Source: a virus
Reading direction: 5' to 3' (one strand)
Virus record (IMG/VR): IMGVR_UViG_3300030118_000974
Span: 1-33,390 of that record
Length of the DNA stretch: 33,390 nt
A program made the translations under genes and the position numbers. Of the stretch, positions 1 through 33,390 are shown piece by piece. Every line of letters begins with the position of its first letter. The first letter of the stretch is position 1. Under the pieces are notes generated by a model. The model did no database searches, had not been told where the DNA came from, and saw only the letters and a program-made list of their open reading frames with translations.

Positions 1-30
1 CTATTAAAATCTTTTTACCTGGAGGATTAA

Positions 31-147
31 ATGAACTTTGAAATTATAAAAGAAAAAGCTAAAGATAAATGGAACGCACTACCTAAGAAATATAAAATAG
101 GTGTATGCGTTGCAGTTGTTATAATAGTCATAGCAATATTTGCATAA
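31..147 (+). CDS. Small single-pass membrane protein of the lysis cassette (38 aa)
   Basis: The ATG sits six bases after a perfect GGAGG, which makes this tiny frame credible. The product has a charged, Lys-rich N-terminal half (residues 4-22) and one hydrophobic segment (about residues 23-38, Val/Ile-rich) that runs to the C terminus. Its stop (TAA) overlaps the ATG of the amidase gene, so the two are probably translationally coupled. A small tail-anchored membrane protein next to an amidase and a holin suggests a role in lysis timing or membrane anchoring, but I do not recognise the family; this is inference from position and topology. Confidence 0.7.
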   Translation: MNFEIIKEKAKDKWNALPKKYKIGVCVAVVIIVIAIFA

Positions 148-569
148 TGGAACCTCGTAGTTCAACTGAATACTTAGTTATTCATTGTTCTGCTACCAAA
201 CCTTCAATGGATATTGGTCACAGAGAGATCAAGCGTTGGCATGTAAATGACAATGGTTGGAGGGATGTAGGTTATCATTACATCATAAGAAGAAATGGAG
301 AAGTAGAACTTGGTCGTAGCAATAGGGATACTGGCGCACATGCAGCAGGATACAATCATAAGAGTATTTCTCTGTGCATGGTGGGTGGAATGGCTGAAGA
401 TAATTCTGCTGAAAATAATTTTACTGCACAACAATGGACTGCCTTACTAGATTTAGTAAAACAAATTAAGGTAGACTATCCTGAAGCAAATGTAATAGGA
501 CACAATGAGATATCAGAGAAAGAATGTCCTAGCTTTGATGTGCAAAAATGGAAGGAAGAAAATTTATAA
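147..569 (+). CDS. N-acetylmuramoyl-L-alanine amidase, T7 lysozyme type (endolysin)
   Basis: The 140-residue product is a full-length Amidase_2/PGRP-fold zinc amidase that cuts the amide bond between MurNAc and L-Ala in peptidoglycan. It aligns by eye with T7 lysozyme throughout. The zinc ligands H13 (in HCSAT), H119 and C127 (in HNE...KECPSFD) are present, as are the catalytic Tyr43 (GYHYI) and Lys125. There is no signal peptide, so it needs the neighbouring holin to reach the wall. I chose the ATG at 147 because it overlaps the previous stop and gives the length expected for the family; an in-frame upstream ATG at 105 would lie inside the 38-residue gene. In T7 this protein also inhibits the phage RNA polymerase, but no such polymerase is visible here. 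Confidence 0.96.
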   Translation: MEPRSSTEYLVIHCSATKPSMDIGHREIKRWHVNDNGWRDVGYHYIIRRNGEVELGRSNRDTGAHAAGYNHKSISLCMVGGMAEDNSAENNFTAQQWTALLDLVKQIKVDYPEANVIGHNEISEKECPSFDVQKWKEENL

Positions 570-955
570 TGGGACCATTACTATCAATACTACCTACAGT
601 ATTAAAGACTGGAGCATCTATATTTGCCAACAAACAAAAAGCTAAGATACTTATGTCTGATGCTGAATTGTTACACGCACAGAAGATGGCTAACGGTGAA
701 GTAGAATACCAAGCAGCTGTAAGACAATCAAATGACAAAGGATGGAAAGACGAGTTCGTTTTGATACTTGTGTCGCTTCCTGTGCTATTATTAGTATGGA
801 GTGTCTTTAGTGACGATCCAAACATACAAGCTAAGATAGATGTATTCTTTGATAAGTTTTCAAATTTACCTTTTTGGTACCAGGCCCTCTTCATCGGAAT
901 CGTGAGTTCGATATATGGACTCAAGGGAGCTGAGATATTCAAAGGTAAAAAATGA
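569..955 (+). CDS. Putative holin, three-TM gene-transfer-agent type
   Basis: The 128-residue protein has a weakly amphipathic N-terminal stretch, a conserved-looking WKDEF motif (residues 59-63), a strong membrane segment at about 63-80, and a second hydrophobic segment near the C terminus (WYQALFIGIVSSIYG) followed by a Lys-rich tail. This architecture matches the GTA_holin_3TM family (PF11351) as I remember it. Its job would be to open the inner membrane for the amidase. The start at 569 overlaps the amidase stop (TAATG) and is preceded by a GAAGGAAG purine box; an in-frame ATG at 548 is possible but less likely. Confidence 0.75.
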   Translation: MGPLLSILPTVLKTGASIFANKQKAKILMSDAELLHAQKMANGEVEYQAAVRQSNDKGWKDEFVLILVSLPVLLLVWSVFSDDPNIQAKIDVFFDKFSNLPFWYQALFIGIVSSIYGLKGAEIFKGKK

Positions 956-1179
956 TCTGGATTATAACAGCTATGCTGTGGTATGAAGGTGTAAATGTAC
1001 CACACCATACTGAGTATAAACTAAAAGAATTTAATACAAAGGTAGAATGTTTAGACTATATATTCTGGAACAAGACAGAACTTGTAACTAAACTTGCAGA
1101 AGATAAGGGAATTAAAGACGGTAATAAATTAAAGACCTGGGCATTCTACTGTGAAAATAGACAATTGAAAGAAGTATGA
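952..1179 (+). CDS. Small two-cysteine protein of the lysis cassette (75 aa)
   Basis: Start and stop overlap both neighbours by 4 nt (ATGA), so it is tightly coupled. The N terminus is hydrophobic (MIWIITAMLWYEG) without a basic leader, followed by a helical stretch with one Cys (ECLDY) and a C-terminal strand-like part with a second Cys (FYCEN). The pattern of a short beta-like start, then CL, then C resembles the gene at 1513-1731, and the two may be old paralogues. No function is recognised; small phage proteins of this shape are common and uncharacterised. Confidence 0.65.
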   Translation: MIWIITAMLWYEGVNVPHHTEYKLKEFNTKVECLDYIFWNKTELVTKLAEDKGIKDGNKLKTWAFYCENRQLKEV

Positions 1180-1520
1180 AAATAAGTGAAAACACCTCAG
1201 TCGCAATGCCTATGCGTAATCTTATCAGCATTATTGGTGCTTGTATTGTGGGGGCTTGGTTTGGGTTTGGAGTCATTGAACGACTTAATATTATAGAAAC
1301 TGAGTTGCAGCTAATGCAGCAGGACTTGCTTGAAGCTTCAACACAGAAGCCTATCGATCAAGAGCAGTTTATGTTATTGGAGTTTCTATCTAAGGAACAA
1401 GATAAACTAAAAGAAAAGATTGAGACTGAAGTACCTAACATTAAAAAGAATGATATGACTATCCAGTTTCACGAAGAAAGAATAATAGATTTAGAGGAAA
1501 AGAACGGATATCATGATTGA
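1176..1520 (+). CDS. Membrane-anchored coiled-coil protein of the lysis cassette (114 aa)
   Basis: One hydrophobic segment (about residues 16-33, LISIIGACIVGAWFGFGV) is followed by a long charged helix (about 34-110) with heptad-like spacing. The topology is that of an inner-membrane protein carrying a periplasmic or cytoplasmic coiled coil. Overlap with the upstream gene (ATGA) puts it in the lysis operon. An i-spanin-like role is possible from position and architecture, but no partner lipoprotein o-spanin is evident, so I keep it as unknown. Similar short proteins occur beside the lysis genes of marine podoviruses, from memory. Confidence 0.65.
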   Translation: MKISENTSVAMPMRNLISIIGACIVGAWFGFGVIERLNIIETELQLMQQDLLEASTQKPIDQEQFMLLEFLSKEQDKLKEKIETEVPNIKKNDMTIQFHEERIIDLEEKNGYHD

Positions 1521-1731
1521 AATAGTATTTGCTATATTGATGATCCAGAATGGAAAGGTTATTGAATATGTCCCTACAAGCGGTATGGCTGACTGCCTTG
1601 AACAGAAACGCATTGTTACAAGACAGATCGGTGAGAGTCAGGAAGGCATATCTATGTCCTGCCAACAAGTCAAAGCAGAAGTCGAAATTGATATGGGTGA
1701 CCGTAAAAGAATCATTAAAATTTTAGACTAA
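1513..1731 (+). CDS. Small two-cysteine protein, possible paralogue of the 952 gene (72 aa)
   Basis: It overlaps the previous gene by 8 nt. The sequence starts with a hydrophobic, strand-like MIEIVFAILM, then carries DCLEQ and MSCQQ as the two cysteine sites, and ends with a basic strand (RKRIIKIL). Spacing and order of the two Cys blocks echo the gene at 952-1179. It is the last gene of the lysis operon; its stop overlaps the stop of the convergent gene by 4 nt with no room for an intergenic terminator. Function unknown. Confidence 0.6.
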   Translation: MIEIVFAILMIQNGKVIEYVPTSGMADCLEQKRIVTRQIGESQEGISMSCQQVKAEVEIDMGDRKRIIKILD

Positions 1732-2036
1732 CGATTCTTAGTCCACTTAGTTCTTTTTTTCTTGCCTGTTTTAATATCATCCCATTCTCTTTTCACCCAA
1801 GCTGGATCAACACCAGCTAAATGACAAACTGTATTGAAATCTTGAGAAGGTGTCTCTAACCAAGTACGAGCAAGTTTAACATCATTTGCCCAAGGTACTC
1901 TATGTTTAACTTCCTTCTTGTGCCTATGACCATTACCATCTACTTCATAGTAATACTTTATAGGTGTCTCACGACAAGCATCAGTAAATTGCTGTGCTAT
2001 AACTGCTACCCATAAATCTTGCTCTGGTGTTGTCAT
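1728..2036 (-). CDS. Conserved small phage protein with C-terminal helix-turn-helix-like segment (102 aa)
   Basis: The start is placed at 2036 (MTTPEQ) because it overlaps the upstream stop as ATGA; an extended frame would run through that gene. The N-terminal half is helical (EQDLWVAVIAQQFTDAC), the middle has a His/Lys-rich turn, and the C-terminal part (DFNTVCHLAGVDPAWVKREW) looks like a helix-turn-helix pair ending in a very basic tail (KTGKKKRTKWTKNR). Nucleic-acid binding is plausible from this layout. It is the last gene of the 3814-1728 operon. Confidence 0.7.
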   Translation of the reverse strand: MTTPEQDLWVAVIAQQFTDACRETPIKYYYEVDGNGHRHKKEVKHRVPWANDVKLARTWLETPSQDFNTVCHLAGVDPAWVKREWDDIKTGKKKRTKWTKNR

Positions 2037-2221
2037 TGACTCATCTTCTCCTTTATTTTTTCTAGATATACAACAGCATCTAATAGTTCTTCCTGTGTAT
2101 CTGTTATCCAATCTATTAATGGTTTCTGTGCAGTACGCATAGTGTTACCATACTTTTTGATACCATCATTAGATCTATCCAACATACGCATACAAATCTT
2201 TTTGACCAATGGATCTGTCAT
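2033..2221 (-). CDS. MazG-like short protein with EELLDA motif (62 aa)
   Basis: The protein is all-alpha. The block KYGNTM...DTQEELLDAVVYLEKI resembles the helical metal-binding part of MazG-like/all-alpha NTP pyrophosphohydrolases (ExxD-type motif). At 62 residues it is shorter than complete enzymes, so catalytic activity is uncertain; it could act as a multimer or be only structurally related. It overlaps both neighbours by 4 nt. If active it would clean nucleotide pools during replication, which suits its position among DNA metabolism genes. Confidence 0.6.
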   Translation of the reverse strand: MTDPLVKKICMRMLDRSNDGIKKYGNTMRTAQKPLIDWITDTQEELLDAVVYLEKIKEKMSQ

Positions 2222-2541
2222 ATAGCACCACTCTTAAATAGAGTTTGGAATTGAGAACATAATGTTTGGTTATCCTCTCTATGAAAGTTATTGCGTAGTG
2301 TTTTATGCTGCGCTTGTTGTATCGCTTTGAGATGTTCTTTGTATTCTTTAGTTTGTCTGGCCCAATGTTCTTTCATTGAACCAGATAAATCAGACGGAGC
2401 TTTGAATACCTGTTCAGCAAGTACAGTCTTAAGATATTCTTTAACCGATGCATACTGAGAAGCCTCTAGTGCATCACGATCTTCATTGTCAAAGTTTTCC
2501 TGTAAGGCTTTTTCCATAGCCTCTTGTGATATGATAGTCAT
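2218..2541 (-). CDS. Unknown helical protein (107 aa)
   Basis: The product is charged and mostly helical, without membrane segments or clear motifs; the central part (residues about 55-80) is rich in Lys/Gln/His. The ATG follows an AGAAAGGATC purine box. It lies between the SSB-like gene and the MazG-like gene with a 4-nt downstream overlap, so a role in DNA metabolism is possible but only by association. I do not recognise the family. Confidence 0.65.
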   Translation of the reverse strand: MTIISQEAMEKALQENFDNEDRDALEASQYASVKEYLKTVLAEQVFKAPSDLSGSMKEHWARQTKEYKEHLKAIQQAQHKTLRNNFHREDNQTLCSQFQTLFKSGAI

Positions 2542-2553
2542 TATGATCCTTTC

Positions 2554-3072
2554 TTAAAATGGTTTTTCGTCTAGCTCATCCCAAGTTTTATCTTGATTCA
2601 TTTCTTTACCAAGTGATTGAAGTTTCTTTCTGGTTTCCATAGCTTTCTCATAAGCTGTAATACCATGACCAATCCACCTAGCTATTTCGTCAGCAGTATC
2701 TTTGAACTGTACACCTTTATCGTGGTGTAGCTGACAAAACAATTCTGTAATACGACCAGCTAATCCAACTGCAATCATTCCGATTTCTTTTTCGGTAGGT
2801 TGTGGGGCAGGTGCAGGTGTTCCCTGCCCACCAGTATCCTCACTAATATCTTTGTCTGGTGCTTCTACCTTGAATGCTGTTGCATTACCATTACGTTCTT
2901 GTCCGTAGTGTACCAATACCTTGTCACCAACTGCTACCTGCGGATCAAACTTACAATAGAACTTAATCTTTGTTCCACTTTGATCTAGTACAACAGGCAT
3001 AAACCATTGATCTTTGCCTGGTTTAGGCGGTGATAAATAATCTACCGTACCTACTGATTTGTTCATTTCCAT
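2554..3072 (-). CDS. Single-stranded-DNA-binding-like protein with acidic C-terminal tip (172 aa)
   Basis: The first about 80 residues read as a beta-rich OB-fold-like domain (VGTVDYLSPP..., WFMPVVLD, KIKFYCKFD, VGDKVLVHYG). A Pro/Gly-rich linker follows (about 85-105), then a helical region, and the protein ends in DELDEKPF. The last eight residues imitate the acidic tip of bacterial SSB (DDDIPF in E. coli), which recruits repair and replication partners. The start at 3072 is chosen because a GGAGAAATAT box precedes it; further in-frame ATGs upstream (to 3144) lie inside the nuclease gene. The SSB call is an inference from fold pattern and tail, not a recognised family. Confidence 0.6.
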   Translation of the reverse strand: MEMNKSVGTVDYLSPPKPGKDQWFMPVVLDQSGTKIKFYCKFDPQVAVGDKVLVHYGQERNGNATAFKVEAPDKDISEDTGGQGTPAPAPQPTEKEIGMIAVGLAGRITELFCQLHHDKGVQFKDTADEIARWIGHGITAYEKAMETRKKLQSLGKEMNQDKTWDELDEKPF

Positions 3073-3085
3073 ATATTTCTCCTTT

Positions 3086-3814
3086 TTAATTGTTCCAATT
3101 CTCTTGAGCATATTTACGATCCTCCTCAGACCATTTGAATCCATCAGTATTTAATGGAATCATCTTCTTAAATGTTTTTATGTTTGGTACTGTCTTCATA
3201 AATAACTCTAGAGATTCAAACGAATTTATCATAGTTTCATAATTTCTCATAATAGTTTCTTCATCTAATTCAAATACTGCTGACTTCTTATGTGAGGCAT
3301 AGACTAGTGTAGCTGGTTTGCCTATGAGTACAGAGTACAAGGACTGTTGTCTGACGTGATCCTCTCTTGGTTTGGATGGTACAGCTAACGTAGCCTTCGT
3401 ATCCACAATCATATGTTCCCATTCAAAGTCAGTTACAGTAGTGATAGGATGCTCTAAATTGGACAAGGAGTGACGTCTATAGCGTTGGAAGAGGTTAGGT
3501 ACTCCAAAATCAGGAAAGTGTTCTTTGATAGCATTTTGAAGGTTTATGGCTATACTGCCTACTTTGTCTGTTTCGTCATGCCACTCACCATGAAACTGAT
3601 TAACCATATGATTTGTTGAATGTTCAACTATATCTTGATCGGATCTATTAAAGAATAATCCCAAAGCGCAGCCAAACTCAGCTGAATGACCCATACCCAT
3701 ACGAGGTGTAGTCTCAGTCTCAACACCCATAAGATTTCTAAACACCCATAGAGATGGATTATTATACCAATCATTACCTCTACTAGCACTGTGTCTGTAA
3801 TCGTGTATTTTCAT
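3086..3814 (-). CDS. PD-(D/E)XK nuclease (Cas4/RecB-like exonuclease)
   Basis: The 242-residue protein has the ordered motifs of the PDDEXK_1/RecB-like family: an N-terminal S-R...W box (residues 9-23), G42-H-S-A-E46, an Asp in a strand (D129, TDFEW), the core D138-T-K140, and QQ..Y at 156-160 (motif QhxxY). These supply the metal-binding Asp/Glu and catalytic Lys. No N-terminal or C-terminal Fe-S cysteine cluster is visible. It is the first gene of the 3814-1728 operon and is followed by the SSB-like gene, suggesting joint action in phage recombination or DNA-end processing. AAAGGA precedes the ATG. Confidence 0.85.
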   Translation of the reverse strand: MKIHDYRHSASRGNDWYNNPSLWVFRNLMGVETETTPRMGMGHSAEFGCALGLFFNRSDQDIVEHSTNHMVNQFHGEWHDETDKVGSIAINLQNAIKEHFPDFGVPNLFQRYRRHSLSNLEHPITTVTDFEWEHMIVDTKATLAVPSKPREDHVRQQSLYSVLIGKPATLVYASHKKSAVFELDEETIMRNYETMINSFESLELFMKTVPNIKTFKKMIPLNTDGFKWSEEDRKYAQENWNN

Positions 3815-3849
3815 TTGCTATCCTTTCTCGAATAATTTATATTTTTTAT

Positions 3850-4341
3850 ATGTCTAATTACGATCAACCATTTCCTAATTATAATAGAGAAATAATCGTA
3901 ACTCAACCAAATAAGAATAAACCTGCACACATTGTTAATATTCGTGAATCAAGTATTGAGACGATGTATTACAAGAAGCATATAGATTCTATACAATATC
4001 AAGCAGGTAGTATCTTCCGTAGAAAATGGGAGATGTCTCAACTTATATCTAAACCTGAAGTTAAGGTAAGAGTAGATCAATCTATCAATATGTCTGTACC
4101 TGATGCTAAGCTAGATGCTATGAATGATCTCAATAGATTATACTATCAAATAGGACAGAAGTCTTACGACATACTTGAATATGTTTGTGGTTTAGGTCAT
4201 AGTCTTAAAGATTTAAATAAGAAATTTAATTTCCCTAGATCTTATGGTGGTCATAGATTCAGAGAATCTCTTGATGAAGCTGCCATATTCTATGGATTAA
4301 AAGACAAAGGTAATACTATACGTGGCAATAAGAAACGCTAA
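3850..4341 (+). CDS. Probable transcription regulator, DUF6456-like with helix-turn-helix (163 aa)
   Basis: The C-terminal third (about residues 100-150) has a sigma-like or HTH layout (GQKSYDILEYVCGLGHSLKDLNKK...), which I associate with DUF6456-type regulators found in alphaproteobacteria and their phages. The middle part (SIETMYYKKHIDSIQYQAGSIFRRKWE) is the other conserved-looking block. It is the first + gene after a divergent 35-bp gap facing the nuclease gene. There is no good ribosome-binding site before the ATG; the gap is AT only. A late or early gene switch function is inference. Confidence 0.65.
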   Translation: MSNYDQPFPNYNREIIVTQPNKNKPAHIVNIRESSIETMYYKKHIDSIQYQAGSIFRRKWEMSQLISKPEVKVRVDQSINMSVPDAKLDAMNDLNRLYYQIGQKSYDILEYVCGLGHSLKDLNKKFNFPRSYGGHRFRESLDEAAIFYGLKDKGNTIRGNKKR

Positions 4342-4591
4342 ACATCTGAAAAATGTTAGGGAGTATCCCTGTTCTTACTGTCGTACTGATCAAGACATAC
4401 AAGCACACCATCTTACTCATATCAAACCTAACGGTATGTCCATGAAGTCTGATGATTGCTGGGTTGTACCATTATGTCCTATGTGTCACTATCATCTACA
4501 TCACTACGGTGAACGTAGGTTCTGGAGAGAACGTAACCTTGAACCAGGAATTTATGCAGCAATATTATTTAAAAAAACTCTTGACAATTGA
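4322..4591 (+). CDS. HNH-type zinc-binding nuclease-like protein, GTG start (89 aa)
   Basis: Cys pairs C17-x2-C20 and C52-x2-C55 frame a His-rich core (H29-H30, H33) followed by H56, H58, H60 and H61. This C-x2-C...HH...C-x2-C-H...H order fits the treble-clef HNH fold, close to DUF968-like phage proteins. The only sensible start is GTG at 4322, overlapping the previous gene by 20 nt, with AAAGG about nine bases upstream. It could be a recombination or packaging-associated endonuclease; which one cannot be told. Not associated with an intron here. Confidence 0.75.
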   Translation: MAIRNAKHLKNVREYPCSYCRTDQDIQAHHLTHIKPNGMSMKSDDCWVVPLCPMCHYHLHHYGERRFWRERNLEPGIYAAILFKKTLDN

Positions 4592-4621
4592 TATTCAATA
4601 ACTTACTAATTGTGATATAAT
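4581..4621 (+). promoter_or_regulatory. Promoter region with extended -10
   Basis: TGaTATAAT (4613-4621) is a perfect extended -10 element 20 bases before the next ATG at 4641. A consensus TTGACA lies at 4581-4586, but the distance to that -10 is 29 nt, so it does not serve it directly; TTGACA could instead pair with the weaker ACTAAT at 4605-4610 (18-nt spacer). Either arrangement would start transcription just upstream of the 4641 gene. Confidence 0.55.
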
Positions 4622-4640
4622 TGCAACAGGTGTATCAAAA

Positions 4641-4883
4641 ATGAAACAAAACAAAGACTTAAGTAAATCTGATTCGTATGCAGCTACCTTAGATATGGAC
4701 CAACTAACTCGTACAGTTAAACAAAGTATGAACTGTCCTGAGAAAGTAGCTCGTGCTATCGCTGGTTTAATATCAGCTAAGATTTATCTTGAACTTGTTT
4801 GTAAAGAGGAAGACTATCAAGAGTATCTAGTGGAACTAGAAGAACAACTTGATATGCATGATGAAAAAAAAACTATCCATTGA
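4641..4883 (+). CDS. Unknown small helical protein (80 aa)
   Basis: Acidic, helical protein with two Cys (SMNCPEKV and ELVCKEED) and an acidic C-terminal helix (YLVELEEQLD). There is no transmembrane segment. The ribosome-binding site is weak (ACAGGTG at some distance). Its end overlaps the start of the metallopeptidase-like gene. It follows the promoter at 4581-4621. Family not recognised. Confidence 0.6.
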   Translation: MKQNKDLSKSDSYAATLDMDQLTRTVKQSMNCPEKVARAIAGLISAKIYLELVCKEEDYQEYLVELEEQLDMHDEKKTIH

Positions 4884-5214
4884 TGGAAAGAAAATAAAGG
4901 TACATTGTACTGATATTACTATTGAACTAAGAGAACCTGAATTTGCAGATGACAATCTTACAGATTGTTATGGACACTTTCTAAAACGTAAGAACCTAAT
5001 ACAAATTAACAAAGGTCTATCCGATATTGACGAGGCGAATACTACCCTACATGAACTGATGCATTGCATAGCCTGGTTGACTAACGAAACAAATGAAGGT
5101 GCATTAGCTAACGACACAGCAGAAGAACGAGTTGTTAATAACTTTACCAACTATCTGATTGGTATCTTTCGTGAGAACAAATGGCTGCTTGATTACTTCA
5201 AAGAAAAATTATAA
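4858..5214 (+). CDS. HExxH metallopeptidase-like protein (118 aa)
   Basis: The segment LHELMH (H65-E66-x2-H69) is a zinc-protease signature placed after a strand ending in LIQINKGL, and a later acidic pair (E89-E90) can give the third ligand. The arrangement is like ImmA/IrrE or SprT-like minimal metalloproteases, about 120 residues. Such proteins may cleave a repressor or another host factor; the target here is unknown. Tandem ATGs occur at 4858 and 4861; a TTG at 4849 is also in frame. The 3' end faces the structured non-coding region, whose outer helix reaches into the stop codon. Confidence 0.7.
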   Translation: MMKKKLSIDGKKIKVHCTDITIELREPEFADDNLTDCYGHFLKRKNLIQINKGLSDIDEANTTLHELMHCIAWLTNETNEGALANDTAEERVVNNFTNYLIGIFRENKWLLDYFKEKL

Positions 5215-5752
5215 CGAGAGATATGCACCAAGATAACATTAGTTGGCAAACAACCCAGAACTCTCTGCATGGCTTGGACATCATTGAAGATTAGTCAAAT
5301 CACATATCTCCCATTTGGCTATTTTCTCTTTAACACCACCAGGACATAACTTAGTCAGACATCTCTGGAGATACTAATACTAGTAGGTGTGTTTTAGTCT
5401 GATACCAAATATTTTAACAGCAGAGAGAAACGCTAGAAGTGCGCAGTATTATTCTAGATTTCGAATTCTTACACTCATTTCTCTCTACCTATTGAGTACG
5501 CATAACCTTGTTAGATCTGACACATCACAGTGACAGGCTTGCTACTCGTTATGTATTACGTAATTCAAACGAGACATCCTAGTTTGGTCTAGTGCAGCAT
5601 CTAAGCTGGTTGTTTTTGTACTCAAATATCTTAACGAGGTGTGGGTACGCCAAAGCCATGACACCTGCCTCCTAGGAGGATGTACCGAAATGGTTTCGAA
5701 GGCGTTAACTGGTCACCTCTATCCGTAGTTGATCTTGTACTCGTCAGTACCT
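5213..5752 (-). ncRNA. Candidate large structured RNA (about 540 nt), here called region A
   Basis: This is the longest gene-free gap before 11 kb. No ORF of note runs through it on either strand, and the DNA is full of nested complementary arms. Key helices: 5213-5227 with 5301-5315 (15 bp); 5228-5232/5273-5277 inside it, holding two hairpins; 5355-5360/5397-5402 around two hairpins; 5419-5432/5476-5489 (14 bp); 5492-5499/5618-5625 (8 bp), continued by 5504-5507/5608-5611 and 5511-5516/5599-5604, closing three hairpins; 5636-5641/5714-5719 with 5647-5651/5701-5705. In the two longest helices seven pairs are G.U only when read on the - strand (they are A/C mismatches on +), which sets the strand. 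The - strand then runs into a T5-containing stretch at 5212-5201, a possible terminator. Similar in size and ornateness to ROOL/GOLLD RNAs; membership untested. Confidence 0.65.
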
Positions 5753-5758
5753 ACAGAA

Positions 5759-6283
5759 TTACTTTTCAGGTAAAGCTATCTTGCTATAACCTAATTGTAT
5801 ATTTGCTTTCTTATTTAATACATGACCAATAGTCTTGAACAACTGTTCAGTCTCAGATCCTGCTGACCATATATAATCTTTAAGTTCTTGATGTACTGTA
5901 TCGAGATGTAATAAAGCCTCACCTTCTGGTGTTTTATTAAACTCTTTCTCAATAACATCTTGTGCTAAACTCCATAACTTTCTTTCTACTGCACTATAAC
6001 AATCATCGTTATACCAACTAGTTTGATTACCTTGATCTTTATACATTTGATTAATAACTTCTTTAAGTTCTTCAATCATTGCTTTGTAATCTTCTTCTAA
6101 TTGTTTTAGTTTAGCTAACTGCTTATCAAGTTTAACTTTCTTTAAGAACTCTGGAAATAACTTCTTAGCTTGTTTTGTTTTCTTATCAGCTAATTGTAAT
6201 TCGAATCCTTGTTTCTCATTACGAACAAGATCATCTACTCTGTTAAGTAAATACTCTCGTTGTCTTTCTGACATTTTACTCAT
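5759..6283 (-). CDS. Unknown coiled-coil protein (174 aa)
   Basis: Highly charged, Lys/Glu-rich helical protein; residues about 25-85 have strong coiled-coil character (KKVKLDKQLAKLKQLEED). No membrane segment or catalytic motif is visible. A GGATAACC box precedes the ATG, which lies inside the end of the upstream gene (8-nt overlap). It is the last gene of the long - operon before structured region A, from which it is separated by a GTACT/AGTAC hairpin at 5737-5750. Function unknown. Confidence 0.7.
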   Translation of the reverse strand: MSKMSERQREYLLNRVDDLVRNEKQGFELQLADKKTKQAKKLFPEFLKKVKLDKQLAKLKQLEEDYKAMIEELKEVINQMYKDQGNQTSWYNDDCYSAVERKLWSLAQDVIEKEFNKTPEGEALLHLDTVHQELKDYIWSAGSETEQLFKTIGHVLNKKANIQLGYSKIALPEK

Positions 6284-6464
6284 TGGTTATCCTTTCTTTC
6301 TTTATTGTTTTTATTTCGTCATACTTATCTTTAACTAAGATATGTATAACTTTCTTTTTTGTTAGACCAGTATTCAAACAAATGTAATCTAACCAGTCTG
6401 TTATCTCCGCATGTTCTTGTGGAGTTACGTTGATAGCAAGATACTTCCAACCATCTTTATTCAT
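6276..6464 (-). CDS. Small ribbon-helix-helix-like DNA-binding protein (62 aa)
   Basis: The layout is a short strand (YLAINVTPQ), helix A (HAEITDWLDYICLNTG) and helix B after a turn (LTKKKVIHILVKDKYDEI), the pattern of Arc/CopG-type ribbon-helix-helix dimers. At 62 residues it has no other domain. It overlaps both neighbours by 8 nt. A role as a phage repressor or autoregulator of this operon is inferred from fold only. Confidence 0.6.
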   Translation of the reverse strand: MNKDGWKYLAINVTPQEHAEITDWLDYICLNTGLTKKKVIHILVKDKYDEIKTIKKERITNE

Positions 6465-6786
6465 TGATAGGTTCTCTATCTACGAGAGCTGCTGTACCCA
6501 TAACATTAGGTTCATAAGTCATTCTTTGTTCATGGTCTAACCAATCAACGAAGTACTTAGATGCAAGTGGATTTAATGTAGGTAAATCTTTTAGTCTACC
6601 TTCTTCATCAATATACAAATCATAGTTCTTATCATTGTATCTCGCACCAGTTATTTCTATCATACTGCAATCAAGATGTTTATACATACCATTGTCACCA
6701 TTAAACTCAGGTCCATCAGTACCTTGTACTTCAACATCTTTTACTCTACCATCACAGTATAGTATTGTTACTTTATATTTATTCAT
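6457..6786 (-). CDS. DUF3846-like protein (109 aa)
   Basis: The block from about residue 40 on (MIEITGARYNDKNYDLYIDEEGRLKDL...NPLA...MGTAALVDR) matches the pattern I know for DUF3846: a strand ending in YxDEEG, a short loop with NPxA, and a closing MGTA strand. Function of that family is unknown; it is frequent in phages. The start is set at 6786 because AAAGGAAAACAT lies immediately upstream; the alternative ATG at 6801 would lie against a 10-bp hairpin at 6805-6849. Confidence 0.7.
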   Translation of the reverse strand: MNKYKVTILYCDGRVKDVEVQGTDGPEFNGDNGMYKHLDCSMIEITGARYNDKNYDLYIDEEGRLKDLPTLNPLASKYFVDWLDHEQRMTYEPNVMGTAALVDREPINE

Positions 6787-6804
6787 ATGTTTTCCTTTCA
6801 TTGG

Positions 6805-7023
6805 TGGGGGAGAGTGAGGTCTAACTGGGTGGTAAGATTCTCTCCCCCATAAAAGGCGACAGTCGAAGAGGTCGCAACCACTGCCGCCAATTACGGTGAC
6901 AACTATAAAGAAGGACTAAATAATTGTCACCTATCAAGATGGGAATAACAAAACCCATCAAGAATATTAATCACATGCAGTGAGAAGATAGCACTCATTA
7001 ACGGTACTAGGTCTCCCACTGCA
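6805..7023 (-). ncRNA. Chain of five hairpins between genes (region B)
   Basis: The 237-nt gap between genes holds five consecutive hairpins: 6805-6814/6840-6849 (10 bp, G-tract stem), 6855-6863/6880-6888 (9 bp), 6895-6902/6924-6931 (8 bp), 6938-6943/6954-6959 (6 bp), 6976-6986/7013-7023 (11 bp). The second and fifth need G.U pairs that exist only on the - strand, the strand of the surrounding genes. It could be a small non-coding RNA released from the operon transcript, or a leader controlling the downstream gene. No coding frame is supported here. Confidence 0.55.
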
Positions 7024-7039
7024 CCGACCATGGTATATG

Positions 7040-7285
7040 TTATATGTACTTTGGTTTAGCTACAACACTAAACGCAACTTTAGGATCATCAACATAGTTC
7101 TGTGCTTCTTCTTTACTAATCATCTTATTGATTTCAATCATCAATGAATTAGTAACTTGAATAGGCATATAACCTTTGATCCCAGAGTGTACAGGTTTAC
7201 CAGTCGAAGTATCCCATTCATTAACAGGATAAGCTTTGATGTAAACTTCTTGTTCCATATCTGGATTTATTACTGGATTGCTCAT
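7040..7285 (-). CDS. Unknown small protein (81 aa)
   Basis: Preceded by AAAGGAGAAAAACA, a clear ribosome-binding site. The protein appears beta-rich at both ends (EVYIKAYPVNEW and VAFSVVAKPKYI) with a central helix (SLMIEINKMISKEEAQNYV). No signal peptide, membrane segment or known motif. It lies just upstream of hairpin region B on the - strand. Function unknown. Confidence 0.65.
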   Translation of the reverse strand: MSNPVINPDMEQEVYIKAYPVNEWDTSTGKPVHSGIKGYMPIQVTNSLMIEINKMISKEEAQNYVDDPKVAFSVVAKPKYI

Positions 7286-7303
7286 TGTTTTTCTCCTTTC
7301 TTT

Positions 7304-7795
7304 TTATCCTATTTTAAAACCTTTATCTGATTCTTTACAGAAGTCAGCAAACTCTTGAATGTATCCTACATCCATTGGATAACTTGTATCTGAATTAAAT
7401 TTTATCTTATGGTATATGCATTCCCAGATCTCATGATCTTCAGGAGACAAATCATTACCACAAGTTGCACCTTGTTCTTTTGTCCAATCGTCCAATGCTT
7501 TCATTAATATTTCTTCTGCTTTCATTTCTTTACTTCTATTCTTTTCATAGACATCAACAAGTTCTTTTACTGTACCATCATCTATCAATGCTTGTATTCT
7601 TGTTGCTAATAAAATACTTCTAGCTCCATCAATCTTTACAAAGTCATTGTAATTACCACGTTTAAGTTGATCAGCATCAAGTATGTCATCACAGAAATCC
7701 ATTACAAATTTCCAGATAGGTCGCCATCCCCAAACACTTTGTCTAAAGTATGTCTCACCTGTCTTATTGTTTTCACCATATAAATCGAATCCCAT
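7304..7795 (-). CDS. Conserved phage protein, MGFDLYG type (163 aa)
   Basis: The start is placed at 7795, where AAAGGAGGTAAT precedes MGFDLYGEN; an ATG seven codons earlier lacks a site. The N-terminal block GFDLYG...YFRQSVWGWRPIW is one I have seen repeatedly in phage and bacterial hypothetical proteins; the rest is helical with a Trp-rich start and acidic C-terminal half. No function is known to me. The stretch after the stop leads within 19 nt to the start of the 7285 gene. Confidence 0.75.
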   Translation of the reverse strand: MGFDLYGENNKTGETYFRQSVWGWRPIWKFVMDFCDDILDADQLKRGNYNDFVKIDGARSILLATRIQALIDDGTVKELVDVYEKNRSKEMKAEEILMKALDDWTKEQGATCGNDLSPEDHEIWECIYHKIKFNSDTSYPMDVGYIQEFADFCKESDKGFKIG

Positions 7796-7823
7796 ATTAC
7801 CTCCTTTAGAATCCATTGTACCA

Positions 7824-7842
7824 CCAGTCTCTATGAGACCAG
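7824..7842 (-). other. Hairpin in the leader of the 7795 gene
   Basis: GTCTC and GAGAC (7827-7831/7835-7839) form a 5-bp stem that extends to 8 bp on the - strand through two G.U pairs and a G-C. It stands about 30 nt before the start of the 7795 gene. Likely an mRNA stabiliser or processing site; inference. Confidence 0.4.
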
Positions 7843-7869
7843 AGGAAGTTATTAATTAAGTAGGCTAGT

Positions 7870-7909
7870 TGTTGCCATAAGTTTCTACTATAGTTTCAGC
7901 CAGGCAACA
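7870..7909 (-). other. Intercistronic hairpin overlapping the end of the 8081 gene
   Basis: TGTTGCC (7870-7876) and GGCAACA (7903-7909) form a 7-bp stem. One arm lies inside the last codons of the 7896-8081 gene. No T-run follows on the - strand, so it is not a standard terminator; RNA processing or attenuation is possible. Confidence 0.35.
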
Positions 7910-8081
7910 GACTGAATATTGTAAAGGCAAACACTCCAAGTCCTATAAGTCCCCATGGTAATCGTTTATTATTGTTTGCTTCTTTGTGTCGTAACTTAAA
8001 GATTACTTCTTCTTGATCTTTAATTTGTTTATCACGCCACTTGATTTCTTGTTTCCATAATTGTTTTTCTTCTTGATCCAT
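7896..8081 (-). CDS. Tail-anchored coiled-coil membrane protein (61 aa)
   Basis: The N-terminal 40 residues form a charged helix (EEKQLWKQEIKWRDKQIKDQ) and the C terminus is one hydrophobic segment (about residues 43-60, PWGLIGLGVFAFTIFSLLPG). Topology predicts an inner-membrane protein with its helix in the cytoplasm. Start overlaps the upstream stop (TAATG). Function unknown; superinfection control or membrane takeover is conceivable. Confidence 0.65.
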   Translation of the reverse strand: MDQEEKQLWKQEIKWRDKQIKDQEEVIFKLRHKEANNNKRLPWGLIGLGVFAFTIFSLLPG

Positions 8082-8308
8082 TACTGTATTTCCTTTGTGA
8101 TTATATTTGTAAACATTCTTTCATCTTGTAATTCAAACTGAAACACCAATCTTAATTCTTCTTTTGTAAAGTATTTATCTACAACTGGTATCATCATTAA
8201 CCAGTCTATCTCATCTTCTACATCAACAGGTGGTTCTGTATTCTTTACACGTTGTATTGATTCAGCTATCATTAGTTCAGCATCATCATAATTTAAACTG
8301 CTTATCAT
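8081..8308 (-). CDS. Unknown small acidic protein (75 aa)
   Basis: Acidic helical protein with a Met/Trp-containing core (DEIDWLMMIPVVDKYF). It overlaps its neighbours on both sides (ATGA upstream, TAATG downstream), so it is tightly embedded in the operon. No recognisable motif. Confidence 0.65.
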   Translation of the reverse strand: MISSLNYDDAELMIAESIQRVKNTEPPVDVEDEIDWLMMIPVVDKYFTKEELRLVFQFELQDERMFTNIITKEIQ

Positions 8309-8463
8309 TGTTGATCCTTAAACTGTGATTCAAACATTTCAAACTCTGATTGATAATCCTGTACTATCAAGTTGATCTTTGCTAGTGCAGTTGTGTATGT
8401 AATCTCTTGATCATAGTATCTATCAACGATCAAAGATATCTCATCCATCCATTCATTTGGCAT
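8305..8463 (-). CDS. Small unknown protein (52 aa)
   Basis: A 53-codon frame starts at 8463 (MPNEWMDEI) and ends at 8305, overlapping the next start as ATGA and the previous gene by 11 nt, so it fills what would otherwise be a 145-nt gap exactly. The protein is an acidic helix-rich sequence ending in SEFEMFESQFKDQQ. Gap-filling and coupled overlaps are the main support; function unknown. Confidence 0.6.
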   Translation of the reverse strand: MPNEWMDEISLIVDRYYDQEITYTTALAKINLIVQDYQSEFEMFESQFKDQQ

Positions 8464-8641
8464 TCTCTAGTTCCTCCTCTAGTTCTTCTCTATTTCTTAT
8501 TGCTTGGTTTCTTAACCTATCAGTATGTCCCCAATAACATATGATACATAAGTTATTACCATCTTTCTTGATAGGATCCATTATGAAACCAAAGTGTTTA
8601 GCTTCTGTCTCCCAGTTACAATGTCTGCATTTAAGTGTCAT
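8453..8641 (-). CDS. Zinc-ribbon protein (62 aa)
   Basis: Two CxxC knuckles (C5-x2-C8 and C32-x2-C35) are separated by 23 residues, the spacing of a small zinc ribbon, followed by a charged C-terminal helix (REELEEELENAK). Such proteins bind nucleic acid or protein partners. AAAGGATAAGTC precedes the ATG. It overlaps the following small gene by 11 nt. Confidence 0.65.
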   Translation of the reverse strand: MTLKCRHCNWETEAKHFGFIMDPIKKDGNNLCIICYWGHTDRLRNQAIRNREELEEELENAK

Positions 8642-8653
8642 GACTTATCCTTT

Positions 8654-8881
8654 CTAGTTTACACTAATAGTATATCTATTAGCCATTGGTTGTGTACCAA
8701 ACTGTTTGAGCCACCAGTCTATCCACATATCTTCAAGCTGATCTCTCATCATTCTTGCTTTTTCAAGATCATATGTTTGTGCAACAGGATTCCTATTACC
8801 TTCACATAAGATATAATATACTGGATCTTTCATCCACTTGGTTTGTTTCTTATCAACCTTTAACTCAGTTACTTTATTCAT
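8654..8881 (-). CDS. Unknown small protein (75 aa)
   Basis: Basic N terminus (VDKKQTKWMKDP), a strand-like centre (VYYILCEGN) and a Met/Trp-rich helix (ARMMRDQLEDMWIDWWLKQFG). It overlaps the upstream ribbon-helix-helix gene by 8 nt. No known motif; the aromatic helix could be a protein contact surface. Confidence 0.6.
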   Translation of the reverse strand: MNKVTELKVDKKQTKWMKDPVYYILCEGNRNPVAQTYDLEKARMMRDQLEDMWIDWWLKQFGTQPMANRYTISVN

Positions 8882-9071
8882 CTGTAAACTTTCTGTGTTG
8901 ATCTATTAGATTGTTTAATGCTAAAGCAATAAGTTCACTTTTCTTACAGTTAAGTTCACTTGCTATCTCTACTAACTTAGCATTCATTTGTTTAGTTATA
9001 CCTACCGAATGCCAGTTAGATCCTGGTCTTTCGATATTACTATCTATTAATTTTTCAAAGTCTATCTTCAT
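8874..9071 (-). CDS. Ribbon-helix-helix-like DNA-binding protein (65 aa)
   Basis: After a polar N-terminal arm, the strand WHSVGITKQ is followed by helix A (NAKLVEIASELN) and helix B (KSELIALALNNLIDQ), a textbook ribbon-helix-helix order. It is the second protein of this fold in the operon (the other is at 6276-6464), and they differ in sequence. Probably a dimeric repressor. The ATG follows the previous stop closely. Confidence 0.65.
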   Translation of the reverse strand: MKIDFEKLIDSNIERPGSNWHSVGITKQMNAKLVEIASELNCKKSELIALALNNLIDQHRKFTDE

Positions 9072-9074
9072 CGC

Positions 9075-9302
9075 TCACTCCATGTTTTCGTTCGCTCTAC
9101 CATAATGTCCTAGTAGTAGTTTAGCTTTGTTAATAAATTGATTTGCGGTTTTACTATCACCAATGTCTATCATATGCTGTGCATCAGATAGTATTGCCAT
9201 GATATATAGATAGCGAAACTTACCATACATTTCTCCAGCTTCAGCATATGCTCTGTAGATTTGTTGTTTAGTTTCACCATACATTTCTTTTTGTGAAGTC
9301 AT
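9075..9302 (-). CDS. Unknown helical protein (75 aa)
   Basis: Alpha-helical sequence with Tyr-rich heptads (YRAYAEAGEMYGKFRYLYIM) and a second helical hairpin (TANQFINKAKLLLGHYG). The AAAGGAATA box is a good ribosome-binding site. Directly upstream on the - strand lies a 16-bp hairpin (9321-9375). Function unknown. Confidence 0.6.
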   Translation of the reverse strand: MTSQKEMYGETKQQIYRAYAEAGEMYGKFRYLYIMAILSDAQHMIDIGDSKTANQFINKAKLLLGHYGRANENME

Positions 9303-9320
9303 ATTATTCCTTTCATTAAT

Positions 9321-9375
9321 TAAGTATGGGTAGGATTTAAACCTTCTTGTATTTCCAGTATCCTACCCACACCTA
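9321..9375 (-). other. Long intercistronic hairpin (16 bp on the - strand)
   Basis: GGGTAGGAT (9328-9336) pairs with ATCCTACCC (9360-9368). The stem extends to 9321-9336/9360-9375, including two G.U pairs that exist only on the - strand. It begins right after the stop of the 9377-9634 gene and ends before the ribosome-binding site of the 9302 gene; no T-run follows. Candidate RNase III-type processing site or partial terminator. Confidence 0.5.
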
Positions 9376-9376
9376 T

Positions 9377-9634
9377 TTATTTTATGGTTTCAGAAGTTAA
9401 TGTCACGCTTCCTTGATGGAAGTTTTCATTAACTGTAGACCATACAGCTACATCCAACACTCTACCTTGATCATCAGTTATATATCCTGATAACATTGGA
9501 GCGTTTTCATTATCAGATTGTACTGACCAAAGAACTATCTTGTTCTCCTCTGTCGGTACATACTGATTAGTCGTTTGCTCTGCATAAGCACAACTGCCTA
9601 TCAACATTGCAAACATAACAACTATAGTCTTCAT
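9377..9634 (-). CDS. Small exported protein with signal peptide (85 aa)
   Basis: The N terminus is a clear signal sequence: MKT, a hydrophobic core IVVMFAMLIG, then SCAYA before EQ. Cleavage after A18 (AYA) is likely; Cys15 in LIGSC could alternatively make it a lipoprotein. The mature part is about 67 residues, beta-rich (KIVLWSVQSDN, GYITDDQGRVLDVAVWS). AAAGGATAGATCT precedes the start. A phage protein sent to the periplasm from an early-type operon could block superinfection or alter the envelope; that is inference. Confidence 0.7.
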   Translation of the reverse strand: MKTIVVMFAMLIGSCAYAEQTTNQYVPTEENKIVLWSVQSDNENAPMLSGYITDDQGRVLDVAVWSTVNENFHQGSVTLTSETIK

Positions 9635-9656
9635 AGATCTATCCTTTCTGTTGTTG

Positions 9657-9773
9657 TTAATCTTTTACAATCTTAGTGTGTATCTCATCAATCTGTAATC
9701 TTAACACATCTACTTCAGATGCACACCAATTAGATTCACTAAACTCATATTGTATATACAAGTTAACTAGCAT
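9657..9773 (-). CDS. Possible small protein (38 aa)
   Basis: A 39-codon frame runs from 9773 to 9657 and overlaps the end of the exported-protein gene by 11 nt. The product is MLVNLYIQYEF... with one Cys and an acidic-helical second half. No ribosome-binding site is evident, so expression would need translational coupling. It fills most of a 128-nt gap, which is the main argument for it. Confidence 0.4.
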   Translation of the reverse strand: MLVNLYIQYEFSESNWCASEVDVLRLQIDEIHTKIVKD

Positions 9774-10146
9774 TGTTATTGCTATTACTACGAGAATCAA
9801 ATGATTCATAAATCTTATCATAATCATATCCCATTATTGCTTCACAAAAGAATAGATTAGCTTTGTCTGTATCGTCATCAACAATACAATCCCATGTGAA
9901 GATTTCCTTTCTATCATGTAAGAGAATGTAAGAGTCATCAAACTCCCAGACTTCCCAACCATTCTCTTGGATTATTAATTGTTCCATTGCTATTGTATTA
10001 CATAGCACTGCTTGATCTGGATCCACTATGTTATCACAGTTGTATCCTATCCAACCTGGACCAGCATAATGTTCTGACTCTGCGAATGCTATCTTCTCCA
10101 ATGCCATTAGCATTAGCACTGAAGTTATTATTATCATTGCTCTCAT
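9763..10146 (-). CDS. Exported protein with four cysteines (127 aa)
   Basis: A signal peptide (residues 1-22: basic start, IIITSVLMLMAL core, IAFA cleavage site) precedes a mature domain with C37, C49, C87 and C101, compatible with two disulfides in the periplasm, and several Trp (GPGWIGYNC, WEVWEF). The C-terminal tail is Ser/Asn-rich and looks disordered. AAAGGAAACAT precedes the ATG. It is the second exported protein in this operon. Family not recognised. Confidence 0.7.
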   Translation of the reverse strand: MRAMIIITSVLMLMALEKIAFAESEHYAGPGWIGYNCDNIVDPDQAVLCNTIAMEQLIIQENGWEVWEFDDSYILLHDRKEIFTWDCIVDDDTDKANLFFCEAIMGYDYDKIYESFDSRSNSNNNAS

Positions 10147-10160
10147 ATGTTTCCTTTCTG

Positions 10161-10502
10161 TTAGTAATGACAGTTAGACCAATCAGGTACACACTTACTA
10201 TTTAGTTTATATAAGTTACAATCAACAAAGCCATTGTTCATAGTACCAACTAATGTTGTTACAATACCATGATCTACTAAGGCTTGTTCAATACCTTCAT
10301 TCTCTGACCAATTCTTCACTGCCATTAAAGGTATTGTTGGATCTATATCTACATTGGCTGATGCTTCCATGTATGCCATACCTTCATCATCATACAATCG
10401 TAATGATATAAGATTTGTATCTTTATATCTACCAAATTCACAATGTAGTCTTTCTCCTTGAAACATTATATCATGTTCCATATATTCTATTTGTGCTTTC
10501 AT
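10161..10502 (-). CDS. DUF4313-like protein (113 aa)
   Basis: The core ASANVDIDPTIPLMAVKNWSENEG followed by LVDHGIVTTLV matches the pattern I know for DUF4313-type proteins (a beta half ending in an SENEG motif, then a helix and a closing strand). Such proteins are frequent on phages and conjugative elements and have no assigned function. The start overlaps the upstream stop (ATGA) and AGGAGG lies before it. Call is from motif memory. Confidence 0.55.
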   Translation of the reverse strand: MKAQIEYMEHDIMFQGERLHCEFGRYKDTNLISLRLYDDEGMAYMEASANVDIDPTIPLMAVKNWSENEGIEQALVDHGIVTTLVGTMNNGFVDCNLYKLNSKCVPDWSNCHY

Positions 10503-10681
10503 ATATCCTCCTTATTCTGCACTCTATCTTGTACCCCCAGGCGAGGCGTAGCCGAGCCGATTTTTGTTCTGGTTTTGTTCTCTTCTTTCGGTGTATATAT
10601 TGATCCACCTGATTTAGTTCTGTAAACGTCATGGTTTTCTTCATTAACTATTCCCATAGCTATCAATCCAACACATATCAT
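10499..10681 (-). CDS. Small protein carrying a GCGAGGC repeat in its coding sequence (60 aa)
   Basis: GGAGGTAACT immediately before the ATG is one of the best ribosome-binding sites in the window. The N terminus is hydrophobic (MICVGLIAMGIV), the rest polar and basic. Repeat copy R1 (10539-10555) falls inside the frame and encodes part of the SATPRLG segment, so the last about 18 residues may be acquired. First gene of the long - operon. Function unknown. Confidence 0.6.
   Translation of the reverse strand: MICVGLIAMGIVNEENHDVYRTKSGGSIYTPKEENKTRTKIGSATPRLGVQDRVQNKEDI
10539..10555 (+). repeat. Helix motif repeat R1 (GCGAGGC-gta-GCCGAGC)
   Basis: GCGAGGC and GCCGAGC flank a 3-nt loop. On the + strand the arms pair G-C, C-G, then tandem G.A/A.G, then G-C, G-C, C-G. 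Located inside the 10499-10681 gene, GC-rich against AT-rich surroundings. Confidence 0.6.
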
Positions 10682-10725
10682 AGTTACCTCCAGTCTATCT
10701 ATTCTTGGGTTAACCCCCAGTTGTG

Positions 10726-10767
10726 GGAAGATTCCAAGCGAGGCGAAGCCGAGCCTGGAAGTCTTCC
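10726..10767. repeat. Hairpin enclosing helix motif repeat R2
   Basis: R2 (10738-10754) is GCGAGGC-gaa-GCCGAGC. It sits as the tip of a larger inverted repeat: GGAAGA-TTCCA (10726-10736) pairs with TGGAA-g-TCTTCC (10756-10767), 11 bp with one bulge. The whole is a 42-nt stem-loop in the gap between the terminator at 10785 and the 10681 gene. A palindrome GGGTTAACCC (10707-10716) lies next to it and may be an operator for the - operon. Confidence 0.55.
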
Positions 10768-10784
10768 GTTATTTTCGCATATAG

Positions 10785-10819
10785 AAAAAAACCCCCAAGT
10801 CCAGAAGGACTCAGGGGTT
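10785..10819 (-). terminator. Rho-independent terminator of the 10836-11345 gene
   Basis: Arms 10790-10802 and 10807-10819 pair over 13 bp around a 4-nt loop. Two of the pairs are G.U on the - strand. On that strand the stem is followed directly by a T-run (the A-run at 10785-10790). It stands 16 nt after the stop of the 10836 gene, a textbook intrinsic terminator. Confidence 0.85.
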
Positions 10820-10835
10820 AATTTATATTTTATGT

Positions 10836-11345
10836 TTAAGAGCTAAAAGCCTTTGTGTCAATGACAATTGGATTCAAGCCCATAGATTCACGAAATTGAT
10901 TGAACTCTTTAACAGAAAGATCACGATTAGCTGACTTATCAAGATCTTTCCAATCAATTCGATAACCTGAAGCTGTAATGCAAGTAGGAAATGCATTAGC
11001 ATAAGCTTCAAGAGTCTCAGCAATTACTGTGAATTTAGCTTCATTCTCAGTGTGCCAAGTCGCAGAACCAGATTTCTTATAGTTCTCGATAGCCAACTTC
11101 TGAGACTCATGTGCCTTTTGTTTATAAGAATCAATCTTAGAATCCAAGGTTCTCACCACAGCAGTAGTAATGTTGTTAGCAAGATATACCCATTCAGATA
11201 AATCTTCCTTACAAGACTTACTTTTCAATGCCTTCTTAAAGGATTCCTCAATTTTATCTAGTGCATCAATTAAGAGTTGAGAGTTAGAAACAATCTCAAT
11301 TTCTAAGTCTGATACAGATAGTTTATTGTTATTTTTATTACTCAT
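10836..11345 (-). CDS. Unknown protein transcribed alone (169 aa)
   Basis: The start is set at 11345 (MSNKNNNK) because AAAGGAAAATTA precedes it; an ATG six codons upstream has no site. The product is helical in its first 110 residues (LLIDALDKIEESFKKALKSKS...SKIDSYKQKAHESQKLAIEN), with two Cys (C in KSCKED and FPTCIT). It is isolated: a long structured region lies upstream and a strong terminator follows the stop. Placement at a divergent control region suggests an immediate-early or regulatory gene, but no DNA-binding motif is clear. Confidence 0.7.
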   Translation of the reverse strand: MSNKNNNKLSVSDLEIEIVSNSQLLIDALDKIEESFKKALKSKSCKEDLSEWVYLANNITTAVVRTLDSKIDSYKQKAHESQKLAIENYKKSGSATWHTENEAKFTVIAETLEAYANAFPTCITASGYRIDWKDLDKSANRDLSVKEFNQFRESMGLNPIVIDTKAFSS

Positions 11346-11367
11346 GATTAATTTTCCTTTCAATGAG

Positions 11368-11396
11368 TTGATTTAAGAAATACGATAAATTGTAAT
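11368..11396 (+). promoter_or_regulatory. Putative + strand promoter for region C
   Basis: TTGATT (11368-11373), a 17-nt spacer and TGTAAT (11391-11396) fit a sigma70-type promoter (4/6 and 5/6 matches). TATAAT also occurs at 11404-11409. A start near 11403 would coincide with the beginning of the structured, GC-rich region C. It lies in the leader of the divergent 11345 gene. Confidence 0.45.
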
Positions 11397-11608
11397 AATT
11401 AAATATAATAATTAAAAAATATCGCAACCATTTCGAAGTACACACCTCAGCGTTTGTGTAGGGAAACTTTTAGGATTAGCTCACATCAAGTAAAAAGAAA
11501 TGTGAGTAATCCGTACGAATCGTTTACGATTCGTTAAAGATGACTGAAGCAAACCAGTCACACAGCCCCGCTTCGGCTGTGGGAACTCGAAGGGTCAAAA
11601 GAAAATAA

Positions 11609-11626
11609 GCGAGGCGCAAGCCGAGC
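11609..11626 (+). repeat. Helix motif repeat R3 (GCGAGGC-gcaa-GCCGAGC)
   Basis: Same arms as R1 and R2 but with a GCAA (GNRA) tetraloop. It lies within structured region C, on the strand where the tandem G.A pairs are possible. Confidence 0.6.
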
Positions 11627-11791
11627 ATAAAAGATGCAATCCTTGCGAGGTGATGTACAATGGTTAGCGATATAAGCCCCCCGCAGGGGCTTCGAACACC
11701 CATGAGGGGTCGTTGCACTTCTCAAAGCAAGTCACGATGGGGCAAGTTGTCTGCACCTTTAGGTGCGACCACTTGATACCATCCTTGCTTA

Positions 11792-11820
11792 GCCGAGCTT
11801 ACTCTTAATCTGGGCGAGGC
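11792..11820 (+). repeat. Helix motif repeat R4, arms in swapped order
   Basis: GCCGAGC (11792-11798) and GCGAGGC (11814-11820) form the same helix as R1-R3 but with the loop at the opposite end. Two U.G pairs and one A-U continue the helix inward. This circularly permuted copy suggests that the helix itself, rather than a linear element, is what is kept. Confidence 0.5.
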
Positions 11821-12323
11821 GAGGAAGTTTTCGCAACGACTGTGATTCTGAAAGGTTTGACTGGAACATGACTGTTGATCATTGGGTCTTTCAGTATCAC
11901 GAAATAAGAATGGGTGCGACAGCACCTCCGTAAGGAAAGATGCCAACCAACCTATTGAATATATATTGTTACGATTAAGAAGACGGAGTAGGTTAAGAAC
12001 AAGTGAAGCATTCGTCACGCTTAGTCGAATGCGTAACGGTACACGAAGTGTATGTTCGTACATACGTAGTCGTAAAGTCGCCTGATAAGGCGTTCGTCCC
12101 ACTACGTGGGAGAGAAGAGAAGAAGAGAAAAGAGAACGAAAACAAGAGAGTAATTCAAGACGGAAGGGGTTGTAGGGGAAGGGTTCCCCTGCTGGGTCTG
12201 GGCGAAGCCCAGCCGACTGCAGTTCGGAGACTGCCACGGAGTGATGTGAACGGATGTTGCGTCAAAGGGGGGTTTTTAGAAGACGGTATGCCGATGACAA
12301 AATGGATGGGGTCTAAGAGACAA

Positions 12324-12402
12324 GGGGGGGTTTGTTAAAACAAACTCGTACTTGACACATATACACTAATGAGACTATATTGAAACGGTGGGGGGTTTGT
12401 TA
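12324..12402 (+). promoter_or_regulatory. G-tract direct repeats and palindrome around the late promoter
   Basis: GGGGGGTTTGTTA occurs at 12325-12337 and again at 12390-12402, one copy upstream of the -35 and one downstream of the -10. A looser copy (GGGGGGTTTTTA) lies at 12267-12278. The first copy is part of a palindrome, GTTTGT-taaa-ACAAAC (12330-12345), ending 6 nt before the -35. Likely operator or activator sites. Confidence 0.5.
12352..12381 (+). promoter_or_regulatory. Strong sigma70-like promoter for the structural genes
   Basis: Perfect -35 TTGACA (12352-12357), an 18-nt spacer and -10 TATATT (12376-12381). It is the best promoter in the window and points at the 20-kb run of packaging and virion genes. 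Use of host sigma70 agrees with the lack of a phage RNA polymerase in view. Confidence 0.75.
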
Positions 12403-12543
12403 CGATCCTTTCTGTACCTCCCACGTTAATCTATCATATTTACAAATTCTGAATGGTTTGGTGTTTTAGAGTACCCTACCATTCGAATATCAATCAACTA
12501 GCCTAAATCGAGAGATATGGGCATTTAACAAGGAGAATAAACT
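12382..12543 (+). other. Leader of the structural operon, no gene seen
   Basis: The 160-nt stretch holds one hairpin, 12451-12457/12478-12484 (GAATGGT/ACCATTC, plus a U.G at 12450/12485), and ends with AAGGAG before the ATG at 12544. I see no coding frame with support. Confidence 0.45.
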
Positions 12544-12645
12544 ATGCCAATGGTAAAAGGTAAAAAGTATCCATATACAAAAAAAGGTATGGCTGCTGCA
12601 AAGAAAGCTAAAAAGAAAATGAAGAACAAAAAGGGTATGAAGTAG
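12544..12645 (+). CDS. Very small basic protein (33 aa)
   Basis: AAGGAG lies eight bases before the ATG. The product is almost half Lys (PYTKKGMAAAKKAKKKMKN), so nucleic-acid binding is likely. I have seen similar YTxKGMxAAKKAxK mini-proteins next to packaging genes of marine phages and elsewhere; their role is unknown. First gene of the structural operon; its stop overlaps the next GTG start. Confidence 0.65.
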   Translation: MPMVKGKKYPYTKKGMAAAKKAKKKMKNKKGMK

Positions 12646-12797
12646 TGACTGATGACGAAAGAATAAAGCAGTTAAAAGGATTAGACAGACCCTTAACTCC
12701 AGAAGAAATGGAAGAACTATGGGATTTAGAAAATCTAAAAAAATACGAAACACCCTTTGCTAAAGTTCAAAATAAAAACAAGAAGTTCATGGTATAA
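12645..12797 (+). CDS. Small charged protein, GTG start (50 aa)
   Basis: The frame begins with GTG at 12645, overlapping the previous TAG by one base, and ends at 12797. The product is a helical, charged peptide (LTPEEMEELWDLENLKKYE) with a basic tail. No ATG start is available early enough. It fills the 150-nt gap between its neighbours. Confidence 0.55.
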   Translation: MTDDERIKQLKGLDRPLTPEEMEELWDLENLKKYETPFAKVQNKNKKFMV

Positions 12798-12799
12798 GT

Positions 12800-12940
12800 A
12801 TGGCATCACCAAAACCTAAGAATAAAGCCCTATACGCAAGAGTAAAGGCAGAAGCAAAGAAGAAGTTCAAGGTATATCCTAGTGCTTATGCTAACGCATG
12901 GCTTGTCAAAACGTACAAGAAACGTGGTGGCAAGTACTAA
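12800..12940 (+). CDS. DUF5872-like small protein, first half (46 aa)
   Basis: The core KFKVYPSAYANAWLVKTYKKRGG is a hallmark of the YPSAYAN family (DUF5872-like as I recall), found in marine phages and giant viruses. In those it is often joined to a second block (GLRKWFKEDW...DVKTGKKCG) that here is a separate gene starting on the overlapping TAATG at 12940. Basic, probably nucleic-acid binding. Confidence 0.65.
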   Translation: MASPKPKNKALYARVKAEAKKKFKVYPSAYANAWLVKTYKKRGGKY

Positions 12941-13176
12941 TGGCATACAAGGGTGGACTACGCAAGTGGTTCAAAGAGGATTGGCGAGATGTCAAGACTG
13001 GAAAGAAATGTGGTCGCAGCGGAAAGAAGGACAAGGGCAGACCTTATCCTGCATGTCGACCAAAGAAAGTAGCTAGTCGTATATCGAAGAGCGAAGCATC
13101 AAAGAAGACTGGACCCAAAAGAGTTAAGTGGTCTGTAACAGCATCTGGTAAAAGGAGAAAGAAATCAAATGGCTAA
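12940..13176 (+). CDS. Small basic protein, GLRKWFKEDW type (78 aa)
   Basis: The start at 12940 is chosen because it overlaps the stop of the previous gene (TAATG); a longer frame from 12898 would lie inside that gene. Residues 4-35 (GGLRKWFKEDWRDVKTGKKCGRSG) and YPACRP are conserved in a family of small virion-region proteins known from phages and giant viruses. Extremely basic. Overlaps the next gene by 8 nt. Confidence 0.65.
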   Translation: MAYKGGLRKWFKEDWRDVKTGKKCGRSGKKDKGRPYPACRPKKVASRISKSEASKKTGPKRVKWSVTASGKRRKKSNG

Positions 13177-13435
13177 GACACCTGCATGGCAAAGAAAAGA
13201 AGGCAAGAACCCAAGTGGGGGTTTGAATGCTAAAGGTCGTGCTAGTTATAACAGAGGAAGAACTAAGACAGGGAAGAAGCGTAACCTGAAAGCACCAAGC
13301 AAAAAGGTAGGCAACCCAAGACGAGCATCCTTCTGCGCCAGAATGAAAGGAATGAAAAAGAAACTAACGAGTGCAAAGACAGCTCGTGATCCAAACTCTC
13401 GTATCAATAAATCATTGAGAGCATGGAATTGTTAA
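13169..13435 (+). CDS. Small basic protein, DUF6321-like (88 aa)
   Basis: The signatures PAWQRKEGKNPSGGLNAKGR and NPRRASFCARMKGM, ending in INKSLRAWNC, match the DUF6321 pattern as I know it. Function unknown, but the strong positive charge and position before the terminase suggest DNA contact in packaging or inside the capsid. Three genes in a row of this small-basic class occur here. Confidence 0.65.
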   Translation: MAKTPAWQRKEGKNPSGGLNAKGRASYNRGRTKTGKKRNLKAPSKKVGNPRRASFCARMKGMKKKLTSAKTARDPNSRINKSLRAWNC

Positions 13436-13444
13436 GGAGATATT

Positions 13445-13918
13445 ATGGTTAAATATAACAAAGATTTTCAAGATGTACCGTCAGCATTGACGTTCTTAAC
13501 ATCAGACGGTAAGACAGGAGCAAACATACTCAACGGTAAGATTAATGCACCTGGATCTAAATTTGATAAGATGGATGCAACAGAAAGCAATCTATTGAAA
13601 GCTATGGACACTACAGGGTATAATCTGCCTAAAACAAACATCAATGATTATAGATTCCCTGAAGCTAAACAAGTACCTGAGAAGATGCCGAACTATGGAG
13701 ATATGATTCCTAGAATACCAGAAGGTTATAAAGAACCTGCTCCTAAGAAAAACCTCACACCAATACAGCCAATGTTTAGACCAGGCATGGATCCAATGGG
13801 TTTACCCAATAGAAGACCTAGCATGATGCCAAACAATATGGTACAGAATAGAGGCAACAATAAAACACTTGTAAAACTTGCTACAGTAAATAGATTATTT
13901 CCAGGATTAATATCATGA
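13445..13918 (+). CDS. Unknown proline-rich protein (157 aa)
   Basis: AAGGAGATATT precedes the ATG. The second half is Pro/Met/Asn-rich and looks disordered (PMFRPGMDPMGLPNRRPSMM); the first half is polar. No enzyme motif. It sits between the small-basic genes and the terminase, so a packaging or minor virion role is possible. Overlaps the small terminase gene by 4 nt (ATGA). Confidence 0.65.
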   Translation: MVKYNKDFQDVPSALTFLTSDGKTGANILNGKINAPGSKFDKMDATESNLLKAMDTTGYNLPKTNINDYRFPEAKQVPEKMPNYGDMIPRIPEGYKEPAPKKNLTPIQPMFRPGMDPMGLPNRRPSMMPNNMVQNRGNNKTLVKLATVNRLFPGLIS

Positions 13919-14199
13919 GTCATGGAGGAAAAAGAAAAGGTGCAGGAAGACCAAAAGGAATTCAAGCAGGTACAAAAGCAGAACGCTTAGCTGCTGAACT
14001 AGGTAAAGGTCAGACCACACCATTGAAGTATATGTTGAATATGTTGAACAACCCACAAGTATCTATTGAAAAAAAGATGTGGGCAGCAAAAGAAGCTGCA
14101 CCGTTTGTTCATTCTAAACTTCAATCTGTTAATAAAACTATTATGGGTGATGAAGATAAACCAGTTGCAGTTACAATAGGATGGCGTAAAAAGAAATAA
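13915..14199 (+). CDS. terS: Terminase small subunit (putative)
   Basis: The N-terminal KRKGAGRPKG motif and the central block TTPLKYMLNMLNN...KKMWAAKEAAPFVHSKL are typical of small terminase-like proteins that lie directly upstream of the large subunit in many phages. At 94 residues it is short, with a basic N terminus that would bind pac/cos DNA. Its stop overlaps the terL start (TAATG). Confidence 0.75.
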   Translation: MSHGGKRKGAGRPKGIQAGTKAERLAAELGKGQTTPLKYMLNMLNNPQVSIEKKMWAAKEAAPFVHSKLQSVNKTIMGDEDKPVAVTIGWRKKK

Positions 14200-15458
14200 T
14201 GAACATAGAGATTCCGTACGAACCTCGACCATTACAAGAAAAGATTCATAACGAATTAAAACGATTCAATGTTTTAGTTTGTCATAGAAGGTTTGGCAAA
14301 ACAGTATTAGCAGTAAATCATTTGATAATGACTTGCTGTGAAAAACCTAATGCAAGATTGGCGTATATAGCACCAACATATCGCCAGGGTAAGGCAGTCG
14401 CTTACGACTATTTGAAACAATACACAGAACCCTTAATGAAACTTGGTGGCAAACGTCATGAAACAGAACTCAAAGTAGATCTGTGGAACGGATCAAGATT
14501 ACAAATCTTTGGAGCTGATAACCCAGATGCTTTGAGGGGATTAGGCTTTGATGGAGTTGTCTTGGATGAATTTGCCTTGATGTCTCCTAGAACTTGGACT
14601 GAGGTTGTACGACCTGCAATAGCAGATAAACTTGGATATGTTATATTCATTGGAACACCAATGGGTCATAATCATTTCTGGGAAGTATATGATCTAGCTA
14701 AAAGGCGTGGTGGAGAATGGTATGCTGAATTATACAGAGCTTCTGAGACTGAAGTTATATCTCAAGAAGAACTTGAAGAAGCTGCTGCTACCATGCCAGA
14801 GGATCAATTCGAACAAGAGTTTGAAGTTAGTTTCCAAGCTGCAGTATCAGGTGCATACTTTGGAAAACAAATACAGAAAGCTGAAAGAGAAAATAGAATA
14901 ACTGATGTTGACTATGATCCTAACAATGAAGTTGAAACATGGTGGGATTTAGGTATCGGTGATTCTACAGCAATATGGTTTGCACAAAGAGCAGGTAATG
15001 AAATACACCTGATTGATTATTTAGAAACGTCTGGTGAATCATTAGCTTACTACATAGGGCAGTTAAAAGAAAAAGGTTATAACTACGGTAGGCATATTGC
15101 ACCACACGATATTACAACTAGAGAACTTGGTACTGGTAAATCTAGATTAGAAGTAGCAAGGGAACTTGGAATTGACTTTGAAGTTTGTCCTAGATTAGAA
15201 ATAGATCATGGTATAGAAGCTGTGAGAAATAATTTAGACAAATGTTATTTTGATAAGAACAGATGTAAATATGGTATTGATTGTTTGCGACAGTACCGAA
15301 AACAATATGATGACAGAATGCAAACATTTAAAAACAAACCTCTACATGATTGGGCATCACACGGAGCTGATGCATTTCGTTATGGATGTTCTGTTGATGG
15401 TTCAACAAGAACTGATTGGGAAAGACCAATGAGTGTAGATATAAGATATGTAGTTTAA
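14199..15458 (+). CDS. terL: Terminase large subunit (ATPase and nuclease)
   Basis: The 419-residue protein is the packaging motor. A Walker A-like motif is HRRFGKT (residues 29-35, Lys34), Walker B is VVLDE (120-124), and GTP(M) at about 150 is the coupling motif. The C-terminal nuclease half has WWDLGIGDST (the first metal-binding Asp), a middle HD region and DWASHGADAFRY near the end. The family is Terminase_6-like. Length is normal for podoviruses. Directly coupled to terS. Confidence 0.95.
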   Translation: MNIEIPYEPRPLQEKIHNELKRFNVLVCHRRFGKTVLAVNHLIMTCCEKPNARLAYIAPTYRQGKAVAYDYLKQYTEPLMKLGGKRHETELKVDLWNGSRLQIFGADNPDALRGLGFDGVVLDEFALMSPRTWTEVVRPAIADKLGYVIFIGTPMGHNHFWEVYDLAKRRGGEWYAELYRASETEVISQEELEEAAATMPEDQFEQEFEVSFQAAVSGAYFGKQIQKAERENRITDVDYDPNNEVETWWDLGIGDSTAIWFAQRAGNEIHLIDYLETSGESLAYYIGQLKEKGYNYGRHIAPHDITTRELGTGKSRLEVARELGIDFEVCPRLEIDHGIEAVRNNLDKCYFDKNRCKYGIDCLRQYRKQYDDRMQTFKNKPLHDWASHGADAFRYGCSVDGSTRTDWERPMSVDIRYVV

Positions 15459-15466
15459 GGAATATT

Positions 15467-17737
15467 ATGGCAAAAGGAAGACCGTTAACGGATCACGAAA
15501 TACAGGGAATAGTAGCTAGTGAACTAAGAAGTGCATTTGGTTATTATGAAACTGATTTAGTAAACTCAAGAAAGAAAGCTACTGAATATTATTTCGGTGA
15601 ATCATTTGGCAATGAAGTAGAAGGAAGATCACAAGTTGTTTCAACTGATGTTGCTGATACAGTAGAATCAATACTACCTGCTTTACTTAGAATATTTACT
15701 GCTAGTGATAATATTGTAAAAGTAGATCCAGTTACTCAAGAAGATGTAGGTGTAGCCAAACAAGCTAGTGATTATCTAAATCATATATTCAATAAAGATA
15801 ATGATGGGTTCACTACATTGTATGCAATGTTTAAAGATGCACTGCTGCATAAAAATGGAATAGTAAAAGTTTATTGGGATACATCAGAAAGAACAAAACA
15901 AGAAACTTATGAGAAACTTTCTGAAGCTGAATTCACAATGCTTGTTGAAGAAGATGGTGTAGAAGTAAAAGAACATACTGAGTACAACGATGAAACATTT
16001 GAAGAACAGAAAAAGAACATACAAGAACAATTAGATAATGCTCAAGATCAAGTATCTGCAAATCTTATGGAGCAACAACTAAATGAAATAGATACTCCGA
16101 AGTTACATGATGTAGTTATTATTCGTACAGAAACATTTGGTAAAGTAAAAATGGAAGCTGTACCACCTGAAGAATTTTTAATTGAAAGACGAGCAAAGAA
16201 TTTAGAAGAAGCAAACTTCTTATGTCATAGAACTACAAAGACAAGAAGTGAATTAGTTGAAATGGGTTTTGATTATGACCTTGTTTATTCTTTACCAAAA
16301 GAACACGATCAAAGTTATAATGAAGAAAAGACTGTAAGACATAGAAACATTGATAATGATCTTAGTAATGAAACTGGAGATGAATCTACAGATGAAATAG
16401 TAATCTGTGAATCCTATATTAAAATGGATCAAGATGGTGACGGTATTGCAGAGATGAGAAAGATAACTTCATCTGGTGATGACAGCTATACTATTCTTGA
16501 TAATGTTATTGTTGATGGACAACCTTTCTGTTCTGTTACTCCAATCGTAGTACCACATAGATTCTATGGTAGATCAGTATCAGAATTAGTTGAAGATATT
16601 CAGTTAATTAAATCTACTGTTATGCGTCAGATACTAGACAATATGTATCTAACTAATAATAACAGAGTAGCTGTAATGGATGGTCAAGTTAATCTAGAAG
16701 ATCTATTAACTAATCGTCCAGGCGGAGTTGTAAGAACTAAAGCAGCTCCAGGACAAGTCATGATGCCAATGACTACTCAAACAATTAACAGTCAAGCATT
16801 TCCACTACTTGAATATTTAGATACTGTTAAAGAAAACAGAAGCGGTATTACTAAATACAATCAAGGTATGGATACTGATTCTCTTAATAAAACTGCATCA
16901 GGTATAAATACTATTCTTTCACAATCACAAATGAGAATAGAATTGATTGCAAGAATATTTGCTGAGACTGGTGTTAAAGATTTATTCAAGAAGATATTTG
17001 AATTAGTTGTAAAATATCAAGATAAAGAACGTATAGTTAAAATTAGAAATAACTTTGTACCAATGAATCCTATGGAGTGGAGAGATCGTTGTAATGTAAG
17101 TATTCAAGTTGGTTTAGGAACTGGATCAAGAGATCAACAATTATCTATTCTAAATCAAATCTTAAGACAACAAATAGATGGTATAAGACTACAAGGTTCA
17201 CCACATGGACCAATAGTAAATATGAATAATATTTATAATACATTGAAAAAGATTGTAGAGAATGCAGGTCTTAAAGATGTTGATTCTTACTTTACTGATC
17301 CTGTAGTTGGTATGCGTCAAATGCCGCCAAGAGGACAGAAGCCTCCAACAGAATTTGAAACTGTATCAAGAATACAAACGCAGCAGAAAGCAGCTGAAGC
17401 TCAGATGCAATATGAAAATAGAATGCGTGAGATTGAACTTAGATATCAGAAGATGATGTTAGACTTCGAAGCTAAAGTAAAAGAACTAGAAATGAAATAC
17501 GAAGCAGATATTGATGAGAAAGCAATTAAGAGAGAAGCATTGAAAATGAAAGGTATTTCAGAAAGCAATAAACAAATGCTTGACGCTGCAACTAAAAATC
17601 TGTTACAACCTGAAGGTATGCCAAAAGCTGGAGGTATGCCAAAAGGACTAACACCAAAACCAACACAAGGTAGCGATACCTTTATAGAAATAGATGTCGG
17701 ATCTGATAAAGGAACAAACAAGGGGCCAAAGGGCTAA
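15467..17737 (+). CDS. Portal protein, P22-like (756 aa)
   Basis: The ATG at 15467 has AAGGAAT upstream; a longer frame from 15416 would lie in terL. The long portal has the N-terminal SRKKATEYYFGE...VEGRSQVVSTDVADTVESILPALLRIF block and the later RMLP-like region of podovirus portals with a C-terminal barrel. The last 125 residues contain a coiled coil (about residues 635-700, KAAEAQMQYENRMREIELR) and a Gly/Pro tail. It forms the dodecameric channel for DNA entry and exit. Length is similar to P22 gp1 (725). Confidence 0.9.
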   Translation: MAKGRPLTDHEIQGIVASELRSAFGYYETDLVNSRKKATEYYFGESFGNEVEGRSQVVSTDVADTVESILPALLRIFTASDNIVKVDPVTQEDVGVAKQASDYLNHIFNKDNDGFTTLYAMFKDALLHKNGIVKVYWDTSERTKQETYEKLSEAEFTMLVEEDGVEVKEHTEYNDETFEEQKKNIQEQLDNAQDQVSANLMEQQLNEIDTPKLHDVVIIRTETFGKVKMEAVPPEEFLIERRAKNLEEANFLCHRTTKTRSELVEMGFDYDLVYSLPKEHDQSYNEEKTVRHRNIDNDLSNETGDESTDEIVICESYIKMDQDGDGIAEMRKITSSGDDSYTILDNVIVDGQPFCSVTPIVVPHRFYGRSVSELVEDIQLIKSTVMRQILDNMYLTNNNRVAVMDGQVNLEDLLTNRPGGVVRTKAAPGQVMMPMTTQTINSQAFPLLEYLDTVKENRSGITKYNQGMDTDSLNKTASGINTILSQSQMRIELIARIFAETGVKDLFKKIFELVVKYQDKERIVKIRNNFVPMNPMEWRDRCNVSIQVGLGTGSRDQQLSILNQILRQQIDGIRLQGSPHGPIVNMNNIYNTLKKIVENAGLKDVDSYFTDPVVGMRQMPPRGQKPPTEFETVSRIQTQQKAAEAQMQYENRMREIELRYQKMMLDFEAKVKELEMKYEADIDEKAIKREALKMKGISESNKQMLDAATKNLLQPEGMPKAGGMPKGLTPKPTQGSDTFIEIDVGSDKGTNKGPKG

Positions 17738-17957
17738 AGATATTCTAGAGGATGAACTCTTTAAAGAGTCTTTACAGACTTTGAAAGATTCATATTCTAA
17801 TGCGATATTTCAAACAGGACCAAATGATGAACTGGCAAGGACAAAGATCTACCTTGCTTATCAAATTTTAGGTAAGTTTGAAAATCATTTCCGTTCCGTT
17901 ATGGAAACAGGAATACTTGCTAGTAAACAATTAGAAGAGCTACGCAAGAAAAAATAG
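17694..17957 (+). CDS. Conserved small protein behind the portal (87 aa)
   Basis: This frame starts inside the 3' end of the portal gene (44-nt overlap). It is a helical protein beginning MSDLIKEQTRGQRAKDILED, a start I recall from the same position in other marine phages. No transmembrane segment or known catalytic motif. A head-assembly or internal role is assumed by position only. Confidence 0.65.
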   Translation: MSDLIKEQTRGQRAKDILEDELFKESLQTLKDSYSNAIFQTGPNDELARTKIYLAYQILGKFENHFRSVMETGILASKQLEELRKKK

Positions 17958-17981
17958 CACCAACCGTTCAGGAGTGCTTTT
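17956..17981 (+). terminator. Weak hairpin with short T-run before the scaffold gene
   Basis: AGCAC (17956-17960) and GTGCT (17974-17978) form a 5-bp stem with a 13-nt loop, followed by TTTT. The loop and the next stretch repeat CACCAACC and GGAGTG. Probably a partial attenuator between portal and scaffold/capsid genes rather than a full stop. Confidence 0.3.
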
Positions 17982-18010
17982 AACAACACCAACCAACAAA
18001 GGAGTGTATT

Positions 18011-19000
18011 ATGGCTGATGAAGCTATGAATGTTCTCGATGCTAGTAAAACTATTGTAGGTCTTATGAACAATAGTGCAACTGAATCAGAACCAACTAAT
18101 GAAGCAGCACCTCAAGAATCTAATGAGGCATCTGCAGAAGAAACTGTAAATCCTAGCGATGTACCTTATGCGGACATTAATAGAGATGAAGATGCAACTA
18201 CAGAAACTGTAGAGGCACAAGATGAGGCTCAAGAAGATATTCAAAATGAAAGTTCAGAGGAACCTACCTACCAAGTCAAAGTACAAGGTCAAACAATGGA
18301 GGTCACCCTTGATGAACTACTTCAGGGATACCAACGAGAAGCTGATTACACAAGAAGTAAACAAGATTTATCCTTAGAGAAATCAAGGCTTGATCAAACA
18401 CTTCAACGATCTCAATCTGAGATAAATCAAAAACTCGCTAAGCTGAATGAGTTAAACTCTGCAGCACAGGCGCAACTACAACAAGAGTATGCAAACATAG
18501 ACTTTGAAAGACTGTACGAAGACGATCCTGCTGAAGCTAGTAAACTAGAACACAAGATGCGTAAGAGAGCAGATAACCTTCAAAGGATTCATTACGAAAC
18601 TCAACAAGCTCAACAACAAGAACTTGCTAAATTCGTACAAGACGAACAATCTAAAATGCTTACACTCATACCAGAATTTAATGACCCTAATAAAGCTAGT
18701 GCATTAAGAAATGATATGAAAAGTTATCTATCAAGACAAGGCTTTAAAGATCAAGAGATAAATAGTATCTATGATTCAAGACAAGTTATGTTGATTAGAG
18801 ATGCTTTAGCATACGATAAGATTAGACGTGCAAATCCAAAGGTTAAAAAGAAAGTCGTTAATGCTCCTAAAGTAGTTAAGTCTGGTTCACCTAAAACTGC
18901 TGCAGAACAAAATGCACAGCTTAGAAAAGATAAACTAAATCGTCTCAAAAAGTCTGGTGGCGTAAGAGATGCTGCCAAAGTCTTTAGAGATTTTCTTTAA
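18011..19000 (+). CDS. Capsid scaffolding protein (putative)
   Basis: AAAGGAGTGTATT precedes the ATG. The 329-residue protein has a strongly acidic, Glu/Thr/Ser-rich N-terminal arm (about 20-85), then TYQVKVQGQTMEVTLDELLQGYQREADYTR (a motif common in phage scaffold-like proteins) and a long coiled coil (about 115-215, Gln-rich), with a basic C-terminal part. This order, and its place directly upstream of the major capsid gene, is typical of scaffolds. It would guide procapsid assembly and then leave. Confidence 0.8.
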   Translation: MADEAMNVLDASKTIVGLMNNSATESEPTNEAAPQESNEASAEETVNPSDVPYADINRDEDATTETVEAQDEAQEDIQNESSEEPTYQVKVQGQTMEVTLDELLQGYQREADYTRSKQDLSLEKSRLDQTLQRSQSEINQKLAKLNELNSAAQAQLQQEYANIDFERLYEDDPAEASKLEHKMRKRADNLQRIHYETQQAQQQELAKFVQDEQSKMLTLIPEFNDPNKASALRNDMKSYLSRQGFKDQEINSIYDSRQVMLIRDALAYDKIRRANPKVKKKVVNAPKVVKSGSPKTAAEQNAQLRKDKLNRLKKSGGVRDAAKVFRDFL

Positions 19001-19016
19001 TTAATAGGAGGCCCAA

Positions 19017-19964
19017 ATGGCACAACCAAGTAACTTGTACGATACGTACGACACTACTGGTATTAGGGAAGATTTAGTAGATGTGATTTATAACATATCT
19101 CCTGAAGAAACCCCTATACTGTCAGCGATTCCAAGAACCGCTGCAAAATCTACGAAGCATGAATGGCAACTAGATGCATTGGCTGCACCTGCTGCAAACG
19201 CAGTTATCGAAGGTGACGATGCAACTATTGATGCTATGACTGCTACAACTAGAGCATTTAACTTTACTCAGATTTCTGACAAAGTGATTGCACTTTCTGG
19301 AACTCAATCAGCTGTTGACGCTGCTGGTAGAGCTGATGAAATGGCTTATCAAATTGCTAAGAAGTCTAAAGAGTTAAAGAAAGATATGGAATTTGCCCTT
19401 ATCAAAGGACAGGTTCAAGCTGCTGGTGATGCATCAAACGCTAGAAAATTAGGATCAATCCCTACATGGATTAAAACTAATGGTGATGCAGGATCTGGTG
19501 GAGCTTTATCTACTGGCTCTGGTACAGACTTACCTAACTCTGGTACTGACAGAGACCTTACTGAAACAATTCTTAAAACAGTTGTTAAAGAGGTTTATGA
19601 GTCAGGCGGAGAAATGGATATGTTAGTTGTTCCACCATCTGTGAAACAAACTATATCTGGTTTCAACGCTAATACTACTAGATTTGGACAAGCAGAAGCT
19701 AAAGTTGAGTATGCAGCTATTGATGTTTACTCATCAGACTTTGGTGATTTGCAAGTTGTTCCAAACAGAGTTATGGCAACAACAAGTGAGAGTAATGCTT
19801 TCCTTATCCAAAGAGATATGATGGCAACTGCTTACCTAAGAGACTTTTCAGTAACTGATCTTGCAAAGACTGGTGACTCTGAGAAGAAACAACTCTTAGC
19901 TGAGTACACACTTGAAATGAGAAACGAAGCCGCACACGGTATTCTTCTCGACATCAACCAATAA
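19017..19964 (+). CDS. Major capsid protein, SU10-like (DUF5309)
   Basis: Good ribosome-binding site (AGGAGGCCCAA). The protein has the N-terminal IREDLVDVIYNISPEETPILSAIPRT block, a middle QSAVDAAGRADEMAYQIAKKSKELKKDME helix that corresponds to the HK97 spine helix, and the C-terminal LAEYTLEMRNEAAHG signature. These are the marks of the DUF5309 family (SU10 major capsid protein). Length of 315 residues is normal. It is followed by a strong terminator, consistent with very high expression. Confidence 0.92.
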   Translation: MAQPSNLYDTYDTTGIREDLVDVIYNISPEETPILSAIPRTAAKSTKHEWQLDALAAPAANAVIEGDDATIDAMTATTRAFNFTQISDKVIALSGTQSAVDAAGRADEMAYQIAKKSKELKKDMEFALIKGQVQAAGDASNARKLGSIPTWIKTNGDAGSGGALSTGSGTDLPNSGTDRDLTETILKTVVKEVYESGGEMDMLVVPPSVKQTISGFNANTTRFGQAEAKVEYAAIDVYSSDFGDLQVVPNRVMATTSESNAFLIQRDMMATAYLRDFSVTDLAKTGDSEKKQLLAEYTLEMRNEAAHGILLDINQ

Positions 19965-19971
19965 TCTAAAT

Positions 19972-19994
19972 GAGGGAGCTTCGGCTCCCTCTTT
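19972..19994 (+). terminator. Intrinsic terminator after the capsid gene
   Basis: GAGGGAGC-ttcg-GCTCCCTC is a perfect 8-bp stem with a UUCG tetraloop, followed by TTT. It lies 8 nt after the stop of the capsid gene. It would raise capsid mRNA over downstream messages. Confidence 0.85.
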
Positions 19995-20015
19995 AGAATC
20001 ATTCTAAGGAACATT

Positions 20016-20291
20016 ATGTATTACAAATTAACAGGAACAGTACAGAAAGTAGACTACACAGCTAGTGCTGCAAATAGTTCTGCTATATCTGATCAAGTTA
20101 GATATGTAAGATTATATGCTACAACTGATTGTCATATATCAATTAGTAACCCTGCTGTTACAGCAACTGCTGCTATGACACCATTGGCTGCAAAAGATTA
20201 TGAAGTTTTTAAAGTAGCACCTGGCAATATCATATCTGTGATTAGATCTTCTGGTAACGGTTCATTATATATTTCAGAATTATCGGAGTAA
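20016..20291 (+). CDS. Small beta-rich virion protein, possibly head decoration (91 aa)
   Basis: Beta-rich, Thr/Ser/Ala-rich sequence without Lys excess; the second half (MTPLAAKDYEVFKVAPGNIISVIRSSGNGSLYISELSE) recurs, in altered form, in the next gene. This kind of module is common after the capsid gene in marine podoviruses. A capsid decoration or head fibre role is inferred from place and composition. Confidence 0.65.
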   Translation: MYYKLTGTVQKVDYTASAANSSAISDQVRYVRLYATTDCHISISNPAVTATAAMTPLAAKDYEVFKVAPGNIISVIRSSGNGSLYISELSE

Positions 20292-20293
20292 CC

Positions 20294-20513
20294 ATGACTG
20301 ATTATAAAGCACCTACTACATTTAAAATTGATAGTAACAACTGTTGATGCTTATGTAGAAATGAACGCAGCTTCACCTACAGCAACATCATCTAGCATTA
20401 TTGTTCCTGCATTTACACCAGAATATTTTAGAGTTACTCCTGCAACTAAAGTTGCTGTACTAAGAGTAGGATCTACTGATGGCACTGCAAGAATTAGTGA
20501 ACTTGCACAATGA
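20294..20513 (+). pseudogene. Frameshifted paralogue of the 20016 gene
   Basis: ATG at 20294 opens a frame (MTDYKAPTTFKIDS) that stops after 17 codons; the frame starting with TTG at 20328 continues with TTVDAYVEMNAASPT... and ends in ARISELAQ, clearly related to the SLYISELSE end of the gene upstream. Removing one A near 20333-20336 would join both into about 72 residues. Either a sequencing error, a real mutation or a programmed +1 shift. Annotated as broken, with that doubt. Confidence 0.6.
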
Positions 20514-20689
20514 TATCTACTAGGTTTTCACATAGAGGACAAGATAGATATAGAGATAGAAGAACAGATACACCTAATGATAATATTAAATTAGAAGATG
20601 GTACTTATCTGTTAATCCAAGCAGGTGATAATATAAAAATTGAACAGGCAGTTGGTACTGTATTTAGTGGCAGACCAATACCAAACTAA
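20510..20689 (+). CDS. Small unknown protein (59 aa)
   Basis: The 59-residue frame starts at 20510 (ATGA overlap) and its stop overlaps the next ATG (TAATG). The N-terminal half is Arg/Asp-rich (HRGQDRYRDRRTDTP), the rest strand-like (TYLLIQAGDNIKIEQAVG). Coupled overlaps on both sides support it. Function unknown. Confidence 0.6.
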   Translation: MISTRFSHRGQDRYRDRRTDTPNDNIKLEDGTYLLIQAGDNIKIEQAVGTVFSGRPIPN

Positions 20690-20829
20690 TGGCTAGGAAA
20701 GCTAAGAGTTATATTGAACATGAACCTGGTCCAAAGAAAAGAACTTCTATTGGACACAGCGTTCGATCAAGACCAAAGAATAAACACAAGAGAAGAAGTT
20801 TTAAAAAGTATAGAGGTCAGGGTAAATGA
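20689..20829 (+). CDS. Very basic small protein (46 aa)
   Basis: 46 residues, rich in Arg and Lys (GPKKRTSIGHSVRSRPKNKHKRRSFKKYRG would bind nucleic acid). Overlaps its neighbours through TAATG and ATGA. It is one of several such tiny basic proteins among the virion genes; it could be packaged with DNA. Confidence 0.6.
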   Translation: MARKAKSYIEHEPGPKKRTSIGHSVRSRPKNKHKRRSFKKYRGQGK

Positions 20830-20909
20830 CATTTAAAGAACTTGTAGAACTTTTGAAAAAGAAAGAAAAACAAACTAAAAAGAAACAAAGGAATAAGAAT
20901 GGCAGATAG
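20826..20909 (+). CDS. Tiny basic peptide (27 aa), tentative
   Basis: ATG at 20826 overlaps the previous stop (ATGA) and the frame ends inside the start of the fibre gene. The peptide is mostly Lys/Gln (ELLKKKEKQTKKKQ). Could instead be just a leader read on the way to the fibre gene; overlap structure is the only support. Confidence 0.4.
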   Translation: MTFKELVELLKKKEKQTKKKQRNKNGR

Positions 20910-22233
20910 TAAGATTAGTGAATTGACAGCATTGTCTACCCCAGCTGATGATGATGTATTTGCAATTGTAGATACAGATGCAGGTCAAACTAAAAAAATA
21001 ACAGCAGCTAATGTAAAATCGTATGCAGGTTCAAGCACTGAAGCAGTACAAGATATTGTTGGTGCTATGTTTAGTAGTAATACTGAAACTGATATTACTG
21101 CAACATATGAAGATGCTGATGGTACTATTGATTTAGTTGTTGGTGTATCTGCTGGTAATTTACCTACAGCAATAGATGCTGCAAAAATAGGAGATGGATC
21201 TGTATCTAATGCAGAGTTTCAAAGACTTGATGGTGTATCTAGTGATATACAAACACAGCTTGATGGTAAACAAGCATCACTAACATTTGGTATTGGTAAC
21301 ACAAATGTACCACAATTTACAACTGGAGTTGCTGATGATGACTTCTTAAGAATAGCAGGAACAAGTGTTGAAGGACGTTCTGCATCAGAAGTTCTATCAG
21401 ATATAGGTGGTCAAGCATCTTTAACATTTGGCATAAGCAATACTAATGCAGTCAAAGTAGACAGCAGCTCTGTAGCTGATGACGAGTACGCAAGGTTTAC
21501 AGCTTCAGGTTTGGAAAGCAGAAGTACAGCAGAAGTACTTTCTGATATAGGCGGACAAGCTGCATTAACTTTTGGAATCTCTAATACTAATGCTGTTAAA
21601 GTAGATAGTAGTTCAGTAGCAGATGATGAGTATGCACGATTCACTGCTAATGGTTTAGAGAGTAGAAGCACATCAGAAGTCTTAAGTGATATCGGTGGAC
21701 AGGCTTCATTAACATTCGGTATATCAGATACTAATATTCCTATCTTTACAAGTGGAGTAGCTGACGATGATTTTCTTAGAGTAGCAGGTACATCTATTGA
21801 AGGTAGATCAGCTAGTGAAGTACTTAGTGATATTGGTGGACAAGCATCACTTACTTTTGGTATTAGTAATACAAACGCAGTTAAGGTTGATAGTGCTAGT
21901 GTTGCCGATGATGAATACGCTAGGTTTACTGCAAACGGATTAGAGAGTAGATCAACTGCTGAAGTACTATCAGACATTGGTGGTATTACTGCTAGTTCTA
22001 CAGACACACTAACTAATAAAACTATTGATGCTGATGGCACAGGTAACAGTATTACAAATATTGAAGATGCAAACATTAAAGCATCTGCTGCTATTGATGC
22101 TACTAAAATAGCTGATGGTTCAGTAACAAGTGCAGAGTTCCAATATCTTGGATCTGTTACTTCAGATATTCAAACACAATTAGATGCTAAAGCTACAGCA
22201 GGTCTGGCGGTAGCGATGGCAATCGCATTATAG
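20899..22233 (+). CDS. Fibre-like virion protein with five tandem repeats (444 aa)
   Basis: The N terminus (MADSKISELTALSTPADDDVFAIVDTDAGQTKKIT) is a motif frequent in phage head- or tail-fibre proteins. Residues about 90-125 and 395-430 are matching flanks (AIDAxKIxDGSVxxAEFQxLxxVxSDIQTQLDxK). Between them lie five tandem repeats of 47 or 48 residues (see repeat entry). This is the build of a trimeric fibre, whose repeats set the shaft length. It could be a head fibre since it follows the capsid module. The ribosome-binding site is AAGGAATAAGA. Confidence 0.75.
   Translation: MADSKISELTALSTPADDDVFAIVDTDAGQTKKITAANVKSYAGSSTEAVQDIVGAMFSSNTETDITATYEDADGTIDLVVGVSAGNLPTAIDAAKIGDGSVSNAEFQRLDGVSSDIQTQLDGKQASLTFGIGNTNVPQFTTGVADDDFLRIAGTSVEGRSASEVLSDIGGQASLTFGISNTNAVKVDSSSVADDEYARFTASGLESRSTAEVLSDIGGQAALTFGISNTNAVKVDSSSVADDEYARFTANGLESRSTSEVLSDIGGQASLTFGISDTNIPIFTSGVADDDFLRVAGTSIEGRSASEVLSDIGGQASLTFGISNTNAVKVDSASVADDEYARFTANGLESRSTAEVLSDIGGITASSTDTLTNKTIDADGTGNSITNIEDANIKASAAIDATKIADGSVTSAEFQYLGSVTSDIQTQLDAKATAGLAVAMAIAL
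21271..21984 (+). repeat. Five tandem codon-scrambled repeats inside the fibre gene
   Basis: Units at 21271-21411 (type A, 47 codons), 21412-21555 (B, 48), 21556-21699 (B), 21700-21840 (A), 21841-21984 (B). All end in EVLSDIGG and begin QAxLTFGI. Type B carries AVKVDSxSVADDEYARFTAxGLESRS, type A a shorter ADDDFLRxAGTSxEGRS block. Between units 2 and 3 only 3 residues differ, but 26 of 48 codons are synonymous swaps by my count. Confidence 0.85.
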
Positions 22234-22241
22234 GAGAAAAC

Positions 22242-22568
22242 ATGGCTCAAGATTTCGAATCCAACGGAGCGCAGATAACAAACTCTGCAACCACAATATA
22301 TACATCAAACAGTGATGATGCAGTTGTTGGACTAAGACTTGCTAATATTTTAACAACTACTGTTACAGTAAGTGTTTGGATATCAGAAGGTGGTTCTACA
22401 ACTAGATACCTTGTAAAAGATTTATCTATACCCCCTGCTAGTTCAGTAGAGCTAGTACAAGGTGGAGCTAAATTTGTTTTACAAAGCGGAGATGTTTTAA
22501 AAGGACAAGCTGGTACAGCAAGTAGTATTGATGTATGGGTATCATTAGTCGATACAATTAGTTCATAG
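22242..22568 (+). CDS. Small beta-sandwich-like virion protein (108 aa)
   Basis: AGGAGAAAAC precedes the ATG. The sequence alternates beta-strands (TVTVSVWISEGG, RYLVKDLSIPPASSVELVQ, KFVLQSGDVLKGQA, SIDVWVSLVD) in the manner of a small immunoglobulin-like or jelly-roll domain. The same strand order is found in the gene at 26250-26576, which appears to be a distant paralogue. Fibre accessory or decoration protein by context. Confidence 0.65.
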   Translation: MAQDFESNGAQITNSATTIYTSNSDDAVVGLRLANILTTTVTVSVWISEGGSTTRYLVKDLSIPPASSVELVQGGAKFVLQSGDVLKGQAGTASSIDVWVSLVDTISS

Positions 22569-22576
22569 GAGATAAC

Positions 22577-22756
22577 ATGGCAACAATAACATCAGTAGGT
22601 GGTGTTCAATATATAGGTGATGCACCAGCAGGTGAATCTATACACGAACACGATTCTGAAATAAATAAAGATCAAATAATAACTAGTGCTGTTTTAGCTG
22701 GACCAATTACATTTGCAGCAACTGTTACTGTTACTGGTACACTTGTTGTTGTATGA
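22577..22756 (+). CDS. Small unknown virion-region protein (59 aa)
   Basis: AGGAGATAAC precedes this 59-residue frame, and its TGA overlaps the next ATG. The product has an acidic His-containing centre (EHDSEINKDQ) and a hydrophobic Thr/Val-rich C terminus (FAATVTVTGTLVVV) that is strand-like. Unknown family. Confidence 0.6.
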   Translation: MATITSVGGVQYIGDAPAGESIHEHDSEINKDQIITSAVLAGPITFAATVTVTGTLVVV

Positions 22757-23064
22757 ATAATCCATACGATAAGAATCAACCTATCCATATAGATAGAGGC
22801 ACTCGTAAACTTGTAGTTAAAAATACACAAGATACTACAAATATATTAGAACAAAATAAATGGTCACAAAATAATGTTACACAAAAAGGTGATCTGCAAC
22901 GTATAGCTCAAATACCATTAATAGCTTTGAAAGTTAAAACTAAAGAACGATTTGGACATTCTAATTTTCATAAGTTAAACAAAGAAGAACAAAAAAATAT
23001 TATAAGAGAAATGGTAAATAGTAATGAGTATATGTTTTTTAGAACAGGAGATAAAAGGTTATAA
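22753..23064 (+). CDS. Unknown protein upstream of the head-tail adaptor (103 aa)
   Basis: Basic, Asn/Lys/Gln-rich sequence with a helical C-terminal half (FHKLNKEEQKNIIREMVNSN). Overlaps both neighbours (ATGA; then the A of TAATG). It stands between the fibre module and the adaptor gene, so a minor structural role is likely. No known motif. Confidence 0.6.
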   Translation: MNNPYDKNQPIHIDRGTRKLVVKNTQDTTNILEQNKWSQNNVTQKGDLQRIAQIPLIALKVKTKERFGHSNFHKLNKEEQKNIIREMVNSNEYMFFRTGDKRL

Positions 23065-23711
23065 TGGCACTTGATAGTTATACAAATTTAAAAACTGCAA
23101 TAGCAAACTTTCTTGCTAGAGATGATCTTACTTCAGAGATTGATGACTTCATTGATTTAACTGAAGCAGACTTTAATCGTAGATTAAGAGTAAGAGCTAT
23201 GGAAACAGTAGACTCATCTTTTACTATAGATGCTGCCACTGAAGCATTGCCTACAGGTTTTTTACAAGTAAGAAGTTTTATACTTACAAGCCCTGATCCA
23301 GATTCTGCTTTAGTATTTATGACTCCGTTTCATCAAATAGAATCTTCTGGTAGTGATAGATCAGGACAACCAAAAGCATATTCTATTGAAGGAAGTAATT
23401 TTAGATTTTCCCCTACACCTGATGCAACATATACTGGTAGATTAACTTACTACAAAGCATTTGATTCTATAAGTGGATCTACTGCTACTAATCACATATT
23501 GACTAATCATCCTGATGTATATCTGTATGGTGCATTATACTTTGCGTCTACATTTATTAGAGGTATGGATCAAGGAACTGTAGTACAATTTAAAACACAA
23601 TATGAAGCTGCATTAAAACAAGTTGAAGATGCAGATGCATTAGATAAATATAATGGTTCACCTTTAGTACAAAGGTCAGGAATTAACATTAACAACTACG
23701 ATAATATATAA
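23064..23711 (+). CDS. Head-tail adaptor protein (putative)
   Basis: 215 residues beginning MALDSYTNLKTAIANFLARDDLTSEIDDFIDLTEADFNRRLRV, the typical start of phage adaptor proteins (P22 gp4 / T7 gp11 role), with a helical N-terminal domain and a beta-rich middle followed by a C-terminal helix. It would ring the portal and connect it to the nozzle. The next gene follows on an overlapping TAATG, the usual order. Confidence 0.8.
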   Translation: MALDSYTNLKTAIANFLARDDLTSEIDDFIDLTEADFNRRLRVRAMETVDSSFTIDAATEALPTGFLQVRSFILTSPDPDSALVFMTPFHQIESSGSDRSGQPKAYSIEGSNFRFSPTPDATYTGRLTYYKAFDSISGSTATNHILTNHPDVYLYGALYFASTFIRGMDQGTVVQFKTQYEAALKQVEDADALDKYNGSPLVQRSGININNYDNI

Positions 23712-25168
23712 TGCAAGTACCTTTTGGAGAATGGCTGCCAGACTTGCCAGATCATATGAATCCTGGAGCAACACAGGCTAAGAATGTTTATCCTGCTGTA
23801 AATAGTTACAGACCATGGAAAAGTATAACTACAGCTACAGCTAATGCATTAGATAACAGATGCCAAGGAGCTTCATCATTTACATCTGATGCTGGTAATG
23901 TAACTATATTTGCTGGTGACTCTAGTAAACTATACAGGATACTAGCTAACTCAGTTGTAGATGAAAGTGGTGGTGTTAGTTATAATACTGCTGAAAATGG
24001 TTATTGGGATTTTGTAAAGTTTGGAGAAAGTGTTATAGCTTTTAATGGTGTAGATGCACCTAGAACATGGTCACTAGATACATCAACAGATTTTGCTGCA
24101 CTTGGAGGTTCACCTCCTACATTTAGACATGCAGCAGTTGTAAACAATTTTGTTGTTACTGGATTTCAACCAACAGCACAAAACAAAGTACAATGGTCAG
24201 CAGTTAATGATGCTACATCATGGACAGCAGGAACTAACCAAGCTGATTCAGAAACTTTACCTGAAGGCGGAGTTGTTACTGGTGTAACAGGTGGACAGTT
24301 TGGATTAATATTTCAAGAGAATAGAATTACCAGAATGGACTACAGAGGTGGTAATGTTATATTTTCTTTTAGAAGGATTGAAGATAACATAGGAGCTGTG
24401 CAAGGTAAGACAGTAATTAAAGTTGGAAACCTTGTATACTTTTTATCTGAAGATGGCTTTAGAGTTACAGATGGTAATACATCTAAACCTATTGGTAATG
24501 GTAAAGTAGATCGTTTCTTTAAAGATGATTTACGATTTGCACATAGAGAAAGAGTTAAGGCAGCAGTTGATTATAAAAACAAATTAGTATGCTGGTCATA
24601 TCCATCTACTGCATCAGGAGTTACTGATAAAATTATAGTTTACAATTATGAAACTTCTAGATGGTCTATTGTAGAACTATCACATGAAATGATATTTAAC
24701 TACATATCGCCTGGCTATTCTGTAGATGACTTAGATAATTATCCATCATCAGGTTCAAATAACTTAGATGCAATCAATGTACCACTTGATAGTGATATAT
24801 TTGTTGGAGGACTAAGATCATTTGGCGTGTTTGATACTACACATAAGTTTGGTACATTTGAAGGTACACCATTAGCTTGTGAAATAGGTACAGGTGAAAC
24901 AGAAATATTTCCACAGAATAGATCATTGATTACACATGTAAGACCTATTGTTGATACTACATCAGCTACTGGTTCTATTACATTTAGAAATAGAGTAGGT
25001 GATTCACAATCTACTACATCTCCTGTTGCAACTATGCACTCAACAGGTACAATACCATTTCATAAAAGTGCAAGATATTTTAAATTCAATATGCAAATAG
25101 CAGCAACTACATCTTGGAATGATGCGCAAGGTATAGATGTTGAAGCAATAAAAGAAGGTTATAGATAA
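23711..25168 (+). CDS. Tail nozzle-type protein (putative, beta-propeller-like)
   Basis: The 485-residue protein is beta-rich, starting MQVPFGEWLPDLPDHMNPGATQAKNVYPAVNSYRPW, a common opening of the tail tube/hub class in podoviruses (P22 gp10/T7 gp12 role). Repeated W/G-containing blades (FGESVIAFNG..., NNFVVTGFQPT, GLIFQENRITRMDY) suggest a propeller. It would cap the adaptor and form the short tail. The protein lies directly downstream of the adaptor gene. Confidence 0.75.
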   Translation: MQVPFGEWLPDLPDHMNPGATQAKNVYPAVNSYRPWKSITTATANALDNRCQGASSFTSDAGNVTIFAGDSSKLYRILANSVVDESGGVSYNTAENGYWDFVKFGESVIAFNGVDAPRTWSLDTSTDFAALGGSPPTFRHAAVVNNFVVTGFQPTAQNKVQWSAVNDATSWTAGTNQADSETLPEGGVVTGVTGGQFGLIFQENRITRMDYRGGNVIFSFRRIEDNIGAVQGKTVIKVGNLVYFLSEDGFRVTDGNTSKPIGNGKVDRFFKDDLRFAHRERVKAAVDYKNKLVCWSYPSTASGVTDKIIVYNYETSRWSIVELSHEMIFNYISPGYSVDDLDNYPSSGSNNLDAINVPLDSDIFVGGLRSFGVFDTTHKFGTFEGTPLACEIGTGETEIFPQNRSLITHVRPIVDTTSATGSITFRNRVGDSQSTTSPVATMHSTGTIPFHKSARYFKFNMQIAATTSWNDAQGIDVEAIKEGYR

Positions 25169-25995
25169 TGTCACAATTTGATGATTTAGTAGCAAAGTAT
25201 AGAAACTTAAATTATGGAACCTTGCAAGGTCAAAACCCATCATCAGTAAATAGTTTACTCGATGATTATAATGATAGAAAATTTTTTACTACACATTCAG
25301 ATGGTATGGGTAATATGTTTGTTAGAGATGAATTTGGTCGTTTACAATTTAGTACACCAGAAATGGGATTGTTATCTGATGGTACTGGTTATGCTACTTA
25401 TGATCCTTACTTTGATTATGGTGATCCTGGTTATGCAGCTGCATTCCAACCTAATGAAAATTACTTAGTAGATGCACAAACTGTAAGACCTATGCGAGGT
25501 GGAAATGGGCAAAACAATAGAGATAGAATTGCCGCAATGAGAGAAAGATCTGAAATGGTTGATGCTCTGGATAGGTTTAATATGTTGCCTGGTTATGAAG
25601 AAGCTACCTTACCAGGTCTCTTAGGACTTTTTGAAAGTGTTATAGACAATATGGATCGTGATCAGCAAATAAATAATATCATGAGAGATATAGATGCATC
25701 AAAAGATTTTGGTCAAAACAAATATGGTTTAGATACTTCTTATAAAGGATCAGCTGGTACAGATCCTAGTAAAGGAGCAACGCCTGATACTGGTCCATCT
25801 GGCGATGATTCTGCTCTAGGAAAATCTGGCGGTTCTGGCTATAATAACCCATCTGGCAATCCATTTGGTGGAGCAAGTATTGGTGGTGGTACTTCTGGAG
25901 GAGCTGGTACAGCAGGTGGACACGGAGCTGGTCAAGCTGGAGGAGCTATGGGTGGTGACAATCCTGGCAACACAGGTGGAACATCAAGATTCTAA
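25168..25995 (+). CDS. Unknown virion protein with Gly-rich tail (275 aa)
   Basis: The first 190 residues are polar with Tyr/Asp-rich segments (YATYDPYFDYGDPGYAAAF); the last about 70 residues are a Gly/Ser/Ala low-complexity region (GGASIGGGTSGGAGTAGG), probably disordered or collagen-like. It is coupled to the upstream nozzle gene by overlap. Role unknown; a virion part by context. Confidence 0.65.
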   Translation: MSQFDDLVAKYRNLNYGTLQGQNPSSVNSLLDDYNDRKFFTTHSDGMGNMFVRDEFGRLQFSTPEMGLLSDGTGYATYDPYFDYGDPGYAAAFQPNENYLVDAQTVRPMRGGNGQNNRDRIAAMRERSEMVDALDRFNMLPGYEEATLPGLLGLFESVIDNMDRDQQINNIMRDIDASKDFGQNKYGLDTSYKGSAGTDPSKGATPDTGPSGDDSALGKSGGSGYNNPSGNPFGGASIGGGTSGGAGTAGGHGAGQAGGAMGGDNPGNTGGTSRF

Positions 25996-26141
25996 TGGCT
26001 AGTAAACAAAACTTAGAATATATCTATCAGTATGTTGATAGCCAAGAAGACTTTCAACGAATAGTAGAGGATATAACTAATCAATTAATTACTTATCATA
26101 ATACTGAAAATCAAGAGGTAGCAGCATGGTTTCTTGCGTAA
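25995..26141 (+). CDS. Small unknown protein (48 aa)
   Basis: A 48-residue acidic helical peptide (YIYQYVDSQEDFQRIVEDITNQ). The ATG overlaps the previous TAA, and the end overlaps the Cys-rich gene. Placement in a packed operon supports it. Function unknown. Confidence 0.6.
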   Translation: MASKQNLEYIYQYVDSQEDFQRIVEDITNQLITYHNTENQEVAAWFLA

Positions 26142-26272
26142 ATTGTAATCATCCTTGTCATTGTGATAATGATGAAACTTGTAATAAATGTGATTGTGCA
26201 TATTGTGAACATGATAATGCTTTAGATGAATTTTGGAAAAACTTAAAAGATGGCACACACATACAAAAATAG
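26126..26272 (+). CDS. Cysteine-rich metal-binding-like mini-protein (48 aa)
   Basis: Eight Cys (4, 7, 11, 13, 19, 22, 24, 27) and His 9, 12 and 29 lie in the first 30 residues, with spacing CxxC-x3-CxC-x5-CxxC-xC-xxC. That density fits a two-site zinc or metal knuckle. The C-terminal part is an ordinary helix. It overlaps both the preceding and the following genes. Similar tiny Cys-rich proteins occur in marine phages, from memory; role unknown. Confidence 0.6.
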   Translation: MVSCVNCNHPCHCDNDETCNKCDCAYCEHDNALDEFWKNLKDGTHIQK

Positions 26273-26576
26273 TAAAGTAGATTTAACTACAACAAACGAT
26301 ACAGTCTTATATACTGTACCTGCTAGTACAACTAGTATTGTAAAATCTATATTAGTATCTAATGATGATGCTAGTAATGCTTGTGAAGTTACAGTTACTT
26401 TACTTAATACATCAGATACTGTATTTAGTTTATTTAAACAAAAAGATGTTTCTGCTAAAACAACTATTGAATTATTAACAAATCCATTAGTAATGAACAC
26501 AGATGAAGAACTCAAAGTACAAGCAGAGAATGCTAACGATCTTCATGTTGTAGTAAGTTACTTAGAAATTTCATGA
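26250..26576 (+). CDS. Small beta-sandwich-like virion protein, second copy (108 aa)
   Basis: Same length and strand order as the gene at 22242 (VTVTLLNTSDTVFSLFKQKDVSAKTTIELLTNPLVMNTDEELKVQA then VVVSYLEIS). Probably a distant paralogue or the same domain type. Overlaps the next gene by ATGA. A decoration or tail-fibre accessory function is inferred. Confidence 0.65.
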   Translation: MAHTYKNSKVDLTTTNDTVLYTVPASTTSIVKSILVSNDDASNACEVTVTLLNTSDTVFSLFKQKDVSAKTTIELLTNPLVMNTDEELKVQAENANDLHVVVSYLEIS

Positions 26577-26998
26577 CGGTTCCTGTATTTATACCACAAG
26601 AAAATATTAGAGCTGTATATCCTATAGTTAAAGATTCTATTGAAAAAGCACTTCAATACTCAGGTAATCATTTTAATGGTAATGATATCTTAGAATCATT
26701 GGTTGCTGGAGAAATGCAACTATGGGTATTATGGAATGAAAAGAAAAAACAAAACTACCAAGGATGTGGTGTTACCAAAATACTACAAAGAACTAACACC
26801 AAAGTCCTTAACATATTTATTGTTACTGGGCGTAACCGTAAACAGTGGCAGGATAAAATATCTGTCTTAGAAGATTACGCCAAGCAACAAGGATGTTCTC
26901 ATATTGAAACTTATGCTCGACCTGGTTGGTCTCGCATACTCAAGAAAAAGAACTATAAAACAACACACTATATATTAGAAAAAAAATTGGAGGAATAA
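26573..26998 (+). CDS. GNAT-like acetyltransferase-fold protein (141 aa)
   Basis: Strand-helix pattern of the GNAT fold: VLNIFIVTGRNRKQW, then a helix (ISVLEDYAKQQGC), a strand (HIETYARPGW) and a final LKKKNYKTTHYILEK. The typical R/Q-x-x-G-x-G/A acetyl-CoA loop is poorly preserved (GRNRKQW stands in its place), so activity is uncertain. It is located among virion genes, a place where I recall such proteins in related phages. Confidence 0.65.
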   Translation: MTVPVFIPQENIRAVYPIVKDSIEKALQYSGNHFNGNDILESLVAGEMQLWVLWNEKKKQNYQGCGVTKILQRTNTKVLNIFIVTGRNRKQWQDKISVLEDYAKQQGCSHIETYARPGWSRILKKKNYKTTHYILEKKLEE

Positions 26999-26999
26999 T

Positions 27000-27893
27000 A
27001 TGTCATCTGGAGGGGGAACTACTCAAACATCAGGTGAGGTAAACCCATACGCACCTGCGGAACCTTACTTACAAGATATATTGCAACAAGCAGAAAATAT
27101 CTATTCAAGTGATGTAGGAAAGGAATTCTTTCCTGGATCTACTGTTGTACCATTTGCACCACAAACTGAACAAGCATTAGATTTATCAGGTGCAAGAGCA
27201 TTTGATTTAATGGGACCATCAGCTATGTATGGACAAGCTAGTGATGCGTTTGGAGCAGCAGCAACTGGTCAAATGGGAACTGCATACGATAGATTAACAC
27301 CACAACAAAACTACTTAGATACTGTAAGAGATACTATTGCAAGTGATGTAATGGGTGATGTAGCTACAAGATTTGGTACTATGGGTAGAACAGGTACTAG
27401 TCCTGCAGCTCAACAAGCAGCAGCTAGGGGTATTACTCAAGCCTATGCACCTATCGCTCAGAGTGCAGCAGAAGCTGAAAGAACAAGACAACTAAGATCA
27501 ACTGAAATGGGATTAGACAGAACATTAAAAGGTGCTGCAGGTTTAGCTCCATTACAACAACAAATGGATGCGAGAGTACAAGCAGGTATTGGCCAATTAG
27601 GTACTGTAGGTCAGGCATATGAAGATTTAGCTGCAAGACAATTACAAGATCAAATGGCTCGTTTTAACTTTTCACAACAAATGCCTTATCAAAGATTAGC
27701 TGCTTATTCACAAATGGTTAATCCTATTGCTGGTATGGGATATGCAGGTACACAATACACACCTGAAGCTAGTCCATTAATGTCAGGACTTACAGGAGCT
27801 ATGTTAGGTGGTCAAGCATTCCCTGCAATGGCAGGAGCTACACCTTATGGAGCAATACTAGGTGGTCTTGCTGGATTTTCAGGATTATTATAG
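27000..27893 (+). CDS. Virion internal or ejection-type protein (297 aa)
   Basis: Ala/Gln/Gly-rich, helical protein starting SSGGGTTQTSGEVNPYAPAEPYL; the middle (ARGITQAYAPIAQSAAEAERTRQLRS) is a long helix, and the C terminus is hydrophobic and Gly-rich (AILGGLAGFSGLL). Composition and place (first of a run of large internal genes) suggest an internal virion protein involved in DNA delivery. TTGGAGGAATA precedes the ATG. Confidence 0.65.
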   Translation: MSSGGGTTQTSGEVNPYAPAEPYLQDILQQAENIYSSDVGKEFFPGSTVVPFAPQTEQALDLSGARAFDLMGPSAMYGQASDAFGAAATGQMGTAYDRLTPQQNYLDTVRDTIASDVMGDVATRFGTMGRTGTSPAAQQAAARGITQAYAPIAQSAAEAERTRQLRSTEMGLDRTLKGAAGLAPLQQQMDARVQAGIGQLGTVGQAYEDLAARQLQDQMARFNFSQQMPYQRLAAYSQMVNPIAGMGYAGTQYTPEASPLMSGLTGAMLGGQAFPAMAGATPYGAILGGLAGFSGLL

Positions 27894-27902
27894 GAGATAT
27901 AT

Positions 27903-29261
27903 ATGCCACACTTACCAGGACATAAAAGTCGATTGGGACAAAATGTACAAGAATTACGTAATTATTTAAACCAACCTACATACTTGCCTATTTCTAATGT
28001 AGCAAATCAAATTGACCCAAGATTTCAAAATGCATTAACTACAGACACATATTTAAATCCAAACAGACCTAAAGGTTATATGTCAGATATGGCTTTTGCA
28101 ACAGGATTACTAGGTGAAGGTTTAGATACTGGACTAAATAAATTTATGAAAAATGTAGTTGATCCTACATTTAAATACCTAGCACCTAATGCTTATGATA
28201 TGAGATATCAGAATTTAGATACTACTTTTGACCCAATAGCTCCTGCAGGTACATTTAGTGGTATGCCATTTGAACAAATACCTGATGCTGGATTTGCTAG
28301 TAGTGCAGCAAAAGCAGCATACGATGAACAATTTAGAGCTTCAAAAGATTCTGATTATCAAAATCCATATCAACAGTTATCTAATGGAGCATATGCAACA
28401 GCAGAAGAATTCTTTAATGATCCTTTAATAGCAGGAGGCGATGGTGGAATAATGAGTGCTGTTAGTCCAACTGCTTGGGCAGATGCTATTGCTAATTCTA
28501 AATTAGATATAAAAGGTAGTAATCAATCTACAGTAACTGATATTGTAAAACAAACTAACAATCCAGACTTAACTGAAAAAAGTGATGACTTGGGTAAACA
28601 AACTGATCAAAAAGATAACATTGATCCTACAGATAAAGAACAAAAGAAGGGATGGTTATCTGGATTACAAACTGGCATTAATAATTTTTTAGATAGATTA
28701 GATGAACCAGGTTTTCAAACTGCATTAGCTATGCACATGGAAGCTAAAGGTGGTGGAGATATTACTGATGTTTTATTTGCAGGTGTAAAAACTAGCAACA
28801 AAGCAAAGACTGCTGCGTTTACAGCTCACATGAATGAACTTAAATTACAAGAAATGGAAGTTAATATAGCAAGTAAAACTAAAAAATTAACTACACCTAC
28901 ACAACCAACTGATAGTATGAAAGGTATAGTTAAATCATTATTAGCTAAGTATGATCTAAAAGATAGATTAGAAGGAGCTTCATTAAGTATAGCTTCTAGA
29001 GCTATGGAATACGTTGATGCAGGTATGTCAGAAATAGATGCAGCTAACCAAGCTATGAAAGATGCAGAAGGTGCTTTAACTCCTGATAGATGGTTTGATC
29101 AGTTCATTGGTAAAGGTGGTGGTGAATTTGATATTACTAAAATGGCACCTGCTGGTGGTACTCAAGTCCAATACTTTGCAGATGCTGCAGGTCGAACAGT
29201 AATCTTTGATGGAACTAGTTATAGATATGCAGATGGAACACCTTACACTCCAGGAGAATAA
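27903..29261 (+). CDS. Unknown large virion protein (452 aa)
   Basis: Preceded by AGGAGATATAT. No catalytic motif is evident. The middle part is polar and Asn/Asp/Lys-rich, with a helical stretch at about 300-360 (KAKTAAFTAHMNELKLQEMEV). The end is a beta-like tail (GGTQVQYFADAAGRTVIFDG). Internal virion protein by position between the 297-aa and the giant protein. Confidence 0.6.
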   Translation: MPHLPGHKSRLGQNVQELRNYLNQPTYLPISNVANQIDPRFQNALTTDTYLNPNRPKGYMSDMAFATGLLGEGLDTGLNKFMKNVVDPTFKYLAPNAYDMRYQNLDTTFDPIAPAGTFSGMPFEQIPDAGFASSAAKAAYDEQFRASKDSDYQNPYQQLSNGAYATAEEFFNDPLIAGGDGGIMSAVSPTAWADAIANSKLDIKGSNQSTVTDIVKQTNNPDLTEKSDDLGKQTDQKDNIDPTDKEQKKGWLSGLQTGINNFLDRLDEPGFQTALAMHMEAKGGGDITDVLFAGVKTSNKAKTAAFTAHMNELKLQEMEVNIASKTKKLTTPTQPTDSMKGIVKSLLAKYDLKDRLEGASLSIASRAMEYVDAGMSEIDAANQAMKDAEGALTPDRWFDQFIGKGGGEFDITKMAPAGGTQVQYFADAAGRTVIFDGTSYRYADGTPYTPGE

Positions 29262-30394
29262 TGACAGTACCAAAAGGTTTAACACCTATTAACAATCCTG
29301 CACCAGCTGCAGCTCCTGATGTACCTAAAGGACTTACACCTATATCTGAACCAGAAGCTCCTGGTTTTTTTGATTCACTAAGACCTATTAGAGATTTATG
29401 GAAGTATGAAAGTTTACCTGTTGCATATTTACAATGGCAAGGAAATGATATCAAAGGCGCACCTTGGTTAGGTAAAAGCAAACAGGAAAATGCTAAGATA
29501 GCTAAAGAATGGTTAGATGCTAATCCTGATCAAGCTGGTACAGAAGAATATAACTATCATAGTAAAATATTAAAACTATATGGTTATGCTATAGATCCAC
29601 AACCATTTAGTATGTCAGCAGTTACTGAGGCAATAAGAACAAATCCTGGTATGTTTGGTGCTGAAATGGTTAATATGCTTCTTGCAGACCCATATTTAAT
29701 ATTACCTTGGTTTTGGAACCCTGCAAATCTAAGTGCAAAGTCATTACAATTTAGTGCAGCATTAAGTAAAGTAGCTAACTCTGTACCTAGAATTACTGAA
29801 GGTACAATGAAAGCTATTGGTGCTACTCCTACGCTTACAGCATATAGTAGTTTACATCAACTATCTGAAAATAGGATGCTAGACCCAAAACGAACTGCAA
29901 CTGAATTAGCATTTGGTGGAAGTTTAGCTTTTGGACTAGGTGCTATTACTGCTGGAACTGTAGGTAAGGGAAGTAAACTTTTAGGTTTAAGCCATGATCA
30001 ATTGATGGCTAGAATCAAAGAAGGTCTTACTAGAAAAGCTGCAGATGGAGATGCATTAGCAAAACAAATCTTAGAAGGTAAAAGAGTTTCAAGCTATGAT
30101 GATATATTAAAACTTATCATAGATGATATAGAAGATTCATCTGTTGGATTTAATCCTAATAAATGGGAATTCATTGTTGATAAAGATGGGAATCCTTTAA
30201 CAGGACAAGCAGGTAGAAACTTTGTTAAACGAATGTTACAGGACAAAGACAGTGGTTGGACAACTGATATGCCTTACGGTTATCTTAAAGAAAAAGGTAT
30301 ATTTTATAATCGCAAAGACGGTACAATGCGATTTGATAAAAATAAATTAGAACAAGAATGGAAACTATTCCAAAAATCAAGCATTAAGAGATGA
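29261..30394 (+). CDS. Giant internal virion protein, N-terminal part (frameshifted)
   Basis: Begins with two VPKGLTPI repeats in a Pro-rich arm, then a helical region with hydrophobic segments (LADPYLILPWFWNPANL; LAFGGSLAFGLGAITAGTVG). The frame ends abruptly in KSSIKR at 30394. The next frame, read upstream of its first ATG, gives NQALRDELMPIVEDAYHNLV, continuing the protein naturally after FQ. Dropping one A in the A5 run at 30372-30376 would fuse the two into about 1206 residues. T7-type internal ejection proteins have this size. Confidence 0.65.
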   Translation: MTVPKGLTPINNPAPAAAPDVPKGLTPISEPEAPGFFDSLRPIRDLWKYESLPVAYLQWQGNDIKGAPWLGKSKQENAKIAKEWLDANPDQAGTEEYNYHSKILKLYGYAIDPQPFSMSAVTEAIRTNPGMFGAEMVNMLLADPYLILPWFWNPANLSAKSLQFSAALSKVANSVPRITEGTMKAIGATPTLTAYSSLHQLSENRMLDPKRTATELAFGGSLAFGLGAITAGTVGKGSKLLGLSHDQLMARIKEGLTRKAADGDALAKQILEGKRVSSYDDILKLIIDDIEDSSVGFNPNKWEFIVDKDGNPLTGQAGRNFVKRMLQDKDSGWTTDMPYGYLKEKGIFYNRKDGTMRFDKNKLEQEWKLFQKSSIKR

Positions 30395-30398
30395 ACTA

Positions 30399-32882
30399 AT
30401 GCCTATTGTTGAAGATGCCTATCATAATTTAGTTATAACAAATAACACTAGATGGTATCATATGAGAAACTTAAAAAACTTAGATACACCTTTAGTAGCA
30501 GGAGGTATTCTTGGTGGTGGTGCATATATAACTACTGGTGAAGAAGAAAGTTTTTGGACAGGCGCAGCAGTAGGACTTGGAGGTGTTAGTGTATGGAAAG
30601 CAGCAGGTAGTATCTACTCTAGAAATAAATCTCTTCAACAAGGAAATAAACTTAGTCAATTAAGCGAAGAAAATTTAGGAACTAGATTACAAGAAATTAA
30701 AGATAACTTGCCTGAAGGTGTTACCTTAGATGATATAGCATTAAAAGAAATGCCTTCTTTCTATCAAAGTCCTAATGTAAAAAAATCAGATTTAATCAAA
30801 TTAGGAAGAGCTGAAGAAATTGAATTATCTAAGTCACAAGCTATTTCTGGATATTTAATGGACGATTATAGAAGCTATGTCCTAGCAACTGCACAAGATG
30901 TAAATAGATTAAAAGAAATTATAATAGGTAAAGTACCAGATAAATCACGAAGAGAAGCTATTACCAAATATATTCAAGAAAAAGAAAAAGTAACTAAACT
31001 TAGTAAAGAAGAACTAGCTGTTGCTAAAGATGTTCAAAAGACTATGAATGCTATGTGGGAAGCATTAGATGGTACTGAAATTAAATTTAATTTTCTTAGA
31101 GATTACTTACCACAATACTGGTTACTAGAATCATTCAAAGGTGAATTAGATATAGTAGGTCAAATAAATGATTTAATTAAAAATAATTCTAAACTTCATT
31201 CTGGTATGAAAGGTCGTACCATTTCTGAATTAGAAAAAATGTTTCCTACTTATGAAGCTGGTATAGCTCAAGGTTTAAAACCTGCTACATTAGATGTAGC
31301 TGAGATAATGGCTAGATATATAAACTCTACTACTAGAGCATTGGGACAAAGAAGATTAACTGCCATGCTTAAACAAGCACCTATTATTGGCAGGTCTGAT
31401 GGTGCAGGTGGTAATGTAAAATTAATGTATTCTGCTAAAGACGGAATACCAACAAAAGTTAATCCTCAAGATTATGTTAGATTTTACCATCCAGCTTTTT
31501 TAAATCCAAAAATAGATATAACTAAATACTCACAGAAGGCATTAAACGAAATGTCACCGTTTGTATTTAGAGAAGCAGAACCTGTACTAAGAATGTTATA
31601 TGATGCAAAGACAGAAGGTGCAGTACTAAAAGCTATCTCAAACTTTAACTTCTTACAAAAAAGATTTAGTGTTGGGTATTCATTCTTCCACGCAGAAACA
31701 TTATTGCAAAATATGTTATACACAGGAATGAGTATACCGACCACTGTAAAAACTGCAGCAGCAGCATCTGGTTTAGGAAAAATTCCATTAATAAGATATT
31801 TAGTTCCTGATTGGAGAAGAACTCAGGCAAAACAAATGTTAATGGAAGCTGGTCATTATGATGATCTAAAAGCAGCCACTAGAGCTGGTGTAGAGTTTTC
31901 ACACCCAGAAGATATTGGTTATAATAGATTCTATAATATGCTTGGGAATGCCCAACAATGGTTAGACAAAAGTCCTATATGGGGTACATGGTTAGCTAAA
32001 CAAGGAATTAAACATTTAGTTGAAAGACCATTTAGATGGATAGACGATATTACTTGGGACAGAGTTTATAATGCTGGTAAACTATATGCATTCCAAACTG
32101 CAAGACTTAAGCTACTTGAAAATCCTAAATACAAAAATTTATCTCTTAGAGAAATAGATAAGAGAGCTGCGGTATTTACTAATGATGCATATGGAGGATT
32201 AAACTGGACACAAATGTATCGTGATACAGCAGATCCTTTCTTAAAAGCAATAAGAGCAGAAGCATATAAACCATCTGGTAGAAGACTACTGCAATTAGCA
32301 TTATTTGCTCCAGACTGGACAACTGCAAATTTAAGAATTTGGGGTAGAGCTTTTCCTGGTATTAACAAAGATCCTATATCTCGTAAGTTATATCAATCTT
32401 ATGTAATAAGAGGAGCAGTAATTATTGGTACTGCAGGTACTGCATTACAATATATGTTTACTGGTAAATCACTATTAGATAATGCTGATCCAACAAGAGT
32501 TGATTTAGGTAACGGATACAGCTTATCTTTATCTAAACAATACTTTGAACCTTTTCATTGGGCAACACATCCATTTAAAACTTTAGTATCTAAACAAGGC
32601 AGTACACTAAAATTAACAGAACAATTATTATTAAATAAACAATTTCTAACAAGTCCTTGGCCCAGCCCTATAGCTGAAAAAGATCGTAACGCTTTACAAA
32701 AAGCATATGATTATGGTAGTCAAGTTACAATGAGTTTTGTACCATTTTCATTTAGAGGCATAGTGCAAGAAATAGCTGATAAAGGAAGTTTAAGTATTCA
32801 TGATGCACTTAGAGAACTAATGAGTATTATAGGACATCCAATATATAATATACCAAGAAATGAAAAATATAAGGGGATTTAA
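30399..32882 (+). CDS. Giant internal virion protein, C-terminal part (827 aa frame)
   Basis: The frame from the first ATG is 827 residues, but no ribosome-binding site precedes it, and the coding sense extends upstream to about 30375, so it is the downstream piece of the 29261 gene rather than an independent one. It has a short hydrophobic stretch near the start (LVAGGILGGGAYITTG), long helices and a second hydrophobic patch (AVIIGTAGTALQYMFTG). A DNA-ejection or core role is inferred; no lytic motif was seen. Confidence 0.65.
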   Translation: MPIVEDAYHNLVITNNTRWYHMRNLKNLDTPLVAGGILGGGAYITTGEEESFWTGAAVGLGGVSVWKAAGSIYSRNKSLQQGNKLSQLSEENLGTRLQEIKDNLPEGVTLDDIALKEMPSFYQSPNVKKSDLIKLGRAEEIELSKSQAISGYLMDDYRSYVLATAQDVNRLKEIIIGKVPDKSRREAITKYIQEKEKVTKLSKEELAVAKDVQKTMNAMWEALDGTEIKFNFLRDYLPQYWLLESFKGELDIVGQINDLIKNNSKLHSGMKGRTISELEKMFPTYEAGIAQGLKPATLDVAEIMARYINSTTRALGQRRLTAMLKQAPIIGRSDGAGGNVKLMYSAKDGIPTKVNPQDYVRFYHPAFLNPKIDITKYSQKALNEMSPFVFREAEPVLRMLYDAKTEGAVLKAISNFNFLQKRFSVGYSFFHAETLLQNMLYTGMSIPTTVKTAAAASGLGKIPLIRYLVPDWRRTQAKQMLMEAGHYDDLKAATRAGVEFSHPEDIGYNRFYNMLGNAQQWLDKSPIWGTWLAKQGIKHLVERPFRWIDDITWDRVYNAGKLYAFQTARLKLLENPKYKNLSLREIDKRAAVFTNDAYGGLNWTQMYRDTADPFLKAIRAEAYKPSGRRLLQLALFAPDWTTANLRIWGRAFPGINKDPISRKLYQSYVIRGAVIIGTAGTALQYMFTGKSLLDNADPTRVDLGNGYSLSLSKQYFEPFHWATHPFKTLVSKQGSTLKLTEQLLLNKQFLTSPWPSPIAEKDRNALQKAYDYGSQVTMSFVPFSFRGIVQEIADKGSLSIHDALRELMSIIGHPIYNIPRNEKYKGI

Positions 32883-32884
32883 TT

Positions 32885-33390
32885 ATGGCAGGTACTGGAG
32901 CAGGTAAATATAGTACAACAGCAGGTAATAATACTACCACACAAACTGTAAACTGGTCTGAAGGTATGGCTCCTTCAAATGTTAACAATGCAGCTAGAGA
33001 AACTATTGCTAACATAAGAAGTATGTACAACCAAATTGGTGAAGGTTTCTATGAGTTTGGTGATGGTGATGGTGAATACACAGTAGCACGATCTGATTCT
33101 GATACTATAACTATTACATCATCTACTGATCTAACTGCTACATACTATGCAGGTAGAGCTATAAGAATAACAGATTCAGCTGGTAATGTAACTGAAGGTA
33201 CGATTGTATCTTCATCACATTCTAGCTCAACTAATACTATTAATGTAAGTCAGACTATTGCAGGTACTGGCACACCATTGAAAATAGAATTAGGAATACA
33301 AGGTTCATCATCTGAGTTAGTTGTCGATGGCGACAATGATACTAAGATACAAGTAGAAGAAGGTTCTGATGATGACACAATAAGATTTGA
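32885..33390 (+). CDS. Tail fibre N-terminal part (partial, runs off the window)
   Basis: The frame opens at 32885 and has no stop before the end (168 codons plus two bases). Near residue 25 it carries WSEGMAPSNVNNAARETIANIRSMY, a signature of phage tail fibre N-terminal domains, followed by a beta-rich Thr/Ser/Asp/Gly part (TITITSSTDLTATYYAGRAIRITDSAGNVTEG). It attaches the fibre to the tail; the receptor-binding end is outside the window. Confidence 0.8.
   Translation, partial: MAGTGAGKYSTTAGNNTTTQTVNWSEGMAPSNVNNAARETIANIRSMYNQIGEGFYEFGDGDGEYTVARSDSDTITITSSTDLTATYYAGRAIRITDSAGNVTEGTIVSSSHSSSTNTINVSQTIAGTGTPLKIELGIQGSSSELVVDGDNDTKIQVEEGSDDDTIRF

Follow-up and report, generated by a model that had tools for sequence, protein, structure and literature searches.

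The DNA analysed (the window) is an entire linear virus record of 33,390 bases. Its portal protein was closest to that of Pelagibacter phage HTVC106P (50.7%), followed by those of other tailed phages, including the OM43 phage Venkman. Small leftward genes filled the region from about 5.8 to 11.35 kb, and a rightward late operon containing the terminase, portal, scaffold, and major head protein genes began at 12,544. About 1.2 kb between the leftward gene at 10836-11345 and this operon contained no gene, and the element described here, at 11403-12276, lay within that interval. The phage is marine and podovirus-like, and the element is situated at its early/late junction. The features of the locus were as follows, with related contigs designated by L numbers.

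10790 to 10819, minus strand: intrinsic terminator of the partner gene, 13 pairs followed by a T tract; a similar hairpin occupies the same place in L011, L085, L089, L091, and L092.
10836 to 11345, minus strand: divergent partner gene, 169 aa, with a predicted all-helical product and a leftward terminator of its own; swapped jointly with the element.
11364 to 11419, no strand: AT-rich spacer, about 92% AT in the AT profile, with weak divergent promoters predicted from consensus matches in a promoter scan (leftward, TTGCGA-18-TTTAAT; rightward, TTGATT-17-TGTAAT, start at about 11402).
11403 to 12276, plus strand favoured: hairpin-dense non-coding element and candidate structured RNA, from hairpin counts and folding against shuffles, broken ORFs in relatives, and fewer broken pairs than expected by chance.
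12266 to 12402, plus strand: G-run motif, GGGGGGTTTTTA (12266), GGGGGGGTTTGTTA (12324), and GGGGGGTTTGTTA (12390), conserved downstream of the element in relatives.
12352 to 12381, plus strand: near-consensus late promoter TTGACA-18-TATATT (11 of 12 matches), preceding the late genes.
12388 to 12424, plus strand: hairpin GTGGGGGG...CCTCCCAC at the start of the predicted late transcript.

In the promoter scan, the rightward candidate at about 11402 was weak (score of 7.1). Most types had a leftward promoter candidate within the AT-rich tract that immediately precedes the partner gene, with its start 13 to 45 nt upstream; the candidate in L025 and L017, TTGACG-17-TCTAAT, scored 10.2. The motif GGGGGGTTT(T/G)TTA occurred three times around the late promoter (12266-12424), and its third copy lay inside the hairpin at 12388-12424. 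The hairpin GTGGGGG...CTCCCAC recurred in relatives, even in those with a different first late gene, and it looks like a late-control site, either a 5'-terminal RNA hairpin or a regulator site. L011 (1256-1954) and, at the same place, L090-L092, L096, and L030/L031 had a gene encoding about 230 aa immediately after the late promoter, which the window lacks; in L011 and these relatives the gene had internal GGGGGTTTG motifs.

The original prediction had described the element as a GC-rich region with more than a dozen hairpins and no believable gene, and this description was borne out. Its GC content was 0.47 to 0.48, compared with about 0.36 around it. The number of perfect hairpins (stem of at least 5, loop of 3 to 12) was 14, compared with 5.8 ± 2.0 and a maximum of 10 in 200 dinucleotide shuffles, and 10 hairpins had stems of at least 6, compared with 1.7 and a maximum of 5 in the same number of shuffles. 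Folding energies were far below those of shuffled sequences on both strands, with z values of -7.3 and -7.8 for the plus strand and -11.7 and -8.0 for the minus strand; ordinary coding windows in the same test ranged from +1.2 to -4.0. A coding element was rejected because the overlapping ORFs were frameshifted or stopped in L085 and mostly so in L089, which keeps two of the four in frame. ARAGORN found no tRNA or tmRNA in the window, the Rfam scan found no riboswitch there, and the element itself contained neither iterons, nor any array of direct repeats apart from the G-run motif and short matches in two copies, nor a DnaA box (TTWTNCACA). Perfect DnaA-type boxes in or beside the AT-rich tract were seen only in L025 (element position 109; TTATACACA), L111 (position 85; TTATCCACA), and L115 (position 106; TTATCCACA).

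Pairing was compared among the W-type sequences, namely the window, L085, and L089, the latter two being 92 to 93% identical to the window over the element. Plus-strand pairs in a fold computed from the window alone were broken 18 times in L085, compared with 35 expected under random substitution, and 10 times in L089, compared with 26 expected (P < 0.001 each); in the minus-strand fold, 21 pairs were broken in L085 and 12 in L089, compared with 32 and 24 expected. Over 13 pairs of relatives, which were counted with either member as the reference and hence are not independent, the plus-strand structures had 207 broken pairs against 280 expected and 18 compensatory changes against 6.2 expected, an excess of about threefold, and the minus-strand structures had 216 against 265 and 18 against 5.6, respectively. 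Alignment with homologues, including only three sequences of the window's own type, yielded both a pairing constraint and an excess of compensatory change. Compensatory change in short palindromes can come from templated mutation without selection. The comparisons indicate that pairing is constrained by selection; they are silent on the strand, and templated correction of palindromes could mimic the compensation. Conservation of pairing free of sequence implies a folded nucleic acid. The element is non-coding, folded beyond chance, constrained in its pairing, and conserved in position. Its principal helices were the following.

11420 to 11672, plus strand: domain 1, closed by P1, TATCGCAACCATT (11420-11432)/AATGGTTAGCGATA (11659-11672), and by GTACACACCTC (11438-11448)/GAGGTGATGTAC (11647-11658).
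11561 to 11581, plus strand: hairpin P6, CACAGCC/GGCTGTG, which is CACAGTC/GACTGTG in L085, a compensatory double change.
11609 to 11626, plus strand: hairpin P7, GC-GA-GGC-GCAA-GCC-GA-GC, with tandem G.A mismatches and a GNRA loop on the plus strand.
11674 to 11692, plus strand: hairpin P9, AAGCCCC/GGGGCTT, in which two substitutions in L085/L089 shift the register of the stem to AAGCC.AC/GTGGCTT.
11709 to 11840, plus strand: domain 2, with closing helix GTCGTTGC/GCAACGAC, an irregular stem at 11725-11790, and the apical hairpin AAGTTGTCTGCACC-TTTA-GGTGCGACCACTT.
11842 to 11900, plus strand: 12-bp helix with one T.T mismatch (11842-11854/11888-11900), which shrinks to 5+5 bp in L085/L089.
11926 to 11994, plus strand: proposed crossing pairs CTCCG/CGGAG and AACCT/AGGTT, the letters of which were confirmed.
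12172 to 12192, plus strand: hairpin P17, GTAGGGGAA/TTCCCCTGC, which is GCATGGGGG/CCCCCTGC in L085.

The letters and positions originally given for the helices at 11725-11740/11779-11790, 11842-11854/11888-11900, 11926-11930/11984-11988, and 11949-11953/11990-11994 were exact. Several stems were changed on both arms in L085/L089. In these two contigs, the closing arms of domain 1 were TATCGTAACC/GGTTATCGATA, so that a C-G pair is replaced by T-A and the bulge is displaced, and the outer AAGCAAG/CTTGCTT of domain 2 was replaced by TCGCA/TGCGA. The closing helix TATCGC/GCGATA became TATCGT/A(T)CGATA in relatives, with the bulge moved, and the GGGGAA/TTCCCC stem became GGGGG/CCCCC, with both arms changed. 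Versions of P7 included GC-GA-GGCA-GAAA-TGCC-GA-GC in L121, TC-GA-GGCAC-TT-GTGCC-GA-GA in L085, and a fully paired stem in L089; the apical hairpin of domain 2 was also found in L011/L090/L091/L092. The letters of the crossing pairs were invariant in all three W-type sequences and hence uninformative on pairing, and the element of L011 has CTCCG with no CGGAG after it.

The argument that G.U pairs extend helices on the plus strand only did not survive comparison, as the G.U pairs extending the 12-bp helix were lost in L085 and L089 together with the middle of that helix. Among helices picked without regard to strand, G.U and A.C numbered 9 and 12 in the window and 83 and 72 over 14 elements, and there is no general plus-strand bias. 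Hairpin loops were not purine-rich (49% purine), and the unpaired-A content equalled that of shuffles. Tandem G.A hairpins (4 on the plus strand and 1 on the minus strand), GNRA loops (also 4 and 1), a purine excess on the plus strand (0.57), and wobble-only changes in the 3' domain helix (A3), which are consistent with the plus strand and include no two-sided change, are small-number hints that lean weakly towards a rightward RNA.

Pattern and protein scans identified about 23 distinct viral contigs with the same junction. Every relative examined that has the junction keeps a hairpin-bearing region there, 325 to 921 nt long; the site was never empty. No universal core or segment was found, and the 3' halves of 18 elements were alike only within subgroups. 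Several elements, those of L098, L100, L105, and L115, folded little better than shuffles, and the AT-rich tract was missing in L019/L030/L096-L100. No similar element was detected in cultured phages by blastn; the divergent junction of HTVC106P spans only about 120 nt, provided that the record is joined circularly.

The window and L003/L083 shared 92 to 93% identity on the left as far as 10521 and on the right from 12256 onwards, but everything in between (10522-12255) was different: L003/L083 instead carry a gene for 163 aa and a region of about 480 nt, neither of them related to its counterpart in the window, and the region has a modest folding z of about -2. The right boundary of the swap lay just before the first G-run and the left boundary at the next leftward gene. 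Together with the divergent gene at 10836-11345, the element forms an exchangeable cassette and makes up its non-coding half. The same partner-gene family was present in the window, L085, L089, L025, L017, L111, L115, L019, L030, L096, and L100, and another family was present in L011, L091, L105, and L107. The halves of the element also recombine, in that L011 and L091 have their element in common but no close protein, whereas in L105 and L107 the protein is common to both and the 5' half is not. Hairpin modules common to the window and L011/L091, GCACC-TTTA-GGTGC and CGAACACCCATGAGGG, occurred in swapped order, and further modules were shared with L121. Across the relatives the region is hypervariable and recombining, without a constant core, and in this it departs from published descriptions of the giant RNAs.

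The partner protein was modelled as all-helical (mean pLDDT of 77). It had no Pfam, PHROGs, or PDB relative worth naming, no fold match, and no relatives in the genome collection; a dPPR10 match was rejected as composition bias, with no stretch passing by itself. Phage morons and exchangeable cassettes carry their own promoter and terminator. The partner gene resembles them in having its own terminator and a predicted promoter and in being swapped as a block between otherwise similar genomes, whereas ordinary morons lack a structured non-coding half of 0.4 to 0.9 kb, and the site here is never empty in the relatives seen. In L096, L097, L098, L100, L019, L030, and L031, a palindrome of about 100 nt lay just upstream of the leftward gene, with its outer arm covering the start codon and ribosome-binding site; it resembles hairpins that keep read-through transcripts from being translated.

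Comparison with known RNAs argued against kinship with GOLLD and related families, with no match for GOLLD, ROOL, or OLE in the covariance search. The whole window gave no Rfam match in cmscan at the gathering score, and a permissive scan of 11200-12700 gave only two sub-threshold matches to small sRNAs and no large family at an E value of ≤5; a Clostridiales-2 match at 12158-12272 (27.6 bits, compared with a cut-off of 58.6) was taken as chance. GOLLD resembles the element in being phage-borne, about 0.8 to 0.9 kb long, and rich in stems, and it also has a less conserved 5' part (PMC12286853). It differs in its universally conserved 3' region and frequent location near tRNA islands, compared with no universal 3' region and no tRNAs here, where pairing is symmetric on both strands and no covariance model matched. 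ROOL is likewise a large phage non-coding region with many helices; the element differs in lacking a covariance-model match, tRNAs nearby, and a core shared by relatives. Membership of a diverged giant RNA family (GOLLD, ROOL, or OLE), suggested by similar length (about 0.9 kb), phage location, and many stems, is virtually untenable given the absence of a gathering-score Rfam match or any large family at an E value of ≤5, of nearby tRNAs, and of a constant region in relatives; this reading was already refuted at the sensitivity of covariance models. The methylophage Melnitz has a glutamine riboswitch and a tmRNA (PMC9004378) and is similar to the candidate here in placing structured RNA in phages of streamlined marine bacteria; neither RNA was found in the present phage. 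A literature search on pelagiphage non-coding RNA returned no paper describing this region, and the paper relating HTVC106P to HTVC010P-type phages mentions no intergenic region (PMC10504331).

The element is most likely, with a probability of roughly one half, transcribed rightwards during infection into a fast-evolving, highly folded plus-strand RNA or long leader of about 0.9 kb. Of the original proposal of a structured RNA, the non-coding character, strong foldability, and selected pairing in relatives stood; neither a kinship with GOLLD or another Rfam family nor the exclusive plus-strand logic was supported. Transcription would start in the AT-rich divergent promoter region, at about 11402, and run towards the late promoter, and its product would be a stack of hairpin modules. 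Selection would act on pairing and not on sequence, so that individual hairpins could come and go or pass from one phage to another while the region itself stays present, in place, and folded. The role may be structural, such as shielding or insulating the transcript that enters the late operon; alternatively, the hairpins may be presented to a factor of the phage or the host, for which the partner protein is one possibility. As this is a double-stranded DNA phage, a transcribed RNA is the simpler reading. No terminator for the supposed rightward RNA was found.

It is possible, though not probable, that the palindromes act as DNA with no RNA role, in replication start, packaging, or regulation of both divergent promoters. 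Folding and compensation are strand-symmetric, minus-strand folding and pairing constraint being nearly as strong as those of the plus strand and the minus-strand z even more negative, which tells against an RNA. The position between divergent promoters, beside the AT-rich tract and at the cumulative GC skew minimum, the G-run motif occurring three times next to the late promoter, and the isolated boxes of DnaA type in L025, L111, and L115 also fit a DNA site. However, the change in gene direction explains the skew switch equally well, the AT-rich tract is missing in L019/L030/L096-L100, the window element has no DnaA box, and the tandem G.A and GNRA features are mainly on one strand. The hairpins differ in sequence from one to the next, which is not the pattern of an operator array, and iterons are lacking; repeated copies of one protein site are therefore improbable, and structure is favoured.

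Extreme turnover, mosaic modules, lengths of 325 to 921 nt, precise swapping at the boundaries, and the shuffle-like folding of L098, L100, L105, and L115 would also be expected of a weakly constrained spacer at a recombination joint, where palindromes accumulate and turn over as cassettes swap, with little function beyond insulating transcription units. This is unlikely, because pairs are broken less than by chance and compensatory changes are in excess; moreover, a 33-kb genome packed this tightly would normally be expected to trim a spacer of 0.9 kb, yet the element is retained in all three phages of the W type. Very unlikely, finally, is a minus-strand RNA forming a long structured 5' leader of the leftward gene at 10836-11345. 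Minus-strand folding is strong, and in L096-L100, L030, and L031 that gene has its start codon and ribosome site paired with the long palindrome, but in most types the leftward promoter candidate in the AT-rich tract leaves the element outside the partner-gene transcript.

If transcribed, the element would amount to a large RNA region of a phage with no relation to the giant RNAs already described in phages. More tentatively, and on balance improbably, it could represent a new phage RNA class, hypervariable and modular, in which hairpin density and pairing are selected and sequence is free, and which, at the early/late junction throughout a marine phage clade, is swapped as one cassette with an all-helical protein encoded divergently. 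Such an RNA could be a fast-evolving RNA-protein module against host defence or a late-gene control RNA. Folding kept while sequence is swapped module by module would be missed by covariance searches, which need a constant core. The cassette swap between flanks that are 92 to 93% identical makes function testable by exchanging versions, and the site is shared by about 23 marine phage contigs, none of which is annotated for it in the collections used.

The accompanying claim of two giant RNAs totalling more than 1.4 kb was not supported, because of its other member. The candidate at 5215-5758 folded no better than shuffles (z of -1.8 and -1.2) and was mostly absent from L085, in which about 400 nt (5221-5625) had no match; it sits at a convergent gene junction. 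Elsewhere, at 10540-10565, the hairpin GGCGAGGCGTAGCCGAGCC, which contains tandem G.A mismatches and precedes a T run on the plus strand, formed a rightward terminator-like site between leftward genes, and it recurred with variants in L003, L025, L011, L091, L092, and L111.
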